Below, piece by piece: positions 1-58,003 of a stretch of DNA of 58,003 nucleotides (the stretch's first letter is position 1; the number at the start of each line of letters is the position of its first letter). The stretch comes from a bacterium. GTDB taxonomy: Bacteria > SM23-81 > DAOVCL01. The position numbers and the translations under genes are program-made. The DNA lies in the NCBI GenBank assembly GCA_029932675.1, contig JAOZPP010000012.1:2096-60098 (forward strand), in the 5' to 3' direction. The notes beneath the pieces were generated by a model that saw only the letters and a program-made list of their open reading frames with translations, was not told where the DNA came from and did no database searches.

Positions 1-55
1 TGCTGCCGATACGAAAATCGGTATTATTGGCTTGTGATTTCGGGCCTTGCGAATG
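1..55. repeat. 55-bp exact copy of 1345-1399
   Basis: Bases 1-55 are identical to 1345-1399, which lie inside the small membrane-protein gene at 1162-1506. Identity stops abruptly where the palindrome at 58-112 begins. The copy may continue left of the window. It could be a duplicated cassette segment, or a mis-join at an assembly repeat. Confidence 0.9.
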
Positions 56-244
56 TAGGGACAACCCCCATATTTCTGTTGACAAAAATATGAAAGATAT
101 GGGGGTTGTCCCCACCTTTCGTCCAGCAATGCTTTTGCCAGGCACAACCACGATTGGCGTTTTCCTCTTCGAGCAGGATGCAGATATGAACAACGAGGCG
201 AGGAGGATGCATAAGACCCAGAAAAGTCTAGTTTTGCTCTGCAT
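1..244 (-). CDS. Lipoprotein, partial, running off the left edge
   Basis: The reading frame opens at an ATG at 244-242 behind a strong AGGAGG ribosome-binding site 7 nt upstream and stays open to base 1, so its end is missing. The N-terminus is a clear lipoprotein signal: a basic start, a hydrophobic run and the lipobox ISASC with Cys near residue 24. After about residue 41 the frame reads through the palindrome at 58-112 and then a 55-bp copy of another gene's interior (see 1-55). The natural protein is therefore probably altered or broken after the first 41 residues. It is the last member of the row of small minus-strand genes and sits just beyond the attC-like hairpin at 343-414. Function unknown. 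The gene start is well supported; the rest is not. Confidence 0.55.
   Translation of the reverse strand, partial: MQSKTRLFWVLCILLASLFISASCSKRKTPIVVVPGKSIAGRKVGTTPISFIFLSTEIWGLSLHSQGPKSQANNTDFRIGS
58..112. repeat. REP-like palindrome with 16-bp perfect arms
   Basis: The arms (58-73, beginning GGGACAACCCCC, and 97-112) are exact reverse complements around a 23-bp AT-rich centre. This is the form of an intergenic palindromic repeat or a very small non-autonomous element. It is read in frame by the partial lipoprotein gene. The GGGACA head is shared with the palindrome at the end of mutS (14856-14877). Confidence 0.8.
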
Positions 245-342
245 AATTAGACCTCCTAAAAATCATAACCAAGCAAGAGGTGATTGCACATGACGATAGA
301 GATAAGCTGCCCCGACTCGAAGCCGAGGACAGTGGAATTAAA

Positions 343-414
343 GACAACCTTTTCTGAAGCCTCAGACCTGATTGCGCCACCGAGTTAAGGGGTCAGCTTC
401 ATTGATTTGTTAGG
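343..414 (-). other. attC-like recombination site 1
   Basis: On the minus strand the site begins CCTAAC, an 8-nt spacer, then GAAGC-TGACC. After a loop it closes with GGTC-TGA-GGCTTC, a spacer and GGTTGTC. The inner arms pair with three unpaired bases on one side, as in folded integron attC sites, and the ends carry the AAC...GTT boxes. The right core (GTTGTC) departs from the GTTRRRY consensus. It lies 10 bp after the stop codon of the 425-865 gene, the usual cassette position. Two similar sites follow similar genes nearby. Confidence 0.5.
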
Positions 415-424
415 ATTCTACCCA

Positions 425-865
425 TTAAAGAAATTCTGCAGATCTAAGGAAGAATGAGACACCAAAGATCCATCCCAAGAAATCACCAGTCAAATGAGCC
501 CTCTCCATAAAAATATCGGTACTCTGCTCGTAAGAATCAGGCTCTCCCGACTGGTGGAACATTCTGCGGACGTTGCTGATGCCTCGCTTGGCGAGATGGA
601 GTCTTTTTGTGTCGTTCATATACATTGCAATCCCAGGGATAATATACATCAGCCATGTCGGTTGGTAACCAATTGCTCGGATGACCCAGACAGACAAAGC
701 TATAGCCACAAAGATTTTTAAAAAATCAAGAGTGCCAGATATATAGGGCGCTATGTTCCTTGCTGACCTTAGCCAGACTGCTAATTTCCAGCTAACAGGC
801 CAGAAGAGAAGTTCAATCCCCGCCAATGAAACAAATGCAATGACATATGATACAAGTTTTAGCAT
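425..865 (-). CDS. Small integral membrane protein, unknown function
   Basis: From the ATG at 865 this encodes 146 residues with three or four hydrophobic segments: an N-terminal one rich in V, I, L, two central ones, and a weaker one at the C-terminus, separated by a basic loop with an RRMFHQSG stretch. A longer frame starts at 955, but its first 30 residues only translate the tandem GGGGACACC repeat, so the shorter start is preferred, although neither has a good ribosome-binding site. No family recognised. It is followed 10 bp later by attC-like site 1 and preceded by a leader nearly identical to that of the 1162-1506 gene. I read it as a captured cassette gene. Confidence 0.5.
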   Translation of the reverse strand: MLKLVSYVIAFVSLAGIELLFWPVSWKLAVWLRSARNIAPYISGTLDFLKIFVAIALSVWVIRAIGYQPTWLMYIIPGIAMYMNDTKRLHLAKRGISNVRRMFHQSGEPDSYEQSTDIFMERAHLTGDFLGWIFGVSFFLRSAEFL

Positions 866-875
866 TGAGTATAGT

Positions 876-1018
876 GTTTGGGGACACCTTTTATGTTTGT
901 AATGTTTGTGTAATGTTTGGGGACACCTTTTACAAGCTCTTTTGTTATAGCACATTAGGCACTATTTAATGCCTTGGAGTCTTCAGTGGGCGATATTTAG
1001 TCAACAAAAAATATTTAT
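876..1018. repeat. Tandem GGGGACACCTTTTA motif and leader repeat, copy A
   Basis: GTTTGGGGACACCTTTTA occurs twice about 40 bp apart (near 877 and 917). From 919 to about 1018 the sequence matches 1507-1606 with scattered mismatches and small gaps. Both copies lie immediately upstream of small minus-strand genes, so two neighbouring cassettes share a leader. Confidence 0.75.
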
Positions 1019-1072
1019 ATTGCGGTGTTACACTTCAATTAGACTCGAACGAACAATTGGTTTTCCTCAACC

Positions 1073-1145
1073 GGAGAACGATCAAGCTCACCTGCCGCTA
1101 TGAAGCTCAGCGTAATGCCAGCGCGAGTTCATGCAGTGGTTATGC
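1073..1145 (-). other. attC-like recombination site 2
   Basis: On the minus strand the site starts GCATAAC and ends GTTCTCC. The inner arms GC-ATGAA-CTC-GCG and CGC-T-GAG-C-TTCAT-A-GC pair, leaving three unpaired bases on the same arm, the hallmark of an attC fold. A second right-arm-like segment (GGTGAGCTTGATCGTT) follows the hairpin, so the site may be a chimera of two attC halves. It starts 16 bp after the stop codon of the 1162-1506 gene. Confidence 0.45.
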
Positions 1146-1161
1146 GTTCTCATGGCCCTGT

Positions 1162-1506
1162 CTATTCTTCCCGGGGACCTCCGAGCCTCACTAAGTACTC
1201 CAAGAACGCAACGAGCAGCTTCGTGTATGGCGGCAGAAACAACAGCACAGCACCCAGAACAAGGCTGGCCGGAGCAATCCACAGCACATGAAACGGCGAA
1301 AAGCCAAACAGTCGTACTAATACGAGACATAAAAGAAACACAAGTGCTGCCGATACGAAAATCGGTATTATTGGCTTGTGATTTCGGGCCTTGCGAATGA
1401 CCAAAACCAAATGCCCAACTGCCAACAGAATACTACCTATGTAGAGAATGTTTCCAAACAGTGCCATGTCTATTCTATACGTATAACTATGGTTTAGGTG
1501 ACCCAT
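1162..1506 (-). CDS. Small membrane protein, unknown function
   Basis: 114 residues with three predicted membrane segments: about 19-36, 47-65 and 75-93 in a hydrophobic I/V/L/F-rich chain, with a short basic loop (RKARNHKP) between the first two. The ATG at 1506 has AAGGTG five bases upstream. That motif belongs to the repeated GGGGACACCTTTT element, so the repeat supplies the ribosome-binding site. An alternative ATG at 1467 has none. Followed 16 bp later by attC-like site 2. Bases 1345-1399 recur exactly at 1-55. No family recognised. Confidence 0.5.
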   Translation of the reverse strand: MGHLNHSYTYRIDMALFGNILYIGSILLAVGHLVLVIRKARNHKPIIPIFVSAALVFLLCLVLVRLFGFSPFHVLWIAPASLVLGAVLLFLPPYTKLLVAFLEYLVRLGGPREE

Positions 1507-1606
1507 GGGGACACCTTTTACAAACTCTTTTGTTAAAGCATATTAGATTAATGGCTTGGAGCCTTTAGTGGCGATATTTAACAGTGAAAAAATATTAATA
1601 TTGCTG
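1507..1606. repeat. Leader repeat, copy B
   Basis: Starts with GGGGACACCTTTTACAA and aligns to copy A (919-1018) over roughly 100 bp. It forms the whole proximal leader of the 1162-1506 gene and supplies its ribosome-binding site. It may carry a promoter, but no clear -35/-10 pair stands out. Confidence 0.75.
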
Positions 1607-1683
1607 ATTCATAAAAATTTTTAAAAGCTGGGCCCTTTTCTCCTCCAATTCTGAATATCGTTGGGTGTTATCTATCAGATCCC

Positions 1684-1754
1684 CTAACACCTAAGCTCAG
1701 CTTCCGCTAAAGGGAGCGTCAGCGGAATAGCAGTGAGGTGAAGTGGTTTGTTAG
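1684..1754 (-). other. attC-like recombination site 3
   Basis: The ends are CTAACA and TGTTAG as an exact inverted pair. Inside, the minus strand has GC-TA-TTCCGCT pairing with AGCGGAA-GC, leaving TA unpaired, and an outer CAC...CTCA / TGAG...GTG pairing. On the minus strand the last box reads GTTAGGG, close to GTTRRRY. The site starts 5 bp after the hicA stop codon, the tightest gene-site spacing of the three and the best match to an integron attC. Confidence 0.6.
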
Positions 1755-1759
1755 CAGAA

Positions 1760-1954
1760 TTATAGCATTTTAATGAATTCATCTACGGATATTCGAGCTT
1801 GCTTCAGAATGTGGGAGAGAGTTGACCGCTTGATTGGTTTGTGTGCTGGAATTATTATTTTCAGTACTTCGTCTGCCAAACGCTTCTGCAATCTAATATG
1901 GGAACCCCGTTGGCGAACTATTACCCATCCGTCCCGCTGTAATGCCTTAACCAC
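1760..1954 (-). CDS. hicA: HicA-type mRNA interferase toxin, N-terminally shortened
   Basis: 64 residues matching the HicA fold: ALQRDGW, the RQRGSH motif carrying the catalytic His, then an IIPAH strand and a KRSTLSHILKQA helix. HicA toxins cleave mRNA and are neutralised by HicB. The first available start is a GTG at 1954 with an in-frame TAG three codons upstream. Family members usually have 8-10 more residues, and here that stretch is replaced by the GCGAAGCTTCG repeat region. The toxin may still be made from the GTG, but it is shortened and unusually far (256 bp) from hicB. Confidence 0.75.
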   Translation of the reverse strand: MVKALQRDGWVIVRQRGSHIRLQKRLADEVLKIIIPAHKPIKRSTLSHILKQARISVDEFIKML

Positions 1955-2210
1955 CCTATCCTAGCGAAGCTTCGCCTCAAACCGACGAGGTCTGGCAGTA
2001 TAAATTGGGCGAAGCTTCGAATGTAAAATGAAGAATTGAAAAAATCCTTTAACCAGAGCCAACAAGGTCTGGGTCAGTCCTATTGCTCTTCACTCTCTTC
2101 CTCCCCCACAGAACATCTATTTCTCCATCTATTCTTGGTTGCTCCAAAAACTTGACACAAATTTTAAGATCTTGCCTTATGAAGGAGGCTAGTCAGACTC
2201 GGAACTTTAC
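1955..2210. other. Repeat-rich gap between hicB and hicA
   Basis: GCGAAGCTTCG occurs twice (1964-1974 and 2009-2019), bracketing a 34-bp core. A CAGACCTYGTYGG motif occurs twice on the minus strand (near 1980-1997 and 2052-2075). A minus-strand frame of about 45 codons ending at 2049 has no start codon and looks like a gene remnant. Classic hicBA pairs have no such gap, so this DNA was probably inserted, costing hicA its first codons. Confidence 0.5.
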
Positions 2211-2414
2211 TCATATCGCTAATTCCAACTCTTCAGCATTGGAGACACCAAGAATATCATCCTCTACAGGTTCCAGGTAAAGTTCAATTGCTTCCTTGAT
2301 ATTTTTTATAGCTTCTTCTTTTGTTTCTCCCTCTGATATACACCCAGGCAATGAAGGAACGAAAACGGTGTACCCTCCCTCATCACTTGGTTCGAGATAG
2401 ACTTTAATTTTCAT
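2211..2414 (-). CDS. hicB: HicB-type antitoxin, short form
   Basis: 67 residues with the typical short HicB core: a KVYLEPSDEGGYTVFVPSLP beta-hairpin, GCISEG, and a TKEEAIKNIKEAIELYLEP helix. It lacks the C-terminal DNA-binding domain of long HicB proteins. HicB binds and blocks HicA and usually represses its own promoter. A GGGAGG site lies 6 nt before the ATG, and a strong sigma-70-like promoter lies at 2557-2585. Gene order is hicB then hicA on the minus strand, with a 256-bp gap between. Confidence 0.85.
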   Translation of the reverse strand: MKIKVYLEPSDEGGYTVFVPSLPGCISEGETKEEAIKNIKEAIELYLEPVEDDILGVSNAEELELAI

Positions 2415-2556
2415 ATTTTCCTCCCAATAGGATATTTACAGCTAATTATGGTTTGTATGGTTTCCCTATATGGCTCTCCTGCAAATTACGCAACTTGAAG
2501 GTTGCGGCTACTTAATTTTCCGCTTTTCTCCAGCAGTCTGACAAGTTCCATCTGAT

Positions 2557-2585
2557 ATAATAGTCTCCCCTCCTTCGCCTGTCAA
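2557..2585 (-). promoter_or_regulatory. Sigma-70-type promoter for hicB
   Basis: Minus-strand TTGACA (2585-2580), 17-bp spacer, TATTAT (2562-2557): a near-consensus promoter about 143 bp upstream of the hicB start. An ATG begins five bases after the -10 box and opens a 21-codon frame, which would be close to leaderless if transcription starts normally. Confidence 0.7.
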
Positions 2586-2662
2586 GCAGATTGATTGGCT
2601 CTCTTGCCCGGAAGACGAACAAGGCCATCTTATACTGTGAGATTCCTTCTCCTTTAACGGGG

Positions 2663-5089
2663 CTAAAACGGGATGGAGAGACCAATGGCAAAGTTTTTAC
2701 CCTTCCTAAAGTGGTTCAGCCTCCAGGCCATATCGACCCTGAGGAGGGTGAGGATGTGGTCAATGCCGAAGCCCAACTCATAGAATGGTTCACCAGTAGG
2801 GTGTACTTCCACAACCTGAATTGATCTTGATCTGACCCCTATGTCTGTCCAGCCAATGGAGCCGAAGAGGATGAATCCCCATCGGGAACCCCTTAGAAGG
2901 GGGATCTTCAACCGTCTGAAAGGAAGAAGGCCAAAATTCTGCTCCAGAAAGAGCGAACCGTAGCGGTCGCCGGAGAACTCCCCAATCTTTAGGGTGTGAA
3001 ACATCCAAGGAGAAGCCAGGTAGGGGAGGTTCGCCGGTAACCGAAAGACCTTCTGAGTGGGGACCCAGCCATAGGCGGTTCCCAGGTAAAGGCGATAGGA
3101 GAAGGTCCCCCATCGGTGCAAATCAAAGTCTCCACGGATGTAAGCCCATAGCTTGGTATAGCTAAATTCACTGGAGAGGAGATCCCTATCAGAATGGGCT
3201 ATTCCCACATCTACGAATTGATAGCCCCTCCCCCCAATCCTCTCCATCCTCCCGGCATTGTCGATGAGCTTACGGGGGTCAAGGCTCAGACCAAAGGAGA
3301 TGGAGTTGTCTCTCCCCTCGTTGATTGGGGGATTCACCCCTTGGCTCCAACTTCTCCTCAGCAAGCTCCAATCGGTATTCTTCCGAGCATTTGAGTATAC
3401 CACCTGGGAGAGGCCTAACCAGGCCTTAAACAGAGGGTGGAAGTTGCCCTCGATATGGGCCCGCCATCCCTGGCGATAAAAGTAGTCCCGCCAGTCATAT
3501 TTCCAGAGGAGGTTTCCCAGGGTCATCTCCAAGTCGCCCCCCCTTCTCTCGCCAATCCAGGCGAGCTGGTGGAAAAGGCCGAGTTTAAGATCCAAGTTTG
3601 TATGGCCTGGGGAATGGTAGCCTATATCAGCGCCACATTTGAATTTCTCATCGGCGAGGCCATATCCTAGGCCAAGGCTTAAGTTCATCTGGGAGGTGGG
3701 GAACCCCCAACCCCCTATCCTCAGCCTGAAGGTATGTCCCTCCACCCGATTAAAGCGGTAGATCCCCAAGACCCCTGGGAACCTAAGCCCCCTCTTCTCC
3801 CCAAATTCAAATGATTTGCCGAAGAGGAGGTTAATCGGCCTAATCCTATTCTTTTTTCGTTCATGGGCCGCCTTGAGGCTGTCCCCCCTTTCATACGCTC
3901 TGATATCCTCCGCGGTTGTGGGGATAAGCTGATTACGGGCCCAGTAGAGGGAGTCCCTTTTATCCGCCTCGGGCAATACCTTGATGACCACCTCGTCAAA
4001 GACCTTTTTGCGGAAAGGTTTGTTGATCCTGTAATCCTGCAGAACGGAAAATGCCTTTAGGGAGAATTGTAAGTGGATAATCATAGAGATCTTACCTTTT
4101 GCCTCCAAACTGAGATTGACGGGCATCCAGAAAAGATTATCAAAGAGCTCATATCGTTGCTTGTAATGCATCTGAGTGAAGAATTGAGGAAGGGCTGCTT
4201 TGTTTAATTCCAGATCGACCATCATCAGGGCGTAGGTCCCCTCGGCGATATAGATTATCCCCTTGAGCAACGGTTCCTGATCTTTCAGCGGGGAGATTCT
4301 GATCTTGTATATCTTCAAGCTGTCCATCAACGTGGTGCCGAGTAAGGAGTAATAATAGCTTTTCAAGCCAGCCAGGGAGAGTAGCCCGACTATCTTTTTC
4401 TCCCCCATCTCTATGAGGTCCCTGGAGAAATCCTCGATGAAATCGCTACTGGTCAAAAGGTTGGAGAAAGTGGGGATGAAGGCGCTCTGCCTACGAGCCA
4501 GGATGATCTCCTTGTGTTTATTGGGCTTCTCCCAATAGGCATCCGTCTTCGTCTCCATGATCATCGTGACAACCGAATCGGTGACCCCCATAACGGCAAC
4601 ACCTTTGCCCATCTTCACATCCGCGATAAGCTTTGTATAAGCGGTTAACCTATAATTTCTTAGCTTTTTCCTGACTCTCTTTTTGTTTTCTATCGCCTTT
4701 TTGATGATCCGAAGCGCCGGGTTCTCCCCAGGGGTGACGGTGATTGGGGGGAGCTCAAGCAGGATGGGCTGCAACTCCACATCTAAGGCGACATCCCTGT
4801 CGGTGATTTCCACGGCCTTTCTAACCGAGGAGTATCCCATATAGGTGAAGAGCAACTGGTAACTGCCAGGTGGTAAAAAGAGGTTATACCTGCCGTTCTT
4901 GTCTGTAGTAGTTCCCTTTGTTGTCCCCTTAACCGTGATGTTGGTAAGCATCAGCCCTCTCCCCGTCTCCGCATCCCTCACCGTTCCATAAACCCTGTAT
5001 TGGGTTGGTATAGAGCTCTTCGTCCGATCGGCGAACCCGAGGAGAGCCATGAGGAAGAGACTGAATAAGAAAAGGCCGTGGCGTTGCAT
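2663..5089 (-). CDS. DUF5686-type outer-membrane protein with N-terminal carboxypeptidase-like domain
   Basis: 808 residues. A signal peptide occupies about 1-20. Residues 31-110 form a carboxypeptidase-D-regulatory-like domain (YGTVRDAETG, then TDKNGRYNLFLPPGSY). After ITVTPGENPALRIIKKAIEN the rest follows the DUF5686 layout, ending in a long aromatic-rich region with alternating strands (about 430-808) expected to form a beta-barrel and a terminal Phe. Members occur mainly in Bacteroidetes-like bacteria and their role is not settled. The ATG at 5089 is 3 bp after lptD, so the two are co-transcribed, which points to outer-membrane assembly or surface function. A hydrophobic start and complete barrel suggest an intact gene. 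Confidence 0.8.
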   Translation of the reverse strand: MQRHGLFLFSLFLMALLGFADRTKSSIPTQYRVYGTVRDAETGRGLMLTNITVKGTTKGTTTDKNGRYNLFLPPGSYQLLFTYMGYSSVRKAVEITDRDVALDVELQPILLELPPITVTPGENPALRIIKKAIENKKRVRKKLRNYRLTAYTKLIADVKMGKGVAVMGVTDSVVTMIMETKTDAYWEKPNKHKEIILARRQSAFIPTFSNLLTSSDFIEDFSRDLIEMGEKKIVGLLSLAGLKSYYYSLLGTTLMDSLKIYKIRISPLKDQEPLLKGIIYIAEGTYALMMVDLELNKAALPQFFTQMHYKQRYELFDNLFWMPVNLSLEAKGKISMIIHLQFSLKAFSVLQDYRINKPFRKKVFDEVVIKVLPEADKRDSLYWARNQLIPTTAEDIRAYERGDSLKAAHERKKNRIRPINLLFGKSFEFGEKRGLRFPGVLGIYRFNRVEGHTFRLRIGGWGFPTSQMNLSLGLGYGLADEKFKCGADIGYHSPGHTNLDLKLGLFHQLAWIGERRGGDLEMTLGNLLWKYDWRDYFYRQGWRAHIEGNFHPLFKAWLGLSQVVYSNARKNTDWSLLRRSWSQGVNPPINEGRDNSISFGLSLDPRKLIDNAGRMERIGGRGYQFVDVGIAHSDRDLLSSEFSYTKLWAYIRGDFDLHRWGTFSYRLYLGTAYGWVPTQKVFRLPANLPYLASPWMFHTLKIGEFSGDRYGSLFLEQNFGLLPFRRLKIPLLRGSRWGFILFGSIGWTDIGVRSRSIQVVEVHPTGEPFYELGFGIDHILTLLRVDMAWRLNHFRKGKNFAIGLSIPF

Positions 5090-5092
5090 CCC

Positions 5093-8000
5093 TTAAAAGA
5101 TCCCCCGGATTCCCTTCCCCTTCTCTACCTTTATCTCCGGAAGGGCCTTAATGTTTACCCGGAAGTAGTATCCTTTCCTAAAACCGGTAGGTATCCAATA
5201 GAACCAGGCCTCCCAACAATGGAGGTCCCGATGGAGCTTGAAGCTTTGGGAGGTGAGTTTCCTCTCCATCAAGTCGTACCTGGCCTGATAGCTTATCCTC
5301 CAGTTTAGGGTTGGGTTGAAGGAGAAGTTGCCGGAGAGCCATTCGGTCTTGGTGGGACTCCCCTTTATCCAATAGAGCCTATGGGAGAGTCCAAACCTCC
5401 AGGGTTTTCTCCTTTCTTCCTCCCCTGCCCAACCAGAGAGGGAAAGATCTGTGGTTAGGGAGAGGGATTTTAGGTGGGGGGGAGTTAACTCATCCTGATC
5501 AGAATATAGGTCGTAGGTTGAGGTGAGGGTCACTCCAAGACCCCTGTAGGCTCTCACCCTTAGGTTGGAGCGGAGATCACTCCACCTCCGTTTTGGAGCC
5601 TTAAAGTTATAGCTTGACGTAAGATTTAGGGTGGCCAGTTCGAGTTTTTTGGGCTTCTCCCTTCCCCATTTCATTTGGAAGATGTTGTTTAAGCCAACCC
5701 CTAAGGTCTGCCGCTCTCCTCCGGAGGGACCAATCCCAGCGAAGGAGTAAAATCTATCTTGATTTTTGAACTCTGGTTGCCAGCTATAGGATAAATTGGG
5801 TTTGAGGATGTGTCTAAATCCGCTTATCCTCCCCCAGTGGGCTAGGAATGTCCCGTAGATGGTGGTATTCGCTCGCAGAGAGAGGTCATAGGTGGTGTTG
5901 TGTACTAAGTACTTCCCCCCCTTGTCCTTATCCCACCAGGTATGTTCGAGGTTAAAGGCTGGGGAGAGGGTGAGCCACCTTAGCTTCTGGGGCCCGGTAA
6001 GGCTGAGCCTATTCTCCCACCCAATGTGCTCCTCTTTAGCCCCTCCGCTCTTGCGGCTATAGTGGAGGAGATAGGAGGAGAAGGAGAGGTAGATGTTTTG
6101 ATACCATCTGCTTTCCTCTTTCTTCCCCTTAATGAAGGGGGAGGGGGGGTGAGAATACCTTACCGAAGGGAGGGACTGGGTTATCTCCCCCAAATCGAGG
6201 TTCTGGTATCTATCAAGGCTGAGGTTAAAACTGGATTGTTCCCATCTTTTGGAGAGGGTGAGGTGGGAGTGGAGGGAACGGTTCATCCTCTCCTGAGGAC
6301 TGAAGCCAACGTCTGAATAGTAGCTCTTATCGGATACGAAGAGGCCATCAGCGGTGAGCTTCCAGGTTGGCGAGAGGTCGTGATAATGGCGAAAGTTCAG
6401 ATCCCATCTCTGCTGATGTCTCAGCTCACTGCCCACCCATTGCCTCTCCCTCTTCCAGGAACCCCTTAGCTGGCCTTGCAGCCTGTATCTTAGGGCATAC
6501 CGAGCCTGAGCTTTGAGAAGGAGACCGGTCTTTTCATAGTAGTCTAAGCTCAAGGTAGCATCCCAGTAGGGACTGGGGGCAAAATAGTAGCCAAGATTCC
6601 GCACAAACCTTTCGCTTACCTCCCAGAGGCCCAGATCAAAGGTGAGCAGGCCTGAGTGCCTGCCTGGCTTAATAGGGAAGATACAGAAAGGGATGGCAGC
6701 TATAGGCAGATCATGGATATAGAGGACAACGGGCTTGGCGATTACCTTGTCCTTGGGAATGATCTTCATCTTCCTGCTCCAGAAATAGTAATGGGGGGTG
6801 TCTAAATCACAGGTGGTAAACCTCCCCCCTTTAACCAGTATATTCTCCTGGCTAACTTCCCTTATCTCTTCCCCCCGGTAGATGCCCTGCTCATAGGTGG
6901 ATCTTCCATATCTCACCCTTCCTCTACCTGTCTTTAGGTTATAGGCCATCCATTCCCCCTTTAACTCCTGGTTTCCATCCCAGAAGACCGGCTGGCCTTG
7001 GGCCTGGAGGAGTTGAGAATCAATCCCATACGCAATGCTGTCCCCCTCTAACTTATAGCTTGTATACCTTAGTTGGGCCCCACCTACCAGATCTATTTCC
7101 CCTTGGGAATAAACGATGGATTGAGCCTCATATCTTACCGTGTCCATGCCCCCCTCCGGGGAGGAGGAAAGGTAGGTTCCCTCCACCCCTCCCCACATCC
7201 TCACCTGGCTCAACCGGCCAGCGGAGAAGTCTACCCAACAGGAGTCTGAAGAGGCCCTGTTCTCCCCAGCAAGTCCAGTATCGGAGGGAGAGGAGTAAAA
7301 GCTTGTGGAATTTCCCTTCACCTTTATGGCCCTCAGCTCGTCATCGGCGACTGCGATACTCATCTCTCTGCCAGTGACCCAACCCCATTCGGTAACTTCC
7401 CCCCTCTGATCCCTGCTCTCATACTCCCCTCGGGCATCTTCCCAGACGAAGACCTCCTTGGGCCGATGGTCTTCCAGCCTTATCTCCATCCTCCTTCCGG
7501 TAAGCCTCCTGCCCTCCTGAAAGATGAGTGGAGATCCTCGGAGGATTATCCTCCCCTCTTTAAGGAGAAAGAGGCCATAGCCAGAGGTAGCCTTAAGCTT
7601 TCCCCTCCTCAAGCTAACCTTCCCTCTGGCCTCACCTCTATTTAGGTGGGTAAAAAACTCCAGGCTATCTGCCCCTATGGTTAGCGGCACCTCCTCCTCT
7701 CTGGCTTCGAGGAGGGGATTTTGGGTAGCCAATATCCTCCCCTCTCCCCTCCAATATTCCATCCTTCCACAGGTGAGCTTGGTCTGGTTTTCTTTATCCC
7801 AGGCCCGCACCCTTCCTTCGGCCAATGACCTCCCCTTTGCCTGATAATAGCTTAGCTTGTCTGCCCAGACGGTGGTTGTGCTATCTTTGAGCTGAACGTT
7901 CCCAGTGAAAACGGCCAACTGTCGTTTCTTGAACCAGGTAGCCTCATCGCTTCTCAGGAATGTCCCCCCCTGCTGGAATTGGACATTCCCCTTGAGGTAG

Positions 8001-8137
8001 GTGACCACAGAGTCTTGACCAAGATAGGTGCGGAGGGAATCGGCATTTTGAAGGATAAGGGGCTCTTCGGCGGAAAAGCCCAGGATGGGAAGGAGGAGAA
8101 ATGAGATGGAGATAAAGATTTTCCTAGTTATATTCAT
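5093..8137 (-). CDS. lptD: LPS-assembly protein LptD-like, with OstA domain
   Basis: 1014 residues, longer than the roughly 780 of enterobacterial LptD. Signal peptide 1-22. The N-terminal third carries OstA/LptA-like repeats (KGNVQF, FTGNVQLKD, ADKLSYY). Near residues 470-490 is the family stretch KPVVLYIHDLPIAAIPFCIF, followed by the barrel to the C-terminal Phe. LptD with LptE inserts LPS into the outer leaflet. The extra length is a longer N-terminal OstA region. Many Bacteroidetes-type homologues are annotated only as putative LPS assembly proteins, so LPS transport is inferred from family. It sits between the ROK kinase (8-bp gap) and the DUF5686 gene. Confidence 0.85.
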   Translation of the reverse strand: MNITRKIFISISFLLLPILGFSAEEPLILQNADSLRTYLGQDSVVTYLKGNVQFQQGGTFLRSDEATWFKKRQLAVFTGNVQLKDSTTTVWADKLSYYQAKGRSLAEGRVRAWDKENQTKLTCGRMEYWRGEGRILATQNPLLEAREEEVPLTIGADSLEFFTHLNRGEARGKVSLRRGKLKATSGYGLFLLKEGRIILRGSPLIFQEGRRLTGRRMEIRLEDHRPKEVFVWEDARGEYESRDQRGEVTEWGWVTGREMSIAVADDELRAIKVKGNSTSFYSSPSDTGLAGENRASSDSCWVDFSAGRLSQVRMWGGVEGTYLSSSPEGGMDTVRYEAQSIVYSQGEIDLVGGAQLRYTSYKLEGDSIAYGIDSQLLQAQGQPVFWDGNQELKGEWMAYNLKTGRGRVRYGRSTYEQGIYRGEEIREVSQENILVKGGRFTTCDLDTPHYYFWSRKMKIIPKDKVIAKPVVLYIHDLPIAAIPFCIFPIKPGRHSGLLTFDLGLWEVSERFVRNLGYYFAPSPYWDATLSLDYYEKTGLLLKAQARYALRYRLQGQLRGSWKRERQWVGSELRHQQRWDLNFRHYHDLSPTWKLTADGLFVSDKSYYSDVGFSPQERMNRSLHSHLTLSKRWEQSSFNLSLDRYQNLDLGEITQSLPSVRYSHPPSPFIKGKKEESRWYQNIYLSFSSYLLHYSRKSGGAKEEHIGWENRLSLTGPQKLRWLTLSPAFNLEHTWWDKDKGGKYLVHNTTYDLSLRANTTIYGTFLAHWGRISGFRHILKPNLSYSWQPEFKNQDRFYSFAGIGPSGGERQTLGVGLNNIFQMKWGREKPKKLELATLNLTSSYNFKAPKRRWSDLRSNLRVRAYRGLGVTLTSTYDLYSDQDELTPPHLKSLSLTTDLSLSGWAGEEERRKPWRFGLSHRLYWIKGSPTKTEWLSGNFSFNPTLNWRISYQARYDLMERKLTSQSFKLHRDLHCWEAWFYWIPTGFRKGYYFRVNIKALPEIKVEKGKGIRGIF

Positions 8138-8145
8138 CCGGCGGC

Positions 8146-9093
8146 TCAGGGTTTGAGGATGAGGGCCGCGGCCCCGATTAGCCCGGCATCCTCCCCTAAG
8201 AGGGCGGGAATGACTTCTACCTTCTGGATCTCCTTGTTCATTGCCCTTTCAGCAAGGGTTCTTCTTATCGGCTCGAGGATAAGCTTGCCAGCCTGGGCAA
8301 CCCCTCCCCCTACGATGACCAACTCCGGGTTGAGGAGGTTTACCACGCCAGAGAGGGCAGCACCGATTATCTCCCCGGTCTCCCGGAAGATCTCCTGGGC
8401 TAACTTATCTCCCCTCAGGGCCACCTCTGCTATGAGCTTTGGGGTGAGCCTCCCCTCCTTATCAAGGGGGGAGAGGAGGCTATCTGGGTTTGCTTTAAGC
8501 CCGTTTCGAGCCCTTTCGATTATATATTCCGCCCCCACATACCTCTCCAAGCAGCCATAGTTGCCACACCGGCAGTGGGGGCCAAATATGTTCACCGGCA
8601 GATGGCCTATCTCTCCAGCTCCACCCTTGCTGCCAGTAAAGAGCTTCCCAGCGAGGACCAATCCCCCTCCCACACCTGTGCCTAAGGTTATACAGATGAA
8701 GTCCTTGACCCCTCTTCCGGCCCCAAAATGGAGTTCACCCAAGGCGGCTGCATTAACATCGTTGGCCACCTCCACCCTAAGGGCTAACTTTCTCTCCAAT
8801 TCTTCTTTTACATTTACCTCTCTCCACCCAAAGAGGTTGGGCGGGTCCCTCACTATGCCTGAGGTAGGCTCTACAAGGCCTGGGCAACCAACCCCTAAAC
8901 CGGCTACCTCATCGCCTCTTCTTAACCCCTCTACCAAATTAGCTATTTGGGCCAGGATCCTCTTCGGTCCCTCCCGAGACAGGGTCTGGGCGCTCTCCCT
9001 CCTCAGGATCTGGCCCTGGAGGTTGACCACTCCCCCCTTAATATATGTTCCCCCCAAATCGACCCCAATGGCTAATTTCCCTTCTTCCCTCAA
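8146..9093 (-). CDS. ROK-family sugar kinase (glucokinase-like)
   Basis: The phosphate-binding motif GVDLGGTYIKGG lies close to the N-terminus, the sugar-binding GHLPVN stretch follows mid-protein, and the ROK zinc motif CRCGNYGCLE is intact. These fit an ATP-dependent kinase for glucose or an N-acetyl-hexosamine; the sugar cannot be told from sequence. No ATG precedes the core. A TTG at 9093 has GGAGGGG just upstream and is chosen over a more distant TTG at 9129, which lacks one. It begins the ROK-lptD-DUF5686 operon. Confidence 0.85.
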   Translation of the reverse strand: MREEGKLAIGVDLGGTYIKGGVVNLQGQILRRESAQTLSREGPKRILAQIANLVEGLRRGDEVAGLGVGCPGLVEPTSGIVRDPPNLFGWREVNVKEELERKLALRVEVANDVNAAALGELHFGAGRGVKDFICITLGTGVGGGLVLAGKLFTGSKGGAGEIGHLPVNIFGPHCRCGNYGCLERYVGAEYIIERARNGLKANPDSLLSPLDKEGRLTPKLIAEVALRGDKLAQEIFRETGEIIGAALSGVVNLLNPELVIVGGGVAQAGKLILEPIRRTLAERAMNKEIQKVEVIPALLGEDAGLIGAAALILKP

Positions 9094-9160
9094 TCCCCCT
9101 CCATGTAGACTGAAAATTGTAAATATCAAATTAGGGTATTGTTCATTGCCCTTTCTTATT

Positions 9161-9231
9161 GGACGCGGATAAACGCAGGTTGACTGGATCTTAGATATTC
9201 TCCTCTGCGGATATCGGCGAAATCTGCGTCC
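9161..9231. repeat. Imperfect 71-bp palindromic repeat
   Basis: Ends are GGACGCGGATAAACGCAGG and ...AATCTGCGTCC, with an inner CTGCGGATAT stretch, giving an imperfect inverted repeat that fills the gap between the ROK kinase and trmO. It resembles the small palindromic elements scattered between genes in many environmental genomes. Confidence 0.5.
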
Positions 9232-9237
9232 TACTAC

Positions 9238-9696
9238 TTAATCCGTCGTATCTACGTTATTCAACCAGCCGAACTTAGCTTCAGATTTCTGATCCCTTAA
9301 AGTATAGGGCTTGAGGTCAAAGATAGGGCTCCCTTCGACCATATCCAAACCATCAACCTTGAGGAATCTGCCCTCCCTCTTCAATAACTTCACTATCGTA
9401 AGCCCCAAGCGGTTTGGCCGATGAGGGCTTCTGGTGGCAAACACCCCCCTCTCCTTTCGAGGGTGATAGGGAGGATGGGCTGTCAGCTTCTCCTCATCCG
9501 AGAGGTGGAAACCCCAGATGACGAAGAGATGGGAGAAACCATCAATATCCTTCAGCCCTGGCTCATACTCCGGATATACCTCGATCTCCCCTTTGGCTTT
9601 TTGGGAGGCACTGACCTCCTGAGGGGTTATAAACCCCGAATGGACAATTCCAATTGGTTTTAGGATGAAGCTGGTTGAGGTTTTATCGGCACTCAT
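9238..9696 (-). CDS. trmO: tRNA (N6-threonylcarbamoyladenosine-37) methyltransferase, TrmO family
   Basis: 152 residues of the TsaA/TrmO beta-barrel family. TrmO methylates the t6A37 base of threonine tRNA using S-adenosylmethionine. Visible motifs are KPIGIVHSG at the start, DIDGFSHLFVIWGFH, and FATRSPHRPNRLGLT, the last being the signature that binds SAM and tRNA. It lacks the C-terminal domain of E. coli TrmO, like many short homologues. The ATG at 9696 overlaps the stop of the upstream nucleotidyltransferase (ATGA), supporting this start over a longer frame from 9813. Confidence 0.88.
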   Translation of the reverse strand: MSADKTSTSFILKPIGIVHSGFITPQEVSASQKAKGEIEVYPEYEPGLKDIDGFSHLFVIWGFHLSDEEKLTAHPPYHPRKERGVFATRSPHRPNRLGLTIVKLLKREGRFLKVDGLDMVEGSPIFDLKPYTLRDQKSEAKFGWLNNVDTTD

Positions 9697-10142
9697 CCTC
9701 CCCGCTTTTCTGAATTTTCTGGTGGCCAAAGCTTCACGGCCTTTTTCCGACTTACTAAAGGAGTTCCATGTTCCACCTGACCGTTTGAGCTGTATTGACC
9801 TGACCCGATCCACTTTGTAGCCTCGTATTCTGCCTCGTTGGAGGACAATTTAGTCCACTTCCAAATAGCAAGGCTTCCTGACTTGGGAGAGCCCCACGGT
9901 TTCTCAAATTGTCCATCCGAGCTGTATACAACGAGGAGGTCCACATTTGACCAGTGTAACTCTTTGTCCAGTCGTAATTGGTTAAAAGTTTCCCGATCAG
10001 CGAAGACAATAAAGTCCCAATCAGAGCTTTCCCTCTCTTCACTATTTGCACGAGAACCAATAAGCCATACCGAACGTATACCTGGGTAGCGAGCTACCAG
10101 AGTGCATAAGTATTCTCTAATTTTTGGTTCGATTTTTGGCAT
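9693..10142 (-). CDS. MNT-type nucleotidyltransferase domain protein
   Basis: 149 residues. Near residue 28 is GSRA, followed by SSDWDFIVF, the GSxA...DxDh signature of minimal nucleotidyltransferases, and a third acidic strand (NVDLLVVY) supplies the last metal ligand. Many such proteins are MNT antitoxins that AMPylate a HEPN toxin, but no HEPN gene is adjacent. It lies 53 bp downstream of the helicase-PLD gene and overlaps trmO by 4 bp. The C-terminal 50 residues show no domain. No good ribosome-binding site precedes the ATG. It may be a partner of the helicase or a toxin-antitoxin leftover. Confidence 0.7.
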   Translation of the reverse strand: MPKIEPKIREYLCTLVARYPGIRSVWLIGSRANSEERESSDWDFIVFADRETFNQLRLDKELHWSNVDLLVVYSSDGQFEKPWGSPKSGSLAIWKWTKLSSNEAEYEATKWIGSGQYSSNGQVEHGTPLVSRKKAVKLWPPENSEKRGG

Positions 10143-10195
10143 GGAGATATCTCAAGTATTATTGGACAAGACGATCCAGAAAGGTTTTTGCATCA

Positions 10196-13100
10196 TCAGC
10201 AATCGTCCCTATATTCTTTTAGAATTTTCAACACGATATCCTCATAGCCTCTAATGTTAGTTCTGTTTCTCATGAATTCTGGTAGTGACAGAAGTTGTTC
10301 AACGGTTTTGGGAGGATCGTTAAGCAGATTTTCAATAGTGTCGTTAAACAAAACAGCAAAGTTGGGAATTCTTTTATCATCCGCAATTACCCATCTCAAT
10401 TTCTTAAGCATGCTTCTGTAATATTCTTTTACCTCTCGTTTGTTTTTTGGCAGTTCCCTGTGTTTTGGACGCACCCTGTCCAAGATGTTTTGGAATTTTT
10501 GGGGGGGTAAAACAGGCTTTAATATATATCCACTTTTTGTAAGACACTCGCGCATCTTTGGGTCCTTCGCTAAAACAGAAAACACCTTTTGCAACTTAGA
10601 CTTGCTGTCGCTTCTAATCATCATTTCTTTTGAACTATGATTGAATGAAAGCACATTTAGACTGCCTGCATATAATATGTGGCCGTCTATAGCAACTATC
10701 TTTTCATGTGTTCCGTAGCGTTCCTGTATTTTTATCCCTATATTTTTTAGTGCACGGTATAAGCCTTCTAACTCTCGCTCTCTGCTCATTTGTTCCCCTG
10801 GCGGTTTAGTGATTATCCCAACATTTACTCCTCTTGATAAGAGGTCCGTTAAGTAAGGCATTAACTTTTCTATGCGATTGGTGGTCATATAGCCAGATAT
10901 AAAGAGGACCTCTTTTTGCGCGTTTTTCAAGTCTTGAATGAGACTTGGATAGAAACTTTTCTGGTTAAATACCGCTTCTTTCCTTAACAGTTCTTCTACG
11001 TTGAACAACGCAATATCCGGATATTCCTCTGTTGGCACATAATATGGGACGAGGGTAGAGCTGTCTATAAATTGTCCACGCTTCAACAAATCGGCTATAA
11101 TCTTTCTAAGCACTGATCCTTTGGGTAAGTTATTCAGCATAAGTTGGTTATGGGATATTATCACCAGTTTTTCCTGTGGCCTTGAGAATGCAACGGTAAG
11201 TAATCTTCTTGCTTCGTTTTCACTTTGGTCTTTCTTCAAGTAGAGCTCATGTTTATCATTTAGTAATATGCCAATCTTCCTCGTGCCTAATGCTTCCACA
11301 AGGTCGAATATTATGTACCTCTTTTCTCTACCCTGAAAGGTGTGAACTGTTCCCACCTCAACATCTTCCCACCTTGATTCTTTTAACATTTCTCTTAAAA
11401 AGCTGGCTTGACTTCTATAAGGTGTTATGATTCCTATATCTTTCTGTTCAATGAGATTGCCTTCAATCAAATCGTGAAGCACCTTTTCAACCACCTCAAC
11501 ATTGTACAGGTTATAACGAGACCTCCGTTTTGGCCCTAACTTTTCAGTTGATACACAGGCATTAACCTTGGTTGTGTCAATAATTACCACTCTATGTTTA
11601 GGCATTGGAATCAAAATGTTGTCATACTTACGGTAATCTTTGTCTATTTCAGGTCTTGTGTTATATAAATTTCCGTAGAAATTGAGATTTACGATTTTGA
11701 ATATCTCATCGTGCATTCTGTATTGAAGGTTTAGACTTTCAATGCGTGGGTCATGTGGCCTATTCTCTGTTGCATTTGCCTCTTGAAATATGTCCCTCCC
11801 AAGCCACTTTTGGGCAGCGTCCGTTGCTGCTAATTTTATGGGTGCTAACTGGCGTGGATCTCCGAAAATCGATACTTTTTCTTTTGCTAAGGAGCATACA
11901 TAGAAAACCATTGGTAAAGGGGCAATACTGGCTTCATCAATGAGGACAACATCAAACCGTATACCCGATAGTATCGGATCAGTAAAGGTCCTTGCTAATG
12001 TACTCACTATCACCTTTGCATTATCTAAGATTCCTTCATTTAATTTGGAGATTCTGTCATCAATTTCTGCAATCTTGGTTTTAGCGTTCTCTAAAGTGCC
12101 TTCTGTCTTTTTTAGAACTTCTTCAATCTGCTCTAAATTTTTACATTGTGGAAGCTTCATAGATGCTTTTGATACCAAGGAATTAAGCTTTTGTAGTTCA
12201 GCAGAAAGTAATCCCAGCCGCTTCTCTTCTTTAAATCTGTTTTTGGTTTCACTCGTCTTTTCGTTTTCCAAGTGGACAATCTCTAATCTGAGATTTTTGG
12301 GCCTTGTCCCTTTCAAAAAGTTAATTATTGCATTTCTTCCCTCTGCAATGGATAAAAGTTGCTTTTTTTGAGAAATAATCTGATTCAATTCTTCTTCTCG
12401 TTGAATATATCCTCTGATAAGGTCTTCACTCTCAATAATATTTTCTTTACAATTTTCTACGCGCTCTGCCAAATTTCTATGTTCTAAAAATCTTTGTTTA
12501 TATCCGTAATATAGTTCGTTCTTCTGCATTAAAGAATTCATCAAATTATTCAATCTTTCCCTTTCTTCCCGTAAATCTCTGCTCAGGTTTTCGCGTATTT
12601 CTTCAATGGTGAAGGGTTTTACATCCTGTAGGACTGGTGTTCCTATCCTGACTATTTCTCCGTCCTTGAGGAGATTTTTAACTGTTGCTTCGTGCCCATA
12701 TTTGAGAAAGTGCTTTATCACATTGTCACAAGCAACATTGGTATGACAAGACACTAAAACCTTCTTCCCATTGTTGGCAAAGTCATTGGCCACATTAACA
12801 AGTGTCCTTGTTTTCCCAGTGCCAGGAGGGCCATGAACAAATGCTACTTCATTTCCAAGGCAAATTTTCATAGCTTTTGTTTGAAAGTCATCAAGGTTCT
12901 TCTCGTCGGTATCTGTTAAAATAAAAACAGGTTTTCCTTCCGAGCACTTTAAAGGTATGCGATTGAATGTTTTAAGCGCTAAATCAACATCCTGAGATTC
13001 CAGAGACGGCAATGCCTCTTTCAATTTTCTTAGAACATAAGTTGCATCAACACTTAAAAGAGCAGATGGAATCTCTTCTTCCTCAAAATCCCATATGCGG

Positions 13101-13660
13101 ATTTCTAATTTGAAGTCTAAGAAACTAACGATTGTTGCTCGGTAGTTCTTTCCCCTAATCTCTATTTGGGCAGGGGTTTCATCAATGACCGGCACTTTTC
13201 TTTCTATATTAAACCGATATATACCGTATCCAGCTATTTCCCCTACCAATTTGCCGTCTTTTAACATTACACTTATATTTCCGCCTCGAGTTTTTACGAC
13301 CTTAATTTCATCTTCTAATGCCTCATCAAATTCAGCTAATAACTCACTAACGATGTTTGATGCTTCTTCGCTTTGTAGTGGATATCTAAAATATGTTCCA
13401 CATTTTGGACAAGTAACTTGTAAAGTTTCTGTAGTGTTGGGTATTCTTAATTCTTGCCCGCAATCTGGATTCGGGCACACGATAACAATTTCATCCTTGA
13501 TGGTTTCTTCTTGTAGCTCTTCTACGCTATGAAGAGTTCCCGTGTCTTTATCAAAGAAGAAGGTTTCAGAGCAATCATCATAAGGGCAGTCATAGTACCC
13601 TGATTCTGAAACATCCTCCATATCCAATTCTTTTCCACAATAGGGACAGTTTCTAATCAT
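10196..13660 (-). CDS. Zinc-ribbon / SF1 helicase / PLD nuclease / HRDC protein, Mokosh type II-like
   Basis: 1154 residues. Residues 1-95 hold paired CxxC motifs (CPYC, CPYDDC, CPNPDC, CPKC), i.e. zinc ribbons. Then comes an SF1B (Upf1/DNA2-like) helicase: Walker A GPPGTGKT near 280, Walker B LIDEAS near 573, GDPRQLAP near 602, QYRMHDEIF and GTVHTFQGRE near 775. A coiled coil of about 200 residues is inserted after motif Ia. Near 987 is a single PLD motif HEKIVAID...GSLN. The last 70 residues resemble an HRDC nucleic-acid-binding domain. One-gene helicase-PLD fusions of the COG1112 type are known as anti-phage Mokosh type II; assignment here is by architecture only. The gene is visibly AT-richer than its neighbours and uses more A/T-ending codons, suggesting transfer. 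Confidence 0.8.
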   Translation of the reverse strand: MIRNCPYCGKELDMEDVSESGYYDCPYDDCSETFFFDKDTGTLHSVEELQEETIKDEIVIVCPNPDCGQELRIPNTTETLQVTCPKCGTYFRYPLQSEEASNIVSELLAEFDEALEDEIKVVKTRGGNISVMLKDGKLVGEIAGYGIYRFNIERKVPVIDETPAQIEIRGKNYRATIVSFLDFKLEIRIWDFEEEEIPSALLSVDATYVLRKLKEALPSLESQDVDLALKTFNRIPLKCSEGKPVFILTDTDEKNLDDFQTKAMKICLGNEVAFVHGPPGTGKTRTLVNVANDFANNGKKVLVSCHTNVACDNVIKHFLKYGHEATVKNLLKDGEIVRIGTPVLQDVKPFTIEEIRENLSRDLREERERLNNLMNSLMQKNELYYGYKQRFLEHRNLAERVENCKENIIESEDLIRGYIQREEELNQIISQKKQLLSIAEGRNAIINFLKGTRPKNLRLEIVHLENEKTSETKNRFKEEKRLGLLSAELQKLNSLVSKASMKLPQCKNLEQIEEVLKKTEGTLENAKTKIAEIDDRISKLNEGILDNAKVIVSTLARTFTDPILSGIRFDVVLIDEASIAPLPMVFYVCSLAKEKVSIFGDPRQLAPIKLAATDAAQKWLGRDIFQEANATENRPHDPRIESLNLQYRMHDEIFKIVNLNFYGNLYNTRPEIDKDYRKYDNILIPMPKHRVVIIDTTKVNACVSTEKLGPKRRSRYNLYNVEVVEKVLHDLIEGNLIEQKDIGIITPYRSQASFLREMLKESRWEDVEVGTVHTFQGREKRYIIFDLVEALGTRKIGILLNDKHELYLKKDQSENEARRLLTVAFSRPQEKLVIISHNQLMLNNLPKGSVLRKIIADLLKRGQFIDSSTLVPYYVPTEEYPDIALFNVEELLRKEAVFNQKSFYPSLIQDLKNAQKEVLFISGYMTTNRIEKLMPYLTDLLSRGVNVGIITKPPGEQMSRERELEGLYRALKNIGIKIQERYGTHEKIVAIDGHILYAGSLNVLSFNHSSKEMMIRSDSKSKLQKVFSVLAKDPKMRECLTKSGYILKPVLPPQKFQNILDRVRPKHRELPKNKREVKEYYRSMLKKLRWVIADDKRIPNFAVLFNDTIENLLNDPPKTVEQLLSLPEFMRNRTNIRGYEDIVLKILKEYRDDC

Positions 13661-13731
13661 TGCATGTCATCATTGAGATTATTATTTTTCTCGCTTGGAC
13701 TGGTTCCTACTGTGCCATCAAGGGGCGCCAA

Positions 13732-14607
13732 CTACCGCACTAATACCATCTTCCTCGTCTTTTCTACCTTAAACCTATCATCTGCCACCTTTAACCTACA
13801 GAAGTAGACCCCACTGGATACTTTTCTGCCTGAGTCATCCCGCCCGTCCCACAGAACTCGGTAATTACCCCCAGGTTGCTTCTCATCCACCAAGGTTCTC
13901 ACCACTTGCCCTAAGATGTCGTAGACCTTGAGGGTGGTGCGGTGTGGCCTGATCCCTGATAATTGATAGCTTATTACTGTAGTTGAATTAAAGGGATTTG
14001 GATAGTTCTGGGATAAGGCAAAATCCTGAGGCAGGCCAAGATTGTTATCTCCTGGCTCATGTACTCCTTCCCAATCCCAACTTACAACCTTGGCATAAAT
14101 GTCCCAGCCTTTGGAGCGACGGGCATCCTCCCAGGTAAAGACGATTCTATCATTGTTGAGGGCTATCGAGGGATGTAGTTGATCTGGATTAGGCACATCT
14201 GGCCTTTGATTGACCAAGTAGTTCCCTCCCCAGCGGGTGCCATCAGCGTGGTATCGTTGAGCATAGATATCCCACTCACCATTGCGTTTATCTCCCCAAC
14301 AGATGACGAAATTACCCGATGAGTCGATGGCAATGGCGGAAGACCACTGATCACATCCACTTGTTGTGTCGTCATTGACGAGGAAGTCGTCCTTGATAAT
14401 GCCAAGTATTGTGCTTGCTCCCTCTGGCTTGAGCGGCCTTCCTGCTGATGGTGATGTAAGTAGTTGATGGCTTCCTTTCAATCTATGGTGAGGAAAGCCA
14501 CTCTCACCATCTATCGAGCAGAACTGGGCAAGGCAATGGCTCGCTGCTCCCAGGGGGAGCAGGAGCGTGAGTGAAAGAGTGAAACTTGCCTTATGCACCT
14601 TTCTCAC
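13732..14607 (-). CDS. Secreted protein with YPNPFN C-terminal sorting/FlgD-like domain
   Basis: 291 residues. The signal peptide has a long hydrophobic core and likely ends at CLAQ near residue 28. The middle has two short repeats of the type SIALNN-DRIVFTWEDARRS and AIAIDSSGNFVICWGDKRNGEWDIYAQ, a pattern seen in beta-propeller-like surface proteins. The last 90 residues are a typical FALSQNYPNPFNSTTVISY start followed by KVYDILGQVVRTL and SGVYFCRLK, as used for export and cell-surface sorting in Bacteroidetes-like bacteria. It is short for its kind, so it may be a reduced version of a longer protein. It has an unusual structured leader (14682-14749). Confidence 0.75.
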   Translation of the reverse strand: MRKVHKASFTLSLTLLLPLGAASHCLAQFCSIDGESGFPHHRLKGSHQLLTSPSAGRPLKPEGASTILGIIKDDFLVNDDTTSGCDQWSSAIAIDSSGNFVICWGDKRNGEWDIYAQRYHADGTRWGGNYLVNQRPDVPNPDQLHPSIALNNDRIVFTWEDARRSKGWDIYAKVVSWDWEGVHEPGDNNLGLPQDFALSQNYPNPFNSTTVISYQLSGIRPHRTTLKVYDILGQVVRTLVDEKQPGGNYRVLWDGRDDSGRKVSSGVYFCRLKVADDRFKVEKTRKMVLVR

Positions 14608-14681
14608 CTCCTTAGTGCTTAGCTTCCTGTCAGGCAGAGCCCTAACAGCACTATCAAAGTGCGGTGGAATGATCTGTTCGC

Positions 14682-14749
14682 AGGTAGCAAAAGTCCTACC
14701 CTGTTACCCTACCTTTGCCGTCAGATGAGGGCATCTGACGGCTCTTGCT
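14682..14749 (-). ncRNA. Candidate structured RNA leader
   Basis: On the minus strand AGCAAGAG pairs with CTTTTGCT (8 pairs, one G-U), enclosing a perfect 11-bp hairpin (GCCGTCAGATG / CATCTGACGGC, 14717-14742) and a GGTAGGGTAACAGGGTAGG segment. The same AGGTAG can instead pair with CTACCT at the 3' edge, so two mutually exclusive folds exist. It lies about 75 bp upstream of the secreted-protein start. It does not fit the cyclic-di-GMP or other riboswitch consensus I know. It could also be a REP-type palindrome. Confidence 0.3.
14687..14700 (-). promoter_or_regulatory. Weak sigma-54-like promoter match
   Basis: Minus strand GG (14700-14699), 10 bp, GC (14688-14687) within ...GGTAGGACTTTTGCT. 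The -12 box TTTTGCT is good but the -24 box is GGTAG instead of GGCAC. It overlaps the RNA structure, so the two readings compete. Confidence 0.2.
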
Positions 14750-14793
14750 GAAAGGGATAATTCACACCAAGCATTTATGACCGATGGTTGAGC

Positions 14794-14815
14794 GGTCAGA
14801 TCCCCTGATCTGACC
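14794..14815. repeat. Perfect 9-bp-arm palindrome
   Basis: GGTCAGATC, 4 bp, GATCTGACC, with no T-run on either side, between mutS and the secreted-protein gene. It is one of three palindromes within 160 bp. Confidence 0.7.
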
Positions 14816-14849
14816 ACAGCAGAACAGGGGGATCTGCCACCATCTGCAG

Positions 14850-17474
14850 TTATCCGGACAGACCTGAAGGTCTGTCCCTACGAGCTTTCTTCACCAGTTC
14901 GGCCAGTTTGTTCAAGGCCTCTAAGGGGGTCATTGAGTTTGGATCCAAGCTTTTTAGTTCCTCCAATAGGGGATCTGGCGGGGAGGCAAAGAGACTGAGT
15001 TGAGGGGTAGGCTGGAACTGGGGTGCCCTCTTCCCCTTGGCGAACTGAGGGGCTCCTGTTCCTCCATTCTCTAAGTTGGCCAGTATTTCCTTGGCCCTCT
15101 CGATAACCCCCTGGGGTATCCCGGCCAGTTTGGCCACCTGGATACCATAGCTATCATCGCAGCCACCTTCCACTATCTTTCGCAAAAACACTATCTTATC
15201 CCCCCATTCCCTCACCGAGACCTGATAGTTTTTTACCCGGGGCAAGAGTCCCGCCAACGAGGTGAGTTCATGATAATGGGTGGCAAACAAGGTTTTGGCA
15301 CCCAACTTAGGGTTGTTGTGGATCTCCTCGGTTACCGCCCAGGCGATGGAGAGCCCATCATAGGTACTCGTCCCCCTCCCTATCTCATCGAGGAGGATCA
15401 GGCTCCGGGAAGTGGCGTTGTGCAGAATATTTGCCGTCTCATTCATCTCCACCAGGAATGTGGACTGGCCTTTAGCCAGGATGTCCGAGGCCCCTACGCG
15501 GGTGAATATCCTGTCCACCACCCCAATCTTGGCCTCCCTGGCGGGCACAAAGGAGCCAAGTTGGGCCATAAGCACGATTAGCCCCACCTGCCTTAGATAG
15601 GTTGACTTCCCCGCCATATTGGGGCCGGTGATGATCAGTATCTGGTGGTCATCCCGGTTTAAATTACAATCATTGGGGACAAACCCCTCCTCTAAGAGCT
15701 GTTCCACTACCGGATGCCTTCCCTCCTTGATGATGATCTCTTCCCCTTCATCTACTAAAGGTTTACAGTAGCCTTGCTCCGAGGCCACCTGGGCGAAGGC
15801 CAAGAGGCAATCCAAAGTGGCTAATGCCTTGGCGGTTTTCAGAATACGGGAGCATTCCTGGGCAACCTTTTCCCTTATCTCCGTAAAGAGTTGGTACTCG
15901 AGCTCCCCCATTCTCTCCTCTGCCCCCAAGACCTTGGCCTCATATTCCTTGAGCTGAGGGGTGATGAACCTCTCGGCGTTGGTCATCGTCTGTCGGCGCA
16001 TATATTCAGGCGGTACCTTGGAGAGATGGGGTCTGGTTACTTCAATGTAGTAGCCAAAGATCCGATTATAGCCGACTTTAAGGGAGGGAATCTTCGTCCT
16101 TTCCCTCTCCGTCTGCTGGAGTTTAGCTATCCAGCTCTTTCCATCCCTGCTTATCGCCCTCAGTTCATCCAAAGATGGGTCGTATCCCTCCCTGATTATC
16201 CCACCTTCGGTGATCAAAAGGGGAGGATCATCCACAATCGCCCTTTCGATGAGGGCTCTCAGCGGAGGGAGGTCCTCAAGTTCGGAGGATAACTCTTGCA
16301 GGATCGTCGATCCTCTCTTCTCCAGCTCAACCTTGAATTGGGGGATGACTTCTAAGGAGAGCCTAAGTCCAATCAGATCCCGGGGGGTTGCCTTGCCACA
16401 TCCTATCCTTCCAGCAAGCCTCTCCAAGTCCTGCACCGATCTGAGGAGACCTCTTAGCTTCCCTCTCAAGGGGGCATCTTCGACCAGCTCCCCTACACCA
16501 CTCAACCTCTTCCTGATCTGTTCCACTCTCAAAAGGGGCCTTTTTATCCATTCCCTTAAAAGCCTTCCCCCCATCGGGGTAAGGGTCTTGTCCAAGATCC
16601 TAATTAAGGTCCCCCTCTGCTCCCCACCGCGCAGGGGCTCAAGCAGCTCCAGGTTATGTAAGGTGAAGGGATCCAAGGTCATGTAGTCCCAGCGATTTCT
16701 GGGGATAAGCTTTGTGATGTGGGAGAGGGGGGCTGACTGCATCCCCTTGACATAGGCAAGTACGGCCCCAGCGGCCCTGATCCCTAAATCCATCCCCTCA
16801 CAGCCAAAGCCCTCGAGGGAGGCGGTGCCGAAATGGTCCAAAAGGAGCCTGTAGGAGTCATCATAGGAAAACTTCCAATCCTCCATGGGGGTAAGAGTTA
16901 GTTGGGGAAGCCAATCCTTAATCTCCTTTTGCCCTTCTGGGGGGTGGGTTTCGGGGAGGATGATCTCCGCTGGGTTTATGAGGCTAAGCTCATCCTTGAG
17001 CTCTTGCGCCTCAATCTCATCCACCTGGAAATCCCCGGTGGATAGGTCGAGGATGGCCATTCCCCACCTCGATCTTCCCTCCACCAACCCAAGGAGGAAG
17101 TTATTGCTCTTCTCCTTGAGGGTTGAGGCCAAGGTTGTCGTTCCTGGGGTGACCACCTCCACCACCTCCCTCTTCACCACACCTTTAGCCTTCTTGGGAT
17201 CCTCTACCTGCTCACATATAGCGACTTTATAGCCTTTAGCCAGGAGCTTAGCTATATATTTGTCAGCGGCATGGTAAGGAATACCGGCCAGGGGGACCCT
17301 TCCCCCCTTTCCATGGGAGCGGGAAGTTAGGGTGAGGCCGAGGATCCGGGAAGCCAGCTTGGCATCCTCATCAAACATCTCATAGAAATCACCCAATCTG
17401 AAGAAGAGCAAGGCGTCCTTGTACTTGGCCTTGATCCTCTTATACTGTTCTCTCATCGGAGTATCTTCTGTCAT
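14850..17474 (-). CDS. mutS: DNA mismatch repair protein MutS
   Basis: 874 residues, the normal MutS length. The mismatch-reading N-terminus shows LFFRLGDFYEMFDEDA with the Phe that inserts at mismatches. The ATPase has Walker A GPNMAGKST near 615, LILLDEIGRGTSTYDG and FATHYHEL. MutS detects mismatches and recruits MutL, which is not in this window. Two start ATGs are possible (17474 and 17456). The first sits 2 nt after the T-run of a terminator, with no Shine-Dalgarno sequence. The last nine residues (RDRPSGLSG) are encoded by the palindrome at 14856-14877, so the gene's tail was reshaped by a repeat. Confidence 0.95.
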   Translation of the reverse strand: MTEDTPMREQYKRIKAKYKDALLFFRLGDFYEMFDEDAKLASRILGLTLTSRSHGKGGRVPLAGIPYHAADKYIAKLLAKGYKVAICEQVEDPKKAKGVVKREVVEVVTPGTTTLASTLKEKSNNFLLGLVEGRSRWGMAILDLSTGDFQVDEIEAQELKDELSLINPAEIILPETHPPEGQKEIKDWLPQLTLTPMEDWKFSYDDSYRLLLDHFGTASLEGFGCEGMDLGIRAAGAVLAYVKGMQSAPLSHITKLIPRNRWDYMTLDPFTLHNLELLEPLRGGEQRGTLIRILDKTLTPMGGRLLREWIKRPLLRVEQIRKRLSGVGELVEDAPLRGKLRGLLRSVQDLERLAGRIGCGKATPRDLIGLRLSLEVIPQFKVELEKRGSTILQELSSELEDLPPLRALIERAIVDDPPLLITEGGIIREGYDPSLDELRAISRDGKSWIAKLQQTERERTKIPSLKVGYNRIFGYYIEVTRPHLSKVPPEYMRRQTMTNAERFITPQLKEYEAKVLGAEERMGELEYQLFTEIREKVAQECSRILKTAKALATLDCLLAFAQVASEQGYCKPLVDEGEEIIIKEGRHPVVEQLLEEGFVPNDCNLNRDDHQILIITGPNMAGKSTYLRQVGLIVLMAQLGSFVPAREAKIGVVDRIFTRVGASDILAKGQSTFLVEMNETANILHNATSRSLILLDEIGRGTSTYDGLSIAWAVTEEIHNNPKLGAKTLFATHYHELTSLAGLLPRVKNYQVSVREWGDKIVFLRKIVEGGCDDSYGIQVAKLAGIPQGVIERAKEILANLENGGTGAPQFAKGKRAPQFQPTPQLSLFASPPDPLLEELKSLDPNSMTPLEALNKLAELVKKARRDRPSGLSG
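14856..14877. repeat. Palindrome inside the 3' end of mutS
   Basis: GGACAGACC, TGAA, GGTCTGTCC: 9-bp perfect arms, with TAG next to the right arm giving the same TAGGGACA head as the element at 58-112. It supplies the last codons of mutS and ends 3 bp from its stop codon. Confidence 0.8.
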
Positions 17475-17476
17475 CG

Positions 17477-17505
17477 TAAAAAAGCCACGGGTTTACCGTG
17501 GCTCA
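17477..17505 (-). terminator. Intrinsic terminator after the SPOR gene
   Basis: Minus strand GAGCCACGG, TAAAC, CCGTGGC followed by six T. The stem begins at the stop codon of the SPOR lipoprotein gene and the T-run ends 2-3 nt before the mutS ATG. It should end most transcription of the rpsA-to-SPOR operon. Confidence 0.85.
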
Positions 17506-18450
17506 ATAAAGGGGGATGATCCTGTAGCCCAGCTTGTATTTGGCCTCCAACTCCCTTCCAGAGGACTGAGCCTCTTCCCTCCCTTCAAAGCTGCCTACTA
17601 AAACGACAAAGAGATCCCCTCTTTTCTCCAGCCATGCCTGATAACCATCTTCAACTAAAAGCAGTTTTAGGTTCTGGGCGTTTGCCCTTTTCCTAAAGGC
17701 CCCCAATTGAATGGAGAACCTCTCTTCCTCCGGCTGGAGGCCCAATCTCTTCCCAGCAACTTGTGCCGTCCAGCTTGTCGGGAACCTATTCAAGATGTAA
17801 CTGTAGTACCTTTCAGCTTCCTTCCCCTTACCCAGACCCTCTAAGCAGAGGGCTTTTTTCCAGAGGATCTGAGGGAGAAACTGGGGGAGGGGAAGGCTGT
17901 CTTGGACGATTTCATATTCCCGTAGCGCAGAGGAATACTCCCCTTGAGAGAGATAACAGTCTCCTATTCCTATTAAAGCTAAACCCCTAAGAAGGGGACT
18001 GCCCCCCGAGGAAGCCGCGGAGTGGAAGGAGGCCCGGGCCGAGTCGGGATGGTTTAAGGCCAGTAAGGTGCGCCCCAGCCAATATCTCCCCTCGACCTTA
18101 TGGGTGGGATCGGCAAACTGACGGTTCAGTGCCTTCTGGGCAGAGAGGTAGAGCCCCCGGGAGTAGAGGTTTATGCCTAAGGATATGGCCGCTCTCTCGG
18201 CTAACTCCCCCGCAGGCTCCTCGGAAAGGAGTTCCTGGAGGTATTGGGCGGAGGCACCAGCACGGGGATCAAGGATGGAGGCCCAGTAGAGGGCTTGTGG
18301 AGAAGGGGGACTGGCTTCAAGCCAGCCTTGAAGGGAACGGCGGGCTTCCTCGACTCTCCCCCCCTTGTATTGCTCTACAATGGTTTTAAGATGAGTAGGG
18401 GAACTCAGGGAAGCACAGCTTACGAGTAAGAGAGTTAGAAACCAGGCCAT
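17503..18450 (-). CDS. TPR lipoprotein with C-terminal SPOR domain
   Basis: 315 residues from the ATG at 18450, which lies 1 nt after the lapB stop. A longer frame runs through lapB and is discarded. Residues 1-12 end in a lipobox-like LLVSC, so it is probably membrane anchored. The middle carries tetratricopeptide repeats (about 40-220). The last 75 residues are a SPOR domain (FSIQLGAFRKRANAQNLKL ... FVVLVGSF), which binds denuded glycan strands at the septum. A role in envelope or division maintenance is inferred. It is the last gene before the terminator. Confidence 0.8.
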   Translation of the reverse strand: MAWFLTLLLVSCASLSSPTHLKTIVEQYKGGRVEEARRSLQGWLEASPPSPQALYWASILDPRAGASAQYLQELLSEEPAGELAERAAISLGINLYSRGLYLSAQKALNRQFADPTHKVEGRYWLGRTLLALNHPDSARASFHSAASSGGSPLLRGLALIGIGDCYLSQGEYSSALREYEIVQDSLPLPQFLPQILWKKALCLEGLGKGKEAERYYSYILNRFPTSWTAQVAGKRLGLQPEEERFSIQLGAFRKRANAQNLKLLLVEDGYQAWLEKRGDLFVVLVGSFEGREEAQSSGRELEAKYKLGYRIIPLY

Positions 18451-18451
18451 T

Positions 18452-19561
18452 TTAGATGCCAAATCCCCTCCACCTCTGGCACTGGGGACATTTCCAGAGC
18501 GGTTCCTCCGATCTGTAACCACACCAACGGCAGATAAAACCTCTATTCCTGTCCAAAAGCTCATCTATAACCTCTCGGGTCCTGGTAAGGTCTCCCTGCT
18601 GAGCATAGAGTTTGGCCAGAAGAAGGGAGACCTCCTCGGATGAGCCCGAGACCCTCTCACAGACCTTGATGGCCTCATTAATCATTCCTTTCTTCTCATA
18701 GACATCGACCAAGGCCAGGATCGTTTCCTTCTGACCCGGTTCCTTCTCCAAGATCCGCTGATAAATGTCCATAACCTCCTCAAATCTGCCCAGCTTATAA
18801 AGGGCCTCCTCCAATCTCTTGAAGCCAATGAAGCACTTTTGAGGGATCTCCTCTCCCAATCTCTTCCACCAATCAATGGCCTCACTCCATCTCCCCTCCC
18901 TTTGGTAGCTTTCCGCAAGCCAGAAATAGGCGGGTGTGCACTGGGGATCAAGTTTCAATGCTTCCTTAAGGTATGCTCTTGCCCTTTTCATCTCCCCTTT
19001 GGAGACCATTAGCTCGCCAGCAGAGGCCTTATAGAGGGCCAGATCTGTCGAGGCATCCTCCCCCTTTAGCTTTGCTATCTTCTGGCGAACCGTATAGGCC
19101 TCATCCCAGAGCCCATCCTTCTCATAAAGGGGAAGGAGCCTCTCCAGGGTCCAAATTGGGGAGTGGTTGGTTTTGAGAAGCTCCTGGAGCGTTGATATCG
19201 CGGAGGAGCCCTGTCCCAACTCAATATGATCCAGAGCTAAACTCTTTAAGATGAAAGGTTTATCCTTGTTCTTTAGGTTTGGCCGCAGGATGAGCTCCTT
19301 ATGGACCCTCAGGGCCTTCCCTGGTTCCCCCCTTTCCCGCAGAAGGTCACCTAACTTAAGGTAGGCATCGATGTTGTCCGGGTCCCCTCTTACCACTCCC
19401 CGCAAAACCTGGTAGGCCTCCTCCTTCTCCCCATCGAGGAGCAGCCTGAGCCCCTCAGAGTAACGGTCCCTCCTAGGCCTCCTCCATAGTCCCCTCACCT
19501 TCCAACCAACACCAAAGAGGATAAGGACCGCAAGGCCGAGAATTACCAAAATCAGGGTCAA
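18452..19561 (-). CDS. lapB: LapB-type LPS assembly regulator
   Basis: 369 residues. One N-terminal membrane helix (about 2-22) is followed by tandem TPRs over about 35-330 and a C-terminal rubredoxin-like knuckle with CRWC and CPQC. This is the exact layout of LapB (YciM), which in E. coli works with FtsH to control LpxC and so LPS synthesis. It overlaps lapA by 4 bp, as in proteobacteria. Whether the same LpxC link exists here is inference. Confidence 0.85.
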   Translation of the reverse strand: MTLILVILGLAVLILFGVGWKVRGLWRRPRRDRYSEGLRLLLDGEKEEAYQVLRGVVRGDPDNIDAYLKLGDLLRERGEPGKALRVHKELILRPNLKNKDKPFILKSLALDHIELGQGSSAISTLQELLKTNHSPIWTLERLLPLYEKDGLWDEAYTVRQKIAKLKGEDASTDLALYKASAGELMVSKGEMKRARAYLKEALKLDPQCTPAYFWLAESYQREGRWSEAIDWWKRLGEEIPQKCFIGFKRLEEALYKLGRFEEVMDIYQRILEKEPGQKETILALVDVYEKKGMINEAIKVCERVSGSSEEVSLLLAKLYAQQGDLTRTREVIDELLDRNRGFICRWCGYRSEEPLWKCPQCQRWRGFGI

Positions 19562-19875
19562 CCCTTTCCCTCCTCTTTGGGGATCTCCTCCTCAAAGGGG
19601 ATATTCCTTACAGAGGAGAGCTCCTCCCTTAGCTTCTTTACTTCTGATTTGTGCTTGCGCAGCTCCCTCCTCATCTGAAGGTCGTGGATCGCCGTGAAGA
19701 GGAAGAGCACCACCACCCCCACCACAAAAGACTCAAACATCACCAAGATGAGGGGAACCTGGGTAAAATGCCACCTATACACGGTAACCTCTACCTTCTG
19801 ATCCAGGTTCTGAATGGCAAAGCCTAAGAGTAGAACCATAATTACTGCCAGCAAGAAGAGCTTCCATAACCACAT
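19558..19875 (-). CDS. lapA: LapA-domain membrane protein
   Basis: 105 residues with two membrane helices (about 4-21 and 40-62) around the typical sequence QNLDQKVEV, then a charged cytoplasmic coil rich in K/E. This matches the LapA (DUF1049) family, partner of LapB in LPS assembly. A good AGGAGG site lies 4 nt before the ATG. The gap to miaB is 102 bp. Confidence 0.82.
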   Translation of the reverse strand: MWLWKLFLLAVIMVLLLGFAIQNLDQKVEVTVYRWHFTQVPLILVMFESFVVGVVVLFLFTAIHDLQMRRELRKHKSEVKKLREELSSVRNIPFEEEIPKEEGKG

Positions 19876-19977
19876 ACATCCTCCTCGATTAGTAACAGTT
19901 CACGGGGTCTGGAGGTAGTAGTTACCAAGCTGGAAATATAAGTTGACCCCATGGAACATTCTTAGAGGGGTAAACCC

Positions 19978-21270
19978 TTAAAGTTTCCCAAAGAGGATCC
20001 ACCCCTTAGCCCTAACTATCCTCAGCCTGAGGACCTTACCCATTAACCCTTCTTTGGCCGGTAAGATAACCGGTTTGTTTGTCCTCGTTCTTCCAAAGAG
20101 TTGACCGGGTAGTTTTCCTTTCTTTTCCACCAACACTTCCTGGGTAGTTCCCACTAATTTCCGGTTCCTGGCAGATGTTATCCTCCTCTGCAGTTCGATA
20201 AGAGTGGTAAGCCTGGCTGCTTTAACCTGAGGGGGAACATCGTCCATAAACTTAGATGCTTTAGTTCCCGGACGGGGAGAATATTTGAAGATGAAGGAGG
20301 CATCAAAGCCCACTTCCCCCATGACCTCCACTGTCTGTTGGAAATCCTCCTCCTCTTCCCCGGGGAAACCAGTTATTATGTCCGTGGTCAGGGCAAGATC
20401 TGGGATGGCCTGGCGGGCTTCCTCCACCAGCCTTAGATACCCTTCCACCGTATATCCTCGGTTCATCCTCTGGAGGATGCGGTTTGAACCGGACTGCAGG
20501 GGGAGGTGGAGATGTTCACAGACTTTATCTGCTCCCCCAATGGCCTCCAAAAGCTTGGGGGAAAGGTCCTTGGGGTGGGATGTGGTAAACCTTATCCTCT
20601 CCAGGCCCTCTATCTCGTTCAGCCTCCAGAGGAGGGAGGGGAAGTCAGTTCCCTCCCAACGGTAGGAGTTCACGTTTTGGCCCAAGAGGGTAACTTCCTT
20701 GAACCCCTGAGCGACAATCCCCCTTACCTCTCCGGCTATCTCCTCTGGGGGCCTACTCCTCTCCCTTCCCCTCACCAAGGGGACTATACAGAAGCTACAG
20801 AAGTTGTTACACCCCCTCATCACTGAGACAAAGGCAGAGATTCCCCTCTTCCTCTGAGCAACAACCTTGGAATAGTCCTCTTTCTTGTTGGAGGCCAAGG
20901 AGCAAATAGGTTGATGATCTAATCTTCCTAAGAGCCGGGGAAGCTTCCGATAGGAATCTGGGCCAGCAACTATATCTACCCCTGGGGATAGCTTAAATAG
21001 TTCCTCCCCTAATCTCTGAGCCATACAGCCAATTACCACAAATTTTACCGCGGGGTCTTCCTTCTTATGCCCCAGAAGCTCCCTTATCCTTCCCAAAGCC
21101 TTCTGTTCAGCATGCTCCCTTACCGCGCAAGTATTCACCATAATTACCCCAGCCTGGGAAGGATCATCTGTAAGCTCGTAACCTTCCTCGGCGAGAATAC
21201 CTGCGACAAGCTGGGAGTCGAGCAGGTTCATCTGGCAGCCATAGGTCTTGATATAGAAGGTTTTATTCAT
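19978..21270 (-). CDS. miaB: tRNA-2-methylthio-N6-dimethylallyladenosine synthase MiaB
   Basis: 430 residues with the MiaB order of domains. The N-terminal UPF0004 region starts YIKTYGCQMN with its first cluster Cys; two further Cys (MVNTCAVRE, VVIGCMAQR) complete it. The radical-SAM CxxxCxxC is GCNNFCSFCIVP, and a TRAM domain closes the C-terminus. MiaB adds the methylthio group to isopentenyl-A37 of tRNAs. It sits 42 bp after mtaB, its t6A-specific cousin. Confidence 0.9.
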   Translation of the reverse strand: MNKTFYIKTYGCQMNLLDSQLVAGILAEEGYELTDDPSQAGVIMVNTCAVREHAEQKALGRIRELLGHKKEDPAVKFVVIGCMAQRLGEELFKLSPGVDIVAGPDSYRKLPRLLGRLDHQPICSLASNKKEDYSKVVAQRKRGISAFVSVMRGCNNFCSFCIVPLVRGRERSRPPEEIAGEVRGIVAQGFKEVTLLGQNVNSYRWEGTDFPSLLWRLNEIEGLERIRFTTSHPKDLSPKLLEAIGGADKVCEHLHLPLQSGSNRILQRMNRGYTVEGYLRLVEEARQAIPDLALTTDIITGFPGEEEEDFQQTVEVMGEVGFDASFIFKYSPRPGTKASKFMDDVPPQVKAARLTTLIELQRRITSARNRKLVGTTQEVLVEKKGKLPGQLFGRTRTNKPVILPAKEGLMGKVLRLRIVRAKGWILFGKL

Positions 21271-21312
21271 GAAGCGAACCCTTATTTGTGCTAGAGAAGA
21301 AGGCGGTCTCCT

Positions 21313-22593
21313 TTACTCCACCAACTTCCCCTCTACCCCTTTTCCCCGCAAGCCAGAGACTATAACCTTGACTAATTTATTCCCTGAGTCCCTTTCGGAA
21401 TTGATGTATACTCGGATATAGTTCCCGGTAAGCCCTGTAATGAGCCCGTCTTTTCTTCCCCTTTCCACCAAAACCTCAAGGCTTTGACCCTTAAACCTTT
21501 CCCTAAACCTCTGCCACTTCTCCATCCCCAATTTTCTCATTAGAAGGGATCTCTCCTTCTTCACCACTGGGCTGACCTGATTGGGGAATTTAGCTGCCGG
21601 CGTCCCTTCTCGTGGAGAGTAGGAGAAGACATGGAGATAGGCCAAGGGGAGCTTTTCTACCAGGTGATACGTGTTTTCGTATTCCTTCTCCCCTTCTCCA
21701 GGAAAGCCCACCAGCACATCAGCCCCGATACCAGCCTGAGGGATTTTTGAGCTTAATTCCCATATGAGAGCCTCATAGAACGATGGATCATATCTGCGGT
21801 TCATAAGTTGGAGGATTCCTCTGTCTCCACTCTGCAGGGGGATGTGGAAATGGGGGCAAACCTTATGGGAAGCGGCCACAAAGTCGATGAGCTCAGGGGT
21901 GAAATCTGTAGGCTCGATGGAACTGAGCCTTACCCTCTGGGGCAATTCCATCTCCTCTAACCTTTGCAGAAGGGTGATAAGATCAGTCCCTAAGCTTCCA
22001 ATGTTCACCCCGGTGAGAACAACCTCCCTGTAGCCAGCCTTGACTAAAGAGTCTATCTGGGAGAGGATCTCCTCTATGGAAGCGTGCCTTGCTCTCCCCC
22101 TGGCTTTAGGGACAATACAGAAGCTACAGGGGGTACTGCAGCCATCTTGTATCTTGACAAATGCTCTGGTATGGCCCCTAAGTTCCCTTATCGCCATCCT
22201 GGGGAAGGTGGAAAACGCGGAGGAGGGTGAGGTGAAGACTTTCCCCCCTCCATTGACTTCCCTGAGATAATGAAGGACATCCCCCTTTTCTCCATTGCCT
22301 AAGACAAGGTCGGCGAGGTCAGCCAGAATCCAGGGATTTAGCTGGGCATAACAACCAGTGGCTATGATAAGGGAGGATGGGGAGCGACGCCGCGCTGCCC
22401 TAATGGCTTGGCGAGCATGGTAATCGCTCTGCGCTGTTACCGAGCAGGTATTGATTAAGTAAATATCCGACGGCTGAGAGAACTCTACCTCCCTATAACC
22501 AGCCCTTAGGAAGTCTTCCCTGATGAACTCGGTCTCAAACTGGTTTAACTTACAACCGAAGCTACGGAAGGCTACTGTTCCCGCCCAGGACAC
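21313..22593 (-). CDS. mtaB: tRNA (t6A37) methylthiotransferase MtaB
   Basis: 426 residues. It has the methylthiotransferase layout: FGCKLNQFE at the N-terminus (cluster Cys), NTCSVT, ATGCYAQ, then the radical-SAM motif CSTPCSFCIVP and a C-terminal TRAM-like region. KLNQFE rather than QMN favours MtaB (ms2t6A37) over MiaB, and both types are present side by side. It starts 2 bp after rpsA ends, so it is translated from the rpsA transcript. TrmO in the same window also acts on t6A37. Confidence 0.87.
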   Translation of the reverse strand: MSWAGTVAFRSFGCKLNQFETEFIREDFLRAGYREVEFSQPSDIYLINTCSVTAQSDYHARQAIRAARRRSPSSLIIATGCYAQLNPWILADLADLVLGNGEKGDVLHYLREVNGGGKVFTSPSSAFSTFPRMAIRELRGHTRAFVKIQDGCSTPCSFCIVPKARGRARHASIEEILSQIDSLVKAGYREVVLTGVNIGSLGTDLITLLQRLEEMELPQRVRLSSIEPTDFTPELIDFVAASHKVCPHFHIPLQSGDRGILQLMNRRYDPSFYEALIWELSSKIPQAGIGADVLVGFPGEGEKEYENTYHLVEKLPLAYLHVFSYSPREGTPAAKFPNQVSPVVKKERSLLMRKLGMEKWQRFRERFKGQSLEVLVERGRKDGLITGLTGNYIRVYINSERDSGNKLVKVIVSGLRGKGVEGKLVE

Positions 22594-22595
22594 AA

Positions 22596-24545
22596 CTACT
22601 CCTCCTTTTCGGGTGGCTTCTCGACCATCTCCTTCATCTTTACAGTCTTGGCAGGATGTTGGGCAAGATAGTTGTCTAACAGCTCCTTTTCTTTGCCCTC
22701 AAAGTATTCCCTTACGCTGAGGATTATCTTCCTCTCGTCGGCATCGAACTCCACTACCCGCAAGGGAAGCTCATCTTTTAGCTTAAAGGCCTCTATGGGC
22801 TTCTTGATACCAGGTTTCCCCAAGTGGGCTAAGGGCACAAATCCCTCTACATCACCAGGGAGGTTCACCACTACCCCCCGGTCGTAGATCCTGGTTATCA
22901 CCCCCTTTGTCTCCACGTTCTTGGCGTACTTGCCGGCCAGCTCTGGCCAGGGATTCTCCTGAGCTTGTTTATAGCCCAAGGAGACCCGACGATTCTCCTG
23001 GTCGATGTCAAGGACAACCACCTCCACTTTCTCCCCTTTCTTCATCACCTCGGAGGGGTGTTGCACCCTCTTCGTCCAGGACATATCCGAGATGTGAACC
23101 AGGCCATCTATTCCTTCCTCAACCTCTACAAATGCTCCAAATGAGGTGAGGTTTCTTACCCTTCCCACCAGTTTCGAACCTACTGGATGCCTTTGAGGAA
23201 GGGTCAACCAGGGATCGGGCTCCACCTGCTTGAGCCCCAAGGCTATCTTCTCGTTCTTTCTGTCGACGCTGAGCACAACAGCCTCCACTATATCCCCAAT
23301 GGCCACCACCTTGGATGGATGTCTGATATGCTCTGTCCAAGACATATCTGAGACATGGATCAACCCCTCTATCCCTTTCTCCAGCTCTACGAAGGCCCCG
23401 TAGTCGGTGATGCTTACCACCCTTCCCCTCACCTTCTTCCCCTCCGGGTACTTCTCCTCTACGTTCTCCCATGGATAAGGAGTAAGTTGTTTTAACCCTA
23501 GGGAAACCCTCTCCTTTTGTCGATCATAGGTAAGCACTTTCACCTCTATCTCATCCCCTAAGGCCAATAGCTCAGAAGGATGGCTAATTCTCCCCCAAGA
23601 CATGTCCGTAATGTGGAGGAGGCCATCCAATCCACCCAGATCAATGAAGGCGCCAAAGTCGGTGATATTCTTCACCACGCCTTTCCTTACCTGCCCCTCC
23701 TCTATCTCGGAGAGCAATTTTTCCCTCTGTTTTTGTCTCTCCTCCTCCAAGATCGCTCTACGGGAGACAACTATATTCCTCCTTAGCTTGTTCAGCTTGA
23801 TCACCTTTAAGGTGAGCAACTGGCCTACATATTGATCAAAATCCCTTACTTGCTTAGTCTCAATTTGAGAGCCGGGGAGAAAGGCATCCACACCAAAGAG
23901 GTTGACTATCATCCCCCCCTTCACCCTCTTCTTTACCCTCCCCTCTATTGGCTCACCGGTCTCGTAGGCCTTCCTTATTCGATCCCAAACCAAAAGGAAA
24001 TCTGCTCTTGATTTAGAGAGGACAACTTGACCATCCTGATCCTCTATGGATTCCAGGTAGACATCTATTTCATCTCCCACTTTTACCTGGGGATGATTTC
24101 CAAATTCGCCTAAGGGGATGATTCCCTCAGATTTAAAGCCTATATCCACTATGACATCCTCCTGATCTACCTGGAGGACCTTTCCCTTGATGATTTCTCC
24201 TTCCCTTATCTTGGCTAGGCTATTCTCATAGAGGTTGAGCAGCTCCGCGAAATCCGGCGAAGGAGGTTCCAATATCTCCTCCTCCTGGGGGGATGGTTTG
24301 GTTTCCTCTCCCTTTGCCGTGGCAGTAGCCAGCTTCTCAGCCTCCTCACCTGATGTCCCTAAAGGTGGCTTAACCTCCTCTTCCTTTGGGGTTTTTGTCT
24401 TCCTCTTCGGGGCTGCTTTCTTCCCCGGTTGGGCCTTCCCCTTGGCTTTGGCCTTCTCCTCAGCTTTGCCCTCCTTCTTAGCCCTGGTCTTCTCCTCACC
24501 TCCTTTCAAAGCTGTCTCTTCCTTCCTTTCTTCCTTCTCTCCCAT
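22596..24545 (-). CDS. rpsA: 30S ribosomal protein S1 with long charged N-terminal extension
   Basis: 649 residues, against about 555 in E. coli. Six S1 RNA-binding repeats cover about 120-620 (e.g. GKVLQVDQEDVIVDIGFKSE, then three close copies ending LIHVSDMSW, LLHITDMSW and LVHISDMSW). Residues 1-110 are a low-complexity Lys/Glu/Ala tract that carries the extra length and is probably disordered. S1 recruits mRNA to the 30S subunit. A GGGAGG site 8 nt before the ATG fits. It follows cmk and plsC, recalling the cmk-rpsA order of proteobacteria. Confidence 0.93.
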   Translation of the reverse strand: MGEKEERKEETALKGGEEKTRAKKEGKAEEKAKAKGKAQPGKKAAPKRKTKTPKEEEVKPPLGTSGEEAEKLATATAKGEETKPSPQEEEILEPPSPDFAELLNLYENSLAKIREGEIIKGKVLQVDQEDVIVDIGFKSEGIIPLGEFGNHPQVKVGDEIDVYLESIEDQDGQVVLSKSRADFLLVWDRIRKAYETGEPIEGRVKKRVKGGMIVNLFGVDAFLPGSQIETKQVRDFDQYVGQLLTLKVIKLNKLRRNIVVSRRAILEEERQKQREKLLSEIEEGQVRKGVVKNITDFGAFIDLGGLDGLLHITDMSWGRISHPSELLALGDEIEVKVLTYDRQKERVSLGLKQLTPYPWENVEEKYPEGKKVRGRVVSITDYGAFVELEKGIEGLIHVSDMSWTEHIRHPSKVVAIGDIVEAVVLSVDRKNEKIALGLKQVEPDPWLTLPQRHPVGSKLVGRVRNLTSFGAFVEVEEGIDGLVHISDMSWTKRVQHPSEVMKKGEKVEVVVLDIDQENRRVSLGYKQAQENPWPELAGKYAKNVETKGVITRIYDRGVVVNLPGDVEGFVPLAHLGKPGIKKPIEAFKLKDELPLRVVEFDADERKIILSVREYFEGKEKELLDNYLAQHPAKTVKMKEMVEKPPEKEE

Positions 24546-24667
24546 TGAACATTTCCTCCCTCTCTATTTAAACTTGGCCTTTACGGCCAGTAATAGCCTT
24601 TTTCAACGGAATAATGAGTAGAGCCCCTCCTCCATTGGGGTATCCTCAGGGGGGGGCTTTTCCCTAT
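24546..24667 (-). promoter_or_regulatory. rpsA leader with two hairpins
   Basis: The 122-bp gap between plsC and rpsA holds an AGCCCC...GGGGCT stem (24617-24660 region) without a T-run on the minus strand, and a smaller TGGCC-GTAAA-GGCCA stem near the rpsA start. Either could adjust the output of rpsA relative to the upstream genes, as S1 is self-regulated in other bacteria. No strong promoter is visible. Confidence 0.3.
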
Positions 24668-25252
24668 TTAAGAAGAGTCCCTTAGTTCCCCTATCTTTTT
24701 CATTATCTCCTTGGTGAAATCCCGATAATCCCCCCTTCCTGGTCTTAGCGGCTGGCCAAAGCTAATCAGCAGCCTTCTCCTCCGGAGGAGAGCTTGGCCC
24801 AAATGGTCTGAGTTTTTGATAAAGGCCGGAACAACAGGAACACTTGCTTTAAGGGCAATTAAACCAACTCCTGATCTGGCTTTTCCTAACTTTCCTCCTC
24901 TTTGCCTTCCTCCTTCAGGAAAGAGGAGGAGGGCATGACCGGACCGCAGAAGCTTTATCGCCCAACCTATGGCTTCTTTGCTTATCCGATTTCTCTTCAG
25001 AGGAAATGCGTGATAGGCCTTGATCAGGGCAGCGAAAACCTTCTGACGAAAGAGTTCCTCCTTGGCTAGATAATAAGGTTCCCTCCTACAGACCGCTCCA
25101 ATAAACGGTGGATCGGCCAAGGAAATATGATTGGCGGCGATAATCACCCCCCCTCGGGGGGGGATGTTCTCCCTCCCCTTTACCTTGAGGCCAAAGGCTA
25201 TCCAAAGCACCAATCTGAGAAAGAGCTGGCTAAGCCAATAATAGGTGCTCAT
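24668..25252 (-). CDS. plsC: 1-acyl-glycerol-3-phosphate acyltransferase PlsC-like
   Basis: 194 residues. The HX4D motif is NHISLADPPF, followed by LAKEELF, PLKRNRI and the FPEGGRQRGG substrate motif, in the order of the PlsC family. It makes phosphatidic acid from lysophosphatidic acid at the inner membrane. An N-terminal hydrophobic stretch fits membrane association. It overlaps cmk by 4 bp. Confidence 0.85.
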   Translation of the reverse strand: MSTYYWLSQLFLRLVLWIAFGLKVKGRENIPPRGGVIIAANHISLADPPFIGAVCRREPYYLAKEELFRQKVFAALIKAYHAFPLKRNRISKEAIGWAIKLLRSGHALLLFPEGGRQRGGKLGKARSGVGLIALKASVPVVPAFIKNSDHLGQALLRRRRLLISFGQPLRPGRGDYRDFTKEIMKKIGELRDSS

Positions 25253-25917
25253 CCCCTCCCTTTTACCAGGTTCAAAACGGCTTCCACCTCCTCCTCAATA
25301 TTTAAGGTGGTGGTATCGATGAGGATGGCATCCTCTGCCTTTTTCAAAGGACTATCCTTCCTTTGGGTGTCCAACTTGTCTCTGGCGGCAAGGGCGACCA
25401 ACTGATCATCGAGGGAGGAATCGATTCCCTTCTCCTTCAGCTCCTTCATCCTTCGCCTGGCTCTTTCCCTGAGATCGGCATCAAGATAGATCTTTAGATC
25501 AGCATGGGGAAAGACCACTGTGCCAATATCCCTTCCCTCCACCACTACTCCTCCCTTTTCTCCAATCTCCCTCTGCTTGGCCACCATTATCTTCCTGACC
25601 CTTGGATGTTGAGAGACGAGGGAGACCATTCCACTTACCTGAGGAGCCCTTATCTCTTGGCTTACCTCCTCTCCGTTCATAAAGACCTTGAGCCTCCCAT
25701 CCTCAAGGGTGAGATTAAGCTCTAAAGAAGAGGCCAAGCGGCAGAGCTCATCCTCATCTTCTCCATCGATTCCCTGACGAAGTGCCTTTAAGGTAAGGGC
25801 CCGATACATAGCCCCGGTGTCCAGATAAATATAACCCAGCCTCTGGGCCACCAAGCGGGCAGTTGTGCTCTTCCCAGAGCCTGCTGGCCCATCAATTGCT
25901 ATTATCAACCCCTTCAT
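25249..25917 (-). CDS. cmk: Cytidylate kinase
   Basis: 222 residues. The N-terminal P-loop IDGPAGSGKSTTARLVA, LDTGAMYRALT and the EGRDIGTVVFP stretch identify CMP/dCMP kinase, which makes CDP from CMP with ATP. The length is standard. It overlaps rluB by 26 bp and plsC by 4 bp, inside one operon. Confidence 0.93.
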   Translation of the reverse strand: MKGLIIAIDGPAGSGKSTTARLVAQRLGYIYLDTGAMYRALTLKALRQGIDGEDEDELCRLASSLELNLTLEDGRLKVFMNGEEVSQEIRAPQVSGMVSLVSQHPRVRKIMVAKQREIGEKGGVVVEGRDIGTVVFPHADLKIYLDADLRERARRRMKELKEKGIDSSLDDQLVALAARDKLDTQRKDSPLKKAEDAILIDTTTLNIEEEVEAVLNLVKGRG

Positions 25918-26647
25918 CCCTTAAGCCAACCTCTTCCTTTAACCTTCTGATCTCCTCTGCGGTGAGTTTCCTCCATCTTCCCTCTTTCAGATCCCCTAAT
26001 TTAAGCCCATTGAAGCTGATCCTTTTTAAACCCAAAACCCTATATCCAATGGAGTTGAATATCCTCTTTATCTCCCTCTTCTTCCCCTCTTTGAGAGCAA
26101 TCTCTACTAAAGTTTCCTTCCCCTGGAGGTTAGTCCACTTCAGCACCTGAGGTTTAACCAGAGTTCCCCCGTCCAGTTTCACTCCCGAACTGATCAGCTC
26201 CAGCTTCTTTTTTTCGATAATCCCCCCTATATGTACTAAGTATTTCCTCTCCACTTCCCATCTTGGGTGGAGGAGTCGATGGGCTAAAACTCCGTCGTTG
26301 GTGAGGAGGAGGAGCCCTTGGGAGTCGTAATCCAACCTTCCTACAGGAAAGATCCCCTGGGGTGCACCTTTTAAAAGATCAAATATCGTCGGACGACCAA
26401 ACGGATCCGCGGAGGCAACTAAAAATCCCTTTGGTTTGTGAAAGAGGAGGTAGATAGGTTTGAACTCTCCTTTTATTTCCCTATTGTCTACCCAGACCCT
26501 CTCCCTCTGGGGGTCAATCAACTTCCCTGGAGAACTGACCCACTCCTCCCCTACCCTCACCCTCCCCTGCAGGATGAGCCTATCAGCCTCCCTCCTGGAG
26601 GCTATGCCCATGCGGGATAGAAATCTGTTTAGCCTCAACTTGGCCAC
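25892..26647 (-). CDS. rluB: rRNA pseudouridine synthase, RsuA/RluB family
   Basis: 251 residues. An N-terminal S4 RNA-binding domain (LNRFLSRMGIASRREADRLI) is followed by the catalytic domain with VGRLDYDSQGLLLLTNDG, whose Asp is the nucleophile. RluB modifies 23S rRNA, RsuA 16S; position beside scpB supports RluB. The start overlaps scpB by 65 bp, so translation is probably coupled. Confidence 0.85.
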   Translation of the reverse strand: MAKLRLNRFLSRMGIASRREADRLILQGRVRVGEEWVSSPGKLIDPQRERVWVDNREIKGEFKPIYLLFHKPKGFLVASADPFGRPTIFDLLKGAPQGIFPVGRLDYDSQGLLLLTNDGVLAHRLLHPRWEVERKYLVHIGGIIEKKKLELISSGVKLDGGTLVKPQVLKWTNLQGKETLVEIALKEGKKREIKRIFNSIGYRVLGLKRISFNGLKLGDLKEGRWRKLTAEEIRRLKEEVGLRDEGVDNSN

Positions 26648-27164
26648 GGTCGGAGAATTCCTTCCATCCAGGGAGATCTGAGAGCCTCCTTAACCCAAAA
26701 TATCTGAGAAAGGCTTTGGAAGTTCCATAAAGAAACGGCCTCCCTAATGATTTCTCCCTCCCCTTGATCTGAATAAGCCCCCTCTCTAAGAGGGTTTTGA
26801 GCACACCGTCGGAGCAAACCCCCCTTATGGCCTCAATCTGAAGCCGATTGATCGGCCCCTTGTAAGCGATAATAGCTAAGGTCTCCAATGCCTGTCGAGA
26901 GAGCTTCCGCCTCTTCTCGGCAACAAGCCTTTCTATCCAGGGGGCCAGATGGGGGAGCGTATAAAATTGGTAGCCACCGGCAATCTCCTGGATGCGAAAG
27001 CCTCTCCCCCCCTTTTGATATTCTGTGTTCAATTCTGCCACTATCCTCCCAATGCGGTTGGATTTAATACCTCCCACCAGATCGCTTAGCTTTTGAGAGG
27101 ATAGGGGTGAGGTGGCCGCAAAGAGGAGAGCTTCGATCACTTGCTTCAGCTCTTCATCTCTCAT
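26583..27164 (-). CDS. scpB: Segregation and condensation protein B
   Basis: 193 residues with two winged-helix units (EALLFAATSPLSSQKL and ALETLAIIAYKGPINRLQIE with IRGVCSDGVLKTLLERG). ScpB dimerises and binds ScpA to form the non-SMC part of the bacterial condensin that compacts the chromosome. The partner SMC is not in the window. It overlaps scpA by 4 bp and rluB by 65 bp. Confidence 0.92.
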   Translation of the reverse strand: MRDEELKQVIEALLFAATSPLSSQKLSDLVGGIKSNRIGRIVAELNTEYQKGGRGFRIQEIAGGYQFYTLPHLAPWIERLVAEKRRKLSRQALETLAIIAYKGPINRLQIEAIRGVCSDGVLKTLLERGLIQIKGREKSLGRPFLYGTSKAFLRYFGLRRLSDLPGWKEFSDRGQVEAKQISIPHGHSLQEGG

Positions 27165-27868
27165 CCTGAGAAGGGGCAGATGAGTATCTCGCCGAAAGGG
27201 GTTTCCTGCCTAAGGGTAATGCGTTTCTGCTTAGCCAACTCCAGAATGGCCACAAATACGAGGATCAACGCTATTCTCCTTGGATCTTGATGGATAAGTT
27301 CAGTAAATCTGATCTGCCTCCTCTCCTCCAAGAGCCTGAGCAGAAGATCCATCTTCTCCCTCAGGGTTGCCTCTTCTGGAGATATTAGGTGAGCACTGGT
27401 TTTGGGAACCTTATTTAGAATCTCTCGCAGGGTCCGCCAAAGGAGAAAAGGGGTTAACCCCTCTTCTGGTTCATCTCCCCAGGGGGTAGATACTCCCCCT
27501 CGGGGGTAAAGGCGAGAGCTTTTCTCCTCTAACCCTCTGAGGTTTTCGGCCAATTCCTTAAATTTCTTGTATTCTTTGAGCATCTCCACCAGCTCTCTCC
27601 GGGGGTCATCTTCCGGCAGATCATCCCCCTTCGGCCGAGGGAGAAGCATCTCTGCTTTTATCCTTAATAAGGTAGCGGCCATAACTAAGAACTCACCGGC
27701 AAACTCAAGGTTCAAGGACCTCATAAATTTAATATATTCAAGGTATTGATCGGTTATCCGAGCTATGGGAATGTCAGATATCTCTACTTGCTCTGCCTTT
27801 ATCAGATGCAAGAGGAGGTCCAGAGGCCCCTGAAAGAAACCTAATTTAACTTGGTAGTCCTCTACCAT
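27161..27868 (-). CDS. scpA: Segregation and condensation protein A
   Basis: 235 residues. The signature FQGPLDLLLHLIKAEQVEI opens the protein, followed by LEFAGEFLVMAATLLRIKAEMLL, and the C-terminus is a winged helix (FVAILELAKQKRITLRQ) as in kleisins. ScpA bridges SMC heads with ScpB. It overlaps trpS by 7 bp. Confidence 0.93.
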   Translation of the reverse strand: MVEDYQVKLGFFQGPLDLLLHLIKAEQVEISDIPIARITDQYLEYIKFMRSLNLEFAGEFLVMAATLLRIKAEMLLPRPKGDDLPEDDPRRELVEMLKEYKKFKELAENLRGLEEKSSRLYPRGGVSTPWGDEPEEGLTPFLLWRTLREILNKVPKTSAHLISPEEATLREKMDLLLRLLEERRQIRFTELIHQDPRRIALILVFVAILELAKQKRITLRQETPFGEILICPFSG

Positions 27869-28854
27869 GAAACCACCCCCAATTTCATTGCCTCCCTCAC
27901 CTCAGCCATAGTTGAGGAGGCTACCTCCCTCGCCCTTTTGGCTCCCTGGTGGAGGATATCCTCCACCAGGGAGATATCTTTTTCCAACTCAGCCCTCTTT
28001 TCTCTAAAGGGATAAAGAAAATCGCTCAGTCGTTGGGCAAGGTCCCTCTTGCAGTCCACGCAGCCTAAGGCCCCACTGCGGCACTCGTTTTCAATCTTAG
28101 GAATATGGGTGGGGTTGAACTTCTGGTGGTAGACGAAGATCGTGCAGATTTCGGGATGACCAGGATCGTTTCTGTAGATCTTCTGGGGGTCGGTTATGGC
28201 TGACATTACCTTTTTGCTAATCTGTTCTGGGGGATCCGAGAGGAGGATTGTGTTCCCAACTGACTTGCTCATCCTCTTCCCATCTGTCCCTGGCAACCTG
28301 GCGAACTTGGTAAGCTTTGCCTCAGGCTCGGGGAAAACTTGTCCATAGAGGCCGTTAAATCGCCTGGCTATCTCCCTGGCCAGTTCAATATGAGGAACTT
28401 GGTCCTCGCCTACGGGCACCAGATCTGCCTTATAGATAAGGATATCTGCTGCTTGGAGTACGGGATAACCAAAATGACCGAAGGAGATTCTTCCCTCCAA
28501 ATTAAGATCCCTTATCTGTTCCTTAAGGGTGGGGTTCCTCTCCAGCCTGGAGGTGCTGATCAACATAGAGAAGAGGAGGAAGAGCTCGGCATGCTCCTTG
28601 ATCTGGGATTGGACGAAGATGGGACTGAGTTGGGGGTCGATCCCGGCAGCAATCCAGTCGATGACCATATCTATTGTATTCTGATGAAGATCGTCTGTAT
28701 TCAAATCGGTAGTGAGGGCATGCCAGTCGGCCACCAAGTGGAAGTTCTCATATTCACCCTGAAGCCTCACCCAGTTCTCCAATGCTCCCACATAATTGCC
28801 TAAATGCATCCTGCCCGTAGGCCTCATCCCGCTCAGTATCCTCTTTTTTTTCAT
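27862..28854 (-). CDS. trpS: Tryptophanyl-tRNA synthetase
   Basis: 330 residues, the usual length. Class I motifs are GMRPTGRMHLGNYVGALENW (HIGH-type) near the start and KMSKSVGN mid-protein. It charges tRNA-Trp. It follows the HNH gene by 16 bp and begins the segregation block. A CysXXCys-type site (ECRSGALGCVDCKRDLA) resembles that in thermophile enzymes; its role is uncertain. Confidence 0.94.
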   Translation of the reverse strand: MKKKRILSGMRPTGRMHLGNYVGALENWVRLQGEYENFHLVADWHALTTDLNTDDLHQNTIDMVIDWIAAGIDPQLSPIFVQSQIKEHAELFLLFSMLISTSRLERNPTLKEQIRDLNLEGRISFGHFGYPVLQAADILIYKADLVPVGEDQVPHIELAREIARRFNGLYGQVFPEPEAKLTKFARLPGTDGKRMSKSVGNTILLSDPPEQISKKVMSAITDPQKIYRNDPGHPEICTIFVYHQKFNPTHIPKIENECRSGALGCVDCKRDLAQRLSDFLYPFREKRAELEKDISLVEDILHQGAKRAREVASSTMAEVREAMKLGVVSW

Positions 28855-28870
28855 AAATTTAGCTCCCTCG

Positions 28871-29374
28871 TTAGTCCATGAAAAGATATGGCTTCCACTT
28901 TATATCGGCAACACCGATGAAATTTTGGATATAAGTGATAAATGTGGGTTTGGTTGGAGGCCGAAGGAGTTTCATCCCTGCCTCCTCGGGGGAGCGATTC
29001 CCCTTCCTGTTGTTACAATCTGTACAGGCGCAGCATAGGTTTTCCCAGATATCCTTCCCGCCAAGTCTCCGCGGGATGACATGATCCACGGTAAGGGGCT
29101 TGCTTGTACTCCCACAATACTGACATCTGAATCCATCCCTCTTTAATACGTTTCGACGAGAGAGGACTATCCTCCTCATTGGGCGAGAGACAAAGAATAT
29201 CAGCCTCACCACACTGGGGAGGGGATAGACCAGCGATACGGAATGGACGAACCTTCCATCCTCCTCCACTATCTCCGCCTTACCGAGGAAGATAAGAATA
29301 ATGGCCCTTTTGGCTGTGCATACCCCCAAGGGCTCGTAGTTTTGGTTTAAGACTAAAACCCTTCTCTCTAACAT
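28871..29374 (-). CDS. HNH endonuclease-domain protein
   Basis: 167 residues of a widespread family beginning LVLNQNYEPLGVCTAKRAI. The C-terminal half has an HNH fold: CQYCG, DHVIPRR, ENLCCACTDCNNRKG, giving two Cys pairs for zinc and the catalytic His. Family members are nearly universal in some phyla and their target is unknown, so a restriction role should not be assumed. It is the first gene of the trpS-rpsA operon, with promoter at 29442-29470. Confidence 0.85.
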   Translation of the reverse strand: MLERRVLVLNQNYEPLGVCTAKRAIILIFLGKAEIVEEDGRFVHSVSLVYPLPSVVRLIFFVSRPMRRIVLSRRNVLKRDGFRCQYCGSTSKPLTVDHVIPRRLGGKDIWENLCCACTDCNNRKGNRSPEEAGMKLLRPPTKPTFITYIQNFIGVADIKWKPYLFMD

Positions 29375-29441
29375 AGGTAAAGAATCTTAAAGATGGAACG
29401 AGGGTAGAGCTTCCTCAAGGTCAAAAATCGTTGGAAAGTTT

Positions 29442-29470
29442 AAAATAACAAATACCCCCATTGATGTCAA
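29442..29470 (-). promoter_or_regulatory. Sigma-70-type promoter for the HNH-trpS operon
   Basis: TTGACA (29470-29465), 17 bp, TATTTT (29447-29442), 68 bp before the HNH start codon. The spacing is ideal and the -10 box has two consensus changes. Confidence 0.65.
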
Positions 29471-29707
29471 CAACTTTCCCGCTGAGGCCTGGTGAGGGTC
29501 CCGTTTGATCTGAGGAGGTTGCTAACTTAGCCTACAGATCGGGGTGAATAGCGGATTCAAATACGCAAGAAGCTCTAAGTCAACTATATTGGCGGGGTGG
29601 GGGGGTCGTCATTATTGTCACATTATCTTGGATTAGCGCTCGGAGATTCGCGGGAGATATTGTAGGGAGAAGAGAGGGGTGCTGCCAGCTCGGGAGGGGT
29701 TTGATCC

Positions 29708-29744
29708 AAAAAACGAAGAGAGGCGAACTATCGGTTCGCCTCTC
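29708..29744 (-). terminator. Intrinsic terminator of the candidate sRNA
   Basis: Minus strand GAGAGGCGAAC, CGATA, GTTCGCCTCTC (11 perfect pairs), then TTCG and six T. Its T-run is only on the minus strand, so transcription comes from the activator side. Confidence 0.85.
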
Positions 29745-29828
29745 GAAGATCGGCGAGTTTTCGGCTTCCGCACAAAGCCACGGGAGAAAAACGAAAGCTT
29801 ACTCACCCGCCTAATTTTAATTTACGAT
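29708..29828 (-). ncRNA. Candidate sigma-54-dependent small RNA, about 121 nt
   Basis: This is the interval between the predicted start 12 bp after the -12 box (29828) and the terminator T-run. It contains no credible coding frame. Visible pairings are GGCTT-(7 nt)-AAGCC, a CGGG...CCCG stem, and the long terminator hairpin. It is transcribed in the same direction as the sigma-54 activator that ends 234 bp upstream. No known RNA family was recognised. Confidence 0.55.
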
Positions 29829-29838
29829 TTTACAGAGT

Positions 29839-29855
29839 AGCAAAATTTATGCCAA
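29839..29855 (-). promoter_or_regulatory. Sigma-54 (-24/-12) promoter
   Basis: TTGGCAT-AAATT-TTGCT on the minus strand: GG (29853-29852), exactly 10 bp, GC (29841-29840). It differs from the TTGGCAC-N5-TTGCW consensus by one base in the -24 box. The next gene transcribed is the activator itself upstream, and the sRNA downstream. Confidence 0.75.
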
Positions 29856-29966
29856 CTTTAAGAATTAATGAAAAAAAGTTTCAGAGATATAATACATTGA
29901 TTTAAAAGGAGTTGAAGATAGGAGGGTGCAGTCCATCTGTAAGGAAGGACAATCGGAACGGGTGAA

Positions 29967-29986
29967 GTTCGTCAAATTTGGCGAAC
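29967..29986. promoter_or_regulatory. Likely activator-binding palindrome (UAS)
   Basis: GTTCG-T-CAAATTTG-G-CGAAC, a 20-bp palindrome with one mismatched pair. It lies about 140-160 bp upstream of the predicted sigma-54 start, the usual distance for enhancer-binding activators, and 76 bp after the activator gene. It has no T-run, so it is not a terminator. Confidence 0.5.
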
Positions 29987-30061
29987 TGGGGCGTGGCAAC
30001 AAAATTTCTCTTCTATAATTTCTTGTTTTGCAAAAAATTACAGAATCGCCACTAATGACGA

Positions 30062-33040
30062 TTAAGAGTAATCCTTCTCTAACTCATATTTCCTCATCTT
30101 TCTCCTCAGGGTGGCCTCAGGGATATCTAAGATCATCGCTGCCTTTGTCTTTACCCAATTGCTCTTCTGGAGAGCCTTTAAGATGTTCTCCTTTTCAAAT
30201 TTAGCCAACTGATGGGGTAGGGACCCAGCCAACTGTTCATCAGATGGCAGGGATTGTGACCTCAGAGTTGGAGAGAGGTGCTCTGGTGTGACAAAATTCT
30301 CCTCAGAGGCCAAGATCGTTGCTCTCTCCACCTCATTCCTTAATTGTCTTACATTCCCTGGCCACTCATAGGCAGTGAGGAGATCCATTGCCTCCTTGGT
30401 TACCCCCTTTATATTTCCCCCTCTCTTTTTAGTGAAAAACTCCAGGAAGTGGTAGATAAGGGGGGGAATATCTTCCTTCCTCTCCCTTAAGGGAGGAAGC
30501 TCTATCTCCACCCCAGCAAGCCTAAAGTAGAGATCCTGACGGAACCGGCCAGCCTCTACCTCCCTGGCTAAATCTTTGTTCGTAGCCGAAATTACCCTTA
30601 CCTCCACCTTCCGACATCTCGTCTCCCCCAACCTCCTTACCTCCATCTCCTCCAAAACCCGGAGCAGTTTGGCCTGGAGCCATTCGCTGGCATTGGCCAC
30701 CTCATCCAGGAAGAGGGTTCCCCCATCGGCCTCCTCAAATAGTCCCCTTTTGTCACTAATAGCATTGGTGAATGATCCCTTCTTGTGGCCAAAGAACTCG
30801 CTCTCCAAGAGGGTATCTGTGAAGGCAGCGCAGTTTACCGGCACAAACTTTTTCCCCCTCCTCTGGCTGCTATAGTGAATTGCCCTGGCCATCAGCTCTT
30901 TCCCGGTTCCCGTCTCACCTTGGAGAAGGATAGGGAGGGATGAATCCCTAAACCTTTGAGCAGTTCTTAGAGCTTCCTCCATCTGAGGATTGACGGTAAT
31001 TATGTTCCCAAATCCATATTTCTCCTCCAACCTCTCTCTTAAATAGAGGTTTTCCTTTAAGAGTTCCTCCTTCTGTAGCTCAGCAACCTTAAGCTGGAGT
31101 ATATCGGCAGCAAGAACGAAGAAATTCAGGTCCTTCTGATCAAATGGTGCATGATGCCCGGTCTGAATGCGATCGAGGTAAAAGATACCCTCCATACAGG
31201 TCTCGCCAAAGGGGAAGGCCATAAAAGACCCCACTTTCCCCTTCTTCAAAGTGGAGAAGACCTTGTTGCAGGCCACTGAGGTGCAGATATATGGTTGACC
31301 TGGAGTAATAATTTGTCCCTCCAGGTTCTCTAAGTAACTGAGGAGGAAATCCGCCTCTGAAGAGCTCAGCCCAATTTTACTCAGCAGGGCGAGATCGCTG
31401 TTGGAATTTGTGCGATATGCTATAAACCCCCTTTCTGCATTGACCCTCTCAGCGAGGAAGTGGAGCAGAAGGTCCATATCCTCAGGTGAGATATGGTTTA
31501 ACTTGTCTAAAGCCGCCCGCTCCTCCCTGACCAGAAGGGAAGAGGAAGCCAATCTTTCCTCCATTTTAGCCCTTAAGGTAAGTATCTCCTGAAGGCCATC
31601 CTTTTCGCTTATCTTCTTGAAAATCTTCTCTGCAGTCTCTAAGGGGCCAAGGGCCTGATCAGGGTTTGTTCCATTCATCTGAGCTTTCGCCAATTCGATC
31701 TCCACCAATCCTTCTTCGTAATGAGCTTGCAGCCCCTGGAATATCCTTCTGGCCTCCTTCAACTCCTCTATAGTTTCCCTTCTCTTCTGGTCTTCCTGCG
31801 GAGAAAGGAGGAGGAACCTACTCTCTTCGAGGAGTGTCTTCCCCAGCTCAAACCTCTCCCCAATCGATTTGAAAATTTTAACAGCCCTTCTAAAGTTTGT
31901 CAAGGTCAGCTTATTATTGCCCTCTGCCTTAGAGATTAGGGCCAAGACCCGATAGCAACAGCCCTCTTCAAATTTATCCTTTAAGGCGAGGGAGATCTTT
32001 AAAGCCTCCTGGACACACTTTTCAGCCTCCGCAAGATCTTTCCCCTCGAGGATGAGGAGTTCTGCCCTCCTCCTCTGAACCTGATTAATCAGATCCCCTT
32101 GAGGAGCCAACTTTCTCCCTATCTCCAACGTTCTCCGGTAATAGTTTTTGGCTTGGTCAAAGTTTCCCCTTTCCTTAGCTAAATCGCCCAGGGACTCTAA
32201 GCTCATCGCCTCTTCCCTCCTTAGCTGGTGGCTAAGTGAGAGGTGGAAAGCCTTACGGATGAATTCCTCAGCCTTCTCCCACCTTCTCTGAATCAGGTAG
32301 AGCCTCCCTAAGGAGAGGTAACCCTTGACAATCGGAAGAGCCTCCCCTATCTTTAGTTTGAGTTCTAAGCTTGATTCGAGGAAGTTAAGGGCTTTCTCCC
32401 AATTTCCCTTCTTTCTATAGAGGGTGCCTAAATTTCCCTTTATGGCAGCTCTCTCCCTCTCCCAGTCCAGAGGGCAGACCTTTAGCCCCTTCTGAAGGTA
32501 ATTTAACGCTTCCCTCCACTCTGAAGAGATAAAAGCTATCTGAGCTAAGCTATTTATAGCTTTGAGCATTCCCTTCTTGTTGTTGATCAACCGAAAGGAG
32601 GATAGGCTGTCCTCAAAGTGTTCCTTCGCTTGCCTCAGATCACCAGTGCGGATTAAGACCTTCCCTAAGCAGTGTTTTACCTCTGCCAGAAGCCCATGCT
32701 CACCTGTGGGGAGGAGTTTCTCCAGGAGGCTTTGGGCGATTTCCTTTGCCTGTTCATATTCCCCCAGTTCCAATCTTAGGTTGGCCTCTAAGAGAAGCAA
32801 CTTATAGAGGGCCTTTTGGGAACAGATCGATTTTTCTACCCTCCCGATTTGCCTCAGAGCATAACGAAATTTACCCATCCGGAAGAGGCAATCAGCCAAT
32901 TCTAAATTCACCTTCGCCCTTGCTTGGGGAGGGATATCAGCCATCTGCAGGGCCCTTCTATATCCCTGACAGGCCCTTTGATAGTTCCCCAACGCCGCTT
33001 GTTTTCGAGATTCCCTGGTTAACCTTTCAAATTCCTCCAT
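30062..33040 (-). CDS. Sigma-54-dependent activator with TPR and GAF-like sensor
   Basis: 992 residues. Residues 1-470 form a long row of TPRs (GNYQRACQGYRRALQ and many more), followed by a coiled linker, a GAF-like domain (about 500-640, with ERGFIAYR) and a linker helix. The AAA+ core has Walker A GETGTGKELMARAIH near 709, the sigma-54 contact loop GSFTNA near 753 in place of the common GAFTGA, LFLDEV and an arginine-rich sensor II. A Fis-type helix-turn-helix (ENILKALQ ... KTKAAMILDIPEATLRRKMR) ends the protein. It binds DNA and remodels sigma-54 polymerase; the signal could be a protein sensed by the TPRs. No receiver domain exists. It follows the small secreted protein by 15 bp. Confidence 0.88.
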   Translation of the reverse strand: MEEFERLTRESRKQAALGNYQRACQGYRRALQMADIPPQARAKVNLELADCLFRMGKFRYALRQIGRVEKSICSQKALYKLLLLEANLRLELGEYEQAKEIAQSLLEKLLPTGEHGLLAEVKHCLGKVLIRTGDLRQAKEHFEDSLSSFRLINNKKGMLKAINSLAQIAFISSEWREALNYLQKGLKVCPLDWERERAAIKGNLGTLYRKKGNWEKALNFLESSLELKLKIGEALPIVKGYLSLGRLYLIQRRWEKAEEFIRKAFHLSLSHQLRREEAMSLESLGDLAKERGNFDQAKNYYRRTLEIGRKLAPQGDLINQVQRRRAELLILEGKDLAEAEKCVQEALKISLALKDKFEEGCCYRVLALISKAEGNNKLTLTNFRRAVKIFKSIGERFELGKTLLEESRFLLLSPQEDQKRRETIEELKEARRIFQGLQAHYEEGLVEIELAKAQMNGTNPDQALGPLETAEKIFKKISEKDGLQEILTLRAKMEERLASSSLLVREERAALDKLNHISPEDMDLLLHFLAERVNAERGFIAYRTNSNSDLALLSKIGLSSSEADFLLSYLENLEGQIITPGQPYICTSVACNKVFSTLKKGKVGSFMAFPFGETCMEGIFYLDRIQTGHHAPFDQKDLNFFVLAADILQLKVAELQKEELLKENLYLRERLEEKYGFGNIITVNPQMEEALRTAQRFRDSSLPILLQGETGTGKELMARAIHYSSQRRGKKFVPVNCAAFTDTLLESEFFGHKKGSFTNAISDKRGLFEEADGGTLFLDEVANASEWLQAKLLRVLEEMEVRRLGETRCRKVEVRVISATNKDLAREVEAGRFRQDLYFRLAGVEIELPPLRERKEDIPPLIYHFLEFFTKKRGGNIKGVTKEAMDLLTAYEWPGNVRQLRNEVERATILASEENFVTPEHLSPTLRSQSLPSDEQLAGSLPHQLAKFEKENILKALQKSNWVKTKAAMILDIPEATLRRKMRKYELEKDYS

Positions 33041-33055
33041 CTCTGACTCCCCCGA

Positions 33056-33370
33056 CTATCTCCAAAGGGAGAGGAGAAAATATTTCACTCGAGACCAAAA
33101 GGAAAGTTGTCTTCTCCCCCTCAGCGGGCCCCCCTGGTCCACAGCTCTTTTCAGGGATGTGGAGGATCGCCCAGTGATAGTGCCAGAGATTGAATATATG
33201 GTGGAGCTGGTATCTGGGCGAACATGTCCCTCCACTGTTTGGCTGTAGATGTCATCCCAAGGTTCAGCCTCATTGTAGTCATTCCCGTCGGACCCAGAGC
33301 TGGAGAAGGAAAGGGATCCCCATCCCAAAAGCAAAAAGGTTATTACCAGTAGTAACCCTTTCTTCATCAT
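33056..33370 (-). CDS. Small secreted protein of unknown function
   Basis: 104 residues. A clear signal peptide (GLLLVITFLLLGWGSL) is followed by a Ser/Asp/Gly-rich stretch and a basic C-terminus ending SVKYFL-type hydrophobic residues (SRVKYFLLSLWR). GAGGAG lies 5 nt before the ATG. It is the first gene of the activator operon and has its own promoter. No family recognised. It could be an exported signal sensed by the activator. Confidence 0.65.
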   Translation of the reverse strand: MMKKGLLLVITFLLLGWGSLSFSSSGSDGNDYNEAEPWDDIYSQTVEGHVRPDTSSTIYSISGTITGRSSTSLKRAVDQGGPLRGRRQLSFWSRVKYFLLSLWR

Positions 33371-33396
33371 GACATCTCCTCAAAGTTTTCAACTAA

Positions 33397-33425
33397 TTAA
33401 TAACAAATTCGTTTCAATTTGTCAA
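33397..33425 (-). promoter_or_regulatory. Sigma-70-type promoter of the activator operon
   Basis: TTGACA (33425-33420), 17 bp, TATTAA (33402-33397), with the small secreted gene 27 bp downstream. The match is strong, so the activator is probably made constitutively or under an unseen regulator. Confidence 0.7.
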
Positions 33426-33649
33426 GCTATTTTTTGAAAGTTCAGGCAAAAAACTTGGTATAGAGGAGCTGTTTAGGATCTTTATCTACTGCTCTCACCG
33501 TAGACTATTGGGAAATAAGGAGTTATTAAAATAATGTCCCCCAAAGGGGATGGGTTTAGAGGGTTGCTTAACCCGGGAACGATAAATAATCAATCGGAGT
33601 GGTAGGAACCCTCTTCTGTTACCTTTCCCTTTGTCATCAAGATATTGTC

Positions 33650-33679
33650 TTGACAGCTTAGTAACTATTCACTTATACC
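33650..33679 (+). promoter_or_regulatory. Possible promoter P1 for the helicase operon
   Basis: TTGACA, 18 bp, TATACC, 114 bp before the TTG start of the UvrD-like gene. Confidence 0.4.
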
Positions 33680-33699
33680 TCGTCGAGGGACATTTAATC

Positions 33700-33728
33700 T
33701 TGACAGGGATGGGTAGTTTTGCTAACTT
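33700..33728 (+). promoter_or_regulatory. Possible promoter P2 for the helicase operon
   Basis: TTGACA, 17 bp, TAACTT, 50 bp downstream of P1 and preceded by the same TC. The -35 segment TCTTGACAG is duplicated exactly. The two may be alternative starts. Confidence 0.4.
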
Positions 33729-33792
33729 GATAGCATAGAACCGATATCCTTAGATAGAAGAAAGCCTTTGGCAGTCAAGCTGGAGCGAGGGG

Positions 33793-36717
33793 TTGGCTTT
33801 TAAACCAGATGATATCTTAGAGGGGCTGAACGAGCTACAGAAAGAGGCGGTGACTCACGGGGAAGGGCCTCTTTTGATCATCGCCGGGGCAGGAACTGGA
33901 AAGACAAAAGTGATCACCCATCGGATTGCTTGGCTAGTGGCCACAAAAATGGCCAAACCTGAGGAGATCCTGGCTCTCACCTTCACCGACAAGGCCGCTT
34001 TAGAAATGGAGGAGAGGGTAGATATCCTCCTTCCCTATGGGTTTGCCAACGTCTTTATCAGCACCTTCCACGCCTTTGGGGATAGGTTGCTCAGGGAATA
34101 CAGCTTGGAGTTAGGATGGGGAGGGGAGCTTAAGGTCCTCTCCCGCCCTGAACAGCTAGTCTTCTTCCGCCAACACCTCTTCGAATTCCCCCTGGATTAC
34201 TATAGACCTTTAGGTTCACCAACTAAATTTGTGGAGGCTATGGTGACCCTCTTCAGTCGGGCCAAAGACGAAGATGTTACCCCCCAAGAGTATCTGAGGT
34301 TCGCCCAGGGCCTCAAGAAGGAGGCGGAGAGGAACCCCAAGGACAGGGAACTGTCAGAGGAAGCCCGGCGACAGGAGGAGCTTGCCCGTACTTATCAGCT
34401 CTATCAGGAGCTTATGGCCAAGGAGGGGATGCTTGACTTCGGGGATCAGGTTGCCTTGGCCCTTAAGCTCCTCCGGGAGAGGAGCGAGGTTTTGAGGGAG
34501 GTGCAAGATAGGTTTAAATTTATCTTAGTTGATGAATTTCAGGACACAAACTATTCACAGTTTCAACTTCTCAAGATGCTGGCTGCCCGTCATCAAAACC
34601 TCTGTGTGGTAGGTGATGATGATCAGTCCATCTATAAGTTTAGAGGGGCAGCAATCAGCAACATCTTGGGCTTTACCGATGCTTATCCAAGGGCGAAGAG
34701 GATTTGCTTGGTCAAAAACTATCGTTCGGCCCAGATCATCTTGGACTGCGCCTACAGGCTCATCCAGAACAACAATCCTGACAGGCTGGAGGAGAAGGAG
34801 GGGTTGGATAAGAGGTTGGAGGCTGCCCATTGTGTCCCCGGTGAGGTAAAACACCTCCATTTCGATACCTTGACTACAGAATCAGATCGAGTGGCTGAGC
34901 TCATCGAAGAGAAGGTAAAGGGGGGAGGATATAACTACTCCGATTTTGCCATCCTGGTAAGAGCAAATAGCGATGCCGATCCTTTTCTCCGGGCCTTAAA
35001 TATGAAGGGGATCCCCTACCGCTTCTCCGGCAACCGGGGCCTCTATCAGAGGGAAGAAATAAGGCTTTTGATCTCTTTCCTCCACTGCCTCTCCGATTTC
35101 CAGGACTCGATCTCCCTCTTCAACTTGGCTTCCTCTCCTATCTATAGGTTGAGGATGAGGGATCTGATCAGGTGTATGAACGCAGCGCAGAGGAGCAATC
35201 GCACCCTCCACTGGGTCTTTGAGCATCTCGATGAATTCCCCCTTTTGGAGGAGCTATCTTCTGACTCCAGGGAGAGGATTGGGAGGATTACCGGGGATAT
35301 CGACAGATTCTTGGAATATAGCCGCACCGAACCAACTGGTGTAGTCCTTTACAAGTTTTTGACTGAGACAGGGTACCTTGCCGAGCTTATCCAATCCAAG
35401 GACCAAGATGATCACCTGCGGATGCAGAATATAGCCAAATTCTTTGAGCTTGTTCGCCGATATAGAAGGATTGCCGTGGAGGACAGAGTGCAGAATTTTG
35501 TGGAGCACCTGGACTCCTTGATGGAGGCCGGGGATGATCCGGCGGCTGCAGAGGCCGACCTTGACGCTGAGGCTGTGCAGGTGCTCACCATCCATCAGGC
35601 AAAAGGGCTGGAATTTAAGGTAGTGGTAATGGTGGGGCTGGTGCAGAACAGGTTCCCCCATACAAGGCGCAGGGAACCTCTCTCCCTCCCTGAACCACTC
35701 ATTAAGGAGATTCTCCCTTCAGGGGACTTTCACCTCCAGGAGGAAAGAAGGCTTTTCTATGTGGGGATGACCAGGGCCAAAAGGGAGCTTTATCTAACCA
35801 GTGCCCGGGATTATGGAGGACATCGGCCGAGAAAGGTGAGCCAATTTGTGATGGAGGCTCTGGATAAACCGAAGGCAGACATCGACTATCTTCCCATCTC
35901 TGCACTGGAGGCTATTCGGAGGAATGCCCCGCGTCCGAAGAAGGTAGCTGAACCCCTTCCCCCTTTACCTCAGGGAACGCCTCTCTCCCTCAGTTTCTAT
36001 CAGTTGGATGACTATCTCACCTGTCCCCTCAAATACAAGTATATCCACATCCTCAGGGTTCCCATTCTCCCCCATCATGCGGTCATCTATGGCAAGGCCC
36101 TCCATCAAGCTGTGGGGGAATACTACCTTCGGAAGAGGAAGGGGATGCGGGTGGACCTGGATGACCTCATCGGCATATTCGAAGGGGCTTGGAGAAGTGA
36201 GGGCTTCCTTTCCCCTCAACATGAAGAACTCACCCTCCAGGCAGGGAGAAAAGCCTTAGCTGGATTCTTCGAAGCCCAGGAGCAGGAGGGGATTACACCG
36301 CTCTTAGTGGAGGAGGATTTCAGCTTCATTCTCGATGGCAACAGGATAAGGGGTAGGTGGGATAGGGTTGACCGGAGGAATGGGGGGATCTATATAGTGG
36401 ACTTTAAATCTTCTCAGATAAATGATCAGGAGAAGGCGGACAGAAGGGCAAGGGAGAATACCCAGTTGGCCCTTTATGCCTTAGCTTATCAACAGGTTTA
36501 TGGTGAAGTACCGAAGGGGGTGGAGCTTCATTTCTTAGGATCTGGAGTAGTGGGGTCTCACCTTATAGGGGAGAGGGATCTGAGAAGGGCCAGGGAAATG
36601 GTCCAAGAGGCCTCCCGGGGGATTAGGGATAGGGATTTCGCCCCTCGCCCCCGGTATCTAGCCTGCAAGGATTGTCCTTTCTCTCACATTTGCCCTCACT
36701 CAACCAATGGGATTTAA
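33793..36717 (+). CDS. UvrD/Rep-family helicase fused to RecB-type nuclease
   Basis: 974 residues. SF1A helicase motifs run in order: AGAGTGKTKVITHRIA near 30-45, LALTFTDKAA, VDEFQDTNYSQF near 238, GDDDQSIYKFRGA, VKNYRSA, TIHQAKGLEFKVV near 598 and FYVGMTRAKRE. The last 230 residues are a PD-(D/E)XK nuclease: GKALHQAVGEYY, GRWDRVDRRN, IYIVDFKSS and QLALYALAYQQ. Four Cys (CPLKYKY plus CKDCPFSHIC) suggest an iron-sulfur staple as in AddB. It resembles one-chain AddAB/AdnAB-like DNA end processing. The start is TTG at 33793. It overlaps the next gene by 11 bp. Confidence 0.85.
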   Translation: MAFKPDDILEGLNELQKEAVTHGEGPLLIIAGAGTGKTKVITHRIAWLVATKMAKPEEILALTFTDKAALEMEERVDILLPYGFANVFISTFHAFGDRLLREYSLELGWGGELKVLSRPEQLVFFRQHLFEFPLDYYRPLGSPTKFVEAMVTLFSRAKDEDVTPQEYLRFAQGLKKEAERNPKDRELSEEARRQEELARTYQLYQELMAKEGMLDFGDQVALALKLLRERSEVLREVQDRFKFILVDEFQDTNYSQFQLLKMLAARHQNLCVVGDDDQSIYKFRGAAISNILGFTDAYPRAKRICLVKNYRSAQIILDCAYRLIQNNNPDRLEEKEGLDKRLEAAHCVPGEVKHLHFDTLTTESDRVAELIEEKVKGGGYNYSDFAILVRANSDADPFLRALNMKGIPYRFSGNRGLYQREEIRLLISFLHCLSDFQDSISLFNLASSPIYRLRMRDLIRCMNAAQRSNRTLHWVFEHLDEFPLLEELSSDSRERIGRITGDIDRFLEYSRTEPTGVVLYKFLTETGYLAELIQSKDQDDHLRMQNIAKFFELVRRYRRIAVEDRVQNFVEHLDSLMEAGDDPAAAEADLDAEAVQVLTIHQAKGLEFKVVVMVGLVQNRFPHTRRREPLSLPEPLIKEILPSGDFHLQEERRLFYVGMTRAKRELYLTSARDYGGHRPRKVSQFVMEALDKPKADIDYLPISALEAIRRNAPRPKKVAEPLPPLPQGTPLSLSFYQLDDYLTCPLKYKYIHILRVPILPHHAVIYGKALHQAVGEYYLRKRKGMRVDLDDLIGIFEGAWRSEGFLSPQHEELTLQAGRKALAGFFEAQEQEGITPLLVEEDFSFILDGNRIRGRWDRVDRRNGGIYIVDFKSSQINDQEKADRRARENTQLALYALAYQQVYGEVPKGVELHFLGSGVVGSHLIGERDLRRAREMVQEASRGIRDRDFAPRPRYLACKDCPFSHICPHSTNGI

Positions 36718-37825
36718 GATCTTACACTTCTCAGATCTCCACTTAGGCGCTTCCTTTGCTGGGGTCGGCATGCCCAGGGATGTGGCCAGCAGATATCGGG
36801 AAGGGTTGCGGGAAGCCCTGAGGAGAATAGTGGATCTCGCCATCTCGGAGAAGGTGGATTTGGTTACCTCAGGGGGCGATCTCTATGAAGGGGAGAGGTT
36901 TACCCCCCAGCTTGGGGAATTTCTCAAGGGGGAGTTTGAGAGGTTAGGTGAAATCCCTGTCTTCTTGGTCCCTGGAAACCATGACCCCTTGGTGAAAGAT
37001 TCCCTCTATAACCTGGTGGAATGGCCTCCGAATGTCCAGCTAATTAGGTCCTCCCGACTTGCCCCTATTCCCCTGAGGGATGGCCTAACCATCTGGTCCT
37101 TCGCCCACCGCTTCTTCTCCCAGAAGGAGCCTCCGTTGAGGGAATTTAAAATATCGGCAGAGGGGATTCACCTTCTCCTGATGCACGGCTCCGATACCTC
37201 CTCCCTTCCCCCCGGGAAGGAGGTTCACTCCCCCTTTAGGCCGGAGGAGATTGTAGAAGGGGGATTTGCCCTTGCCCTTCTGGGCCATTACCACCGAGTG
37301 CACATCTACCCTCCCCAAAACCCTTATCTGGTCTATCCGGGGAGCCCTGAACCGTTGGGATTCGATGAGAGGAAGGCTCATGGGATAGTCATTGTGGAGG
37401 TTAGTGGGGAGAGGAGAAGATGTGAATTCTTCTCTATAGGGAGATTCTCCTTTCTCCAGGAGAGACTGGATCTAAGCGAGGAGAGAAGTTACCTCCAGCT
37501 ACAGAAAAGGTTGAAGAGGTGGGCAGAGGAGAAAGGGGGGAGGAGGAGGGTGGTGAGGCTTAGCCTAGAAGGACAACTTAATCCTGATTTAGATATCGAC
37601 CTCACCTCCTTGGAGGAATCCTTACAGAATAGGTTCTTCTTCTTTAAGCTCATTAACCACACCTACCCAGCTTATGACCTCACCTCCCTCTCCCAGGAAC
37701 AGACTGTGCGTGGGGCCTTTGTTCGCCGCCTCCTCCAGGAGGGGAAGGGAGAAGAGGAGATCGCCGAGGCACTCATCTATGGCCTCCAGGCGTTTGAGGG
37801 AAGGGAGATTAGGCAGAGGCGCTAG
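36707..37825 (+). CDS. SbcD/YhaO-like metallophosphoesterase (DNA repair exonuclease)
   Basis: 372 residues. Metal-binding motifs are FSDLHLG, SGGDLYE, VPGNHD, MHGSD and LGHYHRVHI, matching the calcineurin-like fold of SbcD/Mre11/YhaO. With the YhaN-like ATPase that follows it should form an Mre11-Rad50-like end-processing complex. The start overlaps the end of the helicase gene. Confidence 0.87.
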   Translation: MGFKILHFSDLHLGASFAGVGMPRDVASRYREGLREALRRIVDLAISEKVDLVTSGGDLYEGERFTPQLGEFLKGEFERLGEIPVFLVPGNHDPLVKDSLYNLVEWPPNVQLIRSSRLAPIPLRDGLTIWSFAHRFFSQKEPPLREFKISAEGIHLLLMHGSDTSSLPPGKEVHSPFRPEEIVEGGFALALLGHYHRVHIYPPQNPYLVYPGSPEPLGFDERKAHGIVIVEVSGERRRCEFFSIGRFSFLQERLDLSEERSYLQLQKRLKRWAEEKGGRRRVVRLSLEGQLNPDLDIDLTSLEESLQNRFFFFKLINHTYPAYDLTSLSQEQTVRGAFVRRLLQEGKGEEEIAEALIYGLQAFEGREIRQRR

Positions 37826-37894
37826 CCCGTAATAGAGGCCAGATGAGGGTCGAAGGTGCACTATCGGGCTAAGATGATGGGAGGGAGGTGACCG

Positions 37895-40531
37895 ATGCGG
37901 ATTATCTCCTTAGAGATAAAGGGTTTCGGTAGCTTAGCTCAGAAGAGACTCGATTTGGACCCTGGTTTTAACCTCTTTTATGGGCCCAATGAGGCGGGGA
38001 AATCTACCCTTCAGAAGGCCATTTTAGCGTTGCTCTATGGTTTCTACTCCTCCAATCGGGCCAAGCCAGGGGAAAAGAAAGAGCAGGAGAGGTACCGCCC
38101 TTGGAGGGGAGGAGCTTATTGGGGGAGGTTGAGGTATCGGCTGAGGGGAGGCAAGGAGGTAGAGGTGACCAGGGATTTCTCTTCTCCAGATCTTCCTACC
38201 CTTCTCCGGGATCCGCTTACTGGAAGGGATTTGACCCATCAGTTTAAATCTGGCCGACACGGAAACATCCCCTTCGCCCAGGAGCACTTGGGGATGGATA
38301 GAGAGATTTTTGAGGCTTCTGCCTTCGTGCGTCAGGCTCAGGTAAGGGAACTAAGGGATTCAAGTCATATAATTGACCAGGTAACCAGCCTCTTGGATAC
38401 CGGTTCTTTGAATATGACTGCAAAAAAAGCCATCGGAAATCTCCAGGAGAAGTTAAGTGAAATCGGTGGGGAGAGGGCCCAGAAGGCCAAGTTGCCACTC
38501 CTTTTGAGAAGGTTGAATAGTTTGAAGCTGGAGAGGGAGGCACTGGAGGAGGCGAAGAATTCCTTGAGAAAGGATTTAGAAAGAAGGGAGGAATTAGAAG
38601 TCAAGCTTCTTACCCTTCAGGGGGAGATCGAGGAAGCCGAGCATCATCTACTCCTTCGGAAGAGCGAAGAGATAAGGGCTCGGTTGCACAGCCTTCAGGA
38701 GGCCACCGAGAGGATCAAGGAGTTGGATAAGGAGGCCACGCCCTACAAGCCATATGCTCAATTCCCCTCTCACCTTAAGGAGACGTTTCTCCGTCACCAG
38801 CAGGATTTGCTCAACCAGCGGGAGAAGGTGAAGGAATTAGGGGAGAGGCTGGAAAGGGAAAGAGAAGGGTTGAGGAAGTTAGAGGATGACCTCAAGGGGT
38901 ATAAGGATATTGCTGGGATAGATCTGGAGAGGCTACAGAGGCTGGGGGTTAGATGGGAGATGCTCGATCAAAATTATAAGGAAGGGAGGGAAAAGCTTGC
39001 TCTGCTCAGGGAAGGGTTTACCGGCGATGAGGAGGTCCTCTCCAAGCTGACTCCTGAGGAGGTGGAGGAGGTGAAAGCTGTGGAGGATGATTTGAGCCAA
39101 GTGACCCAAAGGTTGGGTAGACCTATTTGGAGATGGAGGTGGTTAGGTCTGGGGCTCGCCGTCCTTAGCCTGGGGTTAGGGTTCTCTCCTGTTCTGCCCT
39201 TAAGCTGGGGGGGGGGTGGTCTGGTGATCTTCTTAGGGCTCTGGCTTTGGGCCCAACTTAGGTTGTACCATTTGAAGGCTAAGGCAGAAGTGGCGCGGGA
39301 GGAGTTGGAGACAAGGTTATCCCCCTTTGGGGTGAATAGCTACCAGGAGCTTGCGGAGGCAAAAGATAAATTCCGAGATTACCTCACTTTTAGACAAACC
39401 CTCATCCAAGTGGAGAGGAGCAAAGAGGAAGAAGAAGGTGAGCTTTTGGCCATGCTCGATAGAGTGGGGATAGAGGAGGTAACCCCAAGGGCTATCTCCC
39501 AGGCTGAGGAGAGGATTCTCGAATATCAAGGCCGAAAGAGGGAAGAACAGGAGGCGAAGAAGAGAATAGGAGAGTTGGAAAATTCCTTAGCTCAAGCAAT
39601 AGCCCGTACCGAGGCAGCAGAGGCATCCTTGCGGGAACTCCTCTCCCAAGGGAGGATATGGGAGGAGGATCTGGAGAAAGGGCAGGCTGCATTCCAACGG
39701 GGATTGGACTACAAGGAGAGATGGGATAAGATCTGTAACCTAAGGGAGAAGGAGGAAGCGAAGGTAAAGGGGATACTTTCCCTAAGTTCTCAGGGGCAGT
39801 TAGAGGAGGAGTTGAATGAGCTCACTCATAGGCTTTCAGAGTTGGAGGTGAGAAACCCCAAGCTTAAGGGAACCCTCCCCCAAGGTGAGCTGAAGGAGAT
39901 CCAGTCCTCTCTTCAGGAACTGAAGGCGCAGAGGGAAATGGGGGAGAAGGAGTTGGAAAGGTTAAAGGAGAGAATTGCTAATCGGTTGAGGGGTTACCGC
40001 CCCCTCTCCGAGATAGAGGAGGAAATAGCGCAGGTAGAAGGGGATGTGGCATCCTTGAAGAGGTTTCGTCGTTGTCTCTTGAAGGCAAAGGAGACAATTG
40101 CGGAGGTCTCAGACACCTATCATCGCTCTTTGGTCCCCTTCCTTAACCAGAGGGTGAGCGAGGGGATAAGGAGGATATCCGGGGGGAGGTATGGGGAGGT
40201 GATGGTTGATCCCCAGGACCTCCGCCTCAAGCTGAAGGTGCCGGAGAGGGAGGGACCCACTTCAGCTGAGAACTTATCCCTGGGTACTCAGGAGCAGCTA
40301 TACTTCCTCCTTCGTTTAGCCATTGTGCAACTTCTCAGCCAGAGTAGGGAAAAGGTACCTATCATCCTCGATGACCCATTTGTCCATTTCGATCGGGCTA
40401 GACTGGAGGCAGTTTTACAGCTTCTTTGGGCCTTAGCAGAGGAGAATCAGATACTGCTCTTCACTAAGGATGAGTTAATCAGGGATTGGCTAAGGGGTAG
40501 AGGGGGGAGGGTATTCGATTTAGCAACTTAG
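37895..40531 (+). CDS. YhaN/SbcC-like AAA ATPase
   Basis: 878 residues. Walker A is GPNEAGKSTLQKAIL near residue 31, with QVRELRD after it. Two long coiled-coil arms (about 180-400 and 460-720) flank two hydrophobic helices (about 412-455), as in the B. subtilis YhaN family. The C-terminus has the signature LGTQEQLYFLLRLAIVQ and Walker B IILDDPFVHFD. With the upstream phosphoesterase it forms a Mre11/Rad50-like pair; the hydrophobic helices suggest a membrane link. A GGAGG site lies 6 nt before the ATG. Confidence 0.85.
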   Translation: MRIISLEIKGFGSLAQKRLDLDPGFNLFYGPNEAGKSTLQKAILALLYGFYSSNRAKPGEKKEQERYRPWRGGAYWGRLRYRLRGGKEVEVTRDFSSPDLPTLLRDPLTGRDLTHQFKSGRHGNIPFAQEHLGMDREIFEASAFVRQAQVRELRDSSHIIDQVTSLLDTGSLNMTAKKAIGNLQEKLSEIGGERAQKAKLPLLLRRLNSLKLEREALEEAKNSLRKDLERREELEVKLLTLQGEIEEAEHHLLLRKSEEIRARLHSLQEATERIKELDKEATPYKPYAQFPSHLKETFLRHQQDLLNQREKVKELGERLEREREGLRKLEDDLKGYKDIAGIDLERLQRLGVRWEMLDQNYKEGREKLALLREGFTGDEEVLSKLTPEEVEEVKAVEDDLSQVTQRLGRPIWRWRWLGLGLAVLSLGLGFSPVLPLSWGGGGLVIFLGLWLWAQLRLYHLKAKAEVAREELETRLSPFGVNSYQELAEAKDKFRDYLTFRQTLIQVERSKEEEEGELLAMLDRVGIEEVTPRAISQAEERILEYQGRKREEQEAKKRIGELENSLAQAIARTEAAEASLRELLSQGRIWEEDLEKGQAAFQRGLDYKERWDKICNLREKEEAKVKGILSLSSQGQLEEELNELTHRLSELEVRNPKLKGTLPQGELKEIQSSLQELKAQREMGEKELERLKERIANRLRGYRPLSEIEEEIAQVEGDVASLKRFRRCLLKAKETIAEVSDTYHRSLVPFLNQRVSEGIRRISGGRYGEVMVDPQDLRLKLKVPEREGPTSAENLSLGTQEQLYFLLRLAIVQLLSQSREKVPIILDDPFVHFDRARLEAVLQLLWALAEENQILLFTKDELIRDWLRGRGGRVFDLAT

Positions 40532-40618
40532 CTATTCTATATTCCCTGATGAACTGGAGCCCCACCTAAGGGATGGGACAGCAAAACAGTCTGAATCAAC
40601 ATTAGGAAGGAGGGAGCG

Positions 40619-41716
40619 CTGCGGGAGAAGGAATTTGAATATAACCTCCTCATCGCGGAGAGCGATGAGAAGGTGAGGGAGTTCCTCATTCGGTTGTTGG
40701 AAGGGGAGGAGGTGCTCACTAGGGTGGGGAGGGCATTCTTGGAGGGGGAATCAGCCAGTGGGGGGATTGTAGAGGAGTCGATGGAATATAAGGGGAGGAT
40801 AACCTTTAGGTTGGGAGGGGGGGAAGCTACCCGGATCCTCCACCTCCAGACCGCAGGTTCGATAATGGAAGCGCGGCGGAGACTGGAGAACTATCAGGAC
40901 ATCCTCCTCCTCGACCTCTTCCTTCCCTGTCACCCCTTAGAGAAAGGGGGAATAGACAGTGGCCTCCAACTGGTGGAGGAGTTGAAGAGAGAAAGCGCAA
41001 GCACGGAGATAATCGTGATGACCAATGCCCAAATCCCTGACCTGGCCGAAAGGGCAATATCAAAGGGTGCCTTCTACTTTTTAGAAAAACCTGTACGGGG
41101 CGGTTTCCTTAAAGCCCTCTTAGGTGCCGTAATCGCTCGTAAGGAGTCTGAGCGAATTTCCCATTACGATGCCCTCACTGGGATTTACACCAGGGGGCTC
41201 TTCGATCTCATCTTGCAGAAGGAGATAGAAAGTTTGGGGAAGATCTCCCTTAAAGGGGGGCGACAGGTAGGTCCCCTATCGGTGATCATCGCTGATATAG
41301 ACCGTTTCAAAAACTATAATGATTCCTATGGCCATGTAGAGGGAGACAGGGCTTTGCGGGCTGTTAGCCGGGCCATGGCTGACTCCTTGCGGAAGGGAGA
41401 TACCCTTGCTCGCTGTGGGGGGGAGGAGTTTGGGGTCATCCTCCCTAACACCTCTAACCACGAGGCCCTCAGGCTGGCTGAAAGGCTGAGAATTGCTGTG
41501 GAAGGGACGATCCTCCGCCCTAAGGGGGTAGGGGAGACAAACCTGACGATCTCCTTGGGAGTGGCTGCCTCTTCTGAGCATCCCCCGGAGCAACTCTATG
41601 AAAAGGCTGATGATGCCCTTGTCTACTATGCCAAGAAGGAGAGGAATAAAACCTGCGGGTATGACAGCAAAGGCAGGGTGAGGGAAGCCGGGGAGATCCT
41701 CGAGGAGGTTGATTGA
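40619..41716 (+). CDS. Receiver-like domain fused to GGDEF diguanylate cyclase
   Basis: The ATG/GTG-based frame begins at a GTG at 40673, but the receiver strand LLIAESD lies upstream, in the same frame, of that codon. The only fitting start is CTG at 40619, with AAGGAGGG five bases before it. The N-terminal receiver has LLLDLFLP (phospho-Asp) and FLEKPV, but an extra 40-odd residues separate strand 1 from strand 3. The C-terminal GGDEF domain has GGEEF and an intact inhibitory RKGD five residues earlier, so it should make cyclic-di-GMP with feedback control. About 365 residues. It overlaps the next gene. Confidence 0.85.
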   Translation: MREKEFEYNLLIAESDEKVREFLIRLLEGEEVLTRVGRAFLEGESASGGIVEESMEYKGRITFRLGGGEATRILHLQTAGSIMEARRRLENYQDILLLDLFLPCHPLEKGGIDSGLQLVEELKRESASTEIIVMTNAQIPDLAERAISKGAFYFLEKPVRGGFLKALLGAVIARKESERISHYDALTGIYTRGLFDLILQKEIESLGKISLKGGRQVGPLSVIIADIDRFKNYNDSYGHVEGDRALRAVSRAMADSLRKGDTLARCGGEEFGVILPNTSNHEALRLAERLRIAVEGTILRPKGVGETNLTISLGVAASSEHPPEQLYEKADDALVYYAKKERNKTCGYDSKGRVREAGEILEEVD

Positions 41717-42786
41717 GGATTTTGGATAGATACATAATCAATTCCTTTCTCAAGATACTTCTCTTTTCTCTCCTGACATTCTTGCTCATCTCCATTTTAG
41801 TTAACCTCATCGACAACATAGACACCTATATCGACAGAAAGGCCCCCCTGATTTCCATCCTCAAATACTACCTCTTCTCCATCCCTTACACCCTCATCCT
41901 CACCCTTCCTATAGCTATGCTTCTGGCTAGCCTCTTCTCCCTCGGTTTCCTCTCCGGTTCGAACCAACTTATCGCTATGCGTACCGTGGGGGTGAGCCTT
42001 CAGCGCATTCTCCTCCCCCTCTTTATCTGTTCATTCCTGATTAGCCTTTTTGCTTTAACCTTTGGCGAGTTTGTCGTCCCACCGGCCACTAATAGGATGA
42101 GGCAGGTGAAGAGAGTGGAGATTAAGAAGAGGCCCAAGAGGAGGGTTGGGGTAATTAAAAACCTTAAATTTATAGGCCAAGAAGGGAGGGTCTTTATCTT
42201 CCACAGATACGATCCAGAAGAGGGGAAGGCAGATGGGGTCTCCATCCAGACCTATCACGGGGATAGCCTTAGATCCCGAATTGATGCCTCCCATATGTGG
42301 TGGATAGATGGGGGTTGGGTTCTCCGGGACGGATACAGGAGGAGTTTCCCTCCCGGAGGGGAAGAGGTGAACCATTTTAGAGAACTAAGGTTGGCTTTAA
42401 AGGAGACCCCTTCCGATTTTTCCCGCGCTCAGAGAAGCCCTCAGGAGATGGACTTTTTCTCCTTGAGGAGATATATTAGAAGGATGAGGAGGGAAGGGGA
42501 GGAGGTAGATCGAGAGATGGTCGATCTCTACCTTAAACTTTCCTTCCCCTTAGCCAACTTCATCATCGTCCTCTTCGGAGCACCTATAGCCTGCATAAAG
42601 AGGAGAAGCGGGATGGCCGTTAATATCGCAACTAGTTTGGGAATCACCTTTGTCTATTATGGTTTCCTCAGGGTAGGACAGGCTATGGGCTATAATGGTT
42701 CCCTTCCCCCTTTCTGGGCTGCTTGGTTGGGGAACCTAATCTTTGGGGGAGCAGGTCTTAGCCTCCTCTGGTGGGGAAGGAGATAG
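41713..42786 (+). CDS. lptG: LPS export permease of the LptF/LptG family
   Basis: 357 residues of the YjgP/YjgQ family, with transmembrane helices near 10-35, 55-75 and 95-120 and two or three more at the C-terminus, and a periplasmic segment between 130 and 265. With LptB and LptC such proteins extract LPS from the inner membrane towards LptA and LptD. Only one of the two usual paralogues is present here. It starts at a TTG that overlaps the stop of the cyclase gene, so the start is coupled. Confidence 0.8.
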   Translation: MRILDRYIINSFLKILLFSLLTFLLISILVNLIDNIDTYIDRKAPLISILKYYLFSIPYTLILTLPIAMLLASLFSLGFLSGSNQLIAMRTVGVSLQRILLPLFICSFLISLFALTFGEFVVPPATNRMRQVKRVEIKKRPKRRVGVIKNLKFIGQEGRVFIFHRYDPEEGKADGVSIQTYHGDSLRSRIDASHMWWIDGGWVLRDGYRRSFPPGGEEVNHFRELRLALKETPSDFSRAQRSPQEMDFFSLRRYIRRMRREGEEVDREMVDLYLKLSFPLANFIIVLFGAPIACIKRRSGMAVNIATSLGITFVYYGFLRVGQAMGYNGSLPPFWAAWLGNLIFGGAGLSLLWWGRR

Positions 42787-42959
42787 GCTAAAATCATTTG
42801 CTCTCAATTCATTTATAATGTGAATAACACCCACCTTTCAGAATTCTTATACAATTTAAGAAAAAGATTTTTAGGGATGGGGATATGAAGGGGGCTAAAG
42901 GATTCAATTCCGGGTGCTGATTGTAGACGGGTTTGGCCTAAGTAACTGGTTAAAACCCC

Positions 42960-42988
42960 TTGACAATAGAGAGCTGAAAGGTTACCTT
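42960..42988 (+). promoter_or_regulatory. Possible promoter for the FmdE operon
   Basis: TTGACA, 17 bp, TACCTT, 40 bp before the FmdE-like start codon. The rest of the 241-bp gap after lptG has no gene. Confidence 0.4.
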
Positions 42989-43027
42989 TGAAGCGATAAA
43001 GGTGGTTAAGGATCGGAGGAGAGGAAT

Positions 43028-43438
43028 ATGAAGGAACTTCCTATAGAATTGCAATCGGCTAAGGAATTTCATTCCCATTTGGGCCCCTATCTGGTTGTCG
43101 GCCTGAAGATGGGCAAGTTTCTCACCGAGGAGATGGGTAATGTCTCCTCCCCCCTGAGGATAACCTCTTATACGGGAAGCACACCGCCGGTATCCTGTTT
43201 GATAGATGGACTTCAACTTTCTACCCCTTGCACAATAGGCAATGGGGGCATCTCTATACGGGAACAAGGGGAGGCAAGGGTGGAAGGGAAGGGTGAGGGG
43301 AGGAAGATTATCCTCACTCTGTTGCCAGAGGTGGAGGGGAGGATAAAAACCGAATGCACCTCCCAGAACGAGGAGGAATTGGCCCTCTGGATCTGGCAGA
43401 TGGCCCCCGAAGAGATCTTCAGTTATGAAGAGCTTTGA
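43028..43438 (+). CDS. FmdE-domain protein
   Basis: 136 residues matching formylmethanofuran dehydrogenase subunit E-like domains: FHSHLGPYLVVGLKMG at the N-terminus and SCLIDGLQLSTPCTIGNGG, which carries the Cys and Gly-rich loop of the family. Such domains bind a metal or cofactor in bacteria that lack methanogenesis; the role here is unknown. It overlaps the ECF S-component by 14 bp, suggesting that both serve the same metabolite. GGAGG lies 8 nt before the ATG. Confidence 0.75.
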   Translation: MKELPIELQSAKEFHSHLGPYLVVGLKMGKFLTEEMGNVSSPLRITSYTGSTPPVSCLIDGLQLSTPCTIGNGGISIREQGEARVEGKGEGRKIILTLLPEVEGRIKTECTSQNEEELALWIWQMAPEEIFSYEEL

Positions 43439-43928
43439 GGCAAAATCCCTCGCCTATTCGGCTCTGCTCTTGGCCCTGGGGGTACTCTTCCCCTTCTTCT
43501 TCCATCAGTTTGGTATAGCAGGGAGGATATTTCTCCCTATGCATATCCCAGTGCTTATTGCTGGCTTTTTGGTTGGGCCAACAAGCGGCGCATTGGTGGG
43601 AGGTCTGAGCCCGCTTCTCAGTTCGCTGCTTACTGGTATGCCCCCTTTGCCCCTGACCGCTTTGATGATCCCGGAACTTTTTATCTACGGCCTTCTCTCC
43701 GGCTTCTTCTACCGCATATTGAGGCTCAACCTATGGCTTTCCCTTCTGGGAGCAATGTTAGGGGGGAGGGCAGTTTGGGTTTTGATCGCCTGTCTGATCT
43801 CACCTCTCTTAGGGATAAGGGCAAGGCCCCTGCCGCTGGCCCTCGCGGCCCTGGGCACTGGCTGGCCGGGGATGATCCTCCAGTTGGTATTTATCCCCCC
43901 TATAGTGAGGAGGCTAAGGAGGGAGTAG
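43425..43928 (+). CDS. ECF transporter S component, substrate unknown
   Basis: 167 residues with about five or six membrane segments. The first reads LAYSALLLALGVLFP, followed by PMHIPVLIAGFLVGPTSGALVGGLSPLLSSLLTG, the conserved substrate-side loop of many ECF S-components (BioY/PanT-like group). No ATPase or T-component is nearby, so it must share a group II ECF module. The overlap with the FmdE gene hints at a linked substrate. Confidence 0.75.
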   Translation: MKSFEAKSLAYSALLLALGVLFPFFFHQFGIAGRIFLPMHIPVLIAGFLVGPTSGALVGGLSPLLSSLLTGMPPLPLTALMIPELFIYGLLSGFFYRILRLNLWLSLLGAMLGGRAVWVLIACLISPLLGIRARPLPLALAALGTGWPGMILQLVFIPPIVRRLRRE

Positions 43929-44153
43929 GTGATGGTTTCTTCCCCCGGGAAGATCTTCCTCGTTTTAGGGATAATCATGGTCGGTATAGGTGGATTCCTC
44001 CTCCTTCTCGGCCACTTCCCTTATTTAGGGCGGCTTCCGGGTGACATTAATATCCAGAGAAAGGGTGTAACGATATATATTCCTTTGGCCTCCTGTTTGG
44101 TGGTGAGTATTATCCTCACCTTAATCCTCAACCTTTTATTGAGGAGAAGATGA
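43929..44153 (+). CDS. DUF2905 small membrane protein
   Basis: 74 residues, two membrane helices around the characteristic GRLPGDINIQRKGVTIYIPLA loop of DUF2905. Function is unknown, and homologues are widespread. The start is GTG or the next ATG. It overlaps queA by 4 bp, and DUF2905 genes often neighbour queA. Confidence 0.8.
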   Translation: MMVSSPGKIFLVLGIIMVGIGGFLLLLGHFPYLGRLPGDINIQRKGVTIYIPLASCLVVSIILTLILNLLLRRR

Positions 44154-45172
44154 AACTAACAGATTTTGACTATGAACTCCCCCCCCATCTGATAGCCCAA
44201 TATCCCACCTATCCAAGGGATAGGTCTCGACTTTTGGTTTTGAATAGAGAGGAGGGGGTGACAGAGCACAGGCTATTTTTTCAGCTGCCTTCCTACCTTT
44301 CCGCTGGTGATCTGCTCATCCTCAATGAAACCAAGGTTATTCCGGCACGGCTTGAGGGGATTAAAGAGCGAACAGGAGGGAGGGTGGAACTTCTCCTCTT
44401 AAAGAGGGTGAGGGAGGATGAGTGGAAGGTCTTGGTTAGGCCAGGAAGAAGGGTCAGACCCGGAACGAGGGTTTTAATTGGAGGAGGGAAGCTTATCGCC
44501 CAGCTTACCGATAAGGATGAAAATGGGTACAGACTTGTCAAGTTCACCTGGGAGGGGGATTTTGAAAGGATACTTCAAAATCTTGGTCAACCACCGCTTC
44601 CTCCCTATATTAAGAGGAGACCTGAACCAGAGGATAGACTGAGGTATCAGACCGTATATGCCCGAACCGAGGGGGCGGTGGCTGCTCCTACTGCTGGCCT
44701 CCACTTCACCGAGGAGCTATTGGGGAAGATCAGAGCCAAGGGGGTGAAAATAAGTTCCCTTATCCTCCATGTGGGTTGGGGGACGTTCAAGCCGGTAAAA
44801 TCAGGGGAGATTGCTGAACATAAGATGGAACCAGAGTATTATCGGATCTCTACCAGTGTTTGCCAGCAAATTAAGGAGACGAAATCCTCTGGGAGGAAGG
44901 TCCTTGCTGTAGGAACTACTACGGTAAGGGCCCTGGAGAGCTGGGCTAGGGGTGAAGAGCAGAGGGAGGGTTGGACCTCCCTTTTCATCTATCCTCCCTT
45001 TAGCTTCCAGGTAGTGGATGGATTGATCACCAACTTCCATCTCCCCCGCACTACTCTCCTTATGCTCGTCTCCGCCTTTGCGGGAAGGGAGAGGATACTC
45101 AGAGCATATGCAGAGGCCATCCGAAGGGGATATCGATTCTACTCCTATGGGGATGCCATGCTCATCCTTTAG
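44150..45172 (+). CDS. queA: S-adenosylmethionine:tRNA ribosyltransferase-isomerase
   Basis: 340 residues with the QueA pattern: LPPHLIAQYPTYPRDRSRLL at the start, LILNETKVIPARL and AAPTAGLHFTEELL, then TNFHLPRTTLLMLVSAFAG near the end. QueA converts preQ1-tRNA to epoxyqueuosine. Start overlaps DUF2905. The gene ends 0 bp before ispD. Confidence 0.92.
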   Translation: MKLTDFDYELPPHLIAQYPTYPRDRSRLLVLNREEGVTEHRLFFQLPSYLSAGDLLILNETKVIPARLEGIKERTGGRVELLLLKRVREDEWKVLVRPGRRVRPGTRVLIGGGKLIAQLTDKDENGYRLVKFTWEGDFERILQNLGQPPLPPYIKRRPEPEDRLRYQTVYARTEGAVAAPTAGLHFTEELLGKIRAKGVKISSLILHVGWGTFKPVKSGEIAEHKMEPEYYRISTSVCQQIKETKSSGRKVLAVGTTTVRALESWARGEEQREGWTSLFIYPPFSFQVVDGLITNFHLPRTTLLMLVSAFAGRERILRAYAEAIRRGYRFYSYGDAMLIL

Positions 45173-45865
45173 ATGGGAAGGAATGTAGCCATAATCGCCG
45201 CTGCTGGGGAAGGGAAAAGGATGGGGAGGAGGAAACAGTTCCTCCTGGTAGGAGGTAAACCCGTAATTGCCCACACCTTAGAACCGTTTGAGCAGTCCCC
45301 TTTGGTGAGTGGGATAATACTGGTTGGCCCCAAGGAGGATCTGGACTTCATCCGTAAAGAGGTGGTGGAAAGGTTCGATTTCCGGAAGGTAGAAGGGATA
45401 GTCCCTGGTGGACTGAGGAGGCAGGATTCCGTCTATAGGGGCATCTTGGCCATTGAAGGGGACTGTGATCTCGTCCTTGTTCACGATGGGGTCCGCCCCC
45501 TGCTCACCCGAGAACTCTTAGAACGATCCATCACCCTCTGTGAGAGGTATAAGGCAGTGGTTGTGGCGACCAGGATAACCGATACGATAAAGAGGGAAAG
45601 AGGGGGGTTTGTTCTCCACACTCTGGATCGAGAGGGTCTTTGGGCCGCACAAACTCCCCAGGTTTTTGCCTACAACCTGATCCTCTCCGCCTATAAAAGG
45701 GCTGTGGAGGAGGGGTTTGAAGCCAATGATGACTCAACTTTAGTGGAAAGGATTGGTCAGAGAATCAAAGTTATGGAAGGCTCTTATGAAAACCTAAAGT
45801 TGACTCTGCCCGAGGATCTCCCCCTTGTAGAGGCAATCCTCCGGAGAAGAGGGAAGTTCTTATGA
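45173..45865 (+). CDS. ispD: 2-C-methyl-D-erythritol 4-phosphate cytidylyltransferase
   Basis: 230 residues. AAAGEGKRMGRRKQFLLVGG is the nucleotide-binding signature, with LVHDGVRPL and a DDSTLVER segment later. It makes CDP-methyl-erythritol in the non-mevalonate isoprenoid route. It overlaps ispF by 4 bp. Confidence 0.93.
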   Translation: MGRNVAIIAAAGEGKRMGRRKQFLLVGGKPVIAHTLEPFEQSPLVSGIILVGPKEDLDFIRKEVVERFDFRKVEGIVPGGLRRQDSVYRGILAIEGDCDLVLVHDGVRPLLTRELLERSITLCERYKAVVVATRITDTIKRERGGFVLHTLDREGLWAAQTPQVFAYNLILSAYKRAVEEGFEANDDSTLVERIGQRIKVMEGSYENLKLTLPEDLPLVEAILRRRGKFL

Positions 45866-46332
45866 GGGTAGGAATTGGTTACGATGCCCACCGCTTGGTT
45901 GAGGGAAGGAATTTAGTCTTGGGAGGTGAGGAGATAGAATTCCCCCAGGGGTTATTGGGCCATTCCGATGCTGATATCCTCTGCCACAGCATAGCCGATG
46001 CCCTTCTGGGAGCCTCTGGACTGGGGGATTTGGGGAAGCACTTCCCCCCCGATGATCCCAGATATGAGGGGGTCTCCAGCCTGAAGATCCTTAAGGAAGT
46101 GGCAAAGATGGTGATCAAAAGGGGATTTACCATTTCCTATATCGATTCCCTAATCATCGCCCAAGAACCCAAACTTTCCAAATATATTAAGGGAATGAGA
46201 GGGAAAATAGCCTCTTGCCTGGGAATTGAAATGGAGAGGGTTTCTGTGAAGGCCACTACCACTGAAGGGTTGGGGTTTAGTGGACGGGGGGAGGGAATGG
46301 AGGCCATGGCCATTGCCCTCCTAACAGAATGA
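45862..46332 (+). CDS. ispF: 2-C-methyl-D-erythritol 2,4-cyclodiphosphate synthase
   Basis: 156 residues. GYDAHRLV at the start supplies Asp and His for zinc, with HSDADILCHSIADALLGA next and TTEGLGFSGRGEG near the end. It cyclises the product of the preceding steps. It overlaps ddl by 4 bp (ATGA). Confidence 0.95.
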   Translation: MRVGIGYDAHRLVEGRNLVLGGEEIEFPQGLLGHSDADILCHSIADALLGASGLGDLGKHFPPDDPRYEGVSSLKILKEVAKMVIKRGFTISYIDSLIIAQEPKLSKYIKGMRGKIASCLGIEMERVSVKATTTEGLGFSGRGEGMEAMAIALLTE

Positions 46333-47309
46333 AAATATTAATACTTATGGGGGGGGATTCCCCGGAGAGGGAGGTCTCCTTCTCCACTGCCAGGGGGATA
46401 ATAGATGCCCTTAAGAGGTTGGGGCACAAGGTTATCGGTATTGATCCGGCTACCGGAAGGCTCTTAGAAGGGGAGCCTCCCAAAGCGGGCTCAAATTCCT
46501 TACTTCCGCCTCAAAAGTTAATAAGTTCCCCCATCTTAGCCCAGACTGAGGTGGTCTTCTTGGCCCTGCACGGGGGAAAGGGGGAGGACGGGACGATTCA
46601 ATCCCTCCTGGATCTGGCCGGTGTCCCTTATACGGGCTCTGGTTTTCTGGCCAGTGCCTTGGCCATGCACAAACCAACAGCCAAGCTCCTCTTCCAGGCG
46701 ACGGGAATCCCTACACCTGCCTGGTTTGTCCTCCAGGAGGGAGAGGAGGAGATTGCTGAAAGGATAAGGGCCGGGTTTGGATTTCCCGTTGTGGTCAAAC
46801 CGGCATCCCAGGGGTCAACAGTGGGAACGAGCATAGTCAAGGGGGATGATCAGTTGAAGGGGGCTCTGGATTATGCTCAAAAGTTTGGGGGGGAGGTTCT
46901 CATAGAGGAGTACATACCAGGCAGGGAACTGACCGTAGGCATCCTGGGGGATAAGCCCCTCCCGGTGGTGGAGATCATCCCCGAGGGGGATTTCTACGAT
47001 TATGAACACAAATATACGAAGGGGAAGAGTCGGTATGTGGTCCCTGCCTCCCTTTCCCCTAAGGTAACCAAGCGGATAAAGGAAATAGCCCTACAGGCTT
47101 TTAAGCTTCTGAGATGTGAGGGATATGCGCGGGTTGACTTCCGCTATGGGGATGATGGGAGGCTCTATTGCTTAGAGGTGAATACCCTTCCCGGGATGAC
47201 TCCCACAAGCCTTGTCCCGATGGCCGCTCAGGCGGCGGGAATTAGCTTTGATCAACTGGTGCAAAGGATAATCGAACTGGCCCTGAGGAAAGGAGGAAAA
47301 GTTGGATAG
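46329..47309 (+). CDS. ddl: D-alanine-D-alanine ligase
   Basis: 326 residues. MKILILMGGDSPEREVSFSTA opens the protein; the ATP-grasp core has VVKPASQGSTVGTSIV, LIEEYIPGRELTVGI and EVNTLPGMTPTSLVP. It makes the D-Ala-D-Ala dipeptide of peptidoglycan. The end overlaps the M42 peptidase start by 8 bp. Confidence 0.93.
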   Translation: MKILILMGGDSPEREVSFSTARGIIDALKRLGHKVIGIDPATGRLLEGEPPKAGSNSLLPPQKLISSPILAQTEVVFLALHGGKGEDGTIQSLLDLAGVPYTGSGFLASALAMHKPTAKLLFQATGIPTPAWFVLQEGEEEIAERIRAGFGFPVVVKPASQGSTVGTSIVKGDDQLKGALDYAQKFGGEVLIEEYIPGRELTVGILGDKPLPVVEIIPEGDFYDYEHKYTKGKSRYVVPASLSPKVTKRIKEIALQAFKLLRCEGYARVDFRYGDDGRLYCLEVNTLPGMTPTSLVPMAAQAAGISFDQLVQRIIELALRKGGKVG

Positions 47310-48372
47310 AACTGAGGAATTATTCAGGGAATTGACCGAAGCCCATGGAGTATCGGGTCATGAGGAAGAAGTCTCTCGGATAATGGCGGCCTACCTATCC
47401 AAAGTGGCCCAGATCTCCCATGATAACTTAGGGAGTCTGATTGCCGAACAGAGGGGGAGCGCGGAGCATCCCAGGGTGATGCTCGCTGGACATATGGATG
47501 AAGTGGGATTTATGGTAAAGGAGATAACCAAGGAGGGGTTTGTCAGGTTTCTCCCCCTCGGTGGCTGGTGGGGTCATGTGCTCCTCGCCCAGAGGGTCTC
47601 CATCAAAACATCCCAGGGAGAGGTCGTTGGAGTTGTAGGTTCAAAGCCTCCCCATGAGCTTGAGGTGGAGGAGAGGAAGAAGGTTCTCCAGATCAAGGAT
47701 ATGTATATCGATGTGGGGGCTTCATCCGATTTTGATGTGAAGAAGAGATTAAAGATCCGCCCTGGAGACCCGATCACTCCCTTGACTTCATTTACGGTGA
47801 TGAATAACAGAAAGGCCTATATGGCCAAGGCTTGGGATGATCGTATCGGCTGCGCATTGGTGATCCAAGTGTTGGAGAAGATGGCCGAGGTCTCCCACCC
47901 AAACACGATTTATGGTGTGGGAACAGTTCAGGAGGAGGTTGGGTTAAGGGGGGCAATTACCAGCGCCAACCAGGTAGGGCCGGATTTGGCCTTCGCCCTG
48001 GATGTGAGCTTGGCCAGGGACATGCCTGACTACGAGGAGAAGCCGGAGAGGTTGGGCGCCGGTCCTTCCATACTTGTCTATGATGGAAGTATGATCCCCA
48101 ATTGCCGGTTGAGGGATCTGGTAGTGGAAACAGCCGAGGCCAACAATATCCCCTATCATTTCACTTCCATCGAGGGGGGAGGAACAGACGGGGGGAAGAT
48201 ACATCTGAACAAATATGGGGTTCCTACACTCACCATAGGTATTCCCACCAGGTACATCCATGGCCATGTGGGCATCCTCCATAGGGATGACTATGAGAAC
48301 GCGGTTAAACTCTTGGTGGAGGTGCTAAAGAAGTTGGATCAGAAGGAAGCGGGGAAGATTATCCAAAGGTAG
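47302..48372 (+). CDS. M42-family metallo-aminopeptidase
   Basis: 356 residues from a TTG at 47302 with AGGAGG just before it. M42 motifs are HMDEVGFMV, AWDDRIGCALV (bridging Asp), VQEEVGLRGA (catalytic Glu) and IEGGGTDGGKIHLN. Members are dinuclear peptidases or cellulase-like (FrvX/YsdC) hydrolases; substrate unknown. It is the last gene of the plus-strand operon and ends 36 bp from a convergent flippase gene. Confidence 0.88.
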   Translation: MDRTEELFRELTEAHGVSGHEEEVSRIMAAYLSKVAQISHDNLGSLIAEQRGSAEHPRVMLAGHMDEVGFMVKEITKEGFVRFLPLGGWWGHVLLAQRVSIKTSQGEVVGVVGSKPPHELEVEERKKVLQIKDMYIDVGASSDFDVKKRLKIRPGDPITPLTSFTVMNNRKAYMAKAWDDRIGCALVIQVLEKMAEVSHPNTIYGVGTVQEEVGLRGAITSANQVGPDLAFALDVSLARDMPDYEEKPERLGAGPSILVYDGSMIPNCRLRDLVVETAEANNIPYHFTSIEGGGTDGGKIHLNKYGVPTLTIGIPTRYIHGHVGILHRDDYENAVKLLVEVLKKLDQKEAGKIIQR

Positions 48373-48408
48373 AGGTTAGCTCATTAATTATATAGTCAGC
48401 TTAACAAA

Positions 48409-49818
48409 TTAAGTTCTGTCCGAGGGATAACCTTCCTTGAGCAGTGGCCCTTCTGCCCTCAGGACCCAGATGAGGTAAAGGGAAAAGAGGAAAATTCGAT
48501 AGATTAATTGGGGAAGGAGAGAGGAAAGCAGGGAAACTCCAGTGAGAAGAAGTAGGTTTACCAATAGCCTTTCTAAGTTATATCTCAACCGATATAGGCC
48601 TTGGGAAAGGAGGAACCCCCAAACGGTCATAGAGAGATAGGAGAAAAGGGTAGCCCATGCTGCTCCCTTCATGCCCATTCGGGGAATAAGTAGTATGTTC
48701 AAACCGATGTTTATCCCCGCCGCCAAACTGCTGATTAAGGCCACATAAGAGGTCTTATCCTTAAGATACAACCCCACTTCAAAGTTGAGGTAAAGCCCGT
48801 AGATGAAGTAGGAGAGGGCAATGATGAGGACAACATTCAATCCTTGGTGATAAGTGGCATTCACAAAAAGGGAAAAGACCTCCCCTCGGAAGAGAAGAAG
48901 ACCTAAGAAGATCAATCCAACTAAGGCCACATAATGATTCAAGACATCCGAGAATATCTTCTTTGCCCCTTTTTCTTCTACAATCCTAAAGATCGCCGGT
49001 GACCAGGCGAAGTTAAAGGCAGTAACCGCTAAACTTACCACCATACCCACCCTGTATCCTAAGGAGTATATCCCCACCGCTTTTGTCCCTTGATATAGCT
49101 CTATGAAATACCTGTCTGAGAGCATAATGACCACCCCAGAAAGGACGGCTGGGACGAGAGGGATTCCATACCAGAGGAGCTTCTTGCACAGGCCGAAAGA
49201 GAGGTGGAGACTAAGATAAGGGGAAAGTTTGATAAAAAGGTAGATCAAGAGAAGGAAGCTGGAAATGATATCGCTGTAAATGACCCCTTTCACTCCCATC
49301 CTTAGTTTTACAACCAGATAAAGGTTGAAGAGGAGGTCAACAAAAAGTTTGGAAACTGTTGCCTTTACATAAAAGATTGGCTTACCCTCTGCCCTGTAGA
49401 GCAAGAGGAGGGTGGTCAAGAGTGAGTTCACTAAAATAAGTATGGCAGTGATTCTGATGAGATAGGCCTCTGAGGCCGCATCGAGGAGGAGACGGGAGAG
49501 GGGATGGGAGAAGAGATAGGAAAGGGAAGAAACTATCAGAGAAAATAGGGCAACCAATAAGAGAACATTGCTGAAACTCTTTAATCCTCCTTCTTCCTGA
49601 GAGGTGTAGTAGCGGAAGAAAGCCGAGTTTACTCCCCAAAAGCAGAATACAGTGGCCAAACCAGAGAAAAGTAGGCAGAGGTTTAACAACCCGTATTCAG
49701 CGGGCAGGAGATAGGTGGTGTATATAGGGATAAGGAGAAATTTTAACAGCTTACCGGCCACATCCCCCAGGCCGTAGATGATGCTCTGTTTAAGAAGTCT
49801 CCTTGGCCAATAGCTCAT
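48409..49818 (-). CDS. Polysaccharide-type lipid flippase
   Basis: 469 residues with about 12-14 membrane segments (e.g. LLNLCLLFSGLATVFCFWGV near the N-terminus). This pattern fits the MATE-like polysaccharide flippase superfamily (Wzx/MurJ group). It probably moves a lipid-linked glycan across the inner membrane. It overlaps the glycosyltransferase gene by 29 bp and ends the surface operon. Confidence 0.8.
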   Translation of the reverse strand: MSYWPRRLLKQSIIYGLGDVAGKLLKFLLIPIYTTYLLPAEYGLLNLCLLFSGLATVFCFWGVNSAFFRYYTSQEEGGLKSFSNVLLLVALFSLIVSSLSYLFSHPLSRLLLDAASEAYLIRITAILILVNSLLTTLLLLYRAEGKPIFYVKATVSKLFVDLLFNLYLVVKLRMGVKGVIYSDIISSFLLLIYLFIKLSPYLSLHLSFGLCKKLLWYGIPLVPAVLSGVVIMLSDRYFIELYQGTKAVGIYSLGYRVGMVVSLAVTAFNFAWSPAIFRIVEEKGAKKIFSDVLNHYVALVGLIFLGLLLFRGEVFSLFVNATYHQGLNVVLIIALSYFIYGLYLNFEVGLYLKDKTSYVALISSLAAGINIGLNILLIPRMGMKGAAWATLFSYLSMTVWGFLLSQGLYRLRYNLERLLVNLLLLTGVSLLSSLLPQLIYRIFLFSLYLIWVLRAEGPLLKEGYPSDRT

Positions 49819-50863
49819 GGATCCTCTCTACTACCTTTCTGGAGTCGTGATATTTCTCCACCCATCTCCTCCCCTCCCACCCCTTCTGCCGGCGATAGCC
49901 CTCATCCTCGATCAACTCGATCAGCTTTTCCCTTAGATTATCCTCATTGACATTTATAAAGGGATGGTCTGGAAGGTAGCTTTCATAATCTGGCAAAAGA
50001 GAAGTGCAGGTAGGGATACCCATTGAAAGGGATTCCAATGAGCAGATGCCATACCCAAGTTCTCCCAATTGGTCTATGGCAATATCGCAGGAGGAAAGGA
50101 TTTCAATGGCTTTGCTATGGGGAAGGCCTTCAATGAGGACAAGTTCAACCCTATACTCCCGCTCTAATTCCCGCACTATGGGGACTATCCTCTCCGTCCC
50201 CTTGGCCCTTCTTCTGCTCGGGGAATGGCAGATCTTCAGCCTTTTGTTTTTCGGCTCCTTAAGCTCATATCTATATGGGTCAAAGGGAAAGAAGATATGA
50301 TGGATGTTAGGGTGGAGGCTTAAGTGATCAAACTCCACCGTTAGGTTGAGATCGCTGAGCCCATCGATCGCCGGGATTACCCCCCGGGATCGGAGGTCAC
50401 TTCCCAGGTAGCAACAGACGATTCTCTTTCCCTTTTGTTTTAATTCTCTGATAATCTCTCCACCTCTGGTGAAACCGAGTCCCCCATCGAGTTGGTAGAT
50501 ATCAAATCCAAAGAGGTCGAACCTCTTGGTGAAGGCCCAGACTTTTCTCTTCCAAATCTGATCCCTAATTCTGAAAAACCATCCCTCCCACCGGCTCTTA
50601 GGCATCCAAACCGGTGGGATCCGGGATGGCTTTGTCCGGAGATTGGTCACATCAGGCTCCCTATAATTAAGCAGCCCCTTAAAAAACCTCAAGAGGGGAT
50701 CAGACAAAAGGGGAAGGTGAAGGCAGATATCTTCCTCAAAGCCATAGGGGTTAGGTGTAAAGGTGAGCAGGCGGGAATAATATCCGCGTTCCCTCTCTGC
50801 CCGGACAAATTCGAAGGGCACACCAGCGATATTGGAGACGGCGATATGGAGGATCTTGTGCAT
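49790..50863 (-). CDS. Glycosyltransferase, GT-B type
   Basis: 357 residues. The C-terminal half has KICHSPSRRRAKGTERIVPI, VELVLIEGLPHSKAIEIL and YGICSLESLSMGIPTCTS, i.e. the sugar-nucleotide E-x7-E signature region of GT4-like enzymes. The N-terminal half is weakly conserved. Donor and acceptor are unknown. The gap to the methyltransferase upstream is 1 bp. Confidence 0.7.
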   Translation of the reverse strand: MHKILHIAVSNIAGVPFEFVRAERERGYYSRLLTFTPNPYGFEEDICLHLPLLSDPLLRFFKGLLNYREPDVTNLRTKPSRIPPVWMPKSRWEGWFFRIRDQIWKRKVWAFTKRFDLFGFDIYQLDGGLGFTRGGEIIRELKQKGKRIVCCYLGSDLRSRGVIPAIDGLSDLNLTVEFDHLSLHPNIHHIFFPFDPYRYELKEPKNKRLKICHSPSRRRAKGTERIVPIVRELEREYRVELVLIEGLPHSKAIEILSSCDIAIDQLGELGYGICSLESLSMGIPTCTSLLPDYESYLPDHPFINVNEDNLREKLIELIEDEGYRRQKGWEGRRWVEKYHDSRKVVERIHELLAKETS

Positions 50864-50864
50864 A

Positions 50865-51578
50865 TCAGGTCCAGGGACGCTGGGCCAAAAGGAGGATGCT
50901 TGACCGCAACCCTTGCCGCCCCCCTCTCTGGGTTAACCTCAAAAAGAGATAGGAGAACCAAAAGGCAAGCTTGGAAAAGCAAAGGAGATCCTCGTTGAGG
51001 ACCATCTTCTCCACAGTGAGGCCTCCTTCCTCCACAAATCTTCTCAGTCTGGAGGGAGTATTTGCCCTATAAAAGGTGGGAAACCGCTCTTGTTGAGAGG
51101 TAAAGTAAAAGGCTATCAATCGGGATTTGAGGGCAGAGGGAAGGAGCCGAGAGCCAATAAGTAGAAAGTGATTTCGGTTAGGGGTTTGGATGAGGAGCTT
51201 GCCCCCGGGAGCCAGGACTCTCCTCAGTTCCCCTATCACCTCTTTGGGGTAAGGGAGATGCTCCAGAACCCATTTACAGGTAATGAAGTCGAATGTTCCT
51301 TCTCTAAAGGGGAGTTTGGAAAGGTTGGCCCTCACAAATCTTCCCCCACCTCCCCCTACTCGGTCCACTCCCACTGCCATACCATAAATGGCTTTAAACT
51401 CGTTTGTAAGTTCATTTCTTCCACAGCCCGCGTCTAACCAAGCCTTACTTTCCCCCCTATTTTTCATGATCAGCGCATCGAACAACTCGCTGGTGAAGCG
51501 ATAGGAGACATCTATCTGCCTGATCTTCCCCTTCACCCATCTGGCCCTTGCCTGCAGGCGTGAAGCTCTTCCTTTCAT
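50865..51578 (-). CDS. Class I SAM-dependent methyltransferase
   Basis: 237 residues. The SAM motif is WLDAGCGRNEL, with VGVDRVGG and FDFITCKWVLEHLPYPKEVI, then LAPGGKLLIQTPN. This fits the methyltransferase type 11 family. The target is probably a glycan or lipid, by context. It overlaps the FemAB-like gene by 4 bp (ATGA). Confidence 0.8.
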   Translation of the reverse strand: MKGRASRLQARARWVKGKIRQIDVSYRFTSELFDALIMKNRGESKAWLDAGCGRNELTNEFKAIYGMAVGVDRVGGGGGRFVRANLSKLPFREGTFDFITCKWVLEHLPYPKEVIGELRRVLAPGGKLLIQTPNRNHFLLIGSRLLPSALKSRLIAFYFTSQQERFPTFYRANTPSRLRRFVEEGGLTVEKMVLNEDLLCFSKLAFWFSYLFLRLTQRGGRQGLRSSILLLAQRPWT

Positions 51579-52540
51579 TCCCCCCAGCTAAGGGTATCCC
51601 GGAAATAACCCTGAGCCCCGAAATTCTCTTTAAACCTTCCCAAACCAAGGTTGGGCTCCATATTTAGGGTGAATGTCCCCAGGTCAAGCCATTGGAACCC
51701 CTTCTTCCATGCCCATTTAAGGGATTCGTAAAAGAGGAGGTTTACCCCCCGCAGTTGTTGATAATCCTGATCGTGGCTGATGTAAAAAGCCAGAATAACC
51801 CTCGGGTTGCATACAAATAGGACCACACCGGCTATCTGCTTTTTATGATGGAATGCTGAGAATAACCTTATCCTTTCCGGGAGGAGTTTCTTTAAGAGCA
51901 GAAGCTCGTCTAAGGAATGCGTTGGAGTGACATTATGTCTCAGCCACAGGTTTTTCTTCAGGATCTCGTAAAAGGCAGGTAAGTCATCGGATTCTGTAAT
52001 CTGGACCCCAGATCTTTGGGCCTTTCTCACCGCAGTGCGGGCCTCATTCTTAAAGGTAGAGAGGATCTCATCCTCAGAACCATAGGAAAGGCCGATGACG
52101 CTGGTTAGCTCCCTTTTCACATATTGGAAACCATTTCTGAAGAGGGCAAAATCCAAATAATTGTTGGGATGATTCCAATAGATAAGCGGAGGGATGGTGA
52201 GCCTAATGCCCCTAATGCCCTCAGTCTGAGCATAGTTTAAAAGGCATCGGACCAAGCCAAGGGCTTCCTTAATTCCCAACCCCCTCTTTACCACAAAACC
52301 CCCATAGGAGGCACCTGGATGTGAGGAGAGGATATCCCCTTGGAGGGCAGCCGGGAAGAGGGCAAATATCTTTCCCTTTCTTCTGAAGATAAGATGGTGG
52401 TGGGTGAATCTCCCCCTGGGGTGGTAATCAAAGAACCTCTGCAGGTGGAAGATAGTGCCATCATCCGCTGCCTCCACGAAAGCCTCCCACTCCTCCCTCA
52501 ACTCTGGGTTGTATTCCTGAACCTCAAAATGGGGGATCAC
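51575..52540 (-). CDS. FemAB-like GNAT-fold transferase
   Basis: About 321 residues of the FemAB/peptidoglycan-bridge family. N-terminus VIPHFEVQEYNPELREEWEAF, middle GASYGGFVVKRGL, then LRHNVTPTHSLDELLLLKKL and a C-terminal YESLKWAWKKGFQWLDLGTF block. These enzymes transfer aminoacyl groups to cell-wall or surface polymers. The frame opens at 52570, but the GTG at 52540 has GGTGGAG before it and matches the family start. The upstream stretch overlaps the micro-ORF at 52524-52685. Confidence 0.78.
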   Translation of the reverse strand: MIPHFEVQEYNPELREEWEAFVEAADDGTIFHLQRFFDYHPRGRFTHHHLIFRRKGKIFALFPAALQGDILSSHPGASYGGFVVKRGLGIKEALGLVRCLLNYAQTEGIRGIRLTIPPLIYWNHPNNYLDFALFRNGFQYVKRELTSVIGLSYGSEDEILSTFKNEARTAVRKAQRSGVQITESDDLPAFYEILKKNLWLRHNVTPTHSLDELLLLKKLLPERIRLFSAFHHKKQIAGVVLFVCNPRVILAFYISHDQDYQQLRGVNLLFYESLKWAWKKGFQWLDLGTFTLNMEPNLGLGRFKENFGAQGYFRDTLSWGE

Positions 52541-52685
52541 TTGGCTCCACCAATGGACCTCCATCCACAAAGAGGGGATCAGTCCAGGTTATATCGGAAG
52601 TTATGGTCTCGTAAAAGGTGAAAGAGAAGGTAGGGGTGATAAGTAAGGAGAGAGAAGATACCAAGAGGGTGGTTATCTTCTTCAT
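52524..52685 (-). CDS. 53-residue secreted peptide or gene remnant
   Basis: An ATG overlaps the stop of the C25 protease (ATGA), giving 53 codons: a typical signal peptide (LLVSSLSLLITPTFSFTF) and 30 more residues (EPSDPPF at the end). It overlaps the FemAB frame start. The coupled start and clean signal peptide suggest translation. The tail resembles the beginning of a longer secreted protein, so it may be a truncated leftover. Confidence 0.45.
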   Translation of the reverse strand: MKKITTLLVSSLSLLITPTFSFTFYETITSDITWTDPLFVDGGPLVEPSDPPF

Positions 52686-55600
52686 CGGATTAATACCCCC
52701 TTTCGCACAGACTCAAATTTGCCAGCTTTTAGTCTAAAGAGATAAATTCCACTGGCTACCGATTTTCCCCTATCGTTCTTGCCATTCCAGATTATCCTAT
52801 AACGGCCCGGCTTCTGCCTCTCCTCCACCAGGGTCTTCACCTTTTGGCCCAAGATGTTGTAAATCTTTAAGCTGACTGCTGACTGCTGACTACTAACCGC
52901 TGATAATTGATAACTGATGGCTGTATTTGAGTTGAACGGATTTGGATAGTTCTGATATAGGTTTACCCTCTGGGGTAGACTCAGGTTAGGAGAGGGAGAT
53001 TCCGGAACCTCATTCGGGGGGATAAACTCGTACCAGCCGGTATGTTGGAAGTCATGGTGGAACATCCCCCATTCTATCCTCTGAGGGGATGAACCTCCCC
53101 GACAGTCCCAGATGTAGACGGTAAAATCAAAGCTACCTACAACGATCTCCATATCCCCATCTCCATCCAGATCTCCTATAGCTGGGGAATTGCTTACTGC
53201 ATCCCAAGTAATGAGAGGGAACCCCTCAAGGAGGCTACCATCGCTGCGGAAGGCATAGACATTATGCGCTCCGGAACCCACTATAATCTCCACTTCCCCA
53301 TCCCCATTAATATCCCCTAAGGCAGGGCTGGACCAGGAACCGGTAGATCCTATAGGCCACCTTATCGGCCACCCAGGCAAGGGCTCACCGTGGTAGTCCC
53401 AGGCATAGAGATATCCTTTCCCACTGACTATAACCTCCAAGCTGTCATCACCGTTAATATCACCGATAACGGGAGAGGAGGCATTTCCAAAACCCAGATC
53501 AAGGTTAACATTCCTGCCACCATCCCAGCCCGGCATTGGAGAACCGTCTGGTTCCAAGACGTAAACCCTATACTGGCTGGCACAGAGGATCTCCAAAGTT
53601 CCATCCTTATTTAGATCACCCACGGCTGGAGAAGGAGTGGCATATAAACCAACATAAAAAGGCCAATTCCCTGGGAAACTTTCTCCGTTATCTCTCCAGA
53701 TGTACACAGATTCCCTTACTGCGGCTATGATCTCCAAATGGTTATCCCCATCAAGATCAGCAACTGCAGGCGTTGAGTAAGCATACTTTCCCAAATGGAT
53801 TTTAGGCCATCCCGGAAGGACATTGCCATTATGGTCAAACACATAAACCCCTCCGTCCTTCGTTTCGCAGATCACCTCTGCATATCCATCTCTATCCAGG
53901 TCAACAATCACCGGAGAAGCGAGCATACTGGGGCAATTCACTGGCCAACCTAACACAGGATCTGGCTTGCCGTCTTCATCTCTATCATAAATGTGCCAAG
54001 CATAGAGGGTATCCCCGCTATAGGTGCCAACTATCACCTCCAATTTACCATCGCCATCCAGATCGCCAAGGGCAGGTGAGCCCCATATATCACCATCTGT
54101 AGGGGAAAATCCACTAACCGTATTGGGATCGTTGTCTAGATCGTAAAGCTCTTCTCCATTATAATGCCAACCATATAATTTATTTGCTTCCCAACAGCCA
54201 ATGAATATCTCCATCCCCGGAAGACTGTCCATCTCAGCAATGACCGGGGAGGAGAAATGGGGCCTACCCAGGGTAACAATAGGCCATCCCTCTAAGTAGT
54301 CCAGTGATATCCAGGCCTTTTCCGGGGTGATAAATCTACTCTCATTACCCGATGAGTCAACCGAGGTAACCTGGTAGAAGTAGGTGGTTGTCCTCTCCAA
54401 CCCCTCATTCCGATAATAGGAGATTTTGCTTAAAGGGAAGGGGGTAATCCTCTCAAAGGGGCCATCCGAGGAGTTACTACGGTAGACATTATAGCCCATC
54501 AAATCTACATCTGAATTAGGTGTCCATTGCAGCTCTATATAATCCGTCCCTCCCGTTGCCCTCAAATCCTTCACGGTGTCAGGGGGGGAGAGCTCAAAAC
54601 TTGCACTCCAGATCTTCCCGTAGTGGTCCCTTAAGGAAAGTTCCAGGCTATCCCTCAGGGCATCATAATCTGCGGACAGATAAAACCTAAAACCACTATC
54701 ATCTTCCGTAACTGAATTTGAGGGGATATCCCCTAAGTAGATGCTGTCGGTGAGGATGGTAATATGGGAGCTCCCGGTGCTCAGCATCGCTGCTACACCC
54801 CTTGCAGATCCCCAACCATAGTTGCCCACCCTGATGGGAAGTCTGACAGTATCTCCAGGACTAGCCTGGTTGTCTGCTCCATTGTCTACATAGTGGCCGA
54901 TATGGGAGAGTTCTGGTGCATAGACCTTTAGCTTCAAGCTGTCATTCCCAATGTAATGTGAGTTGTTGTCTGTGAACTGGATATAAAGTTTCAGAAGCTC
55001 CCGATCCGGGCAGTCCCTCTTTATGTTCAATACCACTGTATCCCGAGAAGTCATCACATCCCCCGGAGGCAAATTTCCCAAAAAGGTGGTTGAATCTATC
55101 AAATTTACCCAATCTGAGCTGCTGGAGAGGATGGCCCAGACACTATCGACAGAAGTTTGGCCGCCATTCCCTAAGGAAATGACCAGGCCGATAGTCTCCC
55201 CAGCATTTGCCACGCCATCACCATTTCCATTAAATGTAGAGGAGGAACTGTCGTAAATGGAGGAATCATCAAGATATAGATGAGCCATCGATGAACTTTC
55301 CACGATGGAATATCCTTGGTGGGGAATGTAGCTTTTAACCTTCCCACCAACATTCCTCCAGAAAGCGGTCACCGTTACCCAAAGGGTTCCTGGCCTGTCT
55401 GGGGTTAAACTAAGATCCGCCCTTCCAGTAGCATCGGTATAGCCAAAGTTATAACTTTCAGTCCCTTTCTTCAGACACACTAAAGCTCCCTCAAGGGGAG
55501 CGGAAGTTATCAAATCCTCCACATTAACGACAAAATTTGAATCTTCTGTAAAGATAGTGGAGGGGTAATAGACGGATAAACTCTCTGGCGAGTGAGTCCA

Positions 55601-57385
55601 GACCGGCATTCCCGGATCGCCTAAAAATGTTAGGTTATAAAGAACATAACTATCCGGTATCCTTGTCTGAGTCTTCAGGAAGGCTTGGCCTATCCGGGGG
55701 TACAAGCTATCAAATAGGGCTTGAAAGAAATACTTGTCATCATAGTCCTGGTTTGTAGTTGCACTCCTGGAATGGCCAATGAACGCTAAGGCGCCACCTG
55801 TAGGATGAAGGAGGAAGTGTTCTCCAATGCAGTCATAATCAAAGGCTGCGCAATAACAGGAGAAGGAAAAGATGATGAAGGGCTTGTAATAGTTACGTAG
55901 TCCATCAATATCTTTAATCTCTAACTTTCCTCCACCTGTTTTATATCCAGTGTCTATCTCATATTTCGCCCCATGGTCATAGTGATTAACAATCCCATAA
56001 CCGCTATTTAGAGACTCCAAGACATTATCCCTATTTAACTCCTGCGCCCCCTCGTATTCTTCATGGTGAGAATAGAGTTTACAAATTTCCATCTCGGCCG
56101 GGATACCAAGATAAGAGGAGATTTCCTCCTTAGTGGCCTGACCAAGGCGGTCTTGGCCACTCTGAGTAACTGACGCACCCATGAGGAGCATCTTCATAAG
56201 GTAGCTTCTATCTGGCTCTTGCTCGTATTTTAAGATCTTACTAACCAAGTCCTCCGCACTCTTCCTATCCCTTACTGGTAGTCTGCCCACAAAAAGATCT
56301 GGCAATTTATCATCCAGAGTATCCTCTCCAAACTGAGAGTTGCCATCCCAATTCCAGTTGCCATCAATGGCAGAATAATAGACATCAGTAGGAATCTCTA
56401 CCCATCCGGAATAATATGCCCATCCCATTCTAGCCGGAAGGGTCTTCGTGTCCCCTCCTAAAAGAACATAAACTGTTCCCAAGTTATCGTAGGCATCCTT
56501 AATGAAATTTCTTATCCTCTCTTGGAGGTCACATCCCCGATAGTGGGACTCAATCCAAGAAAGGGGTATAATGACTGTTGGGAGTCCCTCTTTCATCCTC
56601 CAATCGGCTAAAGGCTGGAACTGAGTTGTCAGGGAGTCAGCAGTGATGATCACATATTCGACCACTAAATCAGGAGAGGACTTCGCCTTATTCAGATTAA
56701 ATCCTTCTATCTTTTGGAGCCCTTCCACTAAATGGCGAGGATGAATTGAGTAAATCTCCACGGCTTCAGGATTGTAGACCAAATCTTTAATCATCTTCTC
56801 AATTTGCCTTTGAGTCCTCAATCTCCTCTTCATGACGGGAATTGGCCCCTCCTGGCTTCCACCCATTTCAAAGGAGAATTCAATCTCCTCATTCAGGAAT
56901 AGCTTTTTCTCTCCAGGGATATACTGGAGGGGATAAACCTCCACACTAACCAGATGGTAGCCGAAAGAGTAACCATCGGATGTAATCTTTACTACTTCTG
57001 GGGGATAGAGTTTATTAGAGCTGTAAACCTCTGGCTTGGGAGAGATAAACTCTTGACCCTGCTCCATAGGACCAATGGGGATAGGTTGCTGGACTGGAAA
57101 AATATTGAATTCTCCCTTTAATCTCACTTGATGTTTGGATTTCACCTTAATCCCCTTTACAGTTTGATGGGGAGGGAGTACAAAGGAGAGTTGTCTGACG
57201 GGGAGCTTTGGCTCTCCCACCCTTGAAGTAAATTCACATCCAGGGAAACTGACCAGATCATACCCCTTAGAAGAGGAAAAGGCAAGCTCCGCTTTGGAGA
57301 AAGTAACCTTAGCCTCAGGCTGGGCTGTGACCTTCCCAGAAATGGGTGCCAACAGAATTATGCACAGAAATAGGGACTTCTTCAC
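52682..57385 (-). CDS. Gingipain-type (C25) protease with FG-GAP-like repeats and C-terminal sorting domain
   Basis: 1567 residues. Start is GTG at 57385 behind AAGGA. Signal peptide 1-22, then a propeptide-like region to about 240. The C25 catalytic domain (about 245-620) has YVLLGGDTKTLPARMG and catalytic-type His in NHYDHGAKYEID (near 468) and Cys in IIFSFSCYCAAFDYD (near 510). Next come Ig-like/CARDB-like units, a Fn3 domain (about 935-1030), and seven or more GDLDGDGKLEVIVG repeats (about 1040-1410). The YPNPFN sorting domain (about 1475-1567) ends it. Such proteases are exported by the type IX route in Bacteroidetes; no type IX gene is in this window. It opens the surface operon. Confidence 0.87.
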   Translation of the reverse strand: MKKSLFLCIILLAPISGKVTAQPEAKVTFSKAELAFSSSKGYDLVSFPGCEFTSRVGEPKLPVRQLSFVLPPHQTVKGIKVKSKHQVRLKGEFNIFPVQQPIPIGPMEQGQEFISPKPEVYSSNKLYPPEVVKITSDGYSFGYHLVSVEVYPLQYIPGEKKLFLNEEIEFSFEMGGSQEGPIPVMKRRLRTQRQIEKMIKDLVYNPEAVEIYSIHPRHLVEGLQKIEGFNLNKAKSSPDLVVEYVIITADSLTTQFQPLADWRMKEGLPTVIIPLSWIESHYRGCDLQERIRNFIKDAYDNLGTVYVLLGGDTKTLPARMGWAYYSGWVEIPTDVYYSAIDGNWNWDGNSQFGEDTLDDKLPDLFVGRLPVRDRKSAEDLVSKILKYEQEPDRSYLMKMLLMGASVTQSGQDRLGQATKEEISSYLGIPAEMEICKLYSHHEEYEGAQELNRDNVLESLNSGYGIVNHYDHGAKYEIDTGYKTGGGKLEIKDIDGLRNYYKPFIIFSFSCYCAAFDYDCIGEHFLLHPTGGALAFIGHSRSATTNQDYDDKYFFQALFDSLYPRIGQAFLKTQTRIPDSYVLYNLTFLGDPGMPVWTHSPESLSVYYPSTIFTEDSNFVVNVEDLITSAPLEGALVCLKKGTESYNFGYTDATGRADLSLTPDRPGTLWVTVTAFWRNVGGKVKSYIPHQGYSIVESSSMAHLYLDDSSIYDSSSSTFNGNGDGVANAGETIGLVISLGNGGQTSVDSVWAILSSSSDWVNLIDSTTFLGNLPPGDVMTSRDTVVLNIKRDCPDRELLKLYIQFTDNNSHYIGNDSLKLKVYAPELSHIGHYVDNGADNQASPGDTVRLPIRVGNYGWGSARGVAAMLSTGSSHITILTDSIYLGDIPSNSVTEDDSGFRFYLSADYDALRDSLELSLRDHYGKIWSASFELSPPDTVKDLRATGGTDYIELQWTPNSDVDLMGYNVYRSNSSDGPFERITPFPLSKISYYRNEGLERTTTYFYQVTSVDSSGNESRFITPEKAWISLDYLEGWPIVTLGRPHFSSPVIAEMDSLPGMEIFIGCWEANKLYGWHYNGEELYDLDNDPNTVSGFSPTDGDIWGSPALGDLDGDGKLEVIVGTYSGDTLYAWHIYDRDEDGKPDPVLGWPVNCPSMLASPVIVDLDRDGYAEVICETKDGGVYVFDHNGNVLPGWPKIHLGKYAYSTPAVADLDGDNHLEIIAAVRESVYIWRDNGESFPGNWPFYVGLYATPSPAVGDLNKDGTLEILCASQYRVYVLEPDGSPMPGWDGGRNVNLDLGFGNASSPVIGDINGDDSLEVIVSGKGYLYAWDYHGEPLPGWPIRWPIGSTGSWSSPALGDINGDGEVEIIVGSGAHNVYAFRSDGSLLEGFPLITWDAVSNSPAIGDLDGDGDMEIVVGSFDFTVYIWDCRGGSSPQRIEWGMFHHDFQHTGWYEFIPPNEVPESPSPNLSLPQRVNLYQNYPNPFNSNTAISYQLSAVSSQQSAVSLKIYNILGQKVKTLVEERQKPGRYRIIWNGKNDRGKSVASGIYLFRLKAGKFESVRKGVLIR
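52871..52919. repeat. In-frame short repeat in the sorting domain
   Basis: CTGACTGCTGACTGCTGACTAC and related GATAA/GATGG units make a run of 3-6 bp repeats that adds the stretch SAVSSQQSAVS to the YPNPFN domain. The related YPNPFN gene at 13732-14607 keeps only a short version (ISYQLSGIRP). Confidence 0.7.
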
Positions 57386-57408
57386 TTTCCTTTCCTTGTC
57401 TTATGTCA

Positions 57409-57437
57409 AAGATAATAAAATAGCTTCTTCTCGTCAA
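57409..57437 (-). promoter_or_regulatory. Sigma-70-type promoter of the protease operon
   Basis: TTGACG (57437-57432), 17 bp, TATCTT (57414-57409), 24 bp before the GTG start of the C25 protease. Confidence 0.6.
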
Positions 57438-57439
57438 GC

Positions 57440-58003
57440 AGTTTGGAGCACGTAACATTTTAAACCTTTATGGCGGCACATCAAGGGAACCCATAGAGCT
57501 GGATTGGGAGGATTCGCCCATATCAATTGGAGGCGAAGCCAAAACTTATCAAACTGTAGATCTCCCTGTCTACAGAAGATAGTAAAATGGTGTCTTTATT
57601 CCCCCTCCTTTTTATGCGCTTAATGGGGATTTCTGGCCAGGCCGAGTTTGTTTTGTGTGGCATCGAGGAAACGCAGGTGTACTGTCTTCGATTTTTGGCT
57701 TTGATAAGGCAGGAGTTTTATTTATATTAGCTTCGTTGACTCCCCTAACAATGGGCTCGTTAAATAGCAGGTTGCATAAGAGATCCCTTCAGTAAGGTCA
57801 AAGTTGACAAATAAAAAGTAAGGGGTATTTAACCCGAATTATTCATAAACTGAGCGAAGGGGGGTTTTCAAGCCTAATTTCCCTTATGGAGAGGATGTAA
57901 GAAGCTCGGCAATAGTAGCAAGTGCTCTTTGAAAGTTCTTTTAAGCCAAAAATAGCCCCCATACTCAGCAATTGGGCGGACTCCTCCCCTATTCCTCTGG
58001 GTA
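57440..58003. other. Right-end region without recognised genes
   Basis: About 560 bp with no convincing open frame. It contains a plus-strand promoter-like pair (57804-57831) followed by a sequence with a GGGTATTTAACCC inverted repeat and CATAAACTGAGCGAAGGGGGG, which resembles the end of a repeated or mobile element, though nothing identifiable. It may be the start of a gene or element beyond the window. Confidence 0.4.
57804..57831 (+). promoter_or_regulatory. Promoter-like sequence directed rightward
   Basis: TTGACA, 16 bp, TATTTA on the plus strand. No gene follows within the window. Confidence 0.35.

Follow-up and report, generated by a model that had tools for sequence, protein, structure and literature searches.

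The window analysed here, a stretch of 58,003 nucleotides, contains a minus-strand ORF of 1154 residues with an ATG start (10196-13660), in which helicase and nuclease domains are joined. The question raised by this locus is whether its product belongs to a known anti-phage system, is a housekeeping enzyme or represents something else. A preliminary description, made from the sequence alone, had likened the protein to Mokosh type II, perhaps as a distinct subtype. From the N- to the C-terminus, the query protein has two C4 zinc ribbons, a stalk helix with a beta-barrel, an Upf1-like SF1 helicase, a PLD domain with a single HKD motif and an HRDC-like end (Table 1). Our preferred reading, to which we assign a probability of about two in three, is that it is a horizontally acquired defence helicase-nuclease acting as a single protein in the way proposed below, with a Mokosh II-like build and a place on a separate helicase branch.

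Table 1. Features of the locus in window coordinates, with the evidence for each
Feature	Position	Strand	Evidence
Inserted segment, ~4.0 kb, against ~110 bp in the same-genus genome G001	9714..13744		blastn of the window against L077
Pol-beta/MNT-type nucleotidyltransferase, 53 bp downstream of the helicase-PLD gene, in the inserted segment	9693..10142	-	Pfam Polbeta 1.1e-8
Zinc-ribbon / Upf1-like helicase / PLD / HRDC protein CDS, 1154 aa	10196..13660	-	ORF; full-length ortholog L043, 68% identical; dN 0.20, dS 1.6
First C4 zinc ribbon, residues 1-40, C5/C8/C25/C30	13541..13660	-	sequence; all Cys kept in L043
Second C4 zinc ribbon, residues 58-95, C62/C67/C84/C87	13376..13489	-	sequence; kept in L043
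Stalk helix and beta-barrel, residues 97-222, domain 1B position of UPF1/IGHMBP2	12995..13372	-	model secondary structure; structural alignment
RecA1, first part, Walker A GPPGTGKT at residue 277	12626..12913	-	Pfam AAA_11; motif
Long antiparallel coiled coil, residues 352-542, at the place of the 1C insert	12035..12607	-	AlphaFold2 model
RecA1, second part, Walker B DEAS (575), GDPRQL (600)	11801..12028	-	Pfam; motifs
RecA2, TVHTFQG (771), LTVAFSR (821)	11111..11773	-	Pfam AAA_12 1.2e-34
PLD nuclease domain, residues 895-1035	10556..10978	-	Pfam PLDc_2 7.3e-13; profile against solved structures
Single HKD motif HEKIVAIDGHILYAGSLN, residues 985-1002	10655..10708	-	catalytic positions invariant in 17 aligned relatives
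HRDC domain, residues 1062-1152	10205..10477	-	Pfam HRDC; lone-domain model; VIA; 77% identical to L043

Insertion site and downstream nucleotidyltransferase gene

The single chain and the AT-richer island of the preliminary description were both borne out. The helicase-PLD gene has a GC content of 0.38 and a GC3 of 0.36, against 0.49-0.55 and 0.51-0.65 in the flanking TrmO, ROK, T9SS-like and MutS genes. The same-genus genome G001 keeps the order MutS, T9SS-like protein, trmO and ROK kinase, but there the T9SS-like gene and trmO are separated by only ~110 bp, whereas the window carries the helicase-PLD gene and a nucleotidyltransferase gene between them. The gene is a recent insertion in its chromosome. 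No terminal or direct repeats of at least 9 bp common to both junctions were found, and we therefore name no type of mobile element. The other three genomes of the query's phylum contain no match to the gene, whereas a counterpart in a Desulfobacteraceae MAG (L043), i.e., in another phylum, shows 68% identity along its full length and shares the eight zinc cysteines and the HRDC end. Considering this close counterpart together with the empty G001 site, the low GC content and the absence from the three phylum genomes, lateral acquisition is the simplest account and is likely. A phage-borne origin was also considered and is unsupported, because the helicase and PLD matches in viral contigs and phage records were all partial. 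The T9SS-like sorted protein has 291 residues in the window (13732-14607) and 972 residues with many repeats in G001 (L077 5697-8615).

The nucleotidyltransferase matches the NCBIfam model MntA_antitoxin at 30 bits, under the cut-off of 60, and PADLOC PDC-S09 at 25 bits. Its gene has no recognised HEPN partner, and the 3' end overlaps the start of trmO. Lying on the same strand as the helicase-PLD gene across a 53 bp gap and inserted together with it, the nucleotidyltransferase might modify and control the nuclease in a two-gene system, and an MNT gene is found near the Desulfobacteraceae counterpart as well. However, that MNT gene lies ~4.5 kb upstream with other genes between, its product is only 34% identical over 62 residues, and it is the one PDC-S09 member in the neighbour tallies of the other relatives. 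The nucleotidyltransferase as a partner is possible but unproven, and we regard a two-gene system of this kind as very improbable.

Domain architecture of the helicase-PLD protein

The N-terminal zinc-binding motifs of the preliminary description are present, but they form a pair of C4 ribbons and are not zinc knuckles, and the ortholog has all eight ligand cysteines. The Pfam matches to AAA_11 (4.3e-31), AAA_12 and PLDc_2 are all well over the cut-off. In a full-length AlphaFold2 model (mean pLDDT 74.8), residues 101-876 superpose on IGHMBP2 (VIA Z 30.0, 575 residues, rmsd 5.8) and residues 100-872 on UPF1 (VIA Z 28.4), with the alignment beginning at query residue 100-101 against residue 295 of UPF1 and residue 3 of IGHMBP2. 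By these superpositions, the beta-barrel corresponds in position to domain 1B and the coiled coil to the 1C insert. The insert comprises ~190 residues, modelled as helices 352-441, 454-501 and 509-542, and the stalk and barrel region also occurs in the relatives L020-L022 and L017. With a RecA1/RecA2 core, the 1B stalk and barrel, the 1C insert and the SF1 motifs all present, the query is an Upf1-like SF1 helicase carrying a long coiled-coil insert, in agreement with the preliminary description.

The single HKD motif that had been noted consists of HEKIVAID at residue 985 and GSLN at residue 999, and H985, K987, D992, G999, S1000 and N1002 are the invariant positions. On these residues, the domain fits the pattern HxK(x4)D(x6)GSxN of the single-HKD PLD superfamily. 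The best solved relatives of the PLD profile were NucT, mitochondrial cardiolipin hydrolase (PLD6/Zucchini) and the Nuc endonuclease, although these matches were weak (E 0.004-0.08). All three of these single-HKD proteins are nucleases. Because the motifs are intact and conserved, the query would be expected to function as both a motor and a nuclease.

The C-terminal domain matched Pfam HRDC at residues 1085-1131 with an E-value of 7.7e-5 and 23.0 bits, just short of the cut-off of 23.8, and the RecQ HRDC structure 1wud at E 0.03. When the last 125 residues were modelled alone (pLDDT 79), the helices were ordered as in HRDC. Foldseek by itself ranked the HRDC domain of WRN first, but with a poor E-value of 1.0. 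After VIA realignment of the Foldseek candidates, the best four were all HRDC domains, from WRN (Z 6.8), BLM, EXOSC10 and RRP6 (Z 5.4), although such Z scores are modest for a helical bundle and the assignment calls for some caution. The corresponding region of the ortholog gave no Pfam HRDC match at E 0.001. Taken together, the fold, Pfam and RecQ matches support a real HRDC domain with its five-helix fold, as had been suggested before. In the literature searched, we found no fusion of HRDC to an Upf1-like helicase and a PLD nuclease.

The query and its ortholog are 78% identical in the PLD domain, 77% in the HRDC domain, 73% and 69% in the two helicase halves and 61% in the coiled coil. The dN/dS ratio is ~0.13, with dS near saturation. 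This comparison indicates that the protein is under purifying selection and that PLD and HRDC are conserved at least as well as the helicase.

Relatives and comparison with known systems

A search with a three-sequence alignment of the PLD region found relatives at 21 loci, and a single-sequence scan of genome contigs and viral contigs found none. The N-terminal barrel region, the helicase, the coiled-coil insert and the PLD domain recur in about 20 further proteins, and those aligned are 21-26% identical to the query; L047, L055, L056 and L059 are incomplete or show no helicase in the ORF read. The relatives come from at least nine phyla, namely Pseudomonadota, Actinomycetota, Chloroflexota, Planctomycetota, Gemmatimonadota, Acidobacteriota, Armatimonadota, Tectimicrobiota and Thermodesulfobacteriota. 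Most end in Topo I-type zinc ribbons (Pfam 6.6e-7 in L020; CxxC patterns), and the actinobacterial ones in DUF5710. N-terminal zinc ribbons and HRDC occur together only in the query and its ortholog. Some relatives have a decayed PLD, such as L020, which lacks the H, and L018, which retains only a weak remnant. The proteins of L044-L063 share with the query the N-terminal region, the helicase with its insert, the invariant HKD and the clade, but differ in having no HRDC and no N-terminal zinc ribbons. No existing name for them was found in the literature searched.

In the helicase-core tree, the query and its ortholog together branch deepest in a clade that comprises the helicase-PLD proteins and a few with a decayed PLD (support 100/97, and 100/96 once long branches were removed). 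The housekeeping IGHMBP2/TIGR00376-type helicases, which share the fold of the helicase core, form a separate group adjoined by MkoA, and MkoC lies outside the query clade on a long branch. The query therefore does not fall among the housekeeping helicases, a placement that, coupled with a lack of defence neighbours, would have spoken against the claim of the preliminary description. These helicases also differ from the query in lacking a nuclease domain and, in those read, in having TVDGFQG rather than TVHxFQG as motif V.

Mokosh type II is a single gene encoding a COG1112 helicase first and a PLD domain last (PMC11672841; PMC10013915). The query has the same build, i.e., one gene with a COG1112/Upf1-like helicase followed by a PLD domain with one HKD, and in its domain composition and order the Mokosh II likeness therefore stands. 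Furthermore, hhalign aligned the family profile with real MkoC co-linearly over RecA2 and PLD (probability 99.7, E 4.6e-26), showing that the query and MkoC are distant homologues of the same design. The query could accordingly be a true MkoC subtype that degrades phage transcripts and carries extra terminal domains. However, the PADLOC MkoC model matched it only in part, at 137 bits with the best stretch at 711-1011, against 1387 bits over 1-1135 of 1136 for a true MkoC from Arsenophonus (L019) and 101 bits for the HKD-less helicase L018. The N-terminal third of the Arsenophonus protein aligns poorly, and HRDC and zinc ribbons are absent from it. A clade of the query and MkoC was rejected (AU p 0.007, and 0.019 in the tree without long branches), a result to be read with caution given that the tree covered two MkoC and two MkoA sequences and that the MkoC branches are long. 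One clade uniting all helicase-PLD proteins with MkoC was likewise rejected by the tree test. Membership of the MkoC family is thus unlikely. The HRDC and zinc-ribbon ends do set the query apart, as the suggestion of a distinct Mokosh subtype had it, but a separate helicase-PLD lineage that would work in the manner of Mokosh II is the closer description.

Mokosh type I resembles the query in that a helicase (MkoA) and a PLD nuclease (MkoB) act as a pair. It differs in being split over two genes and in carrying a kinase domain, as L064 and L065 show, whereas the PLD of the query is fused and no kinase domain is present in its gene. The PADLOC MkoA model gave 191 bits for the query, which equals the score of an HKD-less plasmid helicase, and identity with MkoA was rejected. 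In the tree, MkoA groups with the IGHMBP2-type helicases, and a grouping of the query with MkoA was rejected (AU p 6e-30).

The CnuH helicases of CoCoNuT systems carry a coiled-coil insertion behind Walker A and are tied to varying nucleases, among them PLD and Vsr (PMC11090510). The query resembles the CnuH-CnuE proteins of types II and III in being an Upf1-like helicase with a large coiled-coil insertion at this place and a tie to exchangeable nucleases. However, CoCoNuT needs the McrB/McrC-type CnuB/CnuC and usually has a separate CnuE, whereas the PLD of the query is fused, and no CnuB/CnuC (McrBC-like) partners were recognised among the genes adjoining it.

Defence-gene neighbourhoods and proposed mode of action

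Following the suggestion that relatives be checked for defence neighbours, we counted strong PADLOC hits to defence genes within ~8.5 kb of the 21 relatives. Such hits accounted for 9 of the 209 genes there, compared with 1 of 133 in the control (p 0.05), and occurred at 5/21 loci, against 1/20 control regions (p 0.10), the controls being drawn from three of the same genomes. Several relatives thus adjoin CRISPR, PglW or Druantia-like genes, but the enrichment over the control is borderline, and the GajB-type matches are partly generic. The neighbours include type I-G Cas8g and Cas3g (L050), PglW at 1523 bits (L063), a DruE-like gene (L057), a kinase-DruE-like fusion (L039), and CARF-RelE, Csx1 and a GajB-like gene with a CRISPR array ~0.5 kb downstream (L037). 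A Schlafen/AlbA-type gene lies in the vicinity of the Desulfobacteraceae ortholog, in addition to the MNT gene. The genes adjacent to the query encode the nucleotidyltransferase, TrmO and the T9SS-like protein; no clear defence gene was found around it, the sole candidate being the nucleotidyltransferase with its weak matches.

Three neighbours deserve a brief description. The fusion in L039 (1191-7514) is a 2108-aa protein with a PD-T4-6-type kinase and a DruE-like helicase, divergent from a helicase-PLD gene. Directly upstream of the ortholog, L043 5248-7317 encodes a 690-aa protein with no Pfam or PADLOC match, in which a PIN-like motif, a coiled coil and a C-terminal hydrophobic stretch were seen by eye. 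A 1405-aa ORF beside L062 was set aside, having no family match and possibly being a high-GC artefact.

The solved structures closest to the query helicase are those of IGHMBP2, UPF1, Senataxin and DNA2, and HRDC is typical of the housekeeping RecQ and RRP6 proteins, which would agree with a non-defence helicase-nuclease for DNA repair or RNA surveillance. However, the gene is missing from the other three phylum genomes and was inserted at a site that is empty in the same genus, the query lies outside the housekeeping helicase clade, and the neighbours vary between loci, several being defence genes. We therefore consider a housekeeping role improbable. The observations that favour the defence reading are the intact domains and motifs, the purifying selection, the empty G001 site, the patchy distribution over phyla and the defence genes adjoining relatives.

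The proposed working of this putative single-protein defence is a prediction as regards anti-phage activity, substrate, dimerisation and trigger. The Upf1-like SF1B motor would load on single-stranded nucleic acid and translocate with ATP. The zinc ribbons and HRDC may grip or pick out certain structures; the most probable targets are intermediates of invading DNA that are branched or contain ssDNA, and phage RNA is the alternative. The PLD domain would then cut the strand when two molecules meet; dimerisation is predicted because each chain has only one HKD, and a second PLD copy is needed for the active site. We lean towards a DNA target because HRDC and Topo I-type zinc-ribbon ends occur in the family. 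As both RNA and DNA are substrates of Upf1-like helicases, a DNA target is put forward as a lean only.

More broadly, and with slightly more doubt than belief, we suggest that the family may be a third helicase-PLD defence lineage apart from both Mokosh types. It would be a one-protein and probably DNA-directed lineage, spread over at least nine bacterial phyla, with one core and interchangeable terminal modules, i.e., Topo I-type zinc ribbons, DUF5710, or N-terminal zinc ribbons plus HRDC. If the family defends, bacterial immunity would have arrived at the fusion of helicase and PLD repeatedly and not just in a single Mokosh family, and what such a motor-nuclease recognises could be tested directly through its interchangeable termini (HRDC, Topo I zinc ribbons and DUF5710). 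The family of the query could also be mis-annotated as Mokosh by PADLOC, because the Mokosh models give moderate scores to generic Upf1-like helicases.

Other domain combinations were also encountered. L003 and L066, on long branches near the helicase clade of the query, have a PD-(D/E)xK- or Vsr-like nuclease end instead of PLD, as judged by eye only. L059 3052-3936 encodes a short protein with the same HKD region and a helix-turn-helix-like end, without a helicase.
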